Source of the DNA: Saccharopolyspora thermophila
GTDB lineage: Bacteria; Actinomycetota; Actinomycetes; Mycobacteriales; Pseudonocardiaceae
Direction: 5' to 3'
Length of the DNA stretch: 64,000 nt
Assembly: GCF_014646075.1 (NCBI RefSeq)
Contig: NZ_BMMT01000002.1
Span: 310,001 to 374,000, forward strand
Under the pieces are notes generated by a model that saw nothing but the letters and a program-made list of their open reading frames with translations, was not told the DNA's origin and searched no databases. Position numbers and translations under genes: made by a program. Below, piece after piece: positions 1 to 64,000 of this stretch (position 1 is its first letter; every line of letters begins with the position of its first letter).

Positions 1-1
1 G

Positions 2-1420
2 ACCGTCCTTCCCGCGTACGACAGCACCGCGCGACTGGACGTTCGTCCGCGCCAGATCTCGGGTGAGGAGGCGCACGAGCTGGTGGACGTCGTGCGCGAT
101 GCCAGGCGGCGAGGGCCTGTCTACGTCGCGGGCAGTGAGGAGTCCCTCCCGAAGACGCCTTGGTTCGACCTCATCGCGAAGCTGCTCGAAGAGACCGTGG
201 GAATCGGTTCCGGTTATGTCCTCGACCCCGAAGCGACCGAACTCTTCCGCCGCGCTATGGGCGACACTCACCAGGTTCGGCCCGGGACCATGCGGACTTT
301 CCTGCCGGGCGCGGTGCCGGGCGATGCGGCCGACGCGCTGCGTCATCGGGTGCTCAGCACCGGGCGCATCGTCGAGGACAAGCAGCCCCGCCTGACCAGG
401 TTGTTGGGTTGGCGTGCACGTGACGTGGCGATTGAGACCCGATTGCCCAGCGCCGCAACGCGACTCGACCGGCTGTTCGAAAAGCAGCTCAACGTTCTCC
501 TCGTCGGGGACGGAGCCGAACCCACCGCCGTGGGCGCGGTGGCACCGGCGATCCAGCGAACGCCCGGTCTGGTGGTCAAGGCAGCGGATCTGCAGCTCCT
601 CCGTCTGCTGCGGGACGAACTCGGCGAGCCCGAACTCACACCAAACCGGTTGCGTGAGTTCATCGCGTTCGCCCGTCTCGGACAGCGTGAACAGGTGAAT
701 CGGCAAGCCCTGTCCCAAAGGCTCGCGGAACTGGAGGAGCGCAACGCCGAACTGCAGCGATCGCTGGATGAGGTGAGCGAGCAGCTGGACGACGAGACCC
801 TGGAGCTGGCCGAGGCTCGTGCCGAGCTCGTCAAGGAAGTGGCCACGAACAGGCACCTCCGGGGGTTGCTCCGCAAGGCACAGCGCTGGGAGGACGCGTG
901 GTCGCACCCAGCGCACTCAGAAGCGGACGAACTGCCGGACTCCTTCGATGACGTGCTGACCGGGATCGCGGAGCTGCGACACGTGATCTTCACCGGCGAC
1001 CCCGCGCACGCCCTCGACCTGGAAGAAAACGACCGGATGGGCATCTGGGCAGGCAGGACGTGGGATGCGCTCCTGGCGCTCGAGGACTATGCGAAGGCAT
1101 CGGCGGAGGGGCGTTGCAATCGCGATGTCGACGGCTACCTGCGAAACCTGCCGGACGACTGCCGAGGATATCCCGCCCACCAACACGCTCGCGACGAAAC
1201 GGCGGACGTTCGCAACAACGTCAAACTTGCGGGAATCCGGACTTTCCCGGTTCCGATCGAGGTGGACCCGAGCGGCCGCGTCTTCATGGGCGCGCATTTC
1301 CGAATCGCGAAGTTCGGCATGGTCAGCCCGCGGATGCACTACTTCGACGCCACGCGGCGGACCGGCAAGATCTACGTCGGCTACATCGGAGCTCACCTGA
1401 AGAGCAGGATGACGAACTGA
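2..1420 (+). CDS. Conserved hypothetical coiled-coil protein, 5'-truncated by the window edge
   Basis: The frame is open to the first bases of the window, so the gene starts upstream; an internal GTG at 83 is only the first possible start codon inside the window. About 470 residues are visible. The middle part, encoded around 690-880, is rich in Glu, Leu and Arg with heptad character and is very probably a coiled coil. The last 150 residues look like a compact domain that ends in a Gly/Tyr/Ile-rich strand followed by a short basic tail. I do not recognise a catalytic motif, signal peptide or membrane segment. It ends against a terminator facing the peptidase gene. Function unknown. Confidence 0.8.
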   Translation, partial: TVLPAYDSTARLDVRPRQISGEEAHELVDVVRDARRRGPVYVAGSEESLPKTPWFDLIAKLLEETVGIGSGYVLDPEATELFRRAMGDTHQVRPGTMRTFLPGAVPGDAADALRHRVLSTGRIVEDKQPRLTRLLGWRARDVAIETRLPSAATRLDRLFEKQLNVLLVGDGAEPTAVGAVAPAIQRTPGLVVKAADLQLLRLLRDELGEPELTPNRLREFIAFARLGQREQVNRQALSQRLAELEERNAELQRSLDEVSEQLDDETLELAEARAELVKEVATNRHLRGLLRKAQRWEDAWSHPAHSEADELPDSFDDVLTGIAELRHVIFTGDPAHALDLEENDRMGIWAGRTWDALLALEDYAKASAEGRCNRDVDGYLRNLPDDCRGYPAHQHARDETADVRNNVKLAGIRTFPVPIEVDPSGRVFMGAHFRIAKFGMVSPRMHYFDATRRTGKIYVGYIGAHLKSRMTN

Positions 1421-1424
1421 CCAC

Positions 1425-1466
1425 GCGAAAGGGCTGGGCTCGGCGTGGGAGACCAGCCCTTTGCGC
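1425..1466. terminator. Bidirectional terminator hairpin between convergent genes
   Basis: A 10-bp perfect stem (AAAGGGCTGG with CCAGCCCTTT), extended by GCG/CGC with one bulged G, has a loop of about 15 nt. It lies in the 54-nt gap between two convergent genes and can serve both. Confidence 0.75.
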
Positions 1467-1474
1467 TCGTCGGG

Positions 1475-3052
1475 TCAGTGCCAGTTGGATTCGAGGGCCT
1501 TCTGCAGGACCTCCGGTTGGTGCGGACGGGCGGTCGCCGTGGCCAGGCCCTGGGGGACCGGCTGCGGCAGCGGCTCGCACGTGGTGTCCGGGCCGTCGCC
1601 CGGCTGGCGGGCCGGGAGTTTGCCGGTGGCCAGGTAGTCCGCGATCTGGTTGTCCAGGCAGGCGTTGCCGCTCAGCGAACCCGAGTGCGTCGTGCCGCCG
1701 GGCAGGCTGATCAGGCTGGCGTTCGGGAAGCGCTTGCGGGCCTCCAGGGCACCTGGGAACGGCGTGGCGGCGTCCAGCTCCTCGCTGATCAGCAGGGCGC
1801 TGTCCACGCGGCTGCCGTCGACGTCGACCGGCTTGCCCGCCTTCGCCGGCCAGAACAGGCACGGCGCGTTGTACCAGGCGTTCGCCCAGGTCTCGAACGG
1901 TGCCTTGGCGTACACCGCCCAGTTGTCCTTGCGCCACTGCGTCCAGCTTGTCGGCCACTGGACGTCGGTGCACTGGACCGAGAGGTAGACGGCGAAGCTG
2001 TTGTCGTCACCGGGGGTGTTGGCGCTGTCGTAGATCGTCTTCAGCGTCTGCCAGTCGCCGTGGTGCACCCAATCGGAGAACGCCTTGGCCCGCGCCTCCC
2101 ATCCGGCCTGCGTGTAACCCGCGGTCAGAAACAGGTCGGTCCACTCGTCGGAGCCGATGACCCCGCCGGCCGGGTGCCGGTCGAGCCGGGCCAGCTGGTC
2201 GTAGAACAGTTTCTCCACGTCAGCGCCGGTGGTGCCGAGGTGGTAGACCGAGTCGTATGTCGCGATCCAGTCGAAGAAGATCTTGATGTTGCGGTCGAAG
2301 GCCACGTCCTGGTTCAGATTCGCCTGATACCAGACGTCGTTGACGTTGACCACGCCGTCCATCACGACCCGGCGCATCCGATCCGGGTGCAGGGTGCCGT
2401 AGACCTGGCCGAGGTAGGTGCCGTAGGAGAACCCGTAGTAGTTGATCTGCTCGACGCCCAGCGCCTTGCGGATGCTCTCCATGTCCTCGACGACGTCGGT
2501 GGTCTTGATGTGCTCGAGGAGCTTGCCGGTGTTGCCGCAGGCCCGCGCGTAGCCCTCGGAGCGGTCCAGCCACGTCCGCTCCAGCTCCGGTGTGGTGGGC
2601 ACGTAGTGCGGGCGGTCGTAGGAGAAGTAGTTCGGGTCGCACGAGATCGCGGGCCGACTGGATCCGACGCCGCGCGGGTCGAAGCCGATCCAGTCATACG
2701 CCGCGCCGGCGCCCTTCGGCACGTAGGCCCCCAGCATGGACAGCACCAGTCCCGACCCGCCGGGGCCGCCGGGGTTCACCAGCATGACGCCCTGGTACTG
2801 GTCGTCGGGCACGGTGTGCCGGACGCGCGACACCGCGAGCGACACCTTCTCCCCGTCCGGGTCGGCGTAGTCCAGCGGGACGTCCACCATCCCGCACTCC
2901 GCCCCGGCCTGCTGCAGGGCCTCGTCCGCGCACTGTCCCCATTGGATGGGTTGCGGCTGGAACTCCGGTGTCGGCGCGGCGGCGGCCCCGATGGCCGGTG
3001 ACAGGACGACCAGCAGACCGACCGCCATCGCCGCAGTGACGAATTTCCTCAC
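1475..3052 (-). CDS. Secreted alpha/beta-hydrolase, tripeptidyl-aminopeptidase type (peptidase family S33)
   Basis: The predicted protein has 525 residues. It begins with a basic n-region and a hydrophobic stretch ending in an Ala-rich signal-peptidase-like site, so it is exported. The nucleophile elbow GFSYG marks the serine, and a C-terminal domain with a DAATP segment and a GGTTHSG segment supplies the likely Asp and His, as in the TAP-like S33 peptidases of Streptomyces. I chose the GTG at 3052 because GGGG lies 6 nt upstream and the signal peptide then starts with a short basic region. A GTG 30 nt further upstream is also possible. Substrates are probably peptides with a free N-terminus; this is inferred from the family. 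Confidence 0.85.
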   Translation of the reverse strand: MRKFVTAAMAVGLLVVLSPAIGAAAAPTPEFQPQPIQWGQCADEALQQAGAECGMVDVPLDYADPDGEKVSLAVSRVRHTVPDDQYQGVMLVNPGGPGGSGLVLSMLGAYVPKGAGAAYDWIGFDPRGVGSSRPAISCDPNYFSYDRPHYVPTTPELERTWLDRSEGYARACGNTGKLLEHIKTTDVVEDMESIRKALGVEQINYYGFSYGTYLGQVYGTLHPDRMRRVVMDGVVNVNDVWYQANLNQDVAFDRNIKIFFDWIATYDSVYHLGTTGADVEKLFYDQLARLDRHPAGGVIGSDEWTDLFLTAGYTQAGWEARAKAFSDWVHHGDWQTLKTIYDSANTPGDDNSFAVYLSVQCTDVQWPTSWTQWRKDNWAVYAKAPFETWANAWYNAPCLFWPAKAGKPVDVDGSRVDSALLISEELDAATPFPGALEARKRFPNASLISLPGGTTHSGSLSGNACLDNQIADYLATGKLPARQPGDGPDTTCEPLPQPVPQGLATATARPHQPEVLQKALESNWH

Positions 3053-3241
3053 GATTGTCCCCGTCTGTCCAGTTGGACGCACCGTCCAAAGGCGAGCAAT
3101 GTGGACAGTAAAAGGGACGATCCGCAGACGGGTTGCTCGATTGGCGAGAAATGGTCTCCCTGGGCGACTCTCGTCGGTGGTCGGCGCTCACCCGCCCGAG
3201 TGCCCTCCGTTGCCCGTTGGTGGGACGCCGGGTGCACGACG

Positions 3242-3258
3242 CCGGGTCGCGCACCCGG
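3242..3258 (-). terminator. Short hairpin downstream of the HNH nuclease gene
   Basis: CCGGGT and ACCCGG form a 6-bp GC stem with a 5-nt loop, 13 nt after the stop codon of the minus-strand gene. There is no T-run, so the call is tentative. Confidence 0.4.
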
Positions 3259-3270
3259 TACGGCGACGCC

Positions 3271-3930
3271 TCAGTACGAGCAGGTGTTGAGCATGCTCTG
3301 CAGCGCTGTCTTCTCGGCGGACTGCAGGGTCAGGTCCCAGCGGTACTTGGTGTGGATCCAGAACTTCGCATAGCCGCAGTGCGAGCTGGCGCGCGGCGGC
3401 TTCCAGGACGCCGGGTCCTGGTCGCCCTTCGCGCTGTTGATCTCGGTGGTCACCGCGATCAGCTGCGGGCCGGTGATGTCGTTGGCGAACGCCTCCCGCT
3501 TCGAGGTCGTCCAACTGCTCGCGCCGGAGCGCCACGCCTCGGCCAGCGGCACGATGTGGTCGATGCTGATCTGCGAGGGTGAGGTCCTGGTGACGCCGTC
3601 GTAGTAGCTGTACCAGCTGCCGGACGTGGGATAGCAGTCCGAGCCCACCGAGACGTTGCTGCCGTCGCGTTTGAGCACGGTTTCGCGGGTGTTGCACGAG
3701 CCCGAGACGGTGCTCCAGTGCGGGAACTTGTCCCGCGAGTAGCCGGTCATGGACCCTTCCGAGCGCACGGTGAGGGCGTTGAGCTCGGACTGGACCTGGG
3801 CCTTGCCGGGGACGTCGGGCGGGAACGCGAGAGCCGTCGGCGCGGTCGCGACCGAGAAGGCCACGACCGGGGCGAGGGCGAAGGAAAGGAGGAACGGGAA
3901 CCTGCGGATGGTGGCGCTGGGTAATCGCAT
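3271..3930 (-). CDS. Secreted HNH endonuclease family protein (DUF1524 type)
   Basis: The protein has 219 residues and starts with a signal peptide (Arg-rich start, long hydrophobic core, Ala-x-Ala site). The segment IDHIVPLAEAW carries the DH pair typical of HNH/DUF1524 nucleases, followed by the downstream Asn-rich part (ANDITGPQL) and KGDQDPASW, which match the Asn and second-His region of small secreted actinobacterial nucleases. Cys residues near both ends could form disulfides. The ATG at 3930 has GGAAGG five bases upstream and gives a good signal peptide; upstream in-frame starts would spoil it. A role in extracellular DNA degradation is inferred from the family. Confidence 0.85.
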   Translation of the reverse strand: MRLPSATIRRFPFLLSFALAPVVAFSVATAPTALAFPPDVPGKAQVQSELNALTVRSEGSMTGYSRDKFPHWSTVSGSCNTRETVLKRDGSNVSVGSDCYPTSGSWYSYYDGVTRTSPSQISIDHIVPLAEAWRSGASSWTTSKREAFANDITGPQLIAVTTEINSAKGDQDPASWKPPRASSHCGYAKFWIHTKYRWDLTLQSAEKTALQSMLNTCSY

Positions 3931-4062
3931 GGCAGCCTTCCGGTCAACGAGGAACGGAAACCCCACCATCATCAGTGACGATGTCACAGAAGCGGGCTCT
4001 GCGTGACCACATCGCTACCTGGAGTTGAACAACGGCGGCGAAAGCCGCGGTGTCCGGCGCAG

Positions 4063-4929
4063 TCAGCCGGGGCTGTTCGGCCGCCAGGGGCTGCGTTTGT
4101 CGGTGGCCGGGCGGGTTGGGTCCTGATGGCGCGGTGCGTCGGGTTCACCGGCGCGCAGGGGCGTCAGGCCGGCCGTGATCGCGCGCATGATGCGATCCCG
4201 CGCCCGCGCCGCGTCACCCACCCGGTCGGCGGATAGATCGCTGAGGTCGACCGGGGCGCCGAAGTGCACCTTGAGCACCGGTCGGCGCAGCAGTGCGCGC
4301 AGCCAGGAGGACAGCAGGATCCACAGGTCGCGGGCGCTTTCCACGCGCACCATGCCGTAGCACATCGCCTCGTGCGCGCCCCACTGGCTGATCGGCACCA
4401 CCGCGGCCCGCGCGGCCAGGGCGATCCGGGCCACGCCGGTCTTGCCGCGCTCCGGCCACATCTCCGGTTCCAACGTGATGCGGCCCTCCGGGTACATCAG
4501 CACCGGGTGCCGGGCACCAGCCAGCGCGTCCACCGCCCGGCCCAGTGCCTCCCCGGCGTTGCTCTTGCCGCGGTCCACGCGCACGTGCCCGCACGCGCGC
4601 AGCACGTGGCCCAGCACCGGCGTGTCGAACAGCCCGCCGGTGGCCAGGAAGCGCGGTGCGAGGCGCAGCTTCCGGCAGGCCGCGATCAGCACCAGCGCGT
4701 CGATGTTGCCGATGTGGTTGGCCGCCAGCACCAGTGGCCGGCCGCGCAGCTCGTCGGGGACGTCGCCGGTGACCTCGAGGCGGCCGGTGAGGGCGATGAC
4801 GGCCTGGTCGACGCGCATCAGGGCGCGCCAGAACCGCGGCGCGTCGTGGAACAGCTCCTCGCGGTTGGTTCGGCGTGTCGGCTCGTGCGGTCCGGAAGGC
4901 AGGGCGACCATGACGGTCGAGGATCTCAT
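4063..4929 (-). CDS. 1-acyl-glycerol-3-phosphate acyltransferase (PlsC family)
   Basis: This 288-residue protein contains the acyltransferase box HIGNID (H-x4-D) in the first third and the substrate-binding box YPEGRIT further on, the two signatures of the PlsC/LPLAT superfamily. A hydrophobic segment near the middle suggests membrane association. It would transfer an acyl chain to lysophosphatidate or a related glycerolipid or mannoside; the acceptor cannot be told from sequence. The ATG at 4929 is preceded by AGGGCGG at about 6 nt; an ATG at 4911 is an alternative. It is transcribed divergently from ftsK, with about 100 nt between start codons. Confidence 0.87.
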   Translation of the reverse strand: MRSSTVMVALPSGPHEPTRRTNREELFHDAPRFWRALMRVDQAVIALTGRLEVTGDVPDELRGRPLVLAANHIGNIDALVLIAACRKLRLAPRFLATGGLFDTPVLGHVLRACGHVRVDRGKSNAGEALGRAVDALAGARHPVLMYPEGRITLEPEMWPERGKTGVARIALAARAAVVPISQWGAHEAMCYGMVRVESARDLWILLSSWLRALLRRPVLKVHFGAPVDLSDLSADRVGDAARARDRIMRAITAGLTPLRAGEPDAPRHQDPTRPATDKRSPWRPNSPG

Positions 4930-5018
4930 GCGCACCGCCCTGGTTGGCGCGGAACGCCGGAAAATGCGCCTCGCCAGTGAACCTCCGTGGCTGGTGTGAG
5001 CGGAGAGGCGGGTGCGGA

Positions 5019-5024
5019 TACCGT
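5019..5024 (+). promoter_or_regulatory. -10 element of a leaderless ftsK promoter
   Basis: TACCGT fits TANNNT and stands 7 nt before the ATG at 5032. This is the spacing expected when transcription starts at the first base of the start codon. No Shine-Dalgarno sequence precedes that ATG. Confidence 0.55.
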
Positions 5025-5031
5025 GTGGGGT

Positions 5032-7491
5032 ATGGCGAGCCGGACATCGAATGGGGGACGTGGCTCGACGCGCGGCAAAAGCGCAACCAAGAGTAACGGC
5101 GCCGCTGCCCGGAGTCGCGGCTCGGGTAAGTCGGGCACCACCCGGAAGAGCAGCGGGAGTGCCAAGCCGCGCCCGGGATCCACGCACGCCCCGCGCAGGT
5201 CGAAGCGCACGTCGAGGGCGACGACCGCGAGCGGACTCGCCCGCGGCATCGGCGGTGTGGTGCGGGCGGTCGGCAGGACCAGGGAACTCGACCCCGCGCA
5301 CCGGCGGGACGGCCTGGCGCTGATCTACCTGGCCACCGCCGTCGTCGCGGCCGCCGGGGTCTGGTGGCGCGCCGGGGGACCGGTTGGGCACTGGTTCGAC
5401 TGGGCCCTGCGCTCGGTCATCGGCATGGCTGCGGTGGTGCTGCCGGTGGTCCTGCTGGTCACCGCCGTGCTCCTGATGCGCACCGAGGCCACCGCGGAGG
5501 CCAAGCCGCGGGTGGTCATCGGGACGCTGCTGCTGGTGCTCAGCACTCTCGGGATCCTGCACATCCTCTCGGGTTCCCCACTCGACCCGGAAGCCTGGGC
5601 CCAGGCCGGAGGTGCGCTCGGATTCGTCGCCGGTGGCCCGCTCGCGCATGGCCTCACCGGCTGGGTGGCCGTCCCGGTGCTGGTGCTGATCGGCCTGTTC
5701 GGGCTGCTCGTGCTGACCGGCACCCCGGTCCGCGAGGTCGGCTCGCGGCTGCGCGAGCTCGGCCAGCGCGAGGCGGAGGCGTCGGTGGCCGAGCCCGCGG
5801 AGGTCGCCGCCGAGCCGTCGACGGTGAAGCTGCGCCGCCCGTCCCGGCGCCGCCAGGCCGCGATGGCCGACGAGGAGCGCCAGCTGTCGCTGGACGACGT
5901 GCCGCCCCAGCCGCAACCGGCCCGGCCCAAGGCTGCGGCGGTGCCCGCCAAGCCCGTCGAGGACAAGCCGAAGAAGAGCACCAAGCCGCGGATCAGCCGC
6001 AGCGTCGAGGGCGACTACAAACTGCCGCCGCTGGACCTGCTCGCCGACGGAGACCCGCCCAAGAGCCGCAGCCGCGCCAACGACGCCATGATCGAGGCGA
6101 TCACCGCGGTGCTGGAGCAGTTCAACATCGACGCGCAGGTCACCGGCTTCACCCGCGGCCCCACGGTGACCCGCTACGAGGTCGAGCTCGGCCCCGGCGT
6201 GAAGGTCGAGAAGATCACCGCGCTGACCAAGAACATCGCCTACGCGGCGGCCACCGACAACGTCCGGCTGCTGGCACCCATCCCGGGCAAGTCCGCGGTC
6301 GGCATCGAGGTTCCCAACAGCGACCGCGAGATGGTGCGGCTCGGCGACGTGCTGCGCTCCGCGGAGGCGACCAGGGACACCCACCCGCTGGTGATGGGCC
6401 TCGGCAAGGACATCGAGGGCCACATGGTCACCGCGAACCTCGCGAAGATGCCGCACCTGCTGGTGGCCGGCTCCACCGGCTCCGGTAAGTCCAGCTTCGT
6501 CAACGCCATGCTGGTGTCGCTGCTGGCGCGGGCCACCCCGCAGGAGGTCAGGATGATCCTGATCGATCCGAAGATGGTGGAGCTGACGCCGTATGAGGGC
6601 ATTCCGCACCTGATCACGCCCATCATCACCCAGCCGAAGAAGGCCGCCGCCGCGCTGGCCTGGCTGGTGGAGGAGATGGAGCAGCGCTACCAGGACATGC
6701 AGGCCAACCGGGTGCGCCACATCGACGACTTCAACCGCAAGGTCCGCTCCGGCGAGATCACCACCCCGCTGGGCAGCGAGCGGGAGTACCGGCCCTACCC
6801 GTACATCCTGGCCATCGTCGACGAGCTGGCGGATCTGATGATGACCGCGCCGCGGGATGTCGAGGACGCCATCGTGCGGATCACGCAGAAGGCGCGGGCC
6901 GCCGGCATCCACCTGGTGCTGGCCACCCAGCGGCCCTCGGTGGACGTGGTGACCGGCCTGATCAAGACGAACGTGCCGTCGCGGCTGGCGTTCGCCACGT
7001 CGTCGCTGACCGACTCGCGGGTCATCCTCGACCAGCCGGGCGCGGAGAAGCTGATCGGCATGGGTGACGCGCTGTACCTGCCGATGGGCGCCTCGCGCCC
7101 GGTCCGGGTGCAGGGCTCGTTCGTCTCCGACGAGGAGATCCACCGCATCGTCGCGTTCACCAAGGAGCAGGCCGACCCGGAGTACACCGACGGCGTCACG
7201 GCGGCCAAACCGGGGGAGAAGAAGGAGATCGACGCCGACATCGGCGACGACCTCGACGTGCTGCTGCAGGCCGCGGAGCTCGTGATCACCAGCCAGTTCG
7301 GGTCCACCTCGATGCTGCAGCGCAAGCTGCGCGTGGGGTTCGCCAAGGCCGGTCGGTTGATGGACCTGCTGGAGTCGCGCGGCGTGGTGGGGCCCTCGGA
7401 GGGTTCCAAGGCGCGCGAGGTGCTGGTCAAGCCTGATGAGCTGGAGGCCACGCTGCTGGCGATCCGCGGCGGACCGGCCGACGACGAGTGA
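5032..7491 (+). CDS. ftsK: DNA translocase FtsK/SpoIIIE
   Basis: The 819-residue protein starts with a basic Ser/Arg/Lys-rich leader, followed by about four membrane segments (encoded around 5310-5730), a Pro/Lys-rich linker, the motor and a C-terminal winged-helix gamma domain. The Walker A motif GSTGSGKS lies at about residues 480-487 and a Walker B-like run ending in VDELADLMM follows. The gamma domain (SQFGSTSMLQRKLRVGFAKA) reads polar KOPS sites. FtsK pumps chromosome termini through the closing septum and activates dimer resolution. The start at 5032 is favoured by the leaderless -10 element; a GTG at 4987 is in frame but has no clear ribosome site. Confidence 0.97.
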   Translation: MASRTSNGGRGSTRGKSATKSNGAAARSRGSGKSGTTRKSSGSAKPRPGSTHAPRRSKRTSRATTASGLARGIGGVVRAVGRTRELDPAHRRDGLALIYLATAVVAAAGVWWRAGGPVGHWFDWALRSVIGMAAVVLPVVLLVTAVLLMRTEATAEAKPRVVIGTLLLVLSTLGILHILSGSPLDPEAWAQAGGALGFVAGGPLAHGLTGWVAVPVLVLIGLFGLLVLTGTPVREVGSRLRELGQREAEASVAEPAEVAAEPSTVKLRRPSRRRQAAMADEERQLSLDDVPPQPQPARPKAAAVPAKPVEDKPKKSTKPRISRSVEGDYKLPPLDLLADGDPPKSRSRANDAMIEAITAVLEQFNIDAQVTGFTRGPTVTRYEVELGPGVKVEKITALTKNIAYAAATDNVRLLAPIPGKSAVGIEVPNSDREMVRLGDVLRSAEATRDTHPLVMGLGKDIEGHMVTANLAKMPHLLVAGSTGSGKSSFVNAMLVSLLARATPQEVRMILIDPKMVELTPYEGIPHLITPIITQPKKAAAALAWLVEEMEQRYQDMQANRVRHIDDFNRKVRSGEITTPLGSEREYRPYPYILAIVDELADLMMTAPRDVEDAIVRITQKARAAGIHLVLATQRPSVDVVTGLIKTNVPSRLAFATSSLTDSRVILDQPGAEKLIGMGDALYLPMGASRPVRVQGSFVSDEEIHRIVAFTKEQADPEYTDGVTAAKPGEKKEIDADIGDDLDVLLQAAELVITSQFGSTSMLQRKLRVGFAKAGRLMDLLESRGVVGPSEGSKAREVLVKPDELEATLLAIRGGPADDE

Positions 7492-7495
7492 GGCA

Positions 7496-7525
7496 CGTCC
7501 CCGCGGTCTTCCGGTCGCGGGGACG
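7496..7525 (+). terminator. Strong terminator after ftsK
   Basis: CGTCCCCGCG and CGCGGGGACG form a perfect 10-bp stem with a 10-nt loop, starting 5 nt after the ftsK stop and followed by CCTTCGTTCTCC. Confidence 0.8.
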
Positions 7526-7709
7526 CCTTCGTTCTCCACGTTTTCACCGACATTTTCCCGGTTGACTCGGAGCTTTTTCTCGCACTACTCCGTCTGCGCC
7601 TCGCGATGTGCGCTGAACGGAATCGCAAGACGGGTCGATTTTCGGGATTCCTGCGATATTCTCCCGCCCGCTGACGGTTCATCCGCCTGCGACGCGAGGG
7701 GTTTCGCGC

Positions 7710-8984
7710 ATGGTCCTCCGGAAGGCCCGAGCCTGGCTGCTGGCGTTGTTGTCGGTGTCGGCGCTGGTCGCTTCCCAGCAGTCCGTCGCCGGAAACCCGG
7801 CGCCACCACCGGATATCGGAACGTCCGATGTGGAGAAGGGCGAACTACTGCGGACCGGCGGCAGCAGTTATCCGCGGATGGTGCGGTTGCAGCATTCCGG
7901 TGCCGCCAACGGTCGAATCATGGCCAGCATGACGACCTACGCGGATCGGGCGGGATTCGCGGTCATCTACGAAAGCCGCGACGACGGCGCCACCTTCCAG
8001 CAGGTCGGTGAGATCCGCGATCCGGAGGGCGCGGACGAGAAGGGTATGTGCTGCTCGACGCTGTACGAACTGCCGCAGCGCATCGGGGACATGCCCGCCG
8101 GCACGCTGCTGTGGGCGGGAACGGCCGGCGTCGGCGCGGACGCGGCGGAGCGGCGCAGCAGCATCCGGGTGTGGCGCAGCGACGACCAGGGCCGCACCTG
8201 GAGCTTTGTGTCCACGATCGTGCAGGCCCCGGTGGGGCCGGGCGTGTGGGAGCCCGAGTTCACCGTGTCGAAGCAGGGCGACTTGGTGGCGTTCTACTCC
8301 GACGACGGGGACCCCCAGCACGACCAGAAGATCGTGCAGGTGCGGTCGAAGGACGGCCTGACCTGGACCGACCTGCGGGACACGGTGAAGAACGACGACT
8401 TCTACGTGCGTCCCGGGATGCCCGGGGTCCGGCAGCTGCCAGACGGCACGTACGTGATGGTCTACGAGGTCTGCAACTACGACCCGGTGCACATCTGCAC
8501 GGTGTGGATGCGCACCTCGCCGGACGGCTGGGACTTCGGCGACCCGTACGACCTGGGCACCGAGATCCTCTCGGAGACCGGTGGGCAGCCGCTGGGCACG
8601 CCGACGATCGCGTGGGCGCCCGGGCCGGGCCCGAACGGGCGGCTGCTGCTGGCGTACCAGATGCTGGCCAATGACAACGGCGGCTGGGCGCCAGGCAACG
8701 GACGGACGCTCATGGTCAACGACAACCCGTCCGACCTGGCGCGCGGGTGGCGGGAGTTCCCGTCGCCGGTGCAGATCAGCTACAACCAGGGCAGCGTGTG
8801 CCGGAACTTCAGCCCGACCATGCTGCCGACGCGGGACGGCCGCTCGGTCGTGCACATCACCACGGACTTCGAGAAGTACATCGGCGGTCCGTGCGAGGCG
8901 TTCTACGCCACAGGCCAGATCGACGCCGGTACTGCGGCGACGACGCACGACGTGCGGCCCATGGACCCCCGGCCCGGTCGCTGA
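7710..8984 (+). CDS. Secreted Asp-box (BNR) sialidase-fold glycoside hydrolase
   Basis: The 424-residue protein opens with a signal peptide (RKAR start, Leu/Ala core). It has several Asp-box repeats typical of six-bladed sialidase propellers: SRDDGATF near residue 90, SDDQGRTW near 155 and the degenerate RSKDGLTW near 213. These fit the exo-alpha-sialidase superfamily, which also includes other propeller enzymes. A clear Arg triad could not be assigned by eye, so the sugar specificity is open. The ATG has GAGGGG 8 nt upstream. It is a single gene after the ftsK terminator. Confidence 0.75.
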   Translation: MVLRKARAWLLALLSVSALVASQQSVAGNPAPPPDIGTSDVEKGELLRTGGSSYPRMVRLQHSGAANGRIMASMTTYADRAGFAVIYESRDDGATFQQVGEIRDPEGADEKGMCCSTLYELPQRIGDMPAGTLLWAGTAGVGADAAERRSSIRVWRSDDQGRTWSFVSTIVQAPVGPGVWEPEFTVSKQGDLVAFYSDDGDPQHDQKIVQVRSKDGLTWTDLRDTVKNDDFYVRPGMPGVRQLPDGTYVMVYEVCNYDPVHICTVWMRTSPDGWDFGDPYDLGTEILSETGGQPLGTPTIAWAPGPGPNGRLLLAYQMLANDNGGWAPGNGRTLMVNDNPSDLARGWREFPSPVQISYNQGSVCRNFSPTMLPTRDGRSVVHITTDFEKYIGGPCEAFYATGQIDAGTAATTHDVRPMDPRPGR

Positions 8985-9094
8985 CGCCGACGGTCTTCTG
9001 CCGGGGATTCCCTTGCGCTGCGCGGATTGTCTTCGGCCCGGTTCCCAAGTTCAGGCGAACGTGGAAACTCCCTGGGCGCCGAGCCGGAGTCCGC

Positions 9095-10339
9095 TCACGC
9101 CGTCGGCGGGTCCGTGTGGACGCAGTGTCGGCGGAGCGCGGCGTGGGTGGTGTCGAGGTCGCTGATCGCGTGCACACCGAGGAGCTGGAGGGTGCGGACC
9201 ACCTCGGCGCGGAGAATGTCCAACGCACGTTGCACACCCCGCTCGCCGCCGGCCATCAGGCCGTAGAGGTAGGCGCGGCCGACCAGGCACGAGTCCGCGC
9301 CGAGGGCGATCGCGGCCACCACGTCGGCGCCGCTGGTGATGCCGCTGTCCAGCATGATCTCGGCGCGGTCGCCGATGGCCTCGCGCACCCGCGGCAGCAG
9401 TTCCAGCATGGTCGGCGCGCGGTCGAGCTGGCGGCCCCCGTGGTTGGACAGCACCACGCCGTCGGCGCCGAGCTCGACGACCCGCCGGGCGTCGTCGACG
9501 TTCTGGATGCCCTTGACCAGCAGCGGGCCGCGCCACAACTCCCGCAGCCACACCAGGTCGGTGTCGTTGAGCGACGGGTCGAACATGGCGTTGATCAAAT
9601 CGTGTGCCGTGCCCGGCCAGTGCCGGAAGGAGGCGAACGACAGCGGCTCGGTGGTGAGCAGGTTGAACCACCACGCCGGGTGCATCGCCGCGTCCAGGAT
9701 CGTGCGCAGCGTCAGCTCCGGCGGGATCGTCAGGCCGTTGCGGGCGTCGCGGAGCCGGGCACCGCCGACCGGCGTGTCCACGGTGAGCATCAGCGCCTCG
9801 TACCGGGCGTCGTGCGCGCGTCGCACCAGCGCCTCGCTGGCTTCGCGGTCGCGCCACAAATAGAGCTGGAACCACCTGCGGGAACCGGGCGCCACCGCCG
9901 CCAGGTCCTCGATCGAGGTGGTGCCCATCGTGGACAGGGCGTAGGGGATGCCCGCGCGGGCGGCGACGCGCGCCACGGCGGTTTCGCCCTCGTGATGCAT
10001 CATGCGCGTGAACCCCGTCGGGGCGAACGAGAAGGGCAGCGCGGAAGGCTTGCCCAGCACCACCGTTGTTGTGTCCACTTCGGACACATCGCGCAGCACC
10101 GAGGGGCGGAACTCGACGTCCCGGAACGCCTGCCGGGCTCGCCGCAGGCTGATCTCGGCCTCCGCCGCGCCGTCGGTGTAGTCAAACACGGCGCGGGGCG
10201 TGCGGCGGCGGGCGATGGCGCGCAGGTCGGCGATGGAGTGAGCGGCGGACAGCCGCCGCGCGGTCGGGTCGAGCTGCGGGGGCTTGACCCGCAGCAGGGG
10301 GCGGAGTTCGGACCAGCGGGGCAGTTGCCGCTTCACCAT
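9095..10339 (-). CDS. FMN-dependent alpha-hydroxy-acid oxidase/dehydrogenase (LldD family)
   Basis: The 414-residue protein shows the alpha-hydroxy-acid oxidase TIM-barrel pattern: SFAPTGFTRMMH near residue 95, LYLWRDR, a lysine strand GPLLVKGI, and the signature LSNHGGRQLDRAP with the catalytic His and substrate-binding Arg, then DSGITSGADVV and GRAYLYGL for FMN phosphate. It would oxidise L-lactate or another 2-hydroxy acid. The ATG at 10339 follows GAAGGGAG by 9 nt. No mycofactocin genes lie nearby, so the MftD role is not supported. The substrate is not determined. Confidence 0.88.
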   Translation of the reverse strand: MVKRQLPRWSELRPLLRVKPPQLDPTARRLSAAHSIADLRAIARRRTPRAVFDYTDGAAEAEISLRRARQAFRDVEFRPSVLRDVSEVDTTTVVLGKPSALPFSFAPTGFTRMMHHEGETAVARVAARAGIPYALSTMGTTSIEDLAAVAPGSRRWFQLYLWRDREASEALVRRAHDARYEALMLTVDTPVGGARLRDARNGLTIPPELTLRTILDAAMHPAWWFNLLTTEPLSFASFRHWPGTAHDLINAMFDPSLNDTDLVWLRELWRGPLLVKGIQNVDDARRVVELGADGVVLSNHGGRQLDRAPTMLELLPRVREAIGDRAEIMLDSGITSGADVVAAIALGADSCLVGRAYLYGLMAGGERGVQRALDILRAEVVRTLQLLGVHAISDLDTTHAALRRHCVHTDPPTA

Positions 10340-10404
10340 CGGTGCGGACTCCCTTCTGCAGCCGTGCGCATGGAACAGTACCGCCGCGGCGCGGCGGGTC
10401 ACAC

Positions 10405-10434
10405 AAAAAGAGGCACGCCCGTGGGCACGCCCCT
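10405..10434 (-). terminator. Intrinsic terminator of the phospholipase gene
   Basis: Read on the minus strand, AGGGGCGTGCCC can pair with GGGCGTGCCTCT using several G-U pairs, and TTTTT follows directly. It lies 16 nt beyond the stop codon of the upstream minus-strand gene. Confidence 0.65.
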
Positions 10435-10449
10435 TCTCGCGGTCCGGGC

Positions 10450-11019
10450 TCAGCCGGCGGAGCCGACCTCCACCACCTCGCCCCTGGCGTTGACCGCGCG
10501 CCACTCCAGCAGGTCTCCCGCGCTGCTGAGGATCGGCTTGATCTGGGCCAGGTCGATGGCCTGCCCGGTGGAGCTGGCGACGCCGCCGAACTCCCGGACC
10601 GCGAAGTAGTAGATGTTCGCGGTGGCGCGGCAGGCCAGGTCGCTGCCGCAGGCGGAGTACAGGTCGGCGCGGAAGTTGTCGTCGATCTGCTTTCGGGTCT
10701 GCTCGGTGAACCGCTGCTGCTTCTTGTAGTTGCGGTAGCCGAAGTCGTGCCGCTGGCAGCTGGGGCGGAACTGGAAACCGAGCGGTTCGTCCGGCGACAT
10801 CGAGCAGCCGTCGGAGGACCAGTCCAGCTGGTCGGCGTAGGGCTGCCGCTCGCGGGTCTCGCTGAAGGAGTCGAGGGACAGCTGGAAGAGGTAGGTGTCG
10901 GTGACGGTGCGCAGCTGGGCCGGGCTGAGGTCGGCGTACGCGGTCCCTGCGGTCAGCAACAACGCCCCGGTGGCGGCGGCGGTGACGACGAACCCACGGC
11001 GCCCTGAGCTGTGTTCCAC
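10450..11019 (-). CDS. Secreted prokaryotic phospholipase A2
   Basis: The 189-residue protein carries a Tat-like signal peptide with a GRRGF pair, a long hydrophobic core and a TAYA cleavage site. The mature part has the bacterial PLA2 signature: DGCS, then FRPSCQRHDFGYRNY with the catalytic His-Asp pair, and two later Cys residues (CGSDLAC) likely to be disulfide-bonded. It is the size of the Streptomyces violaceoruber enzyme class, which hydrolyses the sn-2 ester of phospholipids. The GTG start is preceded by GAGGAG at 7 nt. It is followed by its own terminator. Confidence 0.92.
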   Translation of the reverse strand: MEHSSGRRGFVVTAAATGALLLTAGTAYADLSPAQLRTVTDTYLFQLSLDSFSETRERQPYADQLDWSSDGCSMSPDEPLGFQFRPSCQRHDFGYRNYKKQQRFTEQTRKQIDDNFRADLYSACGSDLACRATANIYYFAVREFGGVASSTGQAIDLAQIKPILSSAGDLLEWRAVNARGEVVEVGSAG

Positions 11020-11177
11020 GATGCGACTCCTCGAACCCGAAGCGGATCAACTCCCCGTGTTATATCGGGTGCTGGAGGGGCGTGTGGGGTACTTGTGGAC
11101 GGTGCACGAGAACGGTGGACAAGCCCTTCAACCATCCGGGGCAACAGCTCGCTGTCGGTGAGCCGCGTCCACCGCCG

Positions 11178-11693
11178 TCAGGCGAGGTCGAGCAGCATCC
11201 GGGTGTTGCCGAGGGTGTTCGGCTTGATGTTGGCCAGGTCGAGGAACTCCGCCACGCCCGCGTCGACCGAGCGGCGCATCTCCTCATAGACCTCCGGGCT
11301 CACCGGTGCGCCGTCGATGGTCCGGAAGCCGTGGCGGCCGAAGAACTCGGTCTCGAAGGTCAGCACGAAGACCCGGAGCAGGCCGAGCTCGCGGGCCAGT
11401 TCGATCAGCTGTCGCACCAGCCGGTGACCGATGCCGCGGCCCCTGACCGCCGGGTCGACGGCGACGGTGCGGATCTCGGCGAGGTCCTCCCAGAGCACGT
11501 GCAGGGCGCCGCAGCCGACGACCCGGCCGTCCAGTTCGGCGACCCAGAACTCCTGGACGTCCTCGTACAGCGTCACCAGGTCCTTGGCGAGCAGCACCTC
11601 GCCGGCGTAGGTGTCGACGAGGGACTTGATGGCCGGCACGTCGGCCACCCGAGCCCGCCGAATCGTTATCGTTGATGACGCATAATCATGCAT
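11178..11693 (-). CDS. argA: Single-domain amino-acid N-acetyltransferase (ArgA-like NAGS)
   Basis: The 171-residue GNAT protein has the acetyl-CoA loop VRGRGIGHRLV, the beta4 strand EIRTVAVDP and a C-terminal FFGRHGF segment. Its size and location beside ftsK, pgsA, clgR and pspA match mycobacterial Rv2747, a stand-alone glutamate N-acetyltransferase that starts arginine synthesis. The function is therefore inferred from family and neighbourhood. The ATG at 11693 lies 6 nt after a TACGAT -10 element, so the mRNA is probably leaderless; an upstream in-frame extension has no support. Confidence 0.8.
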   Translation of the reverse strand: MHDYASSTITIRRARVADVPAIKSLVDTYAGEVLLAKDLVTLYEDVQEFWVAELDGRVVGCGALHVLWEDLAEIRTVAVDPAVRGRGIGHRLVRQLIELARELGLLRVFVLTFETEFFGRHGFRTIDGAPVSPEVYEEMRRSVDAGVAEFLDLANIKPNTLGNTRMLLDLA

Positions 11694-11699
11694 GCAAGC

Positions 11700-11705
11700 A
11701 TCGTA
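11700..11705 (-). promoter_or_regulatory. -10 element of a leaderless argA promoter
   Basis: On the minus strand TACGAT stands exactly 6 nt before the ATG, the spacing of leaderless actinobacterial promoters. No ribosome-binding site is present. Confidence 0.6.
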
Positions 11706-11806
11706 GCGTCGCCCTGGCTGGGCGGGCATGCGGATTTCCGGCATGGTGGTCGATCAGTGACGTGATCGCGCGGACGTCGCCGTCTCCGGGTCCCTTGACT
11801 GTCACG

Positions 11807-11825
11807 TTAGGTAAGCCTGATCGTG
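11807..11825. promoter_or_regulatory. Candidate iron box (DtxR/IdeR/DmdR type) between argA and rimO
   Basis: TTAGGTAAGCCTGATCGTG matches the first 12 positions of the 19-bp iron-regulator consensus and about 15 overall; the right half is degenerate. A TTGACT hexamer lies 6 nt upstream at 11795. It could govern either divergent gene. The iron-sulfur enzyme RimO is the more sensible target, but this is inference. Confidence 0.4.
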
Positions 11826-11897
11826 ATCCACGGTAATCCCGGCCACCGCACGTCCGAGGGTGGCGGGCTCGTGCGCAGCCCGCCGGACCCGGCCCGT

Positions 11898-11903
11898 TAG
11901 GCT
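11898..11903 (+). promoter_or_regulatory. -10 element of a leaderless rimO promoter
   Basis: TAGGCT stands 6 nt before the rimO ATG at 11910, and no Shine-Dalgarno sequence lies between. This fixes both the likely transcription start and the start codon. Confidence 0.6.
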
Positions 11904-11909
11904 CGTCGC

Positions 11910-13346
11910 ATGTCAACCGAGCAGAATCACCGCCGAGTCGCCATGGTCACGCTCGGTTGCGCGCGCAACGAGGTCGACTCCGAGGAGCTCGCCGGCACCC
12001 TGCACGACCGCGGCTGGGAACTCGTCGACGCCGACGAGGCCGATGTCGTCGTCGTCAACACCTGCGGCTTCGTCGAGTCGGCCAAGAAGGACTCCGTCGA
12101 CACCCTGCTCGCCGCCGCCGACACCGGCGCGAAGGTGGTCGCGGTCGGCTGCATGGCCGAGCGCTACGGCGCCGAGCTCGCCGAGCATCTGCCCGAAGCC
12201 GACGCGGTGCTGGGCTTCGACCACTACCCGCAGCTCGCCGACCGCCTCGACGACGTCCTCGCGGGCCGCACCATCCAGGCGCACCAGCCGCAGGACCGCC
12301 GCACCATGCTGCCGATCACGCCGGTCGCCCGGCCCGCCGCGGCAGCCGAGGTCGCGGTGCCCGGCCACGGCTGGGTCCCGGGGGCCCGCACGACAGCGCG
12401 CCGCCGGCTCGACGACTCCCCGGTCGCCGCGCTGAAGCTGGCGTCCGGCTGTGACCGACGCTGCTCCTTCTGCGCCATCCCGTCCTTCCGCGGCTCCTTC
12501 CTGTCCCGCCCTCCGGAGGAGGTCCTCGGCGAGGCCGCGTGGCTCGCCGAGCAGGGCGCCAAGGAGTTGTTCCTGGTCAGCGAGAACTCCACCTCCTACG
12601 GCAAGGACCTGGCCGACCCCCGCGCGCTGGAGGTGCTGCTGCCGAAACTGGCGGCCATCGAGGGCGTCGAGCGGGTCCGGGTGTCCTACCTGCAGCCCGC
12701 CGAGACCCGGCCCGGCCTGGTGCGCGCCATCGCCACCACACCCGGCGTGGCCCAGTACTTCGACCTGTCGTTCCAGCACTCCAGCGAACCGGTGCTGCGG
12801 CGGATGCGCCGCTTCGGGTCCACCGAGTCGTTCCTGGCGCTGATCGAGCAGATCCGCGAGCTGGCCCCGCAGGCGGGCATCCGCAGCAACGTCATCGTCG
12901 GCTTCCCCGGCGAGACCGAGGACGACTTCGCCGAGCTGCAGGACTTCCTCACCCGTGCCCGGCTGGACGCCATCGGCGTGTTCGGCTACTCGGACGAGGA
13001 CGGCACCGAGGCCGCCGGCTTCGACGGCAAGCTCGACGAGGACACCATCGCCGAGCGCGTGGCGCAGATCTCCGCGCTGGCCGAGGAACTGGTCGCGCAG
13101 CGCGCCGAGGACCGCGTCGGCACCGAGGTCCGGGTGCTCGTCGAGCGCGTCGAGGACGGCGAGTGCACTGGTCGCGCCGACCACCAGGGACCGGAGGTGG
13201 ACGGAGAGTGTGTCGTCACTGATCCTGGAGAGGTCGGGGTGGGCGATGTGCTGCGCTGCCGGGTGGTCGCCAGCGAGGGCGTGGACCTCGTGGTGCGCCG
13301 GGTCGACGGCACGCCCGCCGAGGACCGTTCCGGGGAGCAACCATGA
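11910..13346 (+). CDS. rimO: Ribosomal protein S12 methylthiotransferase RimO
   Basis: The 478-residue radical-SAM enzyme shows the MiaB/RimO architecture: an N-terminal UPF0004 domain with three cluster Cys ([26 protein letters not shown]), a radical-SAM domain with C181-x3-C185-x2-C188 (CDRRCSFC), and a C-terminal TRAM domain. RimO adds a methylthio group to the conserved Asp of ribosomal protein S12. The MiaB-like SLGC is TLGC here and the TRAM end is acidic (GEVGVGDVL), as in RimO. The gene heads a coupled operon: its last bases overlap pgsA by ATGA. Confidence 0.95.
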
Positions 13347-13957
13347 CGCCCGACGGCACGGCACCGAACTCCGCGGCGGCGCGGCCCGAGAGCGTCCCGC
13401 TGGTCAACATCGCCAACGTGCTCACGGTGTCGCGGTTGGCGCTCGTGCCGGTGTTTCTGGTCGCGCTGTTCTGGGCGGACGGCCATGACCCGCTGTGGCG
13501 CTGGATCGCCACCGGGGTGTTCGTGCTGGCCTCGATCACCGACCGCATCGACGGCGCCCTGGCGCGGCGGCGCGGCCTGGTCACCGACTTCGGCAAGGTC
13601 GCCGACCCGATCGCGGACAAGGCGCTGACCGGCGCCGCGCTCATCGGCCTCAGCCTGCTCGGCGACCTGGCCTGGTGGATCACCTGGGTGATCATCGGTC
13701 GCGAGCTGGCGATCACCGCGCTGCGGTTCTGGGTGATCCGGCACGGCGTGATCGCGGCCAGCTACGGCGGCAAGGTCAAGACGTTGCTGCAGGCGGTGGC
13801 CGTCGGCCTCTACCTGATGCCGCTGGGCGGGTGGGCCGAACCGGTGCGCTGGCTGGTCATGGGCGCCGCGCTGATCGCCACCGTCGGCACCGGGCTCGAC
13901 TACGTCGTGCGGGCGCTGCGGCTGCGCGCGGCCGGGCGGGCGAAGGGCCAGGCGTGA
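13343..13957 (+). CDS. pgsA: CDP-diacylglycerol-glycerol-3-phosphate 3-phosphatidyltransferase
   Basis: The 204-residue membrane protein has the CDP-alcohol phosphatidyltransferase motif D-x2-DG-x2-AR-x8-G-x3-D-x3-D, beginning at DRIDGALAR around residue 68, and about five hydrophobic segments. It makes phosphatidylglycerol phosphate, the precursor of phosphatidylglycerol and cardiolipin. It overlaps rimO and cinA by 4 nt on either side (ATGA, GTGA), so translation is probably coupled. Position between rimO and cinA/clgR is the usual actinobacterial arrangement. Confidence 0.93.
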
Positions 13958-14445
13958 TCCCGGAACTGGTCGGGCTGCCGATGTCGGCCGTCGCCGCCCT
14001 GCTGGACGCCCTGCGGCGGCGCGGGGAGACGGTGGCGACGGCCGAATCGCTGACCGCGGGCCTGGTGGCTGCCGCGCTGACCGACGTGCCCGGGGCCAGC
14101 GACGTCGTGCGCGGTGGTCTCGTGGTGTACGCCACCGACCTCAAGGCCGAACTCGCCGGTGTCGACCGCGACCTGCTGGCCCAGCATGGGGCCGTGCACC
14201 CGCGGGTCGCCGAGATGCTGGCCGACGGGGCGCGTCGTCGGTGCGGAGCGCACTGGGGCCTCGGGCTCACCGGGGTCGCGGGCCCCGACCCGCAGGACGG
14301 TGTGATGCCGGGCACAGTGCACCTCGGATTCGCCGGTCCGGGTGGGGTGGAGGTGCGCTCGGTGCGGCTGGACGGCGATCGCTACTCCGTGCGGGCTGCG
14401 GCCGTTCGGGTGGCGCTGGAACACTTCGCCGACCTACTGCGTTGA
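13954..14445 (+). CDS. cinA: CinA C-terminal domain protein, nicotinamide-nucleotide amidase (PncC)
   Basis: The 163-residue protein is only the C-terminal CinA domain. It contains TAESLTAGLV with the catalytic Ser/Lys region, a YATDLKAELAGV segment, and GLTGVAGPDPQDG. PncC deamidates NMN for NAD recycling. The N-terminal MoaB-like half found in full CinA proteins is absent, which is normal for actinobacterial stand-alone forms. The GTG start overlaps the pgsA stop (GTGA). Confidence 0.9.
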   Translation: MIPELVGLPMSAVAALLDALRRRGETVATAESLTAGLVAAALTDVPGASDVVRGGLVVYATDLKAELAGVDRDLLAQHGAVHPRVAEMLADGARRRCGAHWGLGLTGVAGPDPQDGVMPGTVHLGFAGPGGVEVRSVRLDGDRYSVRAAAVRVALEHFADLLR

Positions 14446-14629
14446 CCGCGAGGACCGCTGTGCGCTGGGATGGAACGCGCACGCCCCCGGATCGGGGTCG
14501 GTCGATGATCTTGCGTTCGCCCTCGGCGGACTTGTCGTCGATCGTTCTCGTTCGGGCCCGCGGGTGAGTAACGTAGAGGATGTTCACGCGTCGTGCACGC
14601 GGTAGGCGACGAAGGAAGGGAGGCGCGCG

Positions 14630-15100
14630 ATGACCGTATTGTTGCGGGAGGCGGTCGGTGAACGGCTGCGCCGCGCCCGGACCGCACAGTCTCGCACCTT
14701 GCGGGACGTCTCGCGCGCTGCCCGGGTGAGCCTTGGATACCTCTCCGAGGTCGAGCGGGGTCGCAAGGAGGCGTCCAGCGAGCTGCTCGCCTCGATCTGC
14801 GACGCCCTGGACCTGCCGCTACCGGAACTGCTGGTGACCGTGGCCGGTGACCTCGACGAGACGATGGTGGCGCCCTCGGTGGTCGAGCAGCCCGCCGCCG
14901 GCGAGGTGGACGGCGGCCAGCTGGTGCCCAGCCTGATCGGTACCGAGCTGTCCGAGTCCGAGCTCGCCCAGCAGCAGTTGACCGGAGCCGACAACGGGGC
15001 GGCGGCGGAACCGCGGGCTCGCGCGGACCGGCTGCAGCCGATGCTCAGCCAGCGCATCAGCGCCCCGGTGCGTAAGGGCAACGTGGTGGTGGCCGCCTGA
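14630..15100 (+). CDS. clgR: XRE-family regulator ClgR
   Basis: The 156-residue protein has a Cro/CI-type helix-turn-helix at about residues 10-68, including [20 protein letters not shown] and the ELL/LCDAL helix, and a long acidic tail ending in hydrophobic VVVAA. In actinobacteria ClgR activates clp protease and psp genes under envelope or protein stress, and its C-terminal Ala-Ala makes it a Clp substrate; the same end is seen here. GGGAGG precedes the ATG by 6-7 nt. It lies directly upstream of pspA and pspM as in mycobacteria. Confidence 0.9.
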
Positions 15101-15156
15101 GAGGCTGCCTTCGAATCCATTGAGCGTAGGTGTCAGCTCAACGACCAGGCTCTGAC

Positions 15157-15208
15157 GAGCGAGGACGGGGAGCGTGTCCGGGTACGGGCACGCTCCCCGT
15201 CCTCGCTC
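15157..15208. terminator. 20-bp perfect hairpin between clgR and pspA
   Basis: The arms 15157-15176 and 15189-15208 are perfect inverted repeats of 20 bp (starting GAGCGAGGACGGGGAGCG), with a 12-nt loop. It lies 57 nt after the clgR stop and has no T-run after it. It may terminate or attenuate read-through into pspA. Confidence 0.75.
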
Positions 15209-15399
15209 GGGACCCGCTGCGGGCCCGGGCCCGGGGCCCTGGTTCGATTTCCGGTGTGACTCGGGGTTAATCCCGGAGATCTCCCGTGTTTGGTGGAAGC
15301 CGGAACGACTACCTGACACGATGGAACCAGCCGACACGCCTGGTGCGTTGTGTTGGCGATTGGGGCAAGCCGAGCAGCAGAAGAAGGCAGGCGGAGGAG

Positions 15400-16218
15400 A
15401 TGGCCAACCCGTTCGTGAAGGCTTGGAAGTACCTGATGGCGTCGTTCTCGTCCAAGGTCGACGAGCACGCCGACCCGAAGGTACAGATCCAGCAGGCCAT
15501 CGAGGAGGCGCAACGCCAGCACCAGGCCCTCTCCCAGCAGGCCGCCGCCGTGATCGGCAACCAGCGGCAGCTGGAAATGAAGCTCAACCGCCAGCTCGGC
15601 GAGGTGGAGAAGCTGCAGGCGTCGGCCAAGCAGGCCCTGGTCATGGCCGACCAGGCGCGCGCCAACGGCGACGAGGCCACCGCCCAGAGGTACGAGGAGA
15701 CCGCCACCCAGCTGGCCAGTCAGCTGGTCACCGCCGAGCAGGCGGTGGAGGACCTCAAGACTCTGCACGACCAGTCGCTGGGCGCCGCCGAGCAGGCCAA
15801 GAAGGCCGTCGAGCGCAACGCGCAGATCCTGCAGCAGAAGATCGCCGAGCGCACCAAGCTGCTCAGCCAGCTGGAGCAGGCCAAGATGCAGGAGCAGGTC
15901 TCGGCGTCGCTGCGGCAGATGACCGAGATCGCCGCGCCCGGCAACACGCCGTCCCTGGAAGAGGTCCGGGACAAGATCGAACGCCGCTACACCACGGCCC
16001 TCGGTGAGGCCGAGCTGGCCCAGAACAGCGTCCAGGGCCGGCTGCTCGAGGTGCAGCAGGCGGCCATCGACGCGGCCGGTGTCAACCGGCTCGCTCAGCT
16101 GCGGGCCTCGATGGGCACCAGCCAGCAGCAGGTGACCGGCGGCCAGCAGCAGCAGATCACCGGTGGCTCGGAGAGCGCCACCAAGCCGCAACAGCAGAAT
16201 CCGCAAGCCGGCCAGTGA
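15400..16218 (+). CDS. pspA: Phage-shock/envelope-stress protein PspA (IM30 family)
   Basis: The 272-residue protein is almost wholly alpha-helical and coiled-coil in character. It starts with [16 protein letters not shown], the amphipathic membrane-binding helix of PspA, and ends in a Gln/Gly-rich tail. PspA binds stressed membranes and supports proton-motive force. The ATG at 15400 is chosen over upstream in-frame codons because of this conserved N-terminus and the adjacent GGAGGAG. It overlaps the next gene by GTGA. Confidence 0.95.
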
Positions 16219-17078
16219 GCGAGCCCGCGGTGAAGCCGTCGCGCAGGCAGGAGCTGGTGAAGCTGGGCGAGGTCGCGCTCGACCAGCTCCGCGGGCCGGT
16301 CCTCGCCGAGGTGCGCCGCAAGCTCGCGGCCTGGCGGGACCCGCGCGCCCGGCTGCTGCGTCAGCGCAGGCGCGCCAAGCGCACCGCGACCGGCACCGCG
16401 GCCACCGCCGGCGTCTTCGGCGCCGGAGCCGTCACCTCGGCGTCCGTGTCGACCCTGTGGCAGTGGGGCGGCGAGGCGGGCCTGCTCCTGCAGGACGTGA
16501 CCACGTTCGGCCTCAGTGGTCTGGCCGTGCTCACCGGTGTGGGCGCGGTCAGCGCCGGGCTGAGGTACCGGCGGCTCAAGAAGACACCCCTGCCCGATCC
16601 GGCCCCGGAACCGGTGACGTTGCCCCCGCAGGGCTCTGCGGCGCGGCAGCCGATGGTGCGGCTGCGCGACGCCGAGCGGAGCCTGCACGGAGCGCTGGCG
16701 CAGCTCACCGCGGTGGGCGCGGGCAGCGCCGCGGCCGACGCGCGCGGCATTGCGGACAGTACCGCCGCGCAGCTGCGGCTCCTCGCACAGCGGCTGGTCG
16801 CCGTGGAGGCGGCGATCCCGCACGCGCCGGTGGCGGACAAGGCCGCGCTGCGGGCGGACGTGCAGCGGCTGCGCGAGGAGCTCGACGAAGGCGTGGACGG
16901 GTACGGCGCGCTGGTGGCCGCGGCCGGGCGCGCGGTGGCCGCCAGCGGTGCGCCGGAGCAGAAACACCTGCTGCAGGACGCGACGGACCGGCTCGCCGGA
17001 CTCGCGGCTGGGTTGCGGGAGTTGTTCGGGCCGGGCGCGACCTCCGAACCACCGCAGCGGCGGTCCGACCCGGCCTGA
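16215..17078 (+). CDS. pspM: PspM-like membrane protein of the ClgR-PspA module
   Basis: The 287-residue protein has a basic N-terminus, two adjacent membrane segments around residues 60-115, then a soluble helical, Ala/Leu-rich domain. No enzyme motif is seen. The length, topology and position directly after pspA match mycobacterial Rv2743c (PspM), which anchors PspA at the membrane; sequence identity itself was not tested. The GTG start overlaps the pspA stop. No PspN-like gene follows. Confidence 0.75.
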
Positions 17079-17152
17079 CGCGACACGCCGGAGCGCGACA
17101 TCACCGCTGGTAGTCAAGGTTTCGTCGAGCGAGTGAGCCGTTGGCTTGATTG

Positions 17153-17189
17153 TGTGATGCGAAATAGTAACCTTCCCCCCGTCATCACA
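17153..17189. repeat. Inverted repeat upstream of the nucleobase permease
   Basis: TGTGATG and CATCACA are perfect 7-bp arms separated by 23 nt, ending 47 nt before the permease start. This could be an operator; no regulator is known here. Confidence 0.35.
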
Positions 17190-17236
17190 TGCCGTGGCGC
17201 AGTGTCACCTGACTGGGCCGCTCGGGGGAGGACGAT

Positions 17237-18511
17237 GTGGCGTTGTGGACCGTGCACGGCAACGGTCGACGCCTGGTGCACGATGCCGTCGTCGCCTCCG
17301 AGGAGCGGTTGAGCTGGCCGCTGACCATCGGCTTCGGGATCCAGCACCTGCTGGCGATGTTCGGCACCACGACGCTGGTGCCGCTGCTCACCGGCTTTCC
17401 CGTCACGACCACGCTGCTGCTCTCCGGGCTCGGCACGCTGCTGTTCCTGCTGCTCACCCGCAACCGGGTGCCCAGCTACCTGGGGGCGTCGGTGGCGTTC
17501 GTGGTGCCGCTCGGCGCGGCCGCCGACGAAGCGGGCGCCAGTCCGGCGGCGCTGCTCGGTGGTGTCATGGTCGTGGGTCTCGTGGTGCTCGCCGTGGGCG
17601 TCGCGGTCAAGGCGCTGGGCGTGCGGCTGTTGGAGTCGGCGATGCCACCCGTGGTCACCGGCGCGATCGTGCTCATGATCGGCCTCAGTCTGGCCCCGCA
17701 GTCGGTGTCGTCGTTCGATCAGCAGCGGGTGCCCGCCGCGTTGACGCTGGTCACCGTCGTGCTGCTGACGGTCGTCAGCCGGGGGATGGCCGGGCGGGCG
17801 GCGGTGCTGATCGGCGTGGTCGTCGGCTGGGTCTACGCCGCGCTGGCCGGTGATCTGGTCCCCGAGCGCGTCGCGGAGCTGCACGCCGCCCCCTGGTTCG
17901 GGGTCCCGCAGCTGATCAGCCCGCAGGTGCACATCTCGGTCATGCCGTTCGTGCTGCCGCTGGTGATCGTGCTGGTCGCCGAGCACGTCGCGCATCTGAA
18001 GGCGGTCGCCGCGATGAGCGGCCGGGACCTCGACCCGCACGTCGGCGACGCGCTGATCGGCGGCGGGCTGGCCACCGCGCTGTCCGGCTCGGCCGGCGGG
18101 TCGGCGCTGAGCAGCTACGCGGCCAACATCGGTGTCATGGCCGCCACCCGCGTGTACTCGACGGCGGCGTGCCTGGTGGCCGCGGTGGCCGCGATCGTGC
18201 TGTCGTTCTCGCCGAAGCTGGGGGCGTTGATCAACACCGTTCCGCTCGGCGTGCTCGGCGGCGCGACGCTGGTGCTGTTCGGGTTGCTCGCGCTGGTCGG
18301 GGTGCGGATCTGGCTGGAGGCGCGGGTCGACTTCGCCGACCCGGTGAACCTGGTGGTGCTGGGGACGGCGGTGATCGCCGGCGTCGGCGATCTCACGCTC
18401 ACGGTGGGCGCGCTCCGTGTCACGGGCATGGTGTGGGGCTCGGTGGGCATCGTGCTGGTCTACCCGCTCCTGCGCCGCCTCGCCGACGCCCGCAACACCA
18501 CCCCCCGCTGA
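17237..18511 (+). CDS. Nucleobase:cation symporter-2 (uracil/xanthine permease family)
   Basis: The 424-residue protein is highly hydrophobic with about 12-14 membrane spans. It carries NCS2 marks: FGIQHLLAMFGTT in the first helix (the conserved QH), an LGASVAFV segment, a VAEHVAHLKA loop and the GGSALSSYAANIGVMA region resembling the UraA signature. It probably imports uracil or a related base with protons. The GTG start has GGGGGAGG 5 nt upstream. The sequence is closest in style to UraA rather than to the purine-specific branch, but this is not certain. Confidence 0.88.
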   Translation: MALWTVHGNGRRLVHDAVVASEERLSWPLTIGFGIQHLLAMFGTTTLVPLLTGFPVTTTLLLSGLGTLLFLLLTRNRVPSYLGASVAFVVPLGAAADEAGASPAALLGGVMVVGLVVLAVGVAVKALGVRLLESAMPPVVTGAIVLMIGLSLAPQSVSSFDQQRVPAALTLVTVVLLTVVSRGMAGRAAVLIGVVVGWVYAALAGDLVPERVAELHAAPWFGVPQLISPQVHISVMPFVLPLVIVLVAEHVAHLKAVAAMSGRDLDPHVGDALIGGGLATALSGSAGGSALSSYAANIGVMAATRVYSTAACLVAAVAAIVLSFSPKLGALINTVPLGVLGGATLVLFGLLALVGVRIWLEARVDFADPVNLVVLGTAVIAGVGDLTLTVGALRVTGMVWGSVGIVLVYPLLRRLADARNTTPR

Positions 18512-18513
18512 AC

Positions 18514-18537
18514 CCCGGGATTGCCGAATCTGCCGGG
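18514..18537. terminator. Terminator between convergent permease and nei genes
   Basis: CCCGG-GATT pairs with AATC-CCGGG with a 2-nt bulge and a GCCG tetraloop, filling the gap between the two convergent stop codons. Confidence 0.55.
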
Positions 18538-19317
18538 TCAGGGTTGGCAGTGGTGGCAGTGGTAGGCCACCCGGGACTCGAGGCCGCTGCCCAGGCAACC
18601 GCGGCTGACCGGGCCGCCGCAGCGCAGGCAGGTCCGACGGCCGTACACCCAGTGCTCGGTGCCGCGCCGGAGGCTCGTCGTCGTGGACTGCTCGGGATGC
18701 CAGGCGTTGCGCAGCAGCAGTTCCCGGCACAGCCGCACCGCGCGGACCGCGTCCACCTCCGCGACCGGTGTCCACGGCGACCGTCCCAACAGGAAACACA
18801 CCTCGGTCTGGTAGAGGTTGCCGACACCGGCCAGCACCGACTGGTCCAGCAGCGCGCGGCCGATCTCCCGGCCCGGGTCGGCGGTCAGCCGCCGCACGGC
18901 CTCGGCCTCGTGCTCGGCGCCCCACTCCGGGTCGAGCACGTCGGGGCCAAGGTGGCCGACCAGCCGGGACTCCGCCGAGGTCGGCAGCCAGGCCAGGTCG
19001 TGCAGGTTGAACCCGACCGCCACCCGCTCCGCAGTGGCCAGCACCGCGCGCACCTGGTGCGCCGGTCGCCGCCAGCGGGCGCCGGGGGAGTAGAGGTGCC
19101 AGGCACCGTCCATCCGCAGGTGGTTGTGCAGGGTGTGGTCGTCGTCGAAGCGGATCAGCAGGTGCTTGCCGACCGGGCGCACCGCCCGCACCGAGCGCCC
19201 CACGAGGTCCAGAGTGGACAGTCTCGGGTGACGCAGTTCGCCGCGGGTCAGCACCTGCCCGGCGAGCGCCTCGTGCAGCCGGTGGCAGGTGAGGAAGACG
19301 GTGTCGCCTTCGGGCAG
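18538..19317 (-). CDS. nei: Endonuclease VIII-like DNA glycosylase (Fpg/Nei family), CTG start
   Basis: The protein has the Fpg/Nei fold markers: a ...VGKHLLIRF strand, NLYQTEVCFLLG with the H2TH region, and a C-terminal zinc finger (CLRCGG...CHHC). The catalytic PEGDTVF N-terminus is encoded immediately upstream of the first ATG/GTG (19254) and begins at a CTG at 19315-19317. Family enzymes begin M-P-E-G-D, with Pro as the Schiff-base nucleophile. I therefore set the start at CTG, giving 259 residues. A GAGGGGCGG stretch about 10 nt upstream can act as a ribosome site. It is the third gene of the parA-lysE-nei operon, 7 nt after the exporter. Confidence 0.85.
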   Translation of the reverse strand: MPEGDTVFLTCHRLHEALAGQVLTRGELRHPRLSTLDLVGRSVRAVRPVGKHLLIRFDDDHTLHNHLRMDGAWHLYSPGARWRRPAHQVRAVLATAERVAVGFNLHDLAWLPTSAESRLVGHLGPDVLDPEWGAEHEAEAVRRLTADPGREIGRALLDQSVLAGVGNLYQTEVCFLLGRSPWTPVAEVDAVRAVRLCRELLLRNAWHPEQSTTTSLRRGTEHWVYGRRTCLRCGGPVSRGCLGSGLESRVAYHCHHCQP

Positions 19318-19324
19318 GGCCGGA

Positions 19325-19963
19325 TCACCGCCCCTCGACCGCCAGCTTGAGCCCGAGCGCGACCAGCACCGTCGCGGTCACCCGGTCCAGCCAGGCCCGC
19401 ACCCGCTGCCGCTGGAACAGCGCGCGGGCCCGATCCGCCAACCACACCAGCGCCGTCGACCACAGCAGGCCGAGCGAGATGTGCGTGGCCACCAGCAGCG
19501 GGCCCCAGGCGAACGCGGCCGGGCCGGGCGGCAGGAACTGGGGCAGCAGGCTGACGTACAACACACCCACCTTGGGGTTGAGCAGGTTGGTGGTCACCCC
19601 GGCCCGCAACGCCGTCCACGTGGTCAGCCGCGCCGGGTTCCCCGGCGCCTGGTCGACGTCCCAATCCTGGTTGCGCCGCAACGACTTCCACAGCGCCGAC
19701 CCGCCGAGCCACAGCAGGTAGGCCGCGCCCGCCACCCGAACGACGTCGTAGGCCAGCTGCGACGCGGTCAGCAGCGCGGTCAGCCCGGCGACGCTGGCGG
19801 TGCCCCACACCAGGCAGCCGAGGTTGATGCCGAGAAAGGTGGCCACCCCGGCGCGGCGTCCGCCGAGCAGCGAGTGCCGCAGGACGAGCATGGTGTCCAG
19901 GCCGGGGGTCAGCACGCCGATCAGCGCCACCAGCGCGAACGCGGAGAAGGCCGCGATGGTCAT
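19325..19963 (-). CDS. LysE/RhtB-family amino-acid exporter
   Basis: The 212-residue protein has about six membrane segments and the family start FVALIG...LTPGLDTMLVLRHSLLGGRRAG, with the GxxxGxxxG-like turn after it, then NPKVGVLYVSLLPQF, characteristic of RhtB/LysE. It would export an amino acid or related metabolite; the substrate is unknown. The ATG overlaps the parA stop (ATGA), showing a coupled operon. Confidence 0.88.
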   Translation of the reverse strand: MTIAAFSAFALVALIGVLTPGLDTMLVLRHSLLGGRRAGVATFLGINLGCLVWGTASVAGLTALLTASQLAYDVVRVAGAAYLLWLGGSALWKSLRRNQDWDVDQAPGNPARLTTWTALRAGVTTNLLNPKVGVLYVSLLPQFLPPGPAAFAWGPLLVATHISLGLLWSTALVWLADRARALFQRQRVRAWLDRVTATVLVALGLKLAVEGR

Positions 19964-20793
19964 TCGGCACCGTCCAGCAGTTCGTCGTCGCTCTCGGAGT
20001 GGCGGGACCGCCCGGCGCGCAGCGTCCGGGCCAGGATCAGGTTGAACGCCAACGCCACCTCGCGCGCGCCGGGGGTACCCCACTGGTGGATCGGCATGCA
20101 CGCGCCCTGCGCCTGCTGCACGGCCAGCCGGTCCGGCAGCGCCACCGGCATCACCAGCGGCCCGAAGATGTCACGCAGTTCGTCGATGCGGAACTGGTGC
20201 TCGTGCGAGCGCGGCCGGACCCGGTTGACCACGACGCCGAGCGGTTGCAGGCGCGGATTGTTGGACTCCCGTTCGGCATGCACGGCCTCGAAGGCGCGCT
20301 GCACCCCGGAGACGGCGAAGATGGTCGGCTCGGTGACCAGCAGCGCCCGGTCGGCGGCGATCAGCGCGGAGCGGGTCAGCCGCCCCAACGACGGCGGGCA
20401 GTCCAGCAGCACCAGCTGGTAGGGCAGCTCGCCCTCGGCGGTCAGTCCATCCAGTTCGGACAGTGCTTCGGTGAGGCGGGACAGGTGCCTGCCGTCCGGG
20501 TGGTGCCCGTTGTGGTTCTCGGCGTCCTCCGAACCCACCAGGACGTCGACCTCCTCGCCCCAGGAGCTGCCCGTCACCGCGGCGCGCAGCACCGCGGGCC
20601 GGGGGTCGGCGAGCACGTCGCTGAGCCCCTTGCTGGTCGGCTCCGGCTCCAGGCACGCGGTCGCGTTGCACTGCGGGTCGAGGTCGACGACGAGCGTCCG
20701 AACCCCTCGGCGCATGGCGGCCGAGGCGAGACCGAGCACCACGGTCGTCTTGCCCACGCCGCCCTTGAGACTCAGCACTGCCACCGTCTGCAC
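19960..20793 (-). CDS. Orphan ParA/MinD-type ATPase
   Basis: The 277-residue protein has the deviant Walker A KGGVGKTT at residues 10-17, a VDLDPQCNAT Walker A' segment and LLDCPPSLG as Walker B, so it is a dimerising P-loop ATPase of the ParA/Soj type. No parB, parS or helix-turn-helix partner lies nearby, which argues against being the main chromosome partition pair. The GTG start sits 6 nt after TAGGCT and is probably leaderless. It is the first gene of the operon with lysE and nei. Confidence 0.9.
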   Translation of the reverse strand: MQTVAVLSLKGGVGKTTVVLGLASAAMRRGVRTLVVDLDPQCNATACLEPEPTSKGLSDVLADPRPAVLRAAVTGSSWGEEVDVLVGSEDAENHNGHHPDGRHLSRLTEALSELDGLTAEGELPYQLVLLDCPPSLGRLTRSALIAADRALLVTEPTIFAVSGVQRAFEAVHAERESNNPRLQPLGVVVNRVRPRSHEHQFRIDELRDIFGPLVMPVALPDRLAVQQAQGACMPIHQWGTPGAREVALAFNLILARTLRAGRSRHSESDDELLDGAE

Positions 20794-20799
20794 GCTCGT

Positions 20800-20805
20800 A
20801 GCCTA
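20800..20805 (-). promoter_or_regulatory. -10 element of a leaderless parA promoter
   Basis: On the minus strand TAGGCT lies exactly 6 nt before the GTG start; no Shine-Dalgarno sequence is present. Confidence 0.6.
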
Positions 20806-20969
20806 CGGAACCGGCGGGCCCGAGAGGTGTGCTGGCGGACAAATCTTGATCCGCACACCACCGAATCCCGTTCACGGCGGCGCGTGTGGAGCTCGGCCAG
20901 GCCGACGCGCGTTCCCCCCAGCCGGTGTTCGCCCCCGCACCGGCGAGCGAAGCGGTCCAGGCGTTCTCC

Positions 20970-20975
20970 TACGCT
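20970..20975 (+). promoter_or_regulatory. -10 element of a leaderless methyltransferase promoter
   Basis: TACGCT stands 7 nt before the ATG at 20983, with no ribosome-binding site between. Confidence 0.5.
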
Positions 20976-20982
20976 GCTACCC

Positions 20983-21714
20983 ATGAGACCAGACGCCGTC
21001 CACCACGTGCTGGAAACCGAACTCGCCGACGCCCGGCAGCGGCGTGCCGGGCGCCCGCCGCGGGTCCTCGACGTGGGCGGGGGAAGCGGGGTGTGGGCGG
21101 TGCCGCTGGCCTCCGCGGGCTGCTCGGTGACCGTCGTCGACCCGAGCCCCAACGCGCTGGCCACGCTGCAGCGCCGCGCGGTGGACGCCGGTGTCGCCGA
21201 CCGGATCACGCCGCTGCAGGGCGACACCGACGCGCTGTCGGCGCTCAGCCCGGCGGGCGGCGCGGACCTGGTGCTCGCGCACGGCCTGCTGGAGGTCGTC
21301 GACGATGTCGAGGCGGCGCTCGCGGCGATGGTCGCGGTCACCGCCCCGGGCGGCGCGGTGTCCGTGCTGGTGGCCAACCGCTACGCCGCCGTCCTGGCCT
21401 GGGCGCTGGCCGGGCGCGTGGCCGAGGCACTGGAACTGGTGCGGGCCCCGGACGGGCGGCTGGCGGGCACCTCCGACACGCTGCAGCGCCGGTTCGACAC
21501 CGACGGCCTGCGGCAGGTGCTGACCGCGGCCGGGCTGACCGTGGAACTCGTGCAGGGCCAGGCCGTGCTCAGCGATCTCGTGCCCGGCTCGGTGCTGGAC
21601 GCCAACCCGAGGGCGGCCGACGCGATGGGCGAGCTGGAGCGGGTGGCGGCCCAGCGGCCGCCGCTGCGCGACATCGCGACACGCCTGCACGCCATCGGCC
21701 GCGTCCCCGCCTGA
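20983..21714 (+). CDS. SAM-dependent class I methyltransferase
   Basis: The 243-residue protein has motif I VLDVGGGSGVWAVPLA near residue 28, an acidic end of beta2 (VTVVDPSP), and motif post-I/II LVLAHGLLEVVDD, all typical of a class I Rossmann methyltransferase. The substrate cannot be inferred. It is divergent from the parA operon. The ATG at 20983 is chosen from the leaderless promoter. Confidence 0.85.
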   Translation: MRPDAVHHVLETELADARQRRAGRPPRVLDVGGGSGVWAVPLASAGCSVTVVDPSPNALATLQRRAVDAGVADRITPLQGDTDALSALSPAGGADLVLAHGLLEVVDDVEAALAAMVAVTAPGGAVSVLVANRYAAVLAWALAGRVAEALELVRAPDGRLAGTSDTLQRRFDTDGLRQVLTAAGLTVELVQGQAVLSDLVPGSVLDANPRAADAMGELERVAAQRPPLRDIATRLHAIGRVPA

Positions 21715-21812
21715 CCACCGGCGACCAGCGGGCGAGGCGGTTCGGCGGTGCCGGTTGGGCCGGAACGCGGCAGCGATCACTGCCCCGAGGGGATGATGTC
21801 GGTAACCTCGCA

Positions 21813-21830
21813 AGTCCCGGTGCCGGGACT
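21813..21830. repeat. Perfect 18-bp palindrome between the methyltransferase and DUF3040 genes
   Basis: AGTCCCGG-TG-CCGGGACT is fully self-complementary in its arms. It may terminate the methyltransferase transcript (loop GGTGCC) or be an operator for the next gene; a TATCCT -10-like hexamer follows at 21857. Confidence 0.45.
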
Positions 21831-21963
21831 GGGTAGTCGTCGCGTCGCCGGAACCGTATCCTCAGTGGTGACGCCCCCAAGCGTTCGCCGGTCCCCAACC
21901 TGGGTGGGCATCAGCCCACCGGGTCTCCGGCGCCACCGAGAGACCTGTGCCGGAGGAGGAGTC

Positions 21964-22365
21964 ATGCCACTCTCCGAGCACGAGCAGCGACAGCTCGAAC
22001 AAATCGAGCGCGCGCTCTACGCCGAGGACCCGAAGTTCGTCTCCACGGTGCGTGGAGGACGACTGCAACGCCCCTCGAGGCGTCGACGTCTGCAGGGCGT
22101 CGCCGTCTTCGCGCTGGGGCTGGCCCTGCTGGTCATCGGTGCGGTGATCCCGGCGCTACGGCCGGCTGACATCCCCGTCATGAGCGTGGTTGGCTTCCTC
22201 GTGATGTTCGGCGGAGCAGTGATCGTCCTGTCCGCGATGCGTGGCGGGGACGACTTCGAGTCGATGCCGGAGAGCGGCGAGCGGCCGAGGTGGAACCGCG
22301 GTGCTGAGCGGGGCTCGTTCGCCCAGCGGATGGAGGAGCGCTTCCGCAAGCGCTTCGAGCAGTAG
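21964..22365 (+). CDS. DUF3040 small membrane protein
   Basis: The 133-residue protein starts with MPLSEHEQRQLEQIERAL, the hallmark of the actinobacterial DUF3040 family, followed by a basic stretch, two membrane helices (about residues 45-65 and 70-90) and a charged tail. Family members lie close to mraZ in mycobacteria, as here, but have no known function. GGAGGAG precedes the ATG by 3 nt. Confidence 0.88.
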   Translation: MPLSEHEQRQLEQIERALYAEDPKFVSTVRGGRLQRPSRRRRLQGVAVFALGLALLVIGAVIPALRPADIPVMSVVGFLVMFGGAVIVLSAMRGGDDFESMPESGERPRWNRGAERGSFAQRMEERFRKRFEQ

Positions 22366-22379
22366 GAACAAACACAGCG

Positions 22380-22407
22380 ATCGCCGCCAGCCTGGTCTGG
22401 CGGCGAT
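22380..22407. terminator. Terminator after the DUF3040 gene
   Basis: ATCGCCGCCAG and CTGGCGGCGAT form a perfect 11-bp stem with a 6-nt loop, followed by TTC; it also faces the convergent transglutaminase gene. Confidence 0.75.
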
Positions 22408-22503
22408 TTCGGCTGCGCGGGGTGTGACCGGGTACCGCCGTCGTGGTCCGCGCGCCACCACTTCGATCTCCCCGGAATCCCGCACCCGTCCGCGGGCGGT
22501 GGG

Positions 22504-24753
22504 TCAGGTGGTCGGCACCAGGCGCAGGACCGAGCGCGGGAACAGCCGGGCGCGCCAGTCCAGCGGGGCCGAGCGGCGGATGCTGTTCAGCACCTCGTCC
22601 AGGGTCTTCGGCAGGTCCGCGTCCGTGGCATGGCCCGGCGGGGCATACCACTCCCGCTCGACCGCCACCACCAGCTCCCGCAGCGCGCGGGCGCCGTCCG
22701 CGTCCAGCCCGTGGTGCTCGATGAGCCCGGTCGCCACCTTGCGAACCGTGTCGGCCACCCCGAGCTGCGCCCCGCGATCCTCGAACTCGTCCATCACCTC
22801 GCGCCAGGCCAGGCTCGCCGCACCTTCCGCCCCGGTGGCAACAGCGCGCAACCGCTGTCGACGCCGCACCTCGCGCACCACCGCCGGGCTCGCCAGCAGC
22901 GCCAGCACCACCACCAGCACGCTGACCACGACCGGCCACGGACCGCTGCTCGCCTCGCCGCGCGGTGCCTGCGGCATGCCCCCGGCGTCCGCGTCGGCCG
23001 GCCGGTCCGCACCGACCACCGGGCCCGCCTCGGACGGCGTCGGGGCGCTGGTCTGGCCGGGAGGCGGCGCCAGCGGCCGAACCGGGTTCAGCTCGTTGTC
23101 CAGGAACTCCGGCAGCGCGGTGCGGCCGTCGTCCAGCGGGGTCGGGTCGAAGGTCTGCCAGCCCCAGCCCGGGAAGTACGCCTCGACCCACGCGTGCGCG
23201 TCCTCGGTGGTGATCACCCGCTCGTCGCCGTCCCGGTAGCCGGGGGTGAAGCCGATGGCCACCCGCGACGGGATGCCCACCGCGCGCAGCAGCACCGCCA
23301 TCGACGAGGCGAACTGCTCGCAGAAGCCGCGCCTGCCGCGGAACAGGAAGTCCGACAGCGCGTCACTACTGGTCGCCGGGGCGGTCTCCAGGTCGTAGCG
23401 GAAGCCGTTGGCGGGATCGGTGAAGTACCGGTTGAGCGCGACGGCCTTGTCGAACGCGGTGGGCGCGTCCGCGGTCAGCTGCCGGGCCAGTTCCGCAACG
23501 CGCGGCGGGATGCCGTCGGTGTCCAGGTACTCGGGAGCGATCCCCAGCGGCCCCTGCGCGGTGCGCAGCTGGTCCGGCGTGGGGTTCGGCACGAGTAGCC
23601 GCTCGCTGTACGGGCGGCTCTCCTGGTTGGTCTGGGTGAACACGATGCCGGCGGCCGGGTCGTAGCGGTAGTTCTCGCCCATCCCGCCGACCGCGAGTGG
23701 CACCCCGAACACCGGCAGCCACGGGTCGCGGTAGCCGATCGGTTCGATCTGCACCTGCTGTGTGACGCCCGAGCCGATGGTGGTGCCCTCCGGCAGAGGC
23801 AGCGGGGCGTTGGTGGGCACTCCCTGGGTCAGGCCCTCCAGCTCCCAGCCGCGCTGCGGGTTGAACCTGCGCAGCGTCATCGCGCGCAGGTAGGTGTCCT
23901 GCTGCAGGCCGCGGACCCGGAACAGCTCGACGACCCGGTCCCGGTTGAGCTGGCCGCGCAGCGAGGTGAACGGCTGCAGCCCGATGCCGTCGGTGCCGCC
24001 GAACTCCTCCGGTACCGCGCCCGGCAACCGGCCCTCGGTGCCCACGCCGGTGAACGCCGCGCCGGTGACCAGCGCGATCACCCCCGCCATGCCGGCGACT
24101 GCGGCGGTGGTGCGGCCGAAGAGCGTGTGCGCCACCTGGCTGCGGTCCTCGTGCTGTCGCCACCTGCGGTGCTGCCCGCCGCAGGCCAGCAGCAGGGCGT
24201 AGCCGAGCGCTCCGGCGGTGAAGCTCCACCACGGCAGCATGTCGTTGGCCAGCGACGCGGGGATCGCGAACACGCACAGCAGCACCAGGCCGGTCACCGC
24301 GGGGCTGCGCAGGGCCACCGCGATCACGTCCACGACCACCGCCACCAGGCCCAGCCCCAGGCACAGCAGCGTCTGGAGAGCGGGCTCGGCGGGGACCGGC
24401 GGTACGCCCGTGCGCACCACCTCACCGGCCCTGGCCAGCAGCTCACCGAGTTCGCCGACCGCCGCGGGACCGGGCAGCACACCCAGCACGGCCTGGTCGG
24501 CGAACAACGCCGCCAGGACCACCAGCAGCGTCATGAGCTGGGCGAACACCGTCAGCGCCGGTGGCCATCGCAGTCGGCGCCCGAGCACACCCGCGGCCGC
24601 GACGGCGAGCACCGTGCACACCGCGGGGAACGCCCAGCCGGCGCCGGCGAGCACCCCGGAGAACGCCGTCGCCGAGCACAGGACCGCCAGCGCGCCCGCG
24701 GCGGTGACGACCAGCGAGGTGTCGATCGAGGTGCCGGTCCGGTGCTCGGTCAC
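22504..24753 (-). CDS. Membrane transglutaminase-like protein (TgpA/DUF3488 family)
   Basis: The 749-residue protein has five to seven N-terminal membrane segments, a large extracytoplasmic part and one more membrane segment near residue 610. The transglutaminase-like core includes GFCEQFASSMAVLLRAVGIPSR (catalytic Cys), DAHAWVEAYFPGWGW (catalytic His) and FDPTP (Asp). A C-terminal DUF4129-like domain follows. It is the third gene of the moxR-DUF58-tgpA operon, a common actinobacterial set of unknown physiological role. The GTG start overlaps the previous stop (GTGA). Confidence 0.92.
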   Translation of the reverse strand: MTEHRTGTSIDTSLVVTAAGALAVLCSATAFSGVLAGAGWAFPAVCTVLAVAAAGVLGRRLRWPPALTVFAQLMTLLVVLAALFADQAVLGVLPGPAAVGELGELLARAGEVVRTGVPPVPAEPALQTLLCLGLGLVAVVVDVIAVALRSPAVTGLVLLCVFAIPASLANDMLPWWSFTAGALGYALLLACGGQHRRWRQHEDRSQVAHTLFGRTTAAVAGMAGVIALVTGAAFTGVGTEGRLPGAVPEEFGGTDGIGLQPFTSLRGQLNRDRVVELFRVRGLQQDTYLRAMTLRRFNPQRGWELEGLTQGVPTNAPLPLPEGTTIGSGVTQQVQIEPIGYRDPWLPVFGVPLAVGGMGENYRYDPAAGIVFTQTNQESRPYSERLLVPNPTPDQLRTAQGPLGIAPEYLDTDGIPPRVAELARQLTADAPTAFDKAVALNRYFTDPANGFRYDLETAPATSSDALSDFLFRGRRGFCEQFASSMAVLLRAVGIPSRVAIGFTPGYRDGDERVITTEDAHAWVEAYFPGWGWQTFDPTPLDDGRTALPEFLDNELNPVRPLAPPPGQTSAPTPSEAGPVVGADRPADADAGGMPQAPRGEASSGPWPVVVSVLVVVLALLASPAVVREVRRRQRLRAVATGAEGAASLAWREVMDEFEDRGAQLGVADTVRKVATGLIEHHGLDADGARALRELVVAVEREWYAPPGHATDADLPKTLDEVLNSIRRSAPLDWRARLFPRSVLRLVPTT

Positions 24754-26003
24754 GGCAGCACCTCCGATTCGGGTGCGGTGGTCTCCCGGCACAGCTGGCG
24801 CCAGACCTCGGCGACGGACGCGCGCGGGCCGTCGGCGATGGCCACGGTCCACCCGGCCGCCCGCAACCGGCGGGCGGTCTGCGCCGGGTCGACCCCCCCG
24901 CTGGCCTCGCCGTTCCAGGCGCGCACGTCGAGCAGCAGCGCGAGGCTGCGGGACTCCTGCGGGCGCAGCTTGGTGAGCTCGGCGACGGCGGCGCCGGTCG
25001 TCTCGCCCAGCACGGCGATCAGCTCGTGGCCGCCGCCCGGGTCGCGGCTGCACTCCAGGTCGCGCTGCGGGGAGGTGCGCACGGCCGCCAACGCGTCCAG
25101 CACCGCGTCGTCGTTGCGGGCGCCGTCGGCCGGACCGGCGCCCCCGGCCAGCACCTGGCCGTCCTCGGTGACCAGCCGGACCTGCTGCCCGTGCCGGTGC
25201 AGGTGCAGGCAGATGCTGGCCACCGCCGAGACCGCCCACTCCACGCTGCTGCGCGCCCCGCTGCCGCGGTGCGCCGCCGAACGCCGGTCAAGCAGCACGG
25301 TCACCCCGCCGTGCCAGGGCCGTTCCTCCACCCGCACCATCAGCTCGTCACGGCGCGCGGTGGACTTCCAGTGCACCCGCCGGATGTCGTCGCCGTACCG
25401 GTACTGCCGCACCATCACGTCGTCCTCGCCGTGCCCGGCCCGCAGCCGGGTGGTGCCGTCCTCGCCGGTGCCCAGCCCGCAGCCCGCGGGCAGCCCGGAC
25501 AGGGCGACGACCTCGGGCACCGCGACCAGGCGGCTGCGCCCGGCCAGTTCCCGCTCGAACTCGGAAAGCCCGAACGGGTCGCCGATCCAGGTCCGCAGCG
25601 GGCCGATGTGGTGGATACCGCGCAACGTGGGCCGCACCGGGTACGCCAGCATCGTGCCGCCGTGCCGACGCACCGAACCCAACCGGAACCGGGGGCGGCC
25701 ACCGAGCGCGTGGGGGGCGTTGTCCTCCAGCACCAGGCCGCCGACCGGCAGCCGCCCACCACCCGAGACGTGCACCCGCACGATCGACTGCCCGCCGACC
25801 GGGATGCGCTGCGGCACCACCTCGCGCCGGGCCGCGATGCCGAACCGCGCCCGGCTGGACAGCAGCAGCGCCAGCAGCGGCAGCGCCACCACGAAAGCCG
25901 CCACCCGTAGCAGGTCCCGCTCGTCGAGCACCAGCGCGCAGGCACCGGCGGCCACGCCCGCCGCCACCAGGCAGCGCCCGCGGATGGTCAGTCCGGAGAG
26001 CAC
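24750..26003 (-). CDS. DUF58 domain protein
   Basis: The 417-residue protein has two N-terminal membrane segments and the DUF58 core with [24 protein letters not shown] near residue 210, followed by a von Willebrand-like region (GVTVLLDRR). Such proteins partner MoxR ATPases in membrane-linked assembly or metal insertion. It starts 2 nt after moxR ends and overlaps the transglutaminase gene by 4 nt. Confidence 0.92.
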
Positions 26004-26005
26004 GG

Positions 26006-27025
26006 CTACCCGCGTTCGCTGTCGCCGCGGGGCACCGGGATGCGGGTCAGCAACTGCCGCACCAGGTCGGTTGCCGAACGCCGCGCCGCGCGGGCCTCGC
26101 TGGTCAGCACCAGGCGGTGCGCCAGCACCGGGATGGCGATGGCCTGCACGTCGTCCGGGATGACGAACCGCCGCCCCGACAGGGCGGCCTGCGCGCGGGC
26201 GGCCCGCACCAGCTGCAGCGTCGACCGGGGCGAGGCGCCCAGCCGCAGCTCGGGCAGCTGGCGGGTGGCGGTGACCAGGTCAATCACGTAGCGGCGGATC
26301 CTGGTGGACAGGTGCACCTGGCGCACCGCGCGCAGCAGCTCCTGCACCTCGGCCGCGTTGGCGACCGGGCGCAGGTCGCGCAGCGGGTCGTGCCCGGCGT
26401 GCTCGTCGACCATGGCCAACTCGGCCTTGGCGTCCGGGTAGCCGATCGACACCCGGGTGGTGAAGCGGTCCCGCTGCGCCTCCGGCAGGGCGTAGGTGCC
26501 CTCCATCTCGATCGGGTTCTGGGTGGCGATGACCATGAACGGCGCCCGCAGCGGGTAGGTCTCGCCGTCGACGGTGACCTGGTTCTCCTCCATGCACTCC
26601 AGCAGCGCCGACTGGGTCTTCGGGGAGGCCCGGTTGATCTCGTCGCCGACGATGATGTTGGCGAACACCGGGCCGGGCCGGAACTCGAAGCTCTCGGACT
26701 GCCGGTTGTAGATGGACACCCCGGTGATGTCGCTGGGCAGCAGGTCGGGCGTGAACTGGATGCGGCTGACGGTGCAGTCGATGGACCGGGCCAGAGCCTT
26801 GGCCAGCGAGGTCTTGCCGACCCCGGGCACGTCCTCCAGCAGCAGGTGCCCCTCGGCGAGCATGGTGACCAGTGCCACGCGCACCACCTCGGGTTTGCCG
26901 ACCAGGACCTGCTCGACGTTGGCCGCGATGCGCTGGATGGTGTCGTGCAGCTCGTCGATGCTCGGCGTGTCGCGGACGTCCGCGGCGGTGCCGGCCGTGC
27001 CGGAGAGCTGAACTTCGGGCGTCAC
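26006..27025 (-). CDS. MoxR-type AAA+ ATPase
   Basis: The 339-residue protein has Walker [17 protein letters not shown] near residue 75, Walker [10 protein letters not shown], a sensor ATQNP, and the MoxR segment [14 protein letters not shown]. MoxR ATPases act as chaperones with VWA/DUF58 partners, here the next gene. The GTG at 27025 is preceded by AGGAGGTGGC at 5 nt, the best ribosome site in the region. It heads the operon and is divergent from mraZ. Confidence 0.94.
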
Positions 27026-27401
27026 GCCACCTCCTGCGTGTTGCTGCGGCACACTGCGGTCGGTTCGCCGGAACGGCCGCTCATGCAAGCCTCCAAGGTC
27101 TGCGGCCGACGGGCGGTTGCGACGTCCGCGCCGACGCGCGCGAGCGGCGGCCCACCTGGCCACAGCGTGCACGTGCAGTGTGCCAAACCGGCGGTGCCCC
27201 GCGGGACACCCGCGTCGACCTGGCCCCACTCCGCCCCACCCCGGCGGCGCGGGTCGGGTCGGGTGCAACGGGCCCCGAGCATAACGGCGTGCCCCGCCGG
27301 GTTGATCAAGGTCGCCGCGCCGATTCGCCCCACTTCCCGCCCACGCGTCACTACCTGCGCAAACACCGCTTTCACCGCCGGGGGAACCGGGGCGGTTCGT
27401 G
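27026..27401. other. Intergenic region between moxR and the mraZ promoter
   Basis: About 375 nt without a credible gene. A minus-strand open frame here is low-complexity, driven by CCCCAC repeats. The stretch holds two minus-strand GTGGGG boxes near 27224 and further CCCAC elements around 27328-27344; otherwise nothing is recognisable. Confidence 0.6.
27224..27239 (-). promoter_or_regulatory. Paired MraZ-like boxes on the minus strand, facing moxR
   Basis: Read on the minus strand, GTGGGG occurs twice at exactly 10-bp spacing (plus-strand CCCCAC at 27224 and 27234), the same word and period as upstream of mraZ. It lies about 200 bp before the moxR start. Confidence 0.4.
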
Positions 27402-27429
27402 TTGACCGTGGAGCGAAGTGGGGTACTGT
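27402..27429 (+). promoter_or_regulatory. mraZ promoter
   Basis: TTGACC (27402) and TACTGT (27424) are separated by 16 nt, a good housekeeping-sigma promoter. The predicted transcript leader to the mraZ ATG is about 145 nt. Confidence 0.65.
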
Positions 27430-27443
27430 GGGGCCAGGTGGGG
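27408..27443 (+). promoter_or_regulatory. MraZ-binding box array overlapping the mraZ promoter
   Basis: GTGGAG, GTGGGG, GTGGGG and GTGGGG start at 27408, 27418, 27428 and 27438, exactly 10 bp apart, with a weaker CGGGGG at 27448. MraZ is known to bind tandem TGGGN-type repeats at one helical turn. The array fills the -35/-10 spacer and runs downstream, so binding should block transcription (autorepression). Confidence 0.75.
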
Positions 27444-27580
27444 CGAACGGGGGTCCCGCCACCCTTGATGGGCACCGCCCTCGACGGGCTCAGCTCTGGA
27501 CGGGCACGGCTCGCGCGGGCATCGGGGTGTGGACCCGGGACGCCGGCCGGGCGGTCCGGGCCGGGGGGAGGTGGACCGGG

Positions 27581-28012
27581 ATGTTCCTCGGCACCCACCA
27601 CCCGAAGCTCGACGACAAGGGGCGCCTGACGCTGCCGGCGAAGTACCGGGAAGCACTCGCAGGGGGGTTGATGGTCACCAAGGGACAGGACCACTGCCTC
27701 TACGTCTTCCCGCGCGCGGAGTTCGAGCAGATGGCGCGCAAGGTCGCCGAGGCGCCGTTCACCAACGAGGCGGTCCGTGCCTACCAGCGGTACCTGTTCG
27801 CCGGCACTGACGAGCAGCGGCCGGACGGGCAGGGTCGGATCTCGATCGCGGCGGAGCTGCGGCGCTACGCCGGGCTCACCAAGGAGTGCGTGGTCATCGG
27901 CGCGATCAACCGGCTGGAGATCTGGGACGCCGACCGGTGGCAGAGCTACCTCGACGAGCACGAGGAGAGCTACGCGCAGGCGCGGGAGGAGGTGTTGCCG
28001 GGGGTGTTCTGA
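27581..28012 (+). CDS. mraZ: Transcriptional regulator MraZ
   Basis: The 143-residue protein has two SpoVT/AbrB-like swapped-hairpin repeats, each with the DxxGR motif: [13 protein letters not shown] near residue 11 and [13 protein letters not shown] near residue 83. MraZ forms a ring and represses the dcw operon through tandem boxes in its own promoter, which are visible upstream. GGGGGGAGGT precedes the ATG at 9 nt. It is the first gene of the division cluster. Confidence 0.97.
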
Positions 28013-28261
28013 CGTCCCGCGGACGGCGGGGCGCGGGTTGACGGCAGCAGCCCGGGTTTCGTGAGGCCTCGGTCCGCTCGGCTATCGCTCGCCTGGTGCA
28101 TCTTCCCCGGTACCAGGACGCGACGGGCGGGCGGGGACCTGACGAGATCCGGGATCGGGGGGCAATACCGAAGATCGCCGCGGGCGGGCCTGTGGGCCCG
28201 CGCGCGCCGGTTGTGGACTGATTCACGACGGCACGCGGGAGGGAGGGAGGGAGGGACCGCC

Positions 28262-29275
28262 GTGGCCGACCAGCGGCAGGACGAGGGCGGCTCCGCCCGC
28301 GACCGGCACGTGCCGGTGCTGCTCGACCGCACCCTGGAACTGCTCGGTCCCGCGTTGTCGCGGGAGGGCGCGGTGGTCGTCGACGCCACGCTGGGCATGG
28401 GCGGCCACTCCGAGGCGATGCTGGCCGCGTATCCCGGGCTGACCCTGGTCGGCCTGGACCGTGACCCCGACGCCCTGCGGCTGGCCGGGGAGCGGTTGGC
28501 GCCCTACTCCTCGCGGATCCACCTGGTGCACACCGTCTATGACCGGTGGGCCGAGGTGCTGGCGGACCTCGGTCTGTCCACGGTGGACGCCGCGTTGTTC
28601 GACCTCGGCGTGTCCTCGCTGCAGCTGGACGAGACCGCACGCGGCTTCGCCTACGCGCACGACGCACCGCTGGACATGCGCATGGACCCGAGCTCCCCGC
28701 GCACCGCCGCGGACGTGCTCAACACCTACAGCACCGAGGAACTGACGCGCGTGCTGCGCACCTACGGCGAGGAGAAGTTCGCGGCCAAGATCGCCGCGGC
28801 CATCGTCCGGGCGCGGCGCAAGGAACCGTTCACCACCAGCGCGCGCCTGGTGCAGCTGCTCTACGACACGGTTCCCGCGGCCAGCCGGCGCACCGGCGGA
28901 CACCCGGCCAAGCGCACTTTCCAGGCCCTGCGCATCGAGGTCAACGCCGAACTCGACGTGCTGGAGCGGGCGCTGCCCGCCGCACTGGACTCGCTGGCGG
29001 TGGGTGGGCGAGTGGTGGTCCTGTCCTATCACTCGTTGGAGGACCGGATGGTCAAGCGGGCCTTGGCCGAGCGGTCGAAGTCCCGCACCCCGGTCGATTT
29101 GCCGGTCGAGCTGCCCGGCCACGGACCGGAGTTCCGGTTGCTCACCCGGGGCGCGGAGCTGGCCGGCGAGCAGGAGATCGAAGCCAACCCCAGGGCCGCG
29201 TCGGTGCGGCTGCGCGCCGCCGAGCGGATCAGCCGGGGAGACACGTCAGCGCCGAGGCGAGGGAGGCGACGGTGA
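28262..29275 (+). CDS. rsmH: 16S rRNA (cytosine-1402 N4)-methyltransferase RsmH (MraW)
   Basis: The 337-residue enzyme carries the SAM motif [10 protein letters not shown] from residue 41, [11 protein letters not shown] and the C-terminal [12 protein letters not shown] signature. It methylates C1402 of 16S rRNA in the ribosomal P site. The GTG start is preceded by a long GGGAGGGAGGGAGGG purine run. About 250 nt separate it from mraZ, in which I see no other gene. The stop overlaps ftsL (GTGA). Confidence 0.96.
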
Positions 29276-29949
29276 CAGCACCCCCACGAGCCAAGACGGC
29301 GGCGCGGTCGCAGCAGGCCGCCCAGAAGTCGACCAAGGGCGCGGACAAGCCGCGGCAGCGCTCGGCCGCGGCGGAGCGCGCCTATGCGCGGCGCGAGGAG
29401 CGGCGCGAGCGGTCGCTGCGCGAGCCGTCCGGTCGGCGACCGCGCCAGCAGCGGCAGCTGGTCGACGAGCGCAAGGTCACGACGGCCAAGCCGAAGGCGA
29501 AGGCCAGGCAGCTGCAGGAGAGGGTGTCGCAGGCCCGGCTGCCGCAGGTGGTCATGGTGATGACCGTGCTGGCCACCGGCCTGGCGGCGACGCTGTGGCT
29601 GTCCATCGCCGCGGTCAGCGGCAGCTACCGGCTGCAGCAGGGCGAGTCGGACCTCACCGTGCTGACCGAGCGCAAGGAGCAGCTGCTGCGCGAGGTCAGC
29701 TCGATGAACTCCACGCCGGAGATCCAGCGCCGCGCCGAGCAGGAGCTGGGCATGGTGCCCGCCCCTATCCCGGCGCACCTGGTCCCGCAGCCGGACGGCT
29801 CGGTGGCCGTCGTGGGTGAGCCGGAGAAGGCCAGGGCACCGCAGACCCCGGCCGCCCCACCGTCGGCGCCGAATTCTGGGGCCCAGCCGCCGGAGGGCCA
29901 GGCCCGCGCGCCGGAGCAGCCCGCCGCGGACGCTCCGGAGCGCCGTTGA
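29272..29949 (+). CDS. ftsL: Cell-division protein FtsL
   Basis: The 225-residue bitopic protein has a long basic cytoplasmic N-terminus (about 95 residues, many Arg/Lys/Gln), one membrane span ([18 protein letters not shown]), then a short extracytoplasmic coiled coil and a Pro/Ala-rich tail. Topology and position between rsmH and ftsI identify FtsL, which works with FtsQ, FtsB-like proteins and FtsI at the septum. The sequence family itself is poorly conserved. It is coupled to both neighbours by short overlaps. Confidence 0.85.
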
Positions 29950-31796
29950 TGGCCCGCCGTCCGACCAGGCTCATCCGGGGCCGCACCGCGCGCACCAACG
30001 TGGCCGGCAGCAACCGGCGACTGCTCGTCGGCCGGTTGCTGCTGGTGATCGCGCTGGTGATCACCGGCGGCAAGCTCATCCAGCTGCAGGGCTTCGAGGC
30101 GCGCGCGCTGTCCGAGCGGGCCGAGAAGCAGCGCGCCACCCGGGAACCCATCCCGGCCGAACGCGGGTCCATCGTGGACCGCTCGGGAAACGTGCTGGCG
30201 TTCAGCAGCGAGGCCCGGCAGCTCTATGCGAACCCGCAGTACCTCACCAGGGAGTTCGACGAGGCGCACGCCAAGGACCCGAAAAAACCCACCTCCGCCC
30301 AGTACAAGCAGGAGATCGCGCGGTACATCGCGCAGCTGCTGCCCGGGGTGATCAGCGAGCAGGACGTGCTCAACGCGCTGTTCAGCAACGCCAAGTTCAC
30401 CTACTTCGGTCCGCCGATCGATCCCGGCAGGGCGCGGCAGATCACCGAGAAGTACCCGCAGATCGGCGCCGAGTACCGGGCCACCCGCGAGTACCCGGCG
30501 GGCAACCTGGGCGCGAACATCATCGGCGTCGCCAACTGGCGGATGGACGAGAAGCGCATCCGGGGCCTGATGCACCTGGAGAGCGCGTTGGATTCGGTGC
30601 TGGCGGGCAGGGACGGGCAGCGGGTGTCCGACACCGCGCTGGGCTCGGACCTGGTCATCCCGGGTACGGAACGCGAACTGGAACCCGCGGTGCCGGGCTC
30701 GGACGTGCAACTGACCATCGACTCGGACCTGCAGTTCATGGTGCAGCGCAAGCTCGGCGACTACGCCCGCAGGGCCGGTGCGAAGAGCGCGAGCGCGGTG
30801 GTGCTGGACGCCAAGACCGGTGAGGTCTACGCGCTGGCCAACGACAAGACCTTCGACCCGCGTGGGTCGTGGAGCGAGAACACCGGCAACCCGGCGGTGA
30901 CCACGCCGTACGAGCCGGGTTCGGTGGGCAAAGTGATCACCGCTGCGGGCGCGATCGAGGACGGTCTGGTGCGGCCGGACACGGTGCTGCAGGTGCCCGG
31001 CAGCATCAGGGTCGCCGACCGGACCGTCGGAGACGCCTGGAACCACGGCACGATCCCGCTCACCTTCACCGGGGTGCTGGGCAAGTCGTCCAACGTCGGC
31101 ACCCTGATGGTCGCGCAGCAGCTCGGCGAGCAGCGGTTCTACGACCTGGCCCGCAGGTTCGGGCTGGGCCAGCGGACCGGGATCGGGCTGCCCGGCGAGA
31201 GCCCCGGCAGCCTGCCGCCGCCGGAGAAGTGGTCGGGGTCGACGTTCGCGAACCTGCCGATCGGGCAGGGGCTGTCGATGACGGTGCTGCAGATGGCGGG
31301 CATGTACCAGGCCATCGCCAACGACGGTGTGCGGGTGCCACCGCGGGTCATCGCGGCGGAGATCCGGCCGGACGGCACCCGGATCGAGCGGCCGCGCCCG
31401 GAGGGCGTGCGAGTGGTCAGCCCCGAAACGGCGCGCACGGTGCGGGACATGCTGCGCTCGGTGGTGCAGAACGCGCCGCAGCCGAACCGCGGCACCGGGG
31501 CGGATGCGGCGCTGGCGGGCTACCAGATCTCGGGCAAGACGGGTACGGCGCAGCAGATCGACCCGACCTGTAAGTGCTACAGCCAGTCGGTGTACTGGAT
31601 CACGTTCGCCGGGATTGTTCCCGCGGACAACCCGAGGTTCGTGGTGGGTCTGATGCTGGACGCGCCGTCGTCGGGCACCAGGGAGGCCTACAGCGCGGCC
31701 CCGCTGTTCCACGACATCGCGGCCTTTCTGACCCAGCGTTACCAGATCCCGCTGTCCAAGGAGCAGGCTCCGTTCCAGCTCCTCCAGGCAGGTTGA
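29949..31796 (+). CDS. ftsI: Septal peptidoglycan transpeptidase FtsI (PBP3 class B)
   Basis: The 615-residue class B penicillin-binding protein has a basic N-terminus, one membrane anchor (about residues 20-45), a dimerisation domain and the transpeptidase domain with S325-VGK328 (active Ser), SSN at 380-382 and KTG at 530-532. There are no PASTA repeats. An unusual Thr-Cys-Lys-Cys pair near residue 540 may form a disulfide. The ATG follows the ftsL stop with 1-nt overlap. It is the last gene before the dcw cluster is interrupted. Confidence 0.96.
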   Translation: MARRPTRLIRGRTARTNVAGSNRRLLVGRLLLVIALVITGGKLIQLQGFEARALSERAEKQRATREPIPAERGSIVDRSGNVLAFSSEARQLYANPQYLTREFDEAHAKDPKKPTSAQYKQEIARYIAQLLPGVISEQDVLNALFSNAKFTYFGPPIDPGRARQITEKYPQIGAEYRATREYPAGNLGANIIGVANWRMDEKRIRGLMHLESALDSVLAGRDGQRVSDTALGSDLVIPGTERELEPAVPGSDVQLTIDSDLQFMVQRKLGDYARRAGAKSASAVVLDAKTGEVYALANDKTFDPRGSWSENTGNPAVTTPYEPGSVGKVITAAGAIEDGLVRPDTVLQVPGSIRVADRTVGDAWNHGTIPLTFTGVLGKSSNVGTLMVAQQLGEQRFYDLARRFGLGQRTGIGLPGESPGSLPPPEKWSGSTFANLPIGQGLSMTVLQMAGMYQAIANDGVRVPPRVIAAEIRPDGTRIERPRPEGVRVVSPETARTVRDMLRSVVQNAPQPNRGTGADAALAGYQISGKTGTAQQIDPTCKCYSQSVYWITFAGIVPADNPRFVVGLMLDAPSSGTREAYSAAPLFHDIAAFLTQRYQIPLSKEQAPFQLLQAG

Positions 31797-31819
31797 CCTG
31801 CCTTCGACCGAGCCGAGCA

Positions 31820-31841
31820 GCCCCGGTGACCTTGCCGGGGC
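31820..31841. terminator. Terminator between ftsI and the convergent transporter gene
   Basis: GCCCCGG and CCGGGGC form a 7-bp stem with an 8-nt loop, 24 nt after the ftsI stop. It ends the first half of the dcw transcript. Confidence 0.6.
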
Positions 31842-31851
31842 CGCAGCTGCG

Positions 31852-33195
31852 TCAGGCGACGCCCTCGGTTTCCTTCGGGGTGCTGATCTGCTCCGCGGGG
31901 GCCCGGAAGCGGGCGAGTAGGAGGAACAGCACCGCCGCGCCGAGGCCGCAGCACGCCAGCAGGTACAGGCCCGCGGTGTTCGAGCGGAAGGTGGTCTCGA
32001 TCCAGTTCTTCGCCACCGGCGCCACGAAACCGCCGAGGTTGCCCAGGGAGTTGATCAGGCCGGTCCCCGCTGCCGCTGCGGTGCCCGTCAGGTACGCCGC
32101 CGGGAACGTCCAGAACACCGGCTGGACCGAGATGTAGCCCGCGGCCGCGACCGCGAGCCCGGCGATCGCCAGGACCGGGCTGCTGAAGTACGCCGAGGCC
32201 GCGATGCCGACCGAGCCGCCCGCGACGCAGGCCGCCGCGACGAACCGCTTGTCGGGCTGCGCGAGCCGGTCGGCTCCGGTGGACACCGCGATGTTCACCA
32301 GCAGCGCCACCGTCCACGGGATGGCCGTGACCAGACCGACCAGCAGGCCGACCTTGCTGCCGACCGCCTCGGCCACCTGCGTGGGCAGGTAGAAGGTCAT
32401 GCCGTAGACGCTGCACTGGATGAGGAAGTAGATCAGGCAGAAGTACAGCACCCGCGGGTCCACCAGCGCCGACCACAACCGGTGCGGGCTGTGCGCCTGC
32501 TTGGCCGCGGCCTCCTGGTCCACCGCCGACTGCAGGGCGGTGCGCTGCTCCGGCGACAGCCACTTCGCGTCGGCGGGCTTGTTGTCCAGGTAGAAGAACG
32601 CCCACACGCCGACGACGCAGGCGATCAGGCCCTCCACGGCGAACATCCACTGCCAGCCCAGGATGCCGCCCACGCCGTCGAGTTCCAGCAGCATGCCGGA
32701 CAGCGGCCCGCCGAGTACCGAGGCGAGCGGGATGCCGAAGTAGAACAGCGCGTTGCACCGGGCCCGGTAGGCGTGCGGCACCCAGTAGGTGATGAACAGG
32801 ATGACGCCCGGGAAGAAGCCGGCCTCGGCCACGCCGAGCAGGAAGCGCAGGACGTAGAACAGGACCTCGCTGTTCACCAGCGCCAGCGCGGCCGAGATCA
32901 GGCCCCAGGTGACCATGATCCGGCACATCCACCAGCGGGCGCCGACGCGCTGCATGATCAGGTTGCTGGGCACCTCGAAGAGCGCGTAGCCGATGAAGAA
33001 CAGGCCCGCGCCCAGCGCGTAGGCCGCCTCCGAGATGCCGGCGTGGGCCTGGAACTCCTCCTTGGCGAAGCCGACGTTGACGCGGTCCAGGAACGCGATG
33101 ACATACATGAAGAACAGGAACGGCATCAGCCGAACCATGACCCGCCGGATCGCGGTGGTGAGCGCCTCGTCGGGCGCCCGCTCGCCGGTGTGCAC
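31852..33195 (-). CDS. MFS transporter, anion:cation symporter type (probable sugar-acid uptake)
   Basis: The 447-residue protein has 12 hydrophobic spans. The pattern FLDRVNVGFA in helix 1, the RxGARWWMCR loop and the EAGFFPG segment are typical of the ACS family that takes up hexuronates, galactonate and related acids. It is divergent from a sugar-acid dehydratase, with shared operator-like palindromes between them, so a pentonate or aldonate substrate is likely. The GTG at 33195 is preceded by GAGGAGGCAGG; longer in-frame starts run through the operator and are unlikely. Confidence 0.85.
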   Translation of the reverse strand: MHTGERAPDEALTTAIRRVMVRLMPFLFFMYVIAFLDRVNVGFAKEEFQAHAGISEAAYALGAGLFFIGYALFEVPSNLIMQRVGARWWMCRIMVTWGLISAALALVNSEVLFYVLRFLLGVAEAGFFPGVILFITYWVPHAYRARCNALFYFGIPLASVLGGPLSGMLLELDGVGGILGWQWMFAVEGLIACVVGVWAFFYLDNKPADAKWLSPEQRTALQSAVDQEAAAKQAHSPHRLWSALVDPRVLYFCLIYFLIQCSVYGMTFYLPTQVAEAVGSKVGLLVGLVTAIPWTVALLVNIAVSTGADRLAQPDKRFVAAACVAGGSVGIAASAYFSSPVLAIAGLAVAAAGYISVQPVFWTFPAAYLTGTAAAAGTGLINSLGNLGGFVAPVAKNWIETTFRSNTAGLYLLACCGLGAAVLFLLLARFRAPAEQISTPKETEGVA

Positions 33196-33221
33196 CCTGC
33201 CTCCTCGCTGAGGTGGTGAGT

Positions 33222-33337
33222 GTTCGAAATATCGAACCATGTTCGTGATATGGGACACGAGCCTAGATCTGGTGCGGGGTGGCGTCAATGGCCTGGAGCT
33301 CGGTGTTCGATATCGCAACGGATGTTCGAAATCGCGG
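33222..33337. promoter_or_regulatory. Three IclR-type operator-like sites between transporter and dehydratase
   Basis: GTTCGA-AATA-TCGAAC at 33222-33237 is a perfect inverted repeat. Related copies GTTCGATATCGCAAC (33305) and GTTCGAAATCGCGG (33324) follow. IclR-family regulators of acid catabolism bind words like GTTCGATNATCGNAC. No regulator gene is adjacent. Confidence 0.55.
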
Positions 33338-33424
33338 ATCTGTGGTGGTAGGGGTATTGCGCGTCGGGTTCGGAGCTGGTTACGTCGCGACTCGACCGAC
33401 GATGTTCCCCACCAAGGAGGGCGG

Positions 33425-35143
33425 ATGACGACCCCGCGGCGCAGCACGAGTTGGTTCGGGGCTCATGGGCGGGCCGGGATGACCGCCCGGTCCTGGGTCA
33501 GGAACCAGGGCTACGGCGACGAGGTGTTCGACGGTCGGCCGGTGATCGGCATCGGCACCACCTGGTCCGAGCTGGCGCCGTGCAACGCCCACCAGCAGCG
33601 CATCGCCGAGGCGGTCAAGCGCGGGGTGTGGCAGGCGGGCGGGTTCCCGCTGGAGTTCCCCAACATGGCGCTGGGCGAGACGCTGATGCGGCCGACCGCG
33701 ATGCTCTACCGCAACCTGCTGGCGATGCAGGCCGAGGAGACCATCCGCGCCAACCCGCTGGACGGCGTGGTGCTGCTGTCCGGCTGCGACAAGACCACGC
33801 CCGGCATGCTGATGGCCGCGGCGAGCGTCGACCTGCCCACCGTGATGCTCACCGGTGGCCCCATGCTCAACGGCAAGTACAAGGGCACCGACATCGGATC
33901 CGGAACCGCTGTGTGGCAGGCCGAGGCCGACCTGGTGGCGGGGCGGATCACCCAGGACGAGTGCTTCTTCATCGAGGGCTGCATGTCCCGCTCCAACGGG
34001 CACTGCATGACGATGGGCACGGCCTCGACCATGGCCTGCGTCGTCGAGGCGCTGGGTATGCAGTTGCCGTACGCGGCGACGTGGCCCGCGGTGGACGCCC
34101 GTCGCTACGCGGCCGCGCAGCAGACCGGGCAGCGCATCGTCGAGATGGTGCAGGAGGACCTCAAGCCGTCGGACATCCTGACCCGCGAGGCGTTCCGCAA
34201 CGCCATCCGCGCCAATGCGGCCATCGGCGGCTCCACGAACGCGGTCGTGCACCTCATCGCCATCGCCAGGCGCGTCGGCGTCGAGCTGACCATCGACGAC
34301 TTCGACGCCGACACCCGCGACGTCCCGACGCTGGTGAACCTGCAGCCCAGCGGCACGTTCCTGATGGAGGACTTCTGCTACGCGGGCGGCCTGCCCGCGG
34401 TGCTCAAGGAGCTCGGTGACCTCGTGGAGCGCTCGGCGATCACGGTCACCGGCCGCACCATGGGGGAGAACATCGCCGACGCGGAGGTGCACAACCGCGA
34501 GGTCATCACCCCGTTCGACAAGCCGTTCCGGGCCGTCGGCACCGGGACGGCCGTGCTGCGCGGCTCGCTGGCCCCGGGCGGCGCCGTGGTCAAGCAGTCC
34601 GCCGCCTCACCGCGGCTGCTGCGGCACCGCGGCCCGGCCATGGTGTTCGAGGACGTGGACGACTACTACGCGGTCTGCAAGGACGACGACCTGGACGTCG
34701 ACGAGAACACCGTGCTCGTCATCCGCAACGCCGGGCCGAAGGGGTACCCGGGCATGCCCGAGATCGCCAACGTACCGGTGCCGAAGAAGGTCCAGGACGC
34801 GGGATTCGACGACATCGTGCGGATTTCCGACGGCCGGATGAGCGGCACCGCGTACGGCACGGTGATCCTGCACGTCACACCGGAAGCGGCGGCGGGCGGC
34901 CCGCTGGCGTTCGTGCGCACCGGCGACATGATCAGCATCGACGTTCCGAACCGCCGCCTCGACCTGGAGGTCCCGGACGAGGAGCTGGAGCGCCGCCGGG
35001 CGGAGTGGAAGGAACCGGACAACCCGTTCCCCCGCGGCTACCAGCGCCTGTACCACGACCACGTCCTGCAGGCGTCGGACGGAGCGGACCTCGACTTCCT
35101 CGTCGGCAAATCCGGCAGCTACGTCCCCCGCGACGGCCACTGA
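33425..35143 (+). CDS. IlvD/Edd-family sugar-acid dehydratase (pentonate/arabonate type)
   Basis: The 572-residue protein has the Fe-S dehydratase motifs: NTWSE-like TTWSELAPCN, SGCDKTTPGMLMAAASVDLP, and CMSRSNGHCMTMGTAS with cluster Cys, and GSTNAVVHLIA. The N-terminal RSWVRNQGYGDEVFDGRPVIGIG and the overall length resemble L-arabonate/xylonate dehydratases rather than the amino-acid enzyme IlvD. It would convert a pentonate to the 2-keto-3-deoxy acid. AAGGAGG lies 7 nt before the ATG. It pairs with the divergent transporter. Confidence 0.87.
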   Translation: MTTPRRSTSWFGAHGRAGMTARSWVRNQGYGDEVFDGRPVIGIGTTWSELAPCNAHQQRIAEAVKRGVWQAGGFPLEFPNMALGETLMRPTAMLYRNLLAMQAEETIRANPLDGVVLLSGCDKTTPGMLMAAASVDLPTVMLTGGPMLNGKYKGTDIGSGTAVWQAEADLVAGRITQDECFFIEGCMSRSNGHCMTMGTASTMACVVEALGMQLPYAATWPAVDARRYAAAQQTGQRIVEMVQEDLKPSDILTREAFRNAIRANAAIGGSTNAVVHLIAIARRVGVELTIDDFDADTRDVPTLVNLQPSGTFLMEDFCYAGGLPAVLKELGDLVERSAITVTGRTMGENIADAEVHNREVITPFDKPFRAVGTGTAVLRGSLAPGGAVVKQSAASPRLLRHRGPAMVFEDVDDYYAVCKDDDLDVDENTVLVIRNAGPKGYPGMPEIANVPVPKKVQDAGFDDIVRISDGRMSGTAYGTVILHVTPEAAAGGPLAFVRTGDMISIDVPNRRLDLEVPDEELERRRAEWKEPDNPFPRGYQRLYHDHVLQASDGADLDFLVGKSGSYVPRDGH

Positions 35144-35148
35144 CCAAC

Positions 35149-35195
35149 GTCACCCGGGGACCTGCTCGTTCCTCGCGGAGCAGGCCCCGGGTGAC
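35149..35195. terminator. Long bidirectional terminator after the dehydratase
   Basis: GTCACCCGGGG pairs with CCCCGGGTGAC, and after a one-base bulge CCTGCTC pairs with GAGCAGG, giving 18 bp of stem. It sits between two convergent genes. Confidence 0.85.
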
Positions 35196-35211
35196 ACCGG
35201 TTCGTGGCAGG

Positions 35212-35700
35212 TCAGCTGGCGGGGACCTGCGGGTCGCTCCAGCCGAGGTAGTTGTCGAAGTAGGACAGGCTGTTGGCGTGGCCGATGGCGCCGTTGACGC
35301 TCGTGGCGTAGAAACCGCCCTTACCGTCGGCGATCCCGACGTGGCCGTACCTGCTGATGTCCCAGTACACGAAGGCGCCCTTGGGCGGGGTGGAACCGTC
35401 GGTGTGCGCCTTGCCCGCGCGCACCGCACCCTTCCAGTGCGCGATCGCCGAAGGCCACACCCCGGTGGTGCCCCAGGCGTTCTCCACGGCCTTCTCGCAC
35501 AGGCCCTGGTAGGAGGTGTCACCGATGCGGGCCTGGAACCACTCGATGGCCCCCTGCGCTGTCCCGTCCCCGGGAGAAGCCACCTGCACGGCTTCGGCCG
35601 ACGGAGACCAGGTGACTTCCGGCACGGCGACGGGAGCGAGCAGCAGTGCGGCGGCGACACCGCACGAGCCGGCTAATCGAACGAGACGACGCCTGTTCAC
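35212..35700 (-). CDS. Secreted CHAP/NlpC-P60-like cysteine hydrolase
   Basis: The 162-residue protein has a signal peptide (VNRRRLVRLAG start, hydrophobic core, Ala-rich cleavage region). The mature part has GLCEKAVENAWG with the probable nucleophile Cys and YGHVGIADGKGG with the partner His, the spacing of CHAP/NlpC-P60 peptidoglycan amidases. It may trim cell wall. The GTG at 35700 has GGGAGG 5 nt upstream and gives a compact signal peptide. It is adjacent to, but separated by 180 nt from, the toxin-immunity module on the same strand. Confidence 0.72.
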   Translation of the reverse strand: MNRRRLVRLAGSCGVAAALLLAPVAVPEVTWSPSAEAVQVASPGDGTAQGAIEWFQARIGDTSYQGLCEKAVENAWGTTGVWPSAIAHWKGAVRAGKAHTDGSTPPKGAFVYWDISRYGHVGIADGKGGFYATSVNGAIGHANSLSYFDNYLGWSDPQVPAS

Positions 35701-35880
35701 GAAAACCTCCCTGAACCCGAAAATCAGCAACGATCAGGGAAGCAAACTAGCGCCCACCCCTGAGTAACACCATCAAGATGACCTGAACAGCCGATGACAG
35801 AAGTCACCCGCGGCAACTTCCCGCCAAGGTCTTGCCATCGACGGTGAGTAACGGATACGTGCTCACGTTGGTGAGCTGCC

Positions 35881-37026
35881 TTACGGCATGGTCGGGTAAT
35901 CGAAAATGGTGATCGGCTCGACGACGTCTTCGGTGGGAGCGCGGCCAAGCTCGGCGATCACGACGTCTGCCTTGTCTGCGGAGAGGTCGACGAGTCCGAT
36001 ATGGAGGGATGTGCCACTGGCCTTTCGGGCGGCCAAGGCCGTTGGAAGGGTATGGAGGAGCTCGATGAGAACAGGGCGGTTTCGTACGCCCAGCTGCTCC
36101 AGCTTCGTGAACACCAGGACCTTCGCTCGAACATGGCGAATCGCTTCTGCGAGGGAGGTCGCGCCTGGTGAGATGCTGTTGGCGAGGGCTTGTACGGAGG
36201 CAACATTGCGCACGTCGATCTCCCACAGGTGTTCAGGGCCGCGACCGAGTTGCTGAACCCATCGGTTCAACTGCGAGTGCGGAAGGTCGACGTGAATTGC
36301 GCTCGAAGTCCATGTGACGTCGGGAAGTTGATGTGGATCCACGGGGACGGGTGCGATTATCCGTGGTTGCTCGTCGACCGAATCGGGTGGCGCGCTGGGT
36401 GGTCGAACGGTCATGTTGGAACCGTGGTTTCTGAACCATTCTTCCAGATCGCTGCCGTCCAGCAGGATTCGTCGTGGTTCTGTTTGAACGACGACGGGGC
36501 CGCGGACCAGGCCGATTGTTCCGTCGATGCGGGCACCTGTGAGATCAGCTTCGCTGAGATCGGCTCGATCGAAATTGCATCCCTCGAGATCAGCATCCGT
36601 GAAGTTGGCTCCACTCAGGAGAGTCTTTACGAGTGTTGCGCCCGCGAGACTGGCTCCCTGGAAGTTGGAATCCATTGCTGTCGCGCGGGTGAAGTTTGCG
36701 CGCGCCAGTCGTGCCATCACGAAATTTGCTCGGTCCAGGCTTGCTTCAGCGAAGTTGGCATCCGACAGGTCGGCCCGGGTGAAGCGGGCCTCCGTGCACT
36801 CGGCGTCGGCGAGCTGGATGCCACGAAGGGTGGTGTCCGCGAGGTTGCTGGACATGAACCACGCGCTGGTGAAATCTCCTCCGGAAAGGTCCGCCCCACG
36901 AAGGTCCGCGTCGATCGCATAGAACTCCCGGTGTCCTTCGCCCGCGAGCCAGCTGCGCAGATCGGAAACGACTTCGGGGTCGTTCGGCCATCGGCGTGGC
37001 TGCCAGTCATGGGTACCAGAGGACAC
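35881..37026 (-). CDS. Pentapeptide-repeat protein, probable immunity protein of the adjacent toxin
   Basis: The 381-residue protein has a pentapeptide-repeat domain at about residues 38-170 (A(D/N)LxxA units such as ADLRGADLSG, ANFTDADLEG), predicting a quadrilateral beta-helix. The following 210 residues are an unrecognised alpha/beta domain ending in an acidic strand. The GTG start lies 20 nt inside the toxin gene's 3' end, so the two are translated together. The DNA is clearly less GC-rich than its surroundings. An immunity role is inferred from position, overlap and composition; pentapeptide proteins can also protect gyrase by DNA mimicry. Confidence 0.75.
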   Translation of the reverse strand: MSSGTHDWQPRRWPNDPEVVSDLRSWLAGEGHREFYAIDADLRGADLSGGDFTSAWFMSSNLADTTLRGIQLADAECTEARFTRADLSDANFAEASLDRANFVMARLARANFTRATAMDSNFQGASLAGATLVKTLLSGANFTDADLEGCNFDRADLSEADLTGARIDGTIGLVRGPVVVQTEPRRILLDGSDLEEWFRNHGSNMTVRPPSAPPDSVDEQPRIIAPVPVDPHQLPDVTWTSSAIHVDLPHSQLNRWVQQLGRGPEHLWEIDVRNVASVQALANSISPGATSLAEAIRHVRAKVLVFTKLEQLGVRNRPVLIELLHTLPTALAARKASGTSLHIGLVDLSADKADVVIAELGRAPTEDVVEPITIFDYPTMP

Positions 37027-38437
37027 GATCTTCCCATCCGTTCTTCTGCACGATGTCTGCCATGAATCTTAGTGCATCGCTGTTGACGTTCCGTGTGTCG
37101 ATGATTACCTTGTTGCCGTCCTCGAACTCTTTGCTCAGTGATTTCGTAAATGTTTCCGGCGTGACCGCGTGCTTGAACGGTCCCTTGCGGTGTTCAGGCG
37201 GCACGTGGTCTGGGTAGTCGCTTTGAAAGCTCTTGATGTCCCAGCGGTCGCCCGTCGCAGGGTCTACAAAGTCGCCGTGCCGCACGTCGGTTGGACGTGT
37301 TAGATCGGGGCCGAGTCGGCCGCTTTCTCGTAGATCCAGGGCGACGCGAGCCTCGTTTTCCGTGCTCCGGTTTGGCTTGCCCATATGCGCCGGGTCATTC
37401 GTACGCCAGTTGTCGAAGTCTGCTGGGTACCGCTTCTCCAGTTCCGTCAGGTATTGTTCATGGGCCTGTTTTTCCGCAGGGGTCATTTCGGGGTGCGGAG
37501 TGTTGGGATCGTCTGGTGTCCGCGGCAAGTGGTCATGGCCGGACCGGCGTGGGTCCTCGGGGTCCGGGTGCCCGGTACCCGGCGGGGTGTCCGGCGGGTC
37601 GTCGGGAGGATCGTTGGGGTTCTTTGGAGTGTTCGGGTCTTTCGGAGTCGGGGGTGGTGGGTTTTTCGGGTCGGGTAGCGGGTTTCCGTTGGTGATGTCG
37701 TCGAGGATCCGGCGGAGCCGGACGAGGAGGTCGGCCAGTTTCCGGACCAGGGGGACCAGTTTCATCAGGCCCTGCAGGAGCTTCTGGACGACCTGCATGA
37801 TGCGGGCTCCCCAGCGGGCCACCCGGGCCGTGGCCTGGGCTGCTACCACCGCGATGCCCACTCCGGTCGACGCTTCGATGGCCCAGGAGACGAGTCGGCC
37901 GACACAGTCGGCGATCAGGTCGCGGACCACTTCGCGGATCGTGCCGACGAACATGCCGGAGATCTCGGTTCCGGCGGCCAGGGCTCCGGCGGCCTCCGAC
38001 TGCGCTCGGATGAGTTGCGCCGTCGCCGCCAGGCGCGACCGGTAGGCATCGGCGGCCGCCCCGGTCCAGCCCGCGGTGTCCCGGTCGACGTCGGCCTGCA
38101 GGGCGTCGGCGGTGGTGCGCAGCGATTCGCTCACGTTGCGCCACGTCTGGGCGTGGGCCGCCACCTGGTCGGCATTGCCGGCGAGCTGGTCGAGGATGTC
38201 GGTGAGCGGTTGGACGTACTCGATCACCCAGCCGACCACCCACGACACCCCCGTGCCGATCGGGTCGAGGACCGCCGACAGCGCCTCGAGTCCGGTACCC
38301 AGGACGCCGTAGCCGACCTCGGCCCACGAGCCCGACTCGATGGCCGCGCTGACGTCGGCGATGGCCTCCACGATGCCGATGCCGGTGTACCAGCTGGACG
38401 AGTCCTGCGGCGGTGCGATCAGCGGGTTGTCGCTCAC
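37007..38437 (-). CDS. WXG-domain polymorphic toxin with C-terminal nuclease-like domain (type VII secretion type)
   Basis: The 476-residue protein has an N-terminal helical WXG/LXG-like region with W-T-G at residues 124-126 followed by a YRSRL turn, hydrophobic helices to about 250, a Pro/Asp-rich linker (252-318), and a separate C-terminal domain from about 340. That domain has NEARVAL (E362), an acidic loop at 386-397 and W-D400-I-K402-S, a pattern of PD-(D/E)xK nucleases and of CdiA-type toxins. It probably leaves the cell by type VII secretion and cuts nucleic acid in rivals; activity is inferred. The GTG at 38437 follows the EspC-like gene by 4 nt. Confidence 0.78.
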   Translation of the reverse strand: MSDNPLIAPPQDSSSWYTGIGIVEAIADVSAAIESGSWAEVGYGVLGTGLEALSAVLDPIGTGVSWVVGWVIEYVQPLTDILDQLAGNADQVAAHAQTWRNVSESLRTTADALQADVDRDTAGWTGAAADAYRSRLAATAQLIRAQSEAAGALAAGTEISGMFVGTIREVVRDLIADCVGRLVSWAIEASTGVGIAVVAAQATARVARWGARIMQVVQKLLQGLMKLVPLVRKLADLLVRLRRILDDITNGNPLPDPKNPPPPTPKDPNTPKNPNDPPDDPPDTPPGTGHPDPEDPRRSGHDHLPRTPDDPNTPHPEMTPAEKQAHEQYLTELEKRYPADFDNWRTNDPAHMGKPNRSTENEARVALDLRESGRLGPDLTRPTDVRHGDFVDPATGDRWDIKSFQSDYPDHVPPEHRKGPFKHAVTPETFTKSLSKEFEDGNKVIIDTRNVNSDALRFMADIVQKNGWEDRVLWYP

Positions 38438-38441
38438 CGGC

Positions 38442-38762
38442 TCACCCGCCGAGCTCGTCGGCAAGCCGCTGCAACGCGGTGGCGATCTCGGCGTCGCTCG
38501 CTTCGTAGTCCGCGAGGGCGTCGCGCAACGACGACGACAGCGCGGCGACCGCGCGTTGCGCCGCGGAGGTGGTCGACAGCACCGCGTCGGCCGTTTCGGT
38601 CAGCAGCGGGGGCAGGAACTGGCAGATCAGGCCGTAGGCGTCCGTGTCCAGCCGCACGGCGCGCCCGGCGTCCGCGGCCTGGCCGAGCGCCGCGGCGTGG
38701 TCGTCGAGCTTGTCCGCGTGCGCGCGCAGCTGGTCGGGCGGAATCCGGAAGCCGTCCGCCAT
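38442..38762 (-). CDS. EspC-like type VII secretion target protein (DUF2580)
   Basis: The 106-residue helical protein starts MADGFRIPPDQLRAHADKLDDHAAAL, typical of the EspC/DUF2580 family that forms four-helix pairs with WXG toxins and is exported by ESX systems. It lies directly upstream of the toxin (4-nt gap), as partner/chaperone genes usually do. No Trp-x-Gly turn is present. Confidence 0.85.
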   Translation of the reverse strand: MADGFRIPPDQLRAHADKLDDHAAALGQAADAGRAVRLDTDAYGLICQFLPPLLTETADAVLSTTSAAQRAVAALSSSLRDALADYEASDAEIATALQRLADELGG

Positions 38763-38780
38763 CGATCCCCCTCGGAGGTG

Positions 38781-39284
38781 TCAGTTCAGGAATGTCTCGT
38801 CGCTGAAGTCGCCGTCGTCGTGGGCGCCGTGCACTCGCGTCGGGCCGGGATGCGCGGGGCCGCCGGGTTCCGGCTGGGCGGAAGCGGGCTCGGCGAGCCG
38901 CGGGTGCGATGCCGGCGTTGGGGGAAACCGCTGCCGGTAGTTGCTGGTCACCGCGTTCGCTGTCGTGGGATCTGCGTCGCCGAGCGTGGCCTTCGTGGCC
39001 TCGGCCACGTGGTCGGCGATGCGCGACTGGGCCCGCCGCAGGACGGCCATGAACTCGGCGCTGAGCTCGGCGCCCGACGCCCGTTGATCGTGGAACCGCA
39101 CGTCCGTGGGGACGCCCTCGGCGTCGACGGTCACCGTCACCGACCGGCTGTGCTCGGTGATGCGGATGCGGCTGATCTCCTGTTGCAGCGCCGCGGCGCG
39201 GCGCGCCTTCTGCTCCAGGTCCTGCGCCCAGTTCTGGATCGCGCGTTCCGCCTCGGCCGGATCCGCGCCGAAACCCTGCGACAT
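38781..39284 (-). CDS. YbaB/EbfC-family nucleoid-associated-like protein
   Basis: The 167-residue protein has the YbaB core: a helix, a strand pair with VTVTVDAEGVPTDVRFHDQ, and a second helix (SAEFMAVLRRAQSRIADHV), then a Pro/Gly-rich tail of about 60 residues. Such YbaB-domain genes are often the first gene of actinobacterial EspC-toxin operons; whether they bind DNA or act as secretion partners is unknown. It heads the minus-strand toxin module and is divergent from murE. Confidence 0.82.
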   Translation of the reverse strand: MSQGFGADPAEAERAIQNWAQDLEQKARRAAALQQEISRIRITEHSRSVTVTVDAEGVPTDVRFHDQRASGAELSAEFMAVLRRAQSRIADHVAEATKATLGDADPTTANAVTSNYRQRFPPTPASHPRLAEPASAQPEPGGPAHPGPTRVHGAHDDGDFSDETFLN

Positions 39285-39433
39285 TCCTCCCCCTGGAATT
39301 GCGAGCCAGGGGGAGTTCTAGCGCACGTTCGGGCGGGGTGGGGGCGGCCGAGGTGGGGTTGGGATGATCGGAGCAGCCCCCGCTGTGCCGAACAGGTGAC
39401 CGACCATGAGGATGACCCTTCAGGCGGTACCGG

Positions 39434-39439
39434 TAGCCT
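39434..39439 (+). promoter_or_regulatory. -10 element of a probable leaderless murE promoter
   Basis: TAGCCT lies 8 nt before the GTG at 39448, and no Shine-Dalgarno sequence is present. A promoter is required here because ftsI transcription ends 7.6 kb upstream. Confidence 0.5.
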
Positions 39440-39447
39440 GTCGCGAC

Positions 39448-41064
39448 GTGCCTTCCGCGGTCGCGACAGCCCCACCTCGCCCGTCGCACGTCGAGCCGGT
39501 CGAGATCGACAAGCTCGCCGACGTCGTCGGTGCGCGAGTGGTTCGCGCCCCTGGTCACAGCCCTGCGGCTCCGGTGACCGGGGCGACGCTGCGTGCCCAG
39601 CACGTGCGCCCCGGCGACCTGTTCGCCGCCCTGCCCGGCACCCGCGTGCACGGCGCCGACTTCGCGCCGACCGCGCTCGACTCCGGCGCGGTCGCGGTGC
39701 TGACCGACCAGGCGGGCATCGACCGCGCCGCCCTCGCCGAGCACCCCGCGGTCCGCTCCGGCCAGGTGTCGCTGCTGGTGCACGAGGACCCGCGCCGCGT
39801 GCTGGGGGCCGCCTCCGCGCTGATCTACGGCGACCCGTCCTCGAAGCTCAGGGTGCTCGGCGTCACCGGCACCTCCGGTAAGACCACCACGACCTACCTG
39901 CTGGAGTCGGCGCTGCAGGCCGCCGGGTTCTGCACCGGCCTGGTCGGCACCGTGGAGACCCGCATCGCCGGCGATCGGCTCGACTCGGCGTTCACCACCC
40001 CGGAGGCGCCGGACCTGCAGGCGCTGCTGGCGGTGATGGTCGAGCATGGGGTGACGTTCGTGCCCATGGAGGTCTCCAGCCACGCGCTGGCCATGGGCCG
40101 GGTCTCCGGCACCCACTTCGCCGTCGGCGCGTTCACCAACCTCTCGCAGGACCACCTCGACTTCCACCGCGACATGGAGGACTACTTCCAGGCCAAGGCG
40201 CTGCTGTTCGACGGGCGCGCCGAGCACGAGGTGGTCTGCGTGGACACCGACTGGGGGCAGCGGCTGGTCGGACCGGGCACAGTCACCGTGTCCACCGCGG
40301 GCGACGCGGCCTGGACGGCCGCCGACGTGCGCGCCCACCCCACCGGGGAGCAGACCTTCACCGCGCACGGCCCGGACGGCCTCACGATGCCCGTGCGGCT
40401 CCGGCTGCCCGGCGCGTTCAACATCGCCAACGCGCTGCTGGCCATCGGCGTCCTGCACGCCGCGGGCGTGCCCGCCTGGGCCATCGAGCGCGGGCTGGCC
40501 GAGGTCGACGTGCCCGGCCGCATGGAGCGTGTCGCGCTCGGGCAGGACTTCACCGCTGTGGTGGACTACTCACACAAGCCCGGAGCCGTGGCCGCGGTGC
40601 TCGACGCGGCCCGCGCGCAGGTCGACGGCAAGGTGATCGTCGTGCTGGGCTGCGGCGGCGACCGGGACGTGGCGAAGCGGCCGCTGATGGGCGCCGAGGC
40701 CGCCCGCCGGTCCGCGGTGCTGATCGTCACCGACGACAACCCGCGCAGCGAGGACCCGGCCGACATCCGGGCCGCCATGCTGGCCGGCGCCCGCGAGGTG
40801 CCCGCCGACCAGCGGGGCGAGGTCCTCGAGATCGGCGACCGCCGGGCGGCCATCGCCGCGGCCGTCGAACGTGCCGAACCGGGCGACATCGTCGTCGTCG
40901 CGGGCAAGGGCCACGAGACAGGACAGGAGGTGGCGGGCGTGGTGCACCCCTTCTCGGACCGGGAGGAACTCGCCGCCGCGCTGCGCCACAGGTTGGGCGG
41001 ACAGGAGCCCACGCCACAGGAAACCGTAGTTCGTCGGGGGCAGGGCGACGAGGAGGCAAGGTGA
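39448..41064 (+). CDS. murE: UDP-MurNAc-tripeptide synthetase MurE (meso-DAP adding)
   Basis: The 538-residue Mur ligase has the ATP loop GTSGKTTTT at about residues 141-149 and D429-D430-N-P-R433, the signature of enzymes that add meso-diaminopimelate rather than lysine. It catalyses step three of cytoplasmic stem-peptide assembly. The GTG at 39448 is chosen from the leaderless -10; an ATG at 39406 is in frame without a clear ribosome site. The stop overlaps murF (GTGA). It restarts the dcw cluster after the insertion. Confidence 0.95.
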   Translation: MPSAVATAPPRPSHVEPVEIDKLADVVGARVVRAPGHSPAAPVTGATLRAQHVRPGDLFAALPGTRVHGADFAPTALDSGAVAVLTDQAGIDRAALAEHPAVRSGQVSLLVHEDPRRVLGAASALIYGDPSSKLRVLGVTGTSGKTTTTYLLESALQAAGFCTGLVGTVETRIAGDRLDSAFTTPEAPDLQALLAVMVEHGVTFVPMEVSSHALAMGRVSGTHFAVGAFTNLSQDHLDFHRDMEDYFQAKALLFDGRAEHEVVCVDTDWGQRLVGPGTVTVSTAGDAAWTAADVRAHPTGEQTFTAHGPDGLTMPVRLRLPGAFNIANALLAIGVLHAAGVPAWAIERGLAEVDVPGRMERVALGQDFTAVVDYSHKPGAVAAVLDAARAQVDGKVIVVLGCGGDRDVAKRPLMGAEAARRSAVLIVTDDNPRSEDPADIRAAMLAGAREVPADQRGEVLEIGDRRAAIAAAVERAEPGDIVVVAGKGHETGQEVAGVVHPFSDREELAAALRHRLGGQEPTPQETVVRRGQGDEEAR

Positions 41065-42524
41065 TCCGGCTCAGCCTCGCTGACATCGCTGGTGCGGTGG
41101 ACGGCAGGCTTCATCGTGCGGAAGGCCCGGAGATCGTCACCGCGGGAGTGGAGTTCGACTCCCGTGAGATCGAACCCGGCGGGCTGTTCGTGGCCGTGCC
41201 GGGTGAACGGGTCGACGGGCACGACTTCGCCGCGCAGGCCGCGGCGAACGGCGCGGTCGGCGTGCTCGCCGCGCGCGAGGTCGACGCCCCGGCGGTGGTG
41301 GTGCCGCCGGTTCCGGCGGCGGACCGCTCCGGCGCGCTGGCGCTGGCCGGCGACACCGACGGTTCCGGGGCCGCCGTGCTGGCTGCGCTGGCGAAGCTGG
41401 CCCGCCACGTGGTGGACCGGCTGCCGCAGCTGACCGTGGTCGGCGTCACCGGTTCGTCCGGCAAGACGTCCACCAAGGACCTGATCGCGCAGCTGCTGGT
41501 GCCGATGGGCCCGACGGTTGCGCCGCCGGGTTCGTTCAACAACGAGCTCGGCCACCCGTGGACCGTGCTGCGCGCCGACGAGAGCACCCGGCACCTGGTG
41601 CTGGAGCTGTCCGCACGCGGCGTGGGGCACATCGCGAACCTCTGCGAGGTGGCGCCGCCGCGCATCGGCGTCGTGCTCAACGTCGGGCACGCGCACCTCG
41701 GCGAGTTCGGCTCGCAGGAGACGGTGGCGCAGGCCAAGGGCGAACTGGTCGAGGCACTGCCCGCGGACGGGGTGGCGGTCCTCAACGCCGACGACCCGCT
41801 GGTCGCGGCCATGTCCGAGCGCACCCGCGCCCGCGTGGTGCTCGTCGGCGAGCATCCGGACGCGCGCGTGCGCGCCGAGGACATCGAGGTCGACGGCCGC
41901 GCTCGACCGAAGTTCACGCTGGTGACCGCGCACGGCAAGGCGCCGGTCACGTTGCCGCTGTTCGGTGAGCACCAGGTGGCCAACGCGCTGGCCGCCGCCG
42001 CGGTGGCGCTGGAACTCGGCGCGACCGTCGAGGAGGTCGCCGAGCGGCTGGGCTCGGTGCGGCGTGTGTCGGCGCGGCGCATGGAGGTCAGCGAGACCGC
42101 CGACGGCGTCACGGTCGTCAACGACGCCTACAACGCCAACCCGGAGTCGGTGCGCGCCGCGCTCAAGACGCTGGCCGCGATGACCCGCGGTCGACCGAGC
42201 CGGGCGTGGGCCGTGCTGGGGCCGATGAACGAGCTCGGTGACGCCAGCGCGGACGCGCACGACGAGATCGGACGGTTGGCCGTCCGGCTGAACATCGACC
42301 GGCTGGTGGTGGTCGGCGAACAGGCCCGGGTGATGCACCAGGCGGCATCGCTGGAAGGGTCGTGGGGAGAGGAGTCGGTTCTGGTGCCGGACGTCGATGC
42401 GGCCGTCGCGCTGCTGCGCGCCGAGCTGCGTCCGGGTGATGTGGTGCTGGCCAAGGCGTCGAACTCGGCTGGGCTGTGGCGGGTCGCCGACGCCCTGCTG
42501 GGCGCGGGCGGTGGTGCCGCGTGA
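41061..42524 (+). CDS. murF: UDP-MurNAc-tripeptide D-alanyl-D-alanine ligase MurF
   Basis: The 487-residue Mur ligase has the ATP loop [10 protein letters not shown] from residue 131 and [10 protein letters not shown] typical of MurF. It adds the D-Ala-D-Ala dipeptide. The GTG start overlaps the murE stop and its own stop overlaps the mraY GTG, so the three genes are translationally coupled. Confidence 0.96.
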
Positions 42525-43606
42525 AGCCGATCCTGGTGGCCGCCGCGGTCGCGCTGGTGGTCTCGATCCTGTTCACCCCCTACCTCATCCGCGTGTTCTC
42601 CAGGCAGGGCTTCGGTCAGGAGATCCGCGAGGAGGTGCAGAGCCAGCACGGCGCCAAGCGCGGCACCCCGACCATGGGCGGGGTGGCGATCCTGGTGGCC
42701 ATGTGGGCCGGCTACCTGGTGACCCACCTGGTGATGGGCGACCGGCCCACCGCGTCCGGGCTGCTGGTGCTGGGCCTGACCACGGCGCTGGGCATCGTCG
42801 GGTTCCTCGACGACTTCATCAAGATCCGTAAGCAGCGCAACCTCGGGCTGAACAAGACCGCGAAACTGGTCGGCCAGCTGGTGGCCTCGGTGCTGTTCGC
42901 GGTGCTGGCGATCCAGTTCGCCAACCAGAACGGGGTCACCCCGGCCTCGCTGAACCTGTCGTTCCTACGCGACATCACGGTGATCTCGTTCGGCACGGTC
43001 GGGTTCGTGATCTTCGCCTACGTCGCGATCAGCGGCTGGTCGAACGCGGTGAACTTCACCGACGGCATGGACGGCCTGGCCGGCGGCACCGCGGCGATGG
43101 TGCTGGCGACCTACGTGCTCATCTCGTTCTGGCAGCTGCGCAACGACTGCTTCGGGCCGAGCGGCCCGGCGCCGGGCTGCTACACGGTGCGGGACCCGCT
43201 GGACATCGCGGTGGTCGCGGCGGCGGCGATGGCGGCCTGCGTCGGGTTCCTGTGGTGGAACGCGGCACCCGCGAAGATCTTCATGGGCGACACCGGTTCG
43301 CTGGCGCTGGGGGGTCTGCTGGCCGGGTTGTCCATGGTGACCCGCACCGAGCTGCTGATGATCGTGATCGGCGGCGTGTTCGTGGTCGAGGCGCTGTCGG
43401 TGGTGCTGCAGATCGTGGTGTTCCGCACCACGCGGCGGCGGTTGTTCCGGATGGCCCCGTTCCACCACCACTTCGAGCTGGCCGGGTGGGCGGAGACCAC
43501 GGTGATCATCCGGTTCTGGGTGCTGGCCGGGATCAGCTGCATGTTCGGCGTCGGGCTGTTCTATGCGGACTGGTTGAGCGCCGGCCCGCTGACGGCGAAC
43601 TGGTGA
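42521..43606 (+). CDS. mraY: Phospho-MurNAc-pentapeptide translocase MraY
   Basis: The 361-residue membrane enzyme has about ten spans and the polyprenyl-phosphate transferase motifs: [26 protein letters not shown] with the catalytic Asp, [13 protein letters not shown], and the HHHFE loop. It makes lipid I at the inner face of the membrane. It is 62 nt before murD. Confidence 0.97.
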
Positions 43607-43667
43607 GGGGCGCGGGCGCGGCGGTCCGCGCCCGCGACCGGTGACGACGAGCGGGGAGGCGAAACCG

Positions 43668-45071
43668 GTGGCAGGTCGGTTCGAAGGGTGCAGGGTGCTG
43701 GTGGCCGGGGCCGGGGTGTCCGGCCGGTCGGCGGCGCAGGCGCTGCTGGCGGCGGGCGCGGCGGTGACCGTGACCGACGCCTCCGCGGACCGGCTGGCCG
43801 CGTTGGCGTCGCTGCAGGCGCAGGGCGCGGATCTGGTGCCCGGGCTGGTCGAGCCGCCCGCGGGCACCGACGTGGTGGTGACCAGCCCCGGCTGGCGGCC
43901 GGACGCGCCGCTGCTGGCCGCCACCGCGGCGGCGAAGATCGAGCTGATCGGCGAGGTCGAGCTGGCCTGGCAGCTGGACCAGGACCGCGGTGCGCCGGCG
44001 GTGTGGCTGGCGGTCACCGGCACCAACGGCAAGACGACCACGGTGAGCATGCTGGAGTCGATCCTGCGCTCGGCCGGGGAGGACGTGGTGGCCTGCGGCA
44101 ACGTGGGCCTGCCGGTGGTGGACGCGGTTCGCGCCGGGCACCGGGTGCTGGCCGTGGAGCTGTCCAGCTTCCAGCTGCACTGGTCGCAGTCGGTGGCGCC
44201 GTTCGCGGCGGTGGTGCTCAACCTCGCCGAGGACCACCTGGACTGGCACGGCTCGCTGGACTCCTACGGGGCCGCGAAGGCCCGGGTGTTCGCGGGCAAC
44301 TCGGTGGCCGTCGCCAACGCCGACGACGAGTGGTCCACCCGGTTGGCCGCCACCGCGCCGGACGGCGCCCGCCGGGTCTCCTTCACGCTGTCGGCGCCGG
44401 AGCCGGGGCAGGTGGGCGTGTCCGGCGGTGACCTGGTGGACCGGGCCTTCGGTGACGGGGTGGTGCTCGCGTCGGTGGGCGACGTGCACCCGGCCGGACC
44501 GCACAACGTGGCGAACGCGCTGGCCGCGGCCGTTCTGGCGCGCTCCTTCGGGGTCGAGGCGGACGCGGTGGCCCGGGGCCTGCGGGACTTCCAGCCGGGG
44601 GCGCACCGGTCGGTGCCGGTCGCAGCGGCCGCCGGAGTGTCCTATGTGGATGATTCGAAGGCGACCAACCCGCACGCCGCGGACGCGGCGCTGCGCGCCC
44701 ACCCGCGCGTGGTCTGGATCGCCGGCGGACTGCTCAAGGGCGCCGACGTCGACGACCTGGTGGCGGCCAACGCCGACCGGTTGGAAGCCGTGGTGCTGAT
44801 CGGCCGCGACCGCGACCGGTTCGCCGCGGCTTTGGCCCGACACGCCCCGGATGTGCCGGTCCGCGAGGTCACCGCGGGGGACGATGCGGGCATGCTGCAC
44901 GCTGTCCGCCTGGCCAACGAGTTCGCGCGGCCCGGCTCGGTGGTCCTGCTCGCCCCGGCCGCCGCGTCGATGGACATGTTCACCGACTACGCCCACCGCG
45001 GGCGGGCTTTCGCCGACGCGGTGCGCGCCGTGCTCGCCGAGGACCCGGCTACTACCACACCCGGCGGGTGA
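43668..45071 (+). CDS. murD: UDP-MurNAc-L-alanine D-glutamate ligase MurD
   Basis: The 467-residue protein begins with the UDP-binding [14 protein letters not shown] and has the ATP loop [11 protein letters not shown] from residue 118, [10 protein letters not shown] later on. It adds D-Glu to UDP-MurNAc-L-Ala. I chose the GTG at 43668 because GGGGAGG lies 8 nt upstream; a GTG at 43641 is in frame but lies within the spacer. It is followed 6 nt later by ftsW. Confidence 0.95.
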
Positions 45072-45077
45072 TCCCCC

Positions 45078-46490
45078 GTGACCACCGCGACGAAGTCGGC
45101 GCCCGCGAGGCGCAGGCGCGCGGGGCTGACCGTGCTGTCGCCGCTGACCGCCTGGCTGACCCGGCCGCTGGCCTCCTTCCACCTGCTGCTGGCGGTCTTC
45201 GGCCTGCTGACGATCTTCGGCCTGGTGATGGTGCTGTCGGCCTCCAGCGTCGACTCGTTCACCAAGGACGGCTCGTCCTACAGCGTCTTCGGCAAGCAGG
45301 TCGTGTACTGCCTGGCCGGGCTGGTGGTGTTCTACCTGGCCCTGCGCACCCCGGTGAAGCTGATGCGCCGGTTCAGCCTGATCCTGCTCACCACCTGCCT
45401 GGCGCTGCTGGTGCTGGTGCTGACCCCGCTGGGCACCGAGCTCAACGGGGCGAGGAGCTGGTTCGTGGTGGCCGGGATCTCCTTCCAGCCGGTCGAGTTC
45501 GCCAAGGTCGCCTTCGCGCTGTGGGGCGCGCACGTGCTGGTCACCAAGCGCGGGCTGATGAACCAGTACCGGCACCTGCTGGTGCCCGTCGTCCCGGCGG
45601 CACTGCTGATGTTCACGCTGGTGATGCTGCAACCCGACCTGGGCTCGACGATCACGCTGTTCGTGGTGCTGCTGGCGCTGCTGTGGTTCGCCGGGGCACC
45701 GCTGCGGCTGTTCGCGGTGATGCTGCTGGGCGCGCTGACCGGCATCCTGGCGCTGGCGATGGTCGCCGACTACCGGATGGCCCGCATCACCTCGTTCCTC
45801 GACCCGCTGGCCGACCCGATGGGGCAGGGCTACCAGGCGATGCAGGCGCTGTACGCGCTGGCCGACGGCGGCCTGTTCGGCCGCGGGCTGGGGCAGGGCT
45901 GGTCGAAGTGGCAGTACCTGCCCAACGTGCACAACGACTTCATCTTCGCGGTGATCGGCGAGGAACTCGGGTTCGTCGGCTGCGCGATCGTGCTGGTGCT
46001 CTACGGCACCACCGCCTACGTGGGCCTGCGGATCGCGTTCCGCAACACCGACCCCTGGATCCGGCTGGTGTCGGCGACGCTGACCACCTGGCTGGTCGGG
46101 CAGGCGATCATCAACGTCGGCTACGTGGTGGGCCTGCTGCCCACCACCGGGCTGCCGCTGCCGCTGATCTCCTCCGGCGGATCCTCGGTGGTCACCAGCA
46201 TGCTGGTGTTCGGGTTGCTGGCGAACTTCGCCCGGCACGAGCCCGAGGCGATCGCCGCGCTACGGTCTTTGGGACCGGGTCGGGTCGGCAAGCTGCTGCG
46301 GCTGCCCACCCCGGCGCCGTACCGGCCTCCGGCCAGGCGGCGCCCGGCCCGGCCCACGACCCCACGAAGCCGACCCGGGGCGAAGGGCTCCGGCGCGGCG
46401 GCAACACGCCGGGGAGGCGGGACCAGCCGGGCGCGCGGCGCGCGCAGCGGCCCCGGCTCCCGGGCGCAGACACGAGGAGGACACCGTTGA
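45078..46490 (+). CDS. ftsW: Septal glycan polymerase FtsW (SEDS family)
   Basis: The 470-residue protein has about ten spans and SEDS motifs: QPVEFAK, QPDLGST, a catalytic-loop region and PLISSGGSS near the end. A basic, Arg/Pro-rich cytoplasmic tail of about 70 residues follows the last span, as in mycobacterial FtsW tails that contact FtsZ. With FtsI it polymerises septal peptidoglycan. The stop overlaps the murG TTG. Confidence 0.96.
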
Positions 46491-47632
46491 GCGGGGAGCA
46501 GACGGTCCGCATCGACCAGCGCGCGGCGGGCGACGGTGCCGTGGGGCGGCGCGCGCTGTCGGTGGTGGTCGCCGGTGGCGGCACCGCCGGGCACATCGAG
46601 CCCGCGCTGGCGCTGGCCGACGCGGTGCGGCGGCTGCGGCCGGACGCCCGCGTGACGGCGCTGGGCACCGAGCGCGGCCTGGAGAACCGGCTGGTCCCGG
46701 CGCGGGGCTACCCGCTGGAGCTGATCCCGCCGGTGCCGATGCCGCGCAAGGCCAGCGCGGAACTGCTGAAGCTGCCGCTGAAGGTCCGCGAGTCGGTCCG
46801 GCAGACCCGCGAGGTGCTGGACCGCGTCGGCGCGGACGTGGTCGTCGGGTTCGGCGGCTACGTCTCGCTGCCCGCGTACCTGGCGGCGCGCGGGCGCGTG
46901 CCGATCGTGGTGCACGAGGCGAACGCGCGTGCCGGGCTGGCCAACAAGGTGGGTGCGAAGTTCGCCACCCGCGTGCTGTCGGCCACCCCGGACAGCGGGC
47001 TGGCGGGGGCGCAAACCATCGGCATCCCGCTGCGGGAGTCGATCACCCGCCTGGACCGCTGGGCGCTGCGCGCGCAGGCCCGCGCACACTTCGGCCTGCA
47101 CCCGAGCGCCCCGACGGTCCTGGTGTTCGGCGGTTCGCAGGGTGCCCGCACGCTGAACACGGCGTTCTCCGGGGCCGCGGAGGCGCTGGGCCGCGCCGGG
47201 ATCGGCGTGCTGCACGCGCACGGCCCGAAGAACTCCCTGGCGGTGCAGCAGGTGCCGGGCGCGCCGGCCTACGTCGCGGTGCCGTACCTGGAGCGGATGG
47301 ACCTGGCATACGCCGCGGCGGACCTGGTGGTGTGCCGGTCCGGCGCGATGACCGTCGCCGAGGTGTCGGCCGTCGGCCTGCCCGCGGTGTTCGTGCCGCT
47401 GCCGCACGGCAACGGTGAACAGGCGCTCAACGCGCAGCCGGTGGTGTCCGCCGGCGGGGCGCGGCTGGTGTCCGACGCGGACATGACCCCGCAGCGGGTG
47501 ATCGACGAGGTACTGCCGCTGGCGCTGGACGCGCAGCAACTGCAGGAGATGAGCCGGGCGACGCGCAACAGCGGGCACCGGGAGGCGGACCAGGTGCTGG
47601 CGCGGATCGTGCTGGAGGTGGTGGGGCAGTGA
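46487..47632 (+). CDS. murG: UDP-GlcNAc:lipid I N-acetylglucosaminyltransferase MurG
   Basis: The 381-residue GT28 enzyme has [19 protein letters not shown] near residue 25, [23 protein letters not shown] and GNGEQALNA in the donor site. It makes lipid II. The start is taken as TTG at 46487, which overlaps the ftsW stop (TTGA) and has GAGGAGG at 6 nt; no ATG/GTG with a ribosome site lies nearby. Confidence 0.94.
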
Positions 47633-49071
47633 CCACACCGTCCACTCCGGACCTGCGGCGGGTCCACCTGGTCGGCATCGGCGGTGCCGGGATGAGCGGC
47701 ATCGCCCGCATCCTGCTCGCCCGCGGGCAGGAGGTCTCCGGCTCCGACGCCCGGGACTCGCGCACCGTGCTGGCGCTGCGGGCGCAGGGCGCGCACATCG
47801 GCGTGGGGCACCGGGCGGAGAACCTCGACCAGTTCGACGCCGACCCGACCGCGGTGGTGGTGTCCACCGCGATCCGGCCGGACAACGCGGAGCTGGTCGA
47901 GGCGCAGCGGCGCGGGATCACCGTGCTGCGCCGCGCCGAGGCCCTCGCGGCGCTGATGGCCGGGCACCGGGTGGCCTGCGTGGCGGGCACCCACGGCAAG
48001 ACCTCGACCACGTCGATGCTGACGGTGGCGCTGCAGCACTGCCGGTTCGATCCGTCCTTCGCCATCGGTGGCGACCTCAACGACTCCGGAGCCAACGCCC
48101 ACCACGGCGACGGCAGCATCTTCGTCGCCGAGGCCGACGAGAGCGACGGGTCCTTTCTGGTGTTCGCGCCGTCGGTGGCGGTCGTGACCAACGTCGAACC
48201 GGACCACCTGGACCACCACGGCACCGCCGAGGCATACACCAAGGTCTTCGCGGAGTTCGTGCAGCGTATCGAACCCGGCGGGGTGCTGATCACCTGCGCC
48301 GACGACCCGGGGGCCGCAGAACTGGCCGACCTGGCGCAGGCCGCCGGGATCCGGGTGCGCCGCTACGGACGCTCGGTGACCGGTGACGGCGACGCGCGGC
48401 TGGTCGGCTACCGGCCCGAGCACAGCGCGGGCGTGGTGACCGTGGAGCTGATCGGCACCGAGGCCGGTGCGGACCGCGTCGACGTGCACGTGTCGGTGCC
48501 AGGCGAGCACATGGCGGGCAACGCGGTGGCGGCGCTGCTGGCCGGGCTGGAGCTCGGGGCGCCGCTGGGCGGGCTGCTCGACGGGCTCGCGGCCTTCGGC
48601 GGTGTCCGGCGGCGGTTCGAGTTCAAGGGCCGCGCCGAGGGAGTCCGCGTCTACGACGACTACGCGCACCACCCGACCGAGGTGGACGCGCAGTTGCGGG
48701 CGGCCCGGCCGGTGGTCGGCGACGGGCGGCTGGTCGTGGTGTTCCAGCCGCACCTGTTCTCCCGCACCGCGGCGTTCGCCGAGGAGTTCGCGACCGCGCT
48801 GGGCCTGGCCGACGAGGTCGTGGTGCTGGACGTCTACGGGGCGCGCGAGGATCCGCAGCCCGGCGTCACCGGCGAGCTGATCTCCAACGCGGTGCCGCTG
48901 CCCGCCGAGAAGGTGCACTACGAGCCGTCCTTCACCGAAGCGGCGCCGCTGGTGGCAGGGTTGGTCCGGCCGGGCGACCTGGTGCTGACCATGGGCGCCG
49001 GTGACGTGACCATGCTCGGCCCCGAGATCCTGGCCGAGATCGAGCGCGCCGCGGGGGAGGCGCAGGGGTGA
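47629..49071 (+). CDS. murC: UDP-MurNAc L-alanine ligase MurC
   Basis: The 480-residue Mur ligase begins [17 protein letters not shown] and has the ATP loop [11 protein letters not shown] from residue 120 and [10 protein letters not shown], the MurC hallmark. It adds the first amino acid, L-Ala. It overlaps murG and ftsQ by GTGA at both ends. Confidence 0.96.
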
Positions 49072-49814
49072 CCACGACGCGCCGCCGCGCGACGGACCGC
49101 CCCGGGGTGCGCAGTACCCGGGGACGTCCCGTGCGGGGTGGCGCGCTCGCACCGCCGAAGTGGCGCCGCTGGGCGCTGCCTGCACTGCTGGCCGTGGTGA
49201 CGGTGCTGGCGCTGGTGCTGTATTTCACGCCGCTGCTGGGGGTGCGGTCGGTGGAGGTCACCGGCAACGTGACGTTGCACCAGGATCAGGTGGTGCAGGC
49301 GGCGGGCGTCGAGCTGGGCACACCGATGCTGCAGGTCGACGTCGACGAGGTCCGCGACCGGTTGCAGGCGGTGCCGAAGATCGCGGCGGCGGAGGTGTCG
49401 CTGTCCTGGCCGTCCACCCTGCGGGTCGAGGTCACCGAGCGGGCCGCGGTGGCGTTCGTGGTGGCGCGCAACGGGATCCAGCTGGTCGACGGCACCGGGA
49501 TGCCGTTCGAGGTGGTCCCGCAGCGCCCGGCGGACCTGCCGGAACTGCGGTTGCGTGAGGTGTCGCAGAACGACCCGGCGACGCGGACGGCGATGGCGAT
49601 CCTGACGTCCCTGCCCCCGGCGGTGCGCGCGGAGGTCACCGCGGTGCTGGCGGACAACCCGCGGGACGTCCGCCTGCTGCTCACCGGCGACCGCGAGGTC
49701 GAGTGGGGGTCGGTGGAGGAAACCGCCCGCAAGGCGGCGATCCTGCCGCCGCTGCTGACCCGCCCGGGCAGGGTCTACGACATCACGACCCCGGCCCTGC
49801 CCACAGTGGCCTGA
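49068..49814 (+). CDS. ftsQ: Cell-division protein FtsQ
   Basis: The 248-residue bitopic protein has a basic N-terminus of about 38 residues, one membrane span, then a POTRA domain ([18 protein letters not shown]...) and the FtsQ domain. It links FtsL/FtsI assembly at the septum. The GTG overlaps the murC stop. It is the last gene of this transcription block and is followed by an SDR gene on the other strand instead of ftsZ. Confidence 0.93.
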
Positions 49815-49830
49815 ACGCCGGGACCGACCC

Positions 49831-49852
49831 CCAGGTTCGCCCAAACTTGGGA
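49831..49852. terminator. Hairpin after ftsQ
   Basis: CCCAGGTT and AACTTGGG pair over 8 positions (one G-U) with a 6-nt loop, 17 nt after the ftsQ stop. It also lies in a partial direct repeat that recurs at 49863. Confidence 0.45.
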
Positions 49853-49905
49853 GTCCTACCACGGGGACCGACCACCAAGTTCGCCTGTGATCACCGCACA
49901 CCCGG

Positions 49906-50823
49906 TCAGCGGTAGTCGTCCGGGTCGCCCTCCTTGCCCGCCCACTGGACTTCGAGGATGTAGCGCCAGGCGTCCGGCTGGGAGCCGTCGGTGTCGGTGA
50001 AGCCGTACACCCGCGCGAGGTAGCCGGTGGACAGCGACCGGGTGTTGAACCGCGCCACGTCCGGGTCGGTGGCCAGCGCCACCACCGCCCGGCCCACGTA
50101 GGCCGGGGACTCCGCGATGAGGAAGTCGCGCGGGGCCGTGGTCGACTCCCGCCAGTTCTCCTCGGTGACGCCGAACAGGTCCAGCATCATCTCCGAGCGC
50201 AGCCACCCCGGCGTCAGCGACACCGCGGTGCCCCCGTACTCCCGAAGCTCCTCGCCCTGCGCGCGGGCCAGCCGGTGCGCCGCCGTCTTGACGACGTCGA
50301 AGAACGCGCCGCCCTCGCTGCGGTAGTACTTCTCGTGCACCTCCGCGGTGCCGTCGGTGAGCTCCACGACCAGTCCGCCCGGGTTGCGGACCAGCAGCCC
50401 CAGCGCGAAGTGGCTGGTGATCATGTGCGCCTCGATGCCGACCCGCAACCGCTGCAGGCCCTTGGCCAGGTCCTGCTCCCAGATCGGCTTGTGCCAGTCC
50501 ATCAGGTGCTCGCCACCGAGGTCGTTGACCAGGACGTCCAGCCGCCCCTGCTCCCGTTCGATCCGCCGCACCAGCTCGCGGACCTGGTCGGGGTCGGTGT
50601 GGTCGCAGCGGACCGCGATGCCGGTGCCGCCCGCCTTCGTCACCAGCTCCGCGGTCTCCTCGATGGTCTCCGGCCGGTCGTAGTCCGAGCGCTGCTTCCG
50701 CGTGCTGCGCCCGGTGCCGTACACCGTGGCCCCGGCCGCCCCCAGCTCCATGGCGATGCCGCGCCCGGCCCCGCGGGTCGCCCCGGCCACCAACGCGACC
50801 TTGCCGCGCAGATCTTTGCCCAT
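49906..50823 (-). CDS. SDR-family oxidoreductase with Phe at the catalytic Tyr position
   Basis: The 305-residue protein has the Rossmann nucleotide loop GATRGAGRGIA (residues 14-24) and an NDLGG strand end like the NNAG of classical SDRs. Where SDRs have Y-x-x-x-K, this reads F175-D-V-V-K179, with no other Tyr in register, so catalysis may be altered or lost. The substrate is unknown. The ATG has GGGAGC and AAGGAGG upstream. It separates ftsQ from ftsZ and is convergent to ftsQ. Confidence 0.85.
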   Translation of the reverse strand: MGKDLRGKVALVAGATRGAGRGIAMELGAAGATVYGTGRSTRKQRSDYDRPETIEETAELVTKAGGTGIAVRCDHTDPDQVRELVRRIEREQGRLDVLVNDLGGEHLMDWHKPIWEQDLAKGLQRLRVGIEAHMITSHFALGLLVRNPGGLVVELTDGTAEVHEKYYRSEGGAFFDVVKTAAHRLARAQGEELREYGGTAVSLTPGWLRSEMMLDLFGVTEENWRESTTAPRDFLIAESPAYVGRAVVALATDPDVARFNTRSLSTGYLARVYGFTDTDGSQPDAWRYILEVQWAGKEGDPDDYR

Positions 50824-51290
50824 GCTCCCAGATCCTCCTTTTCCGGTGATCGGACCCGGCGATGATCGCAGCGAATCCCGACATCTTCGGTCGGGATTTC
50901 CGCACCGATCTCGGACTGCCTGCCTCGACCGGGTGAGCGGGGGCCGAGGTACGGTGTTGTTGGTGATCACGTCCGTGACGTGAGCGCCGCACAAGGGGAG
51001 GAACGAACTGGGCTCGATGCGCCGCACCGCGGCGGAATGCGGACCAGCTGGGCGAAGCAACACGGTCGAGGCGGAAACGACGAGGTGCACGGCATAACAC
51101 ACCTGCCAGGGATTCCGGCGTGGCTGCTGGACGAGGGGGCATTCGGATGCCTACCGTCCGGACCGGGCACGGGATCGGCTGCACCCCGACTCCCGCGCCG
51201 ACAGCGACCGGGGGGAACCCGCGTCGGCGGCGACCGGTCCCGGCGGTCGACGCAGCGAGCACTCCAGCCACGATCAGGAAGGCGGATCCG
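50824..51290 (+). promoter_or_regulatory. ftsZ upstream region
   Basis: This 467-nt gap between the divergent SDR and ftsZ genes should hold the ftsZ promoter. A TACGGT hexamer at 50950 and the inverted repeat TCACGT-CCGTG-ACGTGA at 50967-50983 are visible, and GGCAT-TCGG-ATGCC can form a small hairpin at about 51138. An open frame from 50980 ends in TGA overlapping the ftsZ ATG, but its codon use is poor. Confidence 0.5.
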
Positions 51291-52700
51291 ATGACGCCCC
51301 CGCACAACTACCTCGCGGTGATCAAGGTCGTCGGCATCGGTGGCGGCGGCGTCAACGCCGTGAACCGCATGATCGAGGTCGGGCTCAAGGGCGTCGAGTT
51401 CATCGCGGTGAACACCGACGCGCAGGCCCTGCTGATGTCCGATGCCGACGTGAAGCTGGACATCGGTCGGGAGTTGACCCGCGGTCTCGGCGCCGGTGCG
51501 GCACCCGAGGTCGGCCACAAGGCAGCCGAGGACCACAAGGAGGAGATCGAAGAGGTCCTCAAGGGCGCCGACATGGTGTTCGTGACCGCCGGTGAGGGCG
51601 GCGGTACCGGCACCGGTGGCGCCCCGGTGGTCGCGTCGATCGCGCGCAAGCTGGGGGCGCTCACCATCGGCGTGGTCACCCGGCCGTTCTCCTTCGAGGG
51701 CAAGCGCCGCGCGCAGCAGGCCGAGCAGGGCATCAAGGAGCTCCGGGACTGCTGCGACACCCTGATCGTCATCCCGAACGACCGGCTGCTGCAGCTGGGC
51801 GACATCGGGGTGAGCCTGATGGACGCCTTCCGTTCCGCCGACGAGGTGCTGCTCTCCGGTGTGCAGGGCATCACCGACCTGATCACCACCCCGGGCCTGA
51901 TCAACCTGGACTTCGCCGACGTCAAGAGCGTCATGTCCGGCGCGGGCAGCGCGCTGATGGGCATCGGTTCGGCGCGCGGCGAGGGCCGGGCGGTGCAGGC
52001 CGCGCAGAAGGCGATCAACTCGCCGCTGCTGGAGGCGTCCATGGAGGGCGCCCACGGCGTGCTGCTGGCCATCGCCGGCGGCTCCGACCTCGGCCTGTTC
52101 GAGATCAACGAGTCCGCGTCGCTGGTGCAGGAGGCGGCGCACCCTGACGCCAACATCATCTTCGGCACGGTCATCGACGACTCGCTGGGCGACGAGGTGC
52201 GGGTGACGGTGATCGCCGCCGGGTTCGACTCCGGCACGCCCACCCACAAGAAGCTCGAACCCACCAAGGTCGGCTCGCGCAGCGAGGACGGCGAACAGTC
52301 CAGCGCCGACAACAAGCCCGCCTCGCAGGCCGAAACCCCCGCGCCGCAGTCGGCATCGACCCCGCAGCCGGAGCCGTCGTCGCCGACACCGCCGGCGGTC
52401 GAGCCGGCGACACCGGCGGCGCAACCGCAGCCCGCCGCGGAGACCACCGCACCGGAGCGCGAGGAGCCCGCCCGGCCGGAACCGCCGCAGCGGCCGACTC
52501 TCGGCCAGCGCACCGGACTGTTCGGCGGCGACGGTTCCTCGACCGGGCAGCAGAACGTCTCGGTGCCGGTTCGCGCCACCGGCGGCTACCCGACGCACGG
52601 CACCGCCACGGGGCGGACCGGGTCGCTGCCGAACCGCCCCATCCCGGTCAACGAGGACACCGACGACGACGTGGACATCCCGCCCTTCATGCGCCGCTGA
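51291..52700 (+). CDS. ftsZ: Cell-division GTPase FtsZ
   Basis: The 469-residue tubulin homologue has [13 protein letters not shown] at the N-terminus, the GTPase signature GGGTGTGG at residues 103-110, NPDRLLQ-like [11 protein letters not shown] and the T7 loop [11 protein letters not shown]. After the core (about residue 320) a long Pro/Ala/Glu-rich linker leads to the conserved tip [11 protein letters not shown], which binds SepF and FtsW partners. AGGAAGG precedes the ATG. It polymerises into the Z-ring. A terminator follows. Confidence 0.97.
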
Positions 52701-52741
52701 CGGCCCCGTGCCCGGCCGGGCCGCGGCCGGGGTGCGCGAGA

Positions 52742-52776
52742 ATCGACACCGGAGACGACCCGTTTCCGGTGTCGAT
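52742..52776 (+). terminator. Terminator after ftsZ
   Basis: ATCGACACCGG and CCGGTGTCGAT form a perfect 11-bp stem with a 13-nt loop, followed by GTGTGTTC, 42 nt after the ftsZ stop. Confidence 0.7.
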
Positions 52777-52797
52777 GTGTGTTCGGAGGCGTGAGCA

Positions 52798-53526
52798 GTG
52801 CGGATTCGGCGCGTGATCACCACGCGGGAAGGCGGCCGGTCGCAGCCGCCGTTCGACTCCTTCAACCTCGGCGGACGGGTCGGCGACGATCCGGCGGCGG
52901 TGGCGGCGAACCAGCGCAGACTTGCCGAGGGTATCGGCCTCACCGAGGACCGGCTGGTGTGGATGGAGCAGATCCACGGGCGCACCGCCACGATCGTCAC
53001 CGGACCCCAGCCCGGCGCGGTGGAGGCGACCGACGCGCTCGTCACGGCCGAACCGAACCTGGCGCTGGTGGTGTTGACCGCGGACTGCGTCCCGGTGCTG
53101 CTCGGCGACCCGGTGGCCGGGGTGGTCTCGGCGGTGCACGCCGGGCGCGTGGGGGCCCGCGTCGGGGTGCTGGTGGCCGCGCTGCGGGCGATGCAGGAAG
53201 CCGGGGCCGAGCTGGGCCGGATCGAGGCCCTGCTGGGGCCGGCGGCGTGCGGCAAGTGCTACGAGGTCCCGGCCGACATGCAGGCCGACGTCGACAGGCA
53301 CCTGCCGGGCAGCGCCTGCCGGACCCGCCGGGGCACCCCGGGACTGGACCTGCGGGCGGGTCTGTGGGAGCAGCTGGCGGCCGCCGGGATCGGCAGGATC
53401 GGGGTGGACCCGCGCTGCACCCTGGAGTCCCCGGAGCTCTACAGCCACCGCCGGGACCGCGGCCGCACCGGGCGGTTCGCCTCGGTGGTCTGGATGGACC
53501 CGGAGGAGGAAGGGCGGGAAGCGTGA
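52798..53526 (+). CDS. pgeF: Peptidoglycan editing factor PgeF (multicopper-laccase fold, YfiH family)
   Basis: The 242-residue protein has the family zinc/catalytic ligands EQIHG, TADCVPVLL and AVHAGRVG. Known members hydrolyse UDP-MurNAc carrying L-Ser and so keep stem peptides correct; actinobacterial members sit after ftsZ as here. GGAGG lies 9 nt before the GTG. Its stop region overlaps the possible upstream start of the next gene. Confidence 0.92.
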   Translation: MRIRRVITTREGGRSQPPFDSFNLGGRVGDDPAAVAANQRRLAEGIGLTEDRLVWMEQIHGRTATIVTGPQPGAVEATDALVTAEPNLALVVLTADCVPVLLGDPVAGVVSAVHAGRVGARVGVLVAALRAMQEAGAELGRIEALLGPAACGKCYEVPADMQADVDRHLPGSACRTRRGTPGLDLRAGLWEQLAAAGIGRIGVDPRCTLESPELYSHRRDRGRTGRFASVVWMDPEEEGREA

Positions 53527-53564
53527 GTCCTCACGGGACAGGCGACTTCCCGGAGGTCCCAGCC

Positions 53565-54383
53565 ATGAACGAAGGTGACCCTGCAAGCGACGATCTGCCC
53601 GGCCGACCGGGCGTTGGAGGACTGGTGAACGATCTGCCCACCCGCCCGGACGCGAGCGAGCAGCGGCGGTCCGAACTCGCCGAGTCGCTGCGCAAGGTCC
53701 GGGAGCGCCTGGACCGCGCCTGCCGCGCCGCGGGGCGGCGGCCTGACGAGGTTGAGCTGCTGGCGGTGACGAAGACCTTCCCGGCCTCGGACGTGGCGCT
53801 GCTGGCCGATCTCGGGCTGGTGGAGTTCGCCGAGAACCGGGAGCAGGAGGCCCGCGTCAAGGTGGCCGAGTTCGCCGCGCTGCGCCCGGACGCCCGGGTG
53901 CGGTGGCACATGGTCGGGCAGCTGCAGCGGAACAAGGCGCGCGCGGTGGTCCGGTGGGCCGACGTGGTCGAGTCGGTGGACAGCGAGCGGCTCGTCGAGG
54001 CGCTCCGCCGCGCCACCGCGAACGCCCTCGACGCGGGTGATCGAAAGCACCCTCTGGACGTGTTGGTGCAGGTCAGCCTGGATGAGGCGGAGGGTCGCGG
54101 GGGTTGCCGACCGGACGAGGTGCCGAAACTTGCCGATATGATCACGCGTACGAGTGATCTTCGACTGCGAGGGGTGATGGCCGTCGCTCCCCTGGGTGGC
54201 GACCCGGATGTGGCATTTGACACACTTTCCGTGATCTCCGCGCGACTGCGCCGCGACCACCCGGAAGCTGTCGACGTGTCGGCCGGAATGAGCGGAGACC
54301 TGGAGAGTGCCGTTGCCCACGGCTCGACGCGGGTGCGTGTCGGAACCGCGTTGCTCGGTGGGCGGCGGTTAACCTCGCCGTAG
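53565..54383 (+). CDS. PLP homeostasis protein YggS/ProsC
   Basis: The 272-residue PLP-binding barrel has LLAVTKTFPASDV with the Schiff-base Lys, GENREQEA-like AENREQEAR, and MSGDLESAVAHGSTRVRVGTALLG at the phosphate end. It balances pyridoxal phosphate rather than acting as an enzyme. The ATG at 53565 has GGAGGT 7 nt upstream; a GTG at 53523 overlapping pgeF and a GTG at 53625 are alternatives. Confidence 0.9.
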   Translation: MNEGDPASDDLPGRPGVGGLVNDLPTRPDASEQRRSELAESLRKVRERLDRACRAAGRRPDEVELLAVTKTFPASDVALLADLGLVEFAENREQEARVKVAEFAALRPDARVRWHMVGQLQRNKARAVVRWADVVESVDSERLVEALRRATANALDAGDRKHPLDVLVQVSLDEAEGRGGCRPDEVPKLADMITRTSDLRLRGVMAVAPLGGDPDVAFDTLSVISARLRRDHPEAVDVSAGMSGDLESAVAHGSTRVRVGTALLGGRRLTSP

Positions 54384-54456
54384 CCGCTAACCAAGGGGGT
54401 CGAAGGTCGGCCGCCTCGTGCTCGGTGTTAAGGAGTCGCAGAGGAAGGGCATGCCG

Positions 54457-55086
54457 ATGAGCGCTTTGCACAAGTTGAAGGCCTATTTCGGCATGGTCCC
54501 GGCCGACGAGGTCGACGACTACGACGACGAGGTCGCCTACCGCGACCGGTACGCGGACTCCGACCGCACCGGCTACGACGCCCCGGCGGACCGGGGCGGT
54601 GGCCGGCGGCGCGCCGGGACCCGCAGCAGCTATCAGGCGGAGGCCGACGCCGAGTCGGAAAGCTTCGCCGAGGAGTACCGGGAACCTGCCCGTCCGCGCA
54701 GGTCATGGTCGTCGGACTCCCCGGTGCGCAGCGCGCTGCCCGCCGATCCGCCGCGGGAACCGGTCTCGCGGCTCCGGGCGGTGACCGACACGGGCACCCA
54801 GTTCAACTTGAGCAAGATCACAACCCTGCACCCGCGCAGCTACAGCGAAGCCCGCACGATCGGCGAGCAGTACCGCGACGGGACCCCGGTGATCATGAAC
54901 CTGACCGAGATGGAGGAGGCCGACGCCAAGCGCCTGGTCGACTTCGCCGCGGGACTGGCGTTCGCCCTGCGGGGTTCGATCGAGAAGGTCACCAACCGCG
55001 TGTTCTTGCTCTCACCGCCGAACGTGGACGTCGCCGCCGAGGACAAGCGAAGGTTGGCGGAGGGCGCCTTTTTCAACTACGGGTGA
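54457..55086 (+). CDS. sepF: Cell-division protein SepF
   Basis: The 209-residue protein begins MSALHKLKAYFGM, the amphipathic membrane helix of actinobacterial SepF, followed by an acidic Tyr-rich and Arg-rich linker, and the folded C-terminal domain (residues about 120-205) with ITTLHPRSYSEA and VIMNLTEMEEADAKRLVDFAAGLAFAL. SepF anchors FtsZ to the membrane. The ATG at 54457 gives the conserved end and a better ribosome spacing (AGGAAGG at 8 nt) than the ATG at 54451. Confidence 0.94.
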   Translation: MSALHKLKAYFGMVPADEVDDYDDEVAYRDRYADSDRTGYDAPADRGGGRRRAGTRSSYQAEADAESESFAEEYREPARPRRSWSSDSPVRSALPADPPREPVSRLRAVTDTGTQFNLSKITTLHPRSYSEARTIGEQYRDGTPVIMNLTEMEEADAKRLVDFAAGLAFALRGSIEKVTNRVFLLSPPNVDVAAEDKRRLAEGAFFNYG

Positions 55087-55105
55087 GTGGTGGCACAGTT
55101 GAAGC

Positions 55106-55390
55106 GTGAACCCGGTACAGACCGTCCTGTTTTACGTTCTGTTCTTCTTCTGGCTGCTGCTCACGGCCCGTATCGTGATCGAACTCGTTCGGGTGTTCGC
55201 GCGCGATTGGCGACCGATCGGGGGGGTTGCAATCGCGCTGGAGAGCATCTACACAGTGACCGACCCGCCCGTGAAGTTGGTGCGTCGGGTGATTCCGACG
55301 GTCCGGATCGGCGGCGTCGGACTGGACCTATCGATTATGGTGCTGCTGCTGGTCGTGTTCATACTGATGCGACTGGTTCAGCCCGGGTGA
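55106..55390 (+). CDS. YggT-family membrane protein
   Basis: The 94-residue protein has two membrane helices (residues about 5-25 and 70-92) with FARDWRPIGG and DPPVKLVRRVIPTVRIGGVGLDLS between, the YggT core. It always lies between sepF and divIVA in this group; YlmG relatives affect nucleoid or septum distribution. The ribosome site before the GTG is weak. Confidence 0.88.
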   Translation: MNPVQTVLFYVLFFFWLLLTARIVIELVRVFARDWRPIGGVAIALESIYTVTDPPVKLVRRVIPTVRIGGVGLDLSIMVLLLVVFILMRLVQPG

Positions 55391-55437
55391 CGGGGAACCC
55401 GGGCTACTCGCAGCCGAGGAGTGCGTGAGGTGATCTT

Positions 55438-56265
55438 GTGGGCCTGACCCCCGCCGACGTGCATAACGTCGCGTTCAGCAAACCTCCGATCGGTAAGCGG
55501 GGCTACAACGAGGACGAGGTGGACGCATTCCTCGACCTGGTTGAAGCCGAGCTTGCCCGGCTGGTGGAGGAGAACAACGACCTGCGCAGCCAGGTGGAGC
55601 AGCTGGAGGCCCAGCTGCAGTCCGCGCAGGTCGAGCTGGACGACGCCCGCAGCCAGGCGGCGTCGGTCTCCGCCGCTCCGGCCGCACCGGAGGAACCGCG
55701 TCGGCTGACCCCGGTGCCGGCGCCGTCCCCCGTGGAGCAGACCTCCCCGGGCGGTGATCACCACGTGCAGGCCGCCAAGGTTCTGGGGCTCGCCCAGGAG
55801 ATGGCGGATCGGCTGACCGGCGAGGCCAAGGCGGAGGCCGACGGCATGCTCGCCGAGGCACGGACCAAGGCCGAGCAGCTGCTGTCCGAGGCGCGGTCGA
55901 AGTCCGACAGCATGGTCAACGAGTCGCGTACCCGCGCCGAGACGATGCTCAACGACGCCCGTACCCGGGCCGAGACCCTGGAGCGGCAGGCCCGCGAGAA
56001 GGCCGCCAGCCTGGAACGTGACGCGCAGCGCAAGCACGCCGAGGTGATGGGCAACATCACCCAGGAGAAGAACGCGCTGGAGAAGAAGATCGAGACCCTG
56101 CGGACCTTCGAGCGCGAGTACCGCACCCGGTTGCAGACCTACCTGGAGTCGCAGCTGCGCGAACTGCAGGACCGCGGTTCCGCCGCGCCCGCCGACAGCG
56201 GCGGCCGGTCGTCCGGTCAGCAGGCCAGCTACAGCTTCGGCGCGCGCGCGGCCGAGGCAGGCTGA
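55438..56265 (+). CDS. wag31: Polar growth scaffold Wag31/DivIVA
   Basis: The 275-residue protein has the DivIVA N-terminal domain ([32 protein letters not shown]) with the crossed hairpin that binds curved membrane, then two coiled-coil parts separated by a Pro/Ala linker at about 75-100. The second is rich in EARTKAE/ARTRAE repeats. It organises apical cell-wall growth in rod actinobacteria. The GTG is preceded by GAGGTGATC. Confidence 0.96.
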
Positions 56266-56275
56266 CGACCCGCAC

Positions 56276-56307
56276 CGGTGGCAGCGGGCCGGTGCCCGTT
56301 GCCACCG
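56276..56307 (+). terminator. Terminator after wag31
   Basis: CGGTGGCA pairs with TGCCACCG, and inside it CGGGC pairs with GCCCG around a CGGT tetraloop: about 13 bp, 11 nt after the stop. Confidence 0.75.
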
Positions 56308-56342
56308 TCGTGTCGGCCCGTCGGCGAGGAGCGTGAGATCGG

Positions 56343-56720
56343 GTGCTGCTGACCGTGCTGCTGCTGGTCGTGGTGGCCGGGGTGGTGCTGGCGTCGGCCG
56401 TGGTCAGCGGCCAGCCCGACGTGGCGTGGTTCTCGGTGCTGGCCAGTGCGCTGGGCGTGCTGCTGCTGGTCGTGGAGCGGGCACGGCACCGCCGCGCACC
56501 GAGCGGGTCCGCCGGTCCGCCGGTCGAGGTCATGGTGATCGACGAGCGCCCGCACTACCACCGGCGCGACTGCGACCTGGTCGGCGAGCGTCGGACGATC
56601 GCTTTGCACAACGACGAGGCCCGGGAGCTGGGGTTCACACCGTGTCGGCGGTGCAGGCCGGACACCGCCCCGGTCGCGCAGGCGCACCGCGGTTCCGCCC
56701 TGAATCGCGGTGGTCGGTGA
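56343..56720 (+). CDS. Small membrane protein with a C-terminal Ada-like Cys/His cluster
   Basis: The 125-residue protein has two membrane helices in the first 45 residues and then a soluble tail. The tail has H-Y-H-x2-D-C and, 25 residues later, TPCRRCRPD, an arrangement like Ada-type or nick-associated zinc clusters that bind one metal. A similar gene stands beside wag31 in mycobacteria (Rv2144c position). Function unknown. The GTG start has GAGGAG 13 nt upstream, so the exact start is uncertain. Confidence 0.7.
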   Translation: MLLTVLLLVVVAGVVLASAVVSGQPDVAWFSVLASALGVLLLVVERARHRRAPSGSAGPPVEVMVIDERPHYHRRDCDLVGERRTIALHNDEARELGFTPCRRCRPDTAPVAQAHRGSALNRGGR

Positions 56721-56741
56721 AAACCGGTGGCGGGCGGCCGG

Positions 56742-57003
56742 TACTCTGGACCGTGAACAGGCGATGATCCGGCCATCACCGGGGAGCCTCCGGAAGAACG
56801 GGCGCTCGCGCGCCTCAGTAGAACCGGACGGGTCCAGCCCGTGACAGCTGGCAAATGAGGGGTCGTCGGCGTCCGTCGGCGGCAAGCGGGGTGGTACCGC
56901 GGAACCCGTGTGAGCACGCGCGCGGGTTGTCGTCCCCGTGTGGCACCGAGGCTTCGGTGACTGTGCGGCGGAATCGACACACACCGCGAGGAGCGCATCC
57001 GCG
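56742..57003 (+). ncRNA. T-box leader of ileS (ultrashort Stem I, actinobacterial type)
   Basis: A TACTCT -10 element (56742) precedes a leader with a very short Stem I whose loop holds an ATC isoleucine codon at 56767-56769. Further on is the T-box core GGGGTGGTACCGCGG (56888-56902), followed by an AACCCG/CGGGTT hairpin. Such leaders pair with uncharged tRNA-Ile and, in actinobacteria, mostly expose the ribosome site rather than stop transcription. The promoter position is less certain than the T-box itself. Confidence 0.85.
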
Positions 57004-60000
57004 ATGGCTTATCCCAAGGTTCAGTTCGGCGACGAACGCGGCGTGCCGGCCCAGCCCGCGTTCCCGGAGATCGAGCGCCGGGTGCTGGATTCCTGGGCGG
57101 ACGACAAGACGTTCCGGGCCTCGGTGCAGGCCCGTGAGGCCGGCGTCAACGGTGCCAACGAGTTCGTCTTCTACGACGGCCCGCCGTTCGCCAACGGGCT
57201 GCCGCACTACGGGCACCTGCTGACCGGCTACGTCAAGGACGCGGTGCCCCGCTACCAGACGATGCGGGGCCGCCGGGTCGAGCGCCGCTTCGGCTGGGAC
57301 TGCCACGGGCTGCCCGCCGAGGTGGAGGCCGAGAAGCAGCTCGGCATCACCTCGAAGTCCGAGATCGAGCAGATGGGCGTGGCCGCCTTCAACGAGGCGT
57401 GCCGCACGTCGGTACTGCGTTACACCGCCGAGTGGGAGGACTACGTCACCCGGCAGGCCCGCTGGGTGGACTTCGACAACGACTACAAGACGCTCGACCT
57501 GGACTACATGGAAAGCGTCATGTGGGCGTTCAAGACCCTGTGGGACAAGGGGCTGATCTACGAGGGCTTCCGGGTGCTCTGGTACTGCTGGCGCTGCGAG
57601 ACGCCGCTGTCCAACACCGAGACGCGCATGGACGACGTCTACCGGCAGCGCCAGGACCCGGCGGTGACGGTGGGCCTGCGGCTCCACGCCCCCGGCAGGC
57701 CCCACGACCAGGCGCTGGCCCTGGTGTGGACGACGACCCCGTGGACGCTGCCGTCCAACCTCGCCGCGGCGGTGCACCCCGAGGTGGACTACGTGCTCGT
57801 CGCGCCCGGCACCAGCGCGGAGCGCTACGTACTGGCCGAGGCGCGGCTGGGCGCGTACGCGCGGGAGCTCGGCGAGGACGTGGCCGACCACGTCGTGGCC
57901 CGGTTCAAGGGCTCTGACCTGCTCGGCACCCGCTACACTCCGCCGTTCGACTTCTTCGTCGGCCGGAAGAACGCGCACCAGGTGCTGGCCGCCGACTACG
58001 TCACCACCGACGACGGCACCGGGATCGTGCACATCGCCCCGGCCTTTGGCGAGGAGGACAAGGCCGTCACCGACGCGGCGGACATCGAGCCGGTCGTGCC
58101 GGTCGACGCGCAGGGCAGGTTCACCGCCGAGGTGCCGCCGTACGAGGGCCTGCAGGTCTTCGAGGCGAACAAGCAGATCGCCCGCGACCTCAGAGAGAAG
58201 GGCCTCCTGCTGCGGCACGAGACCTACGACCACGCCTACCCGCACTGCTGGCGCTGCGACAACGCGCTGATCCAGCGCGCGGTGTCGTCCTGGTTCGTGG
58301 CGGTCAGCCGGTTCAAGGACCGGATGGTCGAGCTGAACCAGCAGATCAACTGGGTTCCCGGCCACATCCGGGACGGCCAGTTCGGCAAGTGGCTGGAGAA
58401 CGCCCGCGACTGGAACATCTCCCGCAACCGGTACTGGGGTTCGCCGATCCCGGTGTGGGTGTCCGACGACCCGAACTACCCGCGCATCGACGTGTACGGG
58501 TCGCTGGACGAGCTGGAGCGTGACTTCGGGGTGCGGCCGACGAACCTGCACCGCCCGGAGATCGACCAGCTGACCCGGCCGAACCCGGACGACCCGACCG
58601 GGAAGTCGACGATGCGGCGGGTGCCGGAGGTGCTGGACTGCTGGTTCGAGTCCGGCTCGATGCCGTTCGCCCAGGTGCACTACCCGTTCGAGAACGCCGA
58701 GTGGTTCGAGCACCACTACCCGGGCGACTTCATCGTCGAGTACAACGGGCAGACCCGCGGCTGGTTCTACACGCTGCACGTGCTGGCGACCGCGCTGTTC
58801 GACCGGCCCGCGTTCGCCAACGTCGTGGCGCACGGCATCGTGCTGGGCTCCGACGGGCAGAAGATGTCGAAGTCCAAGCGCAACTACCCGGACGTCAACG
58901 AGGTCTTCGACCGCGACGGCTCGGACGCGATGCGCTGGTTCTTGATGTCCAGCCCGATCCTGCGGGGCGGCGACCTGGTGGTCACCGAGCGGGGCATCCG
59001 GGATGCGGTGCGGCAGGCCGTGCTGCCGCTGTGGAACTCCTGGTACTTCCTGGCGCTGTACGCCAACGCAGCGGGCGTCGAGGGGCGGTCCAGAGTGGAC
59101 AGCCAGCACGTGCTGGACCGCTACGTGCTGGCCAAGACGCACGAGCTGGTCGGCGACGTGCAGTCCGCGATGGACTCGTTCGACCTGGCCGGGGCCTGCG
59201 CGACGGTCCGCGACTTCCTCGAGGTGCTGACGAACTGGTACGTGCGCCGCTCCCGCGACCGGTTCTGGGCGGGCGACCGCGACGCCATCGACACCCTGCA
59301 CACGGTGCTGGAGGTGACCTGCCGGGTGGTGGCGCCGCTGCTGCCGCTGACCGCCGAGGCGGTGTGGCGGGGGCTGACCGGGGGCCGCTCGGTGCACCTG
59401 ACGGACTGGCCGCTGGTCGACGAGCTGCCCGCGGACGCCGCGCTGGTGACGGCGATGGACCGGGTGCGCCAGGTGTGCTCGTCGGCGTTGGCGCTGCGCA
59501 AGGCCAACAAGCTGCGGGTGCGGTTGCCGCTGGCGAAGCTGGTGGTGGCCACGCCGGACGCGGAGACGTTGCGGCCGTTCGCGGAGCTGGTCCGCGACGA
59601 GGTCAACGTCAAGGAGCTGGAGCTGAGCACCGACGTGGCCGCGCACGGCCGCTTCGAGATCGCGGTGAACGCGCGGGCCGCCGGTCCGCGGCTGGGCCGG
59701 GACGTGCAGAAGGTGATCAAGGCCGTCAAGGCTGGCGAGTGGAGCCGCACCCCCGGCGGCTCAGTGGTCGCGGCCGGGATCGAGCTGCGCGACGGCGAGT
59801 TCACCGAGCGCCTGGTGTCGACCGACACCGGTGCTGCGTCGGCGCTGCCGGGCGGCGACGGCCTGGTGGTGCTGGACACCGAGGTGACCGCGGAGCTGGC
59901 GGCCGAGGGACTGGCCCGCGACGTGGTGCGCGTGGTGCAGCAGGCCCGCAAGGCTGCGGACTTCGAGGTGTCGGACCGGATCGCGGTGACCGTCGAGGCA

Positions 60001-60153
60001 CCGGCGGAGGTGCTGGCGGCCATCGAGGCGCACCGGGAGTTCATCGCGGGCGAGACGCTCGCGGAGTCGCTGGAGACCGGTTCCACGCCGGACGGTTACG
60101 TCGGAACGGTCGGCGAGGGCACCGAGATCAGGGTCGCGGCGACCCGGCTCTGA
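57004..60153 (+). CDS. ileS: Isoleucyl-tRNA synthetase
   Basis: The 1,049-residue class I synthetase has H68-Y-G-H71 (HIGH-like), the editing domain ([11 protein letters not shown], about residues 240-400), and K620-M-S-K-S624. There is no C-terminal zinc finger of the short E. coli type; the length is that of the long form found in mycobacteria and eukaryotes, often less mupirocin-sensitive. It charges tRNA-Ile. The ATG at 57004 has GAGGAG upstream and is controlled by the T-box. Confidence 0.97.
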
Positions 60154-60191
60154 TCCGAGGAGGGGCGCCTCCGCGAGTTCGACCGCGCCTC

Positions 60192-60226
60192 GGGGATCGC
60201 CGTGTGGTGTGGGCACCGCGGTCCCC
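60192..60226 (+). terminator. Compound hairpin after ileS
   Basis: GGGGA pairs with TCCCC at the base and GGTG with CACC near the loop, with unpaired bases between. It begins 38 nt after the ileS stop; a moderate call. Confidence 0.5.
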
Positions 60227-60324
60227 GTCGTGCGATTTTCTCGCGGGGGCGCCTGCGTACGTGTGTGACGTAGGACGCTCCCACGGTGCGGGACGCCTGT
60301 TGCCCACTGCGGCGGCGGTTTCCT

Positions 60325-60455
60325 AGGGTGTGGGACCGAAGGTCATGAGCGCCAGCGTCAAGCCCCGGCTTGCTGGCCGGCAACCCTCCAACCGCGGTGG
60401 GGTGCCCCGGGTGAGGACCTGGCCGGTCGCGTAGGGCGATTCGGCAAGCGCGGAC
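60325..60455 (+). promoter_or_regulatory. SAM riboswitch (S-box clan, closest to SAM-IV) with its promoter
   Basis: TAGGGT (60325) serves as -10. The RNA then has GGTCATGAGCGCCAGCG, a CCCCGGCTTGCTGGCCGGCAA element and AACCGCGGTGGGGTGCCCC, closing with GAGGACC against the first GGTC. This is the conserved actinobacterial SAM aptamer core. It lies 40-150 nt before a cysteine-desulfurase-like gene and should switch it off when S-adenosylmethionine is plentiful. The exact 3' limit is approximate. Confidence 0.85.
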
Positions 60456-60494
60456 CCCTCGTGGCGGGTCCGATGAGGCCCTGGGAGGGGCATC

Positions 60495-61832
60495 ATGACA
60501 TCTGCCGTCATCGACATCCCGTCTCAGTCCGCCGCGGACCGCGGGGTTCCGGCCGTGGTCGGTGCCGCGTTGCGGGTTCCGCTGGTCACCGGCGGGCACA
60601 TCGGTTACGCGAACCTCGACCACGCCGCGAGCGCGCCCTGTCTGGCGGCCGTGCAGGCCGCGGTGGACGAGTTGCTTCCCTGGTACGCCAGCGTGCACCG
60701 CGGCGCCGGGTTCGCCTCGCAGGTGTGCACCCGGGTCTACGAGGGAGCGCGGGAGACGCTGCTGGACTTCGTGGGTGCGCGGCGCGGGGACGAGGTGGTC
60801 TTCACCCGCAACACCACCGACGCGCTGAACCTGCTGGCGCGGGCGGTGCCGCGCGGCACGTCCGTCGTCGTCTTCGACAGCGAGCACCACGCCGCCCTGC
60901 TGCCGTGGGCCGGGCCGCGGGTGCGCCGCCTTTCCGCACCGGAAAGCCCGGCAGCGGCCGTCGCCGCGCTCGACGAGGCGCTCGCCGACTGCCCGGAGGG
61001 ACCGCGGCTGGCGGTGCTCACCGGCGCCTCCAACGTGACCGGGGAACTGTGGCCGGTCGCCGAGCTCGCGCGGGTGGCGCGCCGCCGCGGGTCGCGGACC
61101 GTCCTGGACGCCGCGCAGCTCGCCCCGCACCGCCCGGTGCGCATCGGCGAGCTGGACGTCGACTACGTGGCCCTGTCCGGGCACAAGCTCTACGCGCCGT
61201 TCGGCGCCGGTGCCCTCATCGGGCGCGCGGACTGGCTCAACGCCGCCGATCCGTACCTGGCCGGTGGCGGTGCCACCAGGGTGGTGCGGGAGCAGTCGGT
61301 CAGCTGGACCACCGGCCCCGAGCGCCACGAGGCGGGCTCGCCGAACACCGTCGGCGTGCACGCGCTGGCCCGGGCCTGCCAGACGCTGGCCGCGAACTGG
61401 GACGGCGTCATCGCGCACGAGGAGGCGCTGCTGCGGCGGCTGCGGGCCGGGCTGCGGCACGTGCCCGGAGTGCGGGAGCTGCGGCTGTTCGACGCTGACC
61501 ACGACCGCGTCGGTGTGGTGAGCTTCACCGTCGACGGCCAGGACCCGGGGCTGCTGGCGGCGGCGTTGTCCGCCGAGCACGGCATCGGTGTCCGTGACGG
61601 CCTGTTCTGTGCCCACCTGGCGACCCGGCGGCTGCTCGCCCGGGCGGGCGCGGACGCCGAGCGCGCGGTGCGGGTCAGCGTGGGTCTGGGCACCACGCCG
61701 GAGCACGTCGACCGCTTCCTGACCGCACTGCGCACGCTGGTGACCGACGGACCGGTGTGGCGCTACGAGCAGCGCGACGGTCGCTGGAGCCCGGCCGACG
61801 ACCCGCGCCCGGCACCGGACTTCCTCCGCTGA
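60495..61832 (+). CDS. Class V aminotransferase, cysteine-desulfurase-like
   Basis: The 445-residue PLP enzyme has [20 protein letters not shown] and SGHKLYAP with the PLP lysine K231. C372 in [12 protein letters not shown] sits where cysteine desulfurases carry the persulfide Cys. It may release sulfur from cysteine or a related thiol. Control by a SAM riboswitch ties it to methionine/sulfur supply. It has no iron-sulfur scaffold gene next to it, so a SufS role is doubtful. GGGAGGGG precedes the ATG by 5 nt. Confidence 0.82.
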
Positions 61833-61909
61833 CCCCTCCGGGCGCGCCGTTTCCGCGGTCTTGCCGACGGCGGGTACTGCTGCGCTGCGCCCGGTGTCGT
61901 TCAGGGACA

Positions 61910-62527
61910 ATGGAGGTTGTGAGCACCGAGCAGTCCTCCCCGGAGCAGGCGGACCCCGAGCGGGCCGCCGCCGAGCCGCCCCCCGACGAGCCGCGCGTGC
62001 GATCCCGGAAGCTGCTCGCGCTGCTGTTCGGGGTGGCGGTGGTGGCCCTCGCGGTCGACATCGTCACCAAGGTGGCGGTGGTGGCCAACCTGGAAGGGCG
62101 GCCGCCGGTCCGGCTGCTGGGCGGCCTGCTGTACCTGGACGTGCTGCGCAACCCGGGCGCGGCCTTCTCGCTGGCCACCGGCATGACCTGGCTGCTGGCG
62201 CTGCTGGCCATCGCGGTCGTGGGCGTGATCATCTGGCTGGCGCCGAAGCTGCGCTCGCCCGGCTGGGCGGTCGGGCTCGGCCTGGTGCTTGGCGGCGCGC
62301 TCGGCAACCTGGTGGACCGCGTCTTCCGCGCTCCCGGCCCACTGCAGGGCCACGTGGTGGACTTTGTGTCCGTGTTCGCGCCGGGCGGCGCGGTGTGGCC
62401 GGTGTTCAACATCGCCGACAGTTGCATCGTCAGCGGCGGTGTCCTGGTGGTCCTGCTGTCGCTGCTGGGCCGCGACTACGACGGGACGGTGCACCGCCGG
62501 AACAAGGCCGCGGAGAACGACTCGTGA
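61910..62527 (+). CDS. lspA: Prolipoprotein signal peptidase LspA
   Basis: The 205-residue aspartic membrane peptidase has four spans, [20 protein letters not shown] and FNIADSCIV, which hold the catalytic Asp pair. An acidic, Pro-rich cytoplasmic N-terminus of about 35 residues precedes the first span. It removes lipoprotein signal peptides. The ATG at 61910 is taken as start; the GTG at 61919 is too close to GGAGG to use it well. The stop overlaps rluD (GTGA). Confidence 0.93.
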
Positions 62528-63453
62528 GCGATCTGCGAACCCTGCCGGTGCCCGAGGGGCTGGACGGCATGCGGGTGGACGCCGGGCTGTCGAAACTGCT
62601 GGGGCTGTCCCGCAGCGCCATTGCCTCCCTGGCGGAATCCGGTGACGTACTCATCGACGGCAGCCCGGCGGGCAAGTCGGACCGGCTGGTCGCCGGTGCG
62701 TGGCTGGAGGTGACCCTGCCGACGGCGCGGCCGCCGCTGCAGGTCGTGCCGGTGCCCGTCGAGGGGCTGAAGATCCTGCACGAGGACGACGAGATCGTCG
62801 TCGTCGACAAGCCGATCGGCGTGGCCGTGCACCCGAGCCCCGGCTGGGAGGGGCCGACCGTGGTGGGCGGGCTGGCCGCCGCGGGGGTGCGCATCGCGAC
62901 CTCCGGCGCCGCCGAGCGGCAGGGCGTCGTGCACCGGCTGGACGCGGGAACCACCGGCGTCATGGTCGTGGCCAAGAGCGAGCACGCGTACTCCGTGCTC
63001 AAGCGGGCGTTCAAGGAACGCACCGTGGACAAGCGCTACCACGCGGTCGTGCAGGGCCACCCCGACCCGAGCCGCGGCACCATCGACGCGCCGATCGACC
63101 GGCACCCGCGCCACGACTACAAGTTCGCGGTCGTCACCGGTGGCAAGCCCAGCATCACGCACTACGAGACGGTGGAGGCGTTCCGCGCCGCATCACTGGT
63201 GGACGTGAAACTGGAAACCGGCCGCACCCACCAGATCCGGGTGCACTTCGCGGCGATCCGGCACCCCTGCGTCGGCGACCTCACCTACGGCGCGGACCCG
63301 GTGCTGGCCCGCAGGCTCGGCATCACCCGGCAGTGGCTGCACGCGCGGAGCCTGTCCTTCGAGCACCCCGCGGGCGGGTGGGTCACGTTCGACAGCGAGT
63401 ACCCGGCCGATCTGCAGCACGCGCTCGACGCGCTGCGCGATCAGGACAGCTGA
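62524..63453 (+). CDS. 23S rRNA pseudouridine synthase RluD-like
   Basis: The 309-residue protein has an N-terminal S4 domain ([21 protein letters not shown]) and the RluA catalytic motif [12 protein letters not shown] with D140. The late [12 protein letters not shown] helix confirms the RluA/RluD family. It modifies uridines of 23S rRNA; RluD versus RluC site choice cannot be told. It is coupled to lspA by GTGA, a very common pair. Confidence 0.93.
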
Positions 63454-63500
63454 TCCGGGTACCGTGGTCGCAACGAGCCGTGCGACCACGGAGGGCCGGG

Positions 63501-63797
63501 ATGGCACAGTCGAGATCGTTCGAGGGTTCGGAGGCGCCGACGCCGCCCACCGGGATGCCGGTGATCCAGCCCGGTGCCGACGACGCCACCCCGGCCGAGG
63601 GCTTCACCAGCCTCCGCGACGTGATCAACGCCGAGGACATCGGCAGCGCCTCGCCTGCGGTGTTCGGCGCGCCGGAACCGGAGCCCGCGCCGGGCGAGGC
63701 GGGGGACTGGCCGAAGCTGGAGTACCGCAGCCGCAACCGGCCCGAACGCCCCGGGCGCACCAACCCGCTGCGCATCTTCCGCCGCCGCGCGGACTGA
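63501..63797 (+). CDS. Small basic-tailed hypothetical protein
   Basis: The 98-residue protein is Pro/Glu/Gly-rich and probably mostly disordered, with a short folded-looking segment TSLRDVINAEDIGSASPAVFG and a strongly basic end (NPLRIFRRRAD). No known domain is recognised. GGAGGGCCGGG lies just before the ATG, and codon use is typical of the window, so it is likely real. Confidence 0.65.
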   Translation: MAQSRSFEGSEAPTPPTGMPVIQPGADDATPAEGFTSLRDVINAEDIGSASPAVFGAPEPEPAPGEAGDWPKLEYRSRNRPERPGRTNPLRIFRRRAD

Positions 63798-63878
63798 ACG
63801 CGGGAGTCCAGCGGCGCAGGCGCTGTCGGCCACCCTCGCACCGCGGGTGCGTCCAGCGAGATCACCGGCGCGGAACGC

Positions 63879-64000
63879 TCACAGGGCCTTGAGCTCTTCG
63901 ATCACGTCGCGGACCGAGGACTTGGCGTCGCCGAAGAGCATCGAGGTCTTCGGGTCGGTGTAGAGCGGGTTGTCCACGCCGGCGAACCCGGCGCGCATCG
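63879..64000 (-). CDS. pntB: NAD(P) transhydrogenase beta subunit PntB, C-terminal end only
   Basis: Forty residues of the minus-strand frame are visible before the window ends. They read AGFAGVDNPLYTD, MLFGDAKSSV and VIEELKAL, the conserved C-terminus of PntB domain III (NADP-binding). The rest lies beyond the window. It is convergent with the small hypothetical gene. Confidence 0.88.
   Translation of the reverse strand, partial: MRAGFAGVDNPLYTDPKTSMLFGDAKSSVRDVIEELKAL

Follow-up and report, generated by a model that had tools for sequence, protein, structure and literature searches.

A predicted type VII polymorphic toxin operon of Saccharopolyspora thermophila with a putative pentapeptide-repeat immunity protein that ends in a constant C-terminal module

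In a predicted type VII polymorphic toxin operon of Saccharopolyspora thermophila, the immunity protein ends in a C-terminal module, residues 240-381 (35884..36309, minus strand), that is common to other immunity N-termini. Comparison at the sequence level shows these residues to be a separate module, which we report as a new finding. The initial annotation had described a "two-domain" pentapeptide-repeat (PPR) protein; the division into two parts holds, and the parts are now read as an immunity domain and a portable module shared with other immunity types. The explanation as a whole, i.e., a type VII polymorphic toxin operon with PPR immunity and a constant module, is in our view likely. Positions refer to the window, the whole stretch of 64,000 nucleotides that was analysed.

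Four minus-strand genes occupy 35881-39284, at the positions first reported for them, between ftsI-like and murE-like genes whose identities come from reading translations. The first gene (38781..39284) encodes a YbaB/EbfC-domain protein of 167 aa (PF02575, E 3.2e-6, exceeding its cut-off), followed by an EspC-like T7SS partner protein of 106 aa (38442..38762; PF10824, E 9e-11), a WXG-type polymorphic toxin of 476 aa (37007..38437, with a GTG start at 38437; WXG100 families, E 5e-5 to 7e-5) and the 381-aa immunity protein (35881..37026), which comprises the PPR immunity domain and the C-terminal module. The intergenic gaps are 18 nt (YbaB/EspC) and 4 nt (EspC/WXG), after which the toxin end and the immunity start overlap; on recomputation, the 20 nt claimed earlier for this overlap were found at 37007-37026. 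At the same locus in S. kobensis, S. indica, S. antimicrobica, S. rosea and S. soli, the YbaB-domain protein is 53-64% and the EspC protein 56-77% identical; gene calls in other genomes were made with a simple caller and their starts are uncertain. The host is a soil actinobacterium.

The WXG100-like region of the toxin spans residues 86-205 (37823..38182), is helical in a low-confidence model, and is matched by PF25547 at 87-205 (E 4.9e-5) and PF06013 at 86-146 (E 7.2e-5), neither of which reaches Pfam's own cut-off. In an S. shandongensis relative of the toxin, PF25547 does exceed it (29.9 versus 27 bits). A Pro-rich linker follows at about residues 250-317 (37487..37690), as seen in the sequence and in pLDDT values below 45 by block. 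The S. thermophila genome contains four EccCa matches that exceed the cut-off, as compared with none in 14 control genomes, and at one locus in another family (L060) an EccD gene lies 2.4 kb behind the toxin/PPR pair. The toxin carrier at L060, the sole other-family carrier with its N-terminal part read, gave no WXG or other T7SS match. On the strength of the WXG and EspC domains, the four EccCa matches and the EccD gene near the L060 pair, we predict that the operon encodes a polymorphic toxin secreted by a type VII system. The toxin would be exported together with its EspC partner, and its nuclease end would then strike rival cells.

PD-(D/E)xK nucleases are recognized by a conserved E, then D/E, then D/E-x-K. 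The toxin C-terminal domain (residues 318-476; 37010..37486) is PD-(D/E)xK-like, with E362, D389 and D400-I-K402; the nuclease-like residues E362, D400, I401 and K402 had been placed correctly in the 476-aa reading. Among 11 copies compared, 10 whole actinobacterial ones and one from Paenibacillus, E362, D400 and K402 are invariant; the Paenibacillus copy has V in place of I401, and position 389 is D or E in the 10 actinobacterial copies. A model built on an alignment of three sequences places a helix at 357-371 and a strand at 398-403, with a mean pLDDT of 51.5, a pTM of 0.34 and values of 44-91 by block in the C-terminal domain. A Pfam search with this domain gave no match, no nuclease family appeared among the weak Pfam matches of 10 members, and a 10-row profile matched no nuclease family among PDB sequences; a PDB chain named H12 (E 0.0055) was set aside, being a partial match over 25 positions only and unrelated. 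The fold search with the toxin model returned matches over residues 55-257, i.e., the helical part, most of them to BAR-type domains and a few to PE/PPE pairs, and was dropped as a guide to the C-terminal domain, where the model is too weak. The conserved motif and the secondary structure in this weak model, with no matching family, lead us to infer a putative PD-(D/E)xK-type nuclease that would attack rival cells.

The last 159 residues of the toxin recur in at least 11 of 345 genomes from a different actinobacterial family, perhaps Streptomycetaceae (seven whole, four fragments), and in 10 of these 11 a colinear homologue of PPR residues 1-210 lies directly behind the toxin domain. In three loci of that family, the PPR gene stands behind mere toxin fragments. 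The same 20-nt overlap is found in seven of 10 loci there, those with ATG or GTG at that point, as computed from match ends with the stop codon assumed to follow immediately. The two are also paired in S. kobensis, and on a Paenibacillus polymyxa plasmid the toxin domain terminates a protein of the baseplate-V type (36% identity over 81%), with an annotated pentapeptide gene 11 nt behind it that is colinear with PPR residues 39-202 of the window. The genomes searched were samples; the family search scored no more than 10 first-look candidates per genome and the phylum searches no more than nine, so that the tallies are lower bounds. In phages, the toxin domain was unmatched. The initial annotation had listed a lack of co-occurrence of the two genes elsewhere among the findings that would refute it, but they are present together in the other family, S. 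kobensis and Paenibacillus; its proposal of a toxin with cognate immunity gains support from the same three sources. Since the pair recurs in other genera and in another phylum, chance does not account for it, and there is strong support for the PPR protein as the putative cognate immunity partner of the toxin.

The pentapeptide-repeat stretch itself covers residues about 39-170 (36517..36912; PF00805, E 1.3e-31, five stretches) and scores 108.2 bits against a cut-off of 20.2. It is followed by a conserved cap at residues about 171-208 (36403..36516), 'GPV...LDGxxLExWfrxxGxxxxV', present in all 13 aligned immunity proteins and partially in Paenibacillus. Most likely, residues 1-208 are the cognate immunity part and would bind the nuclease domain directly through the beta-helix and cap. 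Qnr and MfpA protect DNA gyrase, and the PPR protein might similarly shield the toxin's target instead of binding the toxin. This is unlikely, in our estimate. PPR proteins can mediate resistance to gyrase poisons, as stated in the part of PMC7897471 covered, and in 13 proteins the PPR domain carries an acidic net charge of -8 to -14. Against this, the PPR gene accompanies one toxin domain across carriers and into another phylum, even behind fragments, which fits a specific antidote, and the NCBIfam Qnr/MfpA equivalogs match far below their cut-offs (39.7 of 240 and 36 of 360 bits). The idea that the PPR protein simply mimics nucleic acid loses ground, since the toxin domain also has an acidic net charge (-6 to -11 across 10 copies); acidity of both domains also argues against a simple charge-driven complex. 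A literature search for PPR immunity gave nothing on point in the parts covered, which included portions of PMC12419801, PMC3942780, PMC11481896, PMC7159879, PMC3482391 and PMC9484751; the word 'pentapeptide' is absent from the first 300,000 characters of PMC3482391.

The C-terminal module ends five immunity types, the PPR type and four others, in Saccharopolyspora and two related genera. The toxins facing these types are PD-(D/E)xK-like, Ntox24, EndoU and two unclassified ones; Ntox24 was found in 4/4 loci tested and EndoU in 3/3, the Pfam scan having covered three EndoU-type toxins, with those of loci L042 and L043 outside it. We judge the five N-terminal types to be unrelated to each other, PPR, B and C having been compared pairwise (19-35% global identity between types) and the other two by eye and with Pfam. 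Outside Saccharopolyspora, the immunity homologues lack the module or carry another. A contig scan with an all-Saccharopolyspora result, in which 10 of 66 stretches were confirmed and known loci were missed, is not exhaustive. The parts of the literature covered held nothing on point about constant immunity C-termini.

The module might alternatively be a second immunity domain directed against another toxin, making this a polyimmunity protein (Zhang et al. 2012). Such proteins are described in the portion of PMC3482391 covered, and S. antimicrobica carries a fusion of PPR and a type-B-like part at this very locus. We nevertheless think this improbable: in 18 of 18 proteins read, on five immunity types, the module is C-terminal and in single copy, no stand-alone module protein was seen (the shortest proteins, of 177 and 203 aa, could each be truncated), and PPR and type-C relatives without the module exist in another family.

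The toxin N-terminus is 57-82% identical in S. kobensis, S. indica, S. rosea and S. soli, whereas in the same-locus comparison the window's toxin end is present in S. kobensis and absent from the other three. Between S. indica and S. kobensis, nucleotide identity is 89% up to the toxin linker, about 1.5 kb is then unmatched, and the match returns at the module (86%) and continues downstream (95%). A tree of 21 modules, in which P0007 represents the S. antimicrobica copy and from which most copies of the EndoU type and a truncated one from elongata were excluded, rejects a single clade of PPR owners (p-AU 4e-5). At the level of these alignments and this tree, toxin end and immunity front are shown to be exchanged between species while the module stays in place, and the module coding sequence may act as a downstream homology arm for cassette exchange.

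A module retained by cassette exchange as a mere homology arm, with no protein function, is quite improbable. The return of similarity at the 5' edge of the module would suit such an arm, as would the recombination of T7SS immunity genes through conserved blocks (PMC9484751, in the part covered), but amino-acid conservation extends across three genera and several loci, with 13 invariant columns in 10 rows. Alignment A3 contains 10 of the 24 module rows; an identical protein (P0005) and two short ones (P0015, P0030) were excluded from alignment A5. With dN/dS at 0.18-0.44 in six pairs, the module is shown, as far as coding sequences can tell, to be under purifying selection, and its predicted fold is confident (pLDDT 82-96 by block over residues 241-380).

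Among the fold matches listed for it, AAA+-type proteins are mixed with helicases and other P-loop folds, with no Foldseek match at E <= 0.001. The Walker A motif GxxxxGK[ST] is missing from all 24 module rows, which include at least two duplicates, and the module is predicted to be AAA+-like without a P-loop. A barstar-like fold, an idea taken from the order of strands and helices, is considered less probable, the fold matches listed being of AAA+-type instead; a coatomer subunit matched by the module profile among PDB sequences (E 0.013) was set aside as partial and unrelated. Our guess is that the module is a common docking domain. It would serve all toxins alike by docking to a shared host component, e.g., secretion ATPases or an unfoldase, which might strip the immunity protein from the toxin before export. 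Tentatively, and with less than even confidence, we further propose that the module is a dead AAA+-like generic handle by which a single host machinery, be it a secretion ATPase, an unfoldase or a protease, would process all toxin-immunity complexes, that its gene doubles as the downstream arm for cassette exchange, and that another actinobacterial family evolved a different handle of its own.

Known type VII WXG/LXG polymorphic toxins share with this operon a WXG-like N-terminus, a Pro-rich linker, an exchangeable toxin end, an adjacent immunity gene and a small helical partner; here, in contrast, no Pfam family matches the toxin domain and the immunity gene combines an exchanged front with a constant end. 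The pentapeptide-repeat resistance proteins Qnr, MfpA, McbG and AlbG are likewise acidic and built of PF00805 repeats, whereas the PPR protein is the operon partner of one toxin domain, has a conserved cap and a fused module, and scores far under the Qnr/MfpA cut-offs. Polyimmunity proteins, as presented in the covered part of PMC3482391, are also multi-domain polypeptides with one immunity domain among their parts, but here one and the same second domain recurs on five immunity types, C-terminal in every protein read. In the T7SS immunity genes esaG and tipC (Garrett et al. 2022, PMC9484751), conserved blocks, 3'-end ones included, also serve recombination; from the portion of that source covered, those are tandem paralogues of one family, whereas here different immunity types have one common end and the toxin end varies together with the immunity front. 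In MoxR-vWA conflict systems, the inactive STAND/AAA+ third components are conflict proteins whose AAA+-type core lacks nucleotide-binding motifs, as is predicted for the module; these systems are almost absent in actinobacteria, according to the part of PMC7159879 covered.

With this operon, polymorphic toxins gain a toxin domain without a Pfam match and a PPR immunity type, which co-occur in three lineages. The more important point is that immunity proteins can consist of two parts, one of them a constant module independent of which toxin is neutralised. Should this module have a role in export or turnover, one would have to ask how the immunity protein is taken off the toxin before secretion; should it do no more than anchor recombination, it would show toxin and antidote exchanged jointly in a single step.

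An anti-phage or abortive-infection role of the operon, in place of a secreted toxin directed against other bacteria, a reading left open by the initial annotation and echoed by a weak NCBIfam match of the immunity protein to HalA (E 0.055, far below cut-off), is highly improbable given its WXG and EspC architecture and the absence of PADLOC matches at E 0.01 for five proteins. Downstream of the type VII toxin operon, a CHAP-like secreted protein (35212..35700, minus strand; PF05257, E 0.0075, below its cut-off) is 73-76% identical in S. kobensis, S. indica and S. antimicrobica, the S. rosea and S. soli stretches ending before the gene, and is probably a constant flank of the locus outside the toxin pair.

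The four-gene operon proposed in the initial annotation (35881-39284, minus strand) was present, with all four genes arranged as described. Their Pfam matches were YbaB, EspC, WXG100 (weak, under cut-off) and pentapeptide-repeat (PPR; strong). Reading of translations placed an ftsI-like gene on one side of the operon and a murE-like gene on the other. MFS transporter-like and dihydroxy-acid dehydratase-like genes, also read from translations, lie at 31852-35143 between the ftsI-like gene and the operon, and the dcw cluster is thus interrupted in the window. The genome belongs to Saccharopolyspora or a close relative, since those protein matches that carry an organism name come from this genus. 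It has four EccCa genes above the curated cut-off, indicating that ESX-type secretion machines are present. The toxin N-terminal part resembles seven further places in the same genome (L002-L008; 24-36% identity), so that more WXG toxins are probably encoded there.

The toxin end (residues 318-476) matched no Pfam family when searched alone, and ten copies of this domain gave only scattered weak Pfam matches. It was detected in at least two others of 396 phylum genomes (one whole, one 37-residue piece) and in at least 11 of 345 genomes of f5, the other actinobacterial family to which those two belong (seven whole, four last part only). The one f5 carrier read at full length (L060) has an N-terminal part that differs from that of the window toxin and has no Pfam WXG match. 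E362, D400, I401 and K402, together with D/E at 389, are conserved in ten whole actinobacterial copies; one from Paenibacillus polymyxa likewise keeps the E, D and K. A model built from three sequences predicts a helix that contains E362 and a strand that bears D400/K402, with helix-strand-helix-strand behind it. On this residue pattern and predicted secondary structure, the toxin end may be read as PD-(D/E)xK-like; the fold search with the model covered the helical part of the toxin. The nuclease-like end claimed initially gained from the retention of E362/D400/K402 in ten copies, but not from the domain search, which returned no Pfam family.

A homologue of residues 1-210 of the window PPR protein (P0002) lies directly behind the toxin end in 10 of 11 f5 loci, the single exception carrying only the 37-residue toxin piece. 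Computed from coordinates, the toxin/immunity overlap is 20 nt, like that of the window, in the seven of these loci with ATG or GTG at the corresponding position; L060 also encodes EccD, 2.4 kb further downstream. In Paenibacillus, the toxin domain forms the end of a product recorded as 'phage baseplate assembly protein V', and 11 nt after it starts a gene whose annotation reads 'pentapeptide repeat-containing protein'. The latter product is colinear with P0002 residues 39-202, i.e., the repeats and part of the cap, at 23% identity (E 5e-14, a single-comparison value of a kind that repeats inflate). Next come genes whose annotations name a GH-E family nuclease (120 nt) and then ankyrin-repeat and DUF2185 proteins; this plasmid locus (L134, 1289-4998) bears further toxin/immunity fragments behind the pair. 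Taken together, the f5 and Paenibacillus loci indicate that toxin domain and PPR gene move as a pair onto different carriers, as expected of a toxin and its immunity protein, and the recurrence of the pair upholds the earlier proposal of cognate PPR immunity.

A query with P0002 residues 175-381 matched seven proteins, four of which had a first half unlike the PPR domain. The shared C-terminal module (residues 240-381 of P0002) was found in 14 of 297 genomes of its own family (11 from its own genus, one and two from two other genera) and, by profile search, in 12 of 22 genomes of its own genus, one copy having an internal stop. A contig scan of 84,980 species yielded at least 10 module loci, all Saccharopolyspora, and failed to recover some found by the 297-genome search. 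The module is the C-terminus of all 18 proteins read, the window's included, and is truncated in S. elongata (L038). We judged their N-termini to be of five unrelated types: PPR; type B (S. indica, S. rosea, NPDC003752); type C (S. soli, S. shandongensis, P0010); a fourth, behind Ntox24 toxins in 4/4 loci; and a fifth with weak MafI/DUF6189 similarity, behind EndoU toxins in 3/3 tested. Neighbouring genes were examined for 17; no adjacent toxin gene was called for the copies of L038 and L045, and a further orphan (L040) is preceded by insertion-sequence-like genes. The truncated S. elongata gene (5996-6736) is of type C and lies at the dcw locus, with no YbaB, EspC or toxin genes called. S. 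soli carries three module-bearing immunity genes in tandem near an EndoU-type locus (L043, 1-4100). In L044 and L045, EndoU-type module immunity genes lie a few kb from a gene of 1316-1319 aa, EccC by reading.

At the window locus, YbaB, EspC and the module are common to S. kobensis, indica, antimicrobica, rosea and soli, whereas the toxin end and immunity front vary. The toxin N-terminus is common to all but antimicrobica, which keeps only a toxin remnant. Between S. indica (type B) and S. kobensis (PPR), 89% identity extends across 1.8 kb as far as the toxin linker, followed by approximately 1.5 kb without a match; alignment is regained from the module's first codons onward, at 86% identity there and 95% further downstream. 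Module identity is 83% for indica/kobensis and 87% for indica/antimicrobica despite different N-terminal types, and 58% for indica/rosea, both type B. In a tree of 21 modules, a single clade of the four PPR owners was rejected (p-AU 4e-5), although many inner branches lack resolution (6/18 starred, seven open). Module dN/dS was 0.18-0.44 in six pairs, by a simple counting method and with two synonymous distances above 1. In S. antimicrobica, a PPR domain is fused to a type-B-like immunity domain in one protein (L030, 4642-5748); its gene lies behind an orphan PPR-plus-module gene, preceded only by the toxin remnant.

We propose that the toxin probably leaves the cell through an ESX machine, paired with EspC, that it probably acts as a nuclease inside target cells, and that residues 1-208 of the PPR protein would bind to it and inhibit it. 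Since the toxin domain and the PPR domain are each acidic, the two probably make a shape-specific contact, and simple DNA mimicry is less likely. Its independence of toxin type and its conservation as a protein suggest that the module has a common cellular partner; because DNA similarity resumes at the module's edge, the module also delimits the swapped cassette, and the two roles can be compatible. Polymorphic T7SS toxins are already known, as are polyimmunity proteins (PMC3482391) and recombination via blocks within T7SS immunity genes (PMC9484751). In the partial texts reached by our literature searches, we found neither a PPR protein as immunity to this toxin domain nor a constant C-terminal module shared by different immunity types.

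Outside Saccharopolyspora, the f5 PPR homologues stop at approximately 211-223 aa without the module in 7/10 loci and bear a different C-terminal module in 3/10. This second module occurs in 7 of 121 f5 genomes, where a PPR protein and no fewer than three further N-terminal types precede it. It is approximately 80 aa long ('YYAKI...RRR...EAFTRNLRWEPTEYLRLYELGHN...') and follows PPR and several other immunity-like N-termini (L083, L084, L086, L061, L089-L095). Type C relatives, present in 4 of 150 f5 genomes, also lack the Saccharopolyspora module; they have yet another C-terminal extension (L130-L133), and the one in L133 is closely preceded by a frame similar to a restriction-type toxin end.
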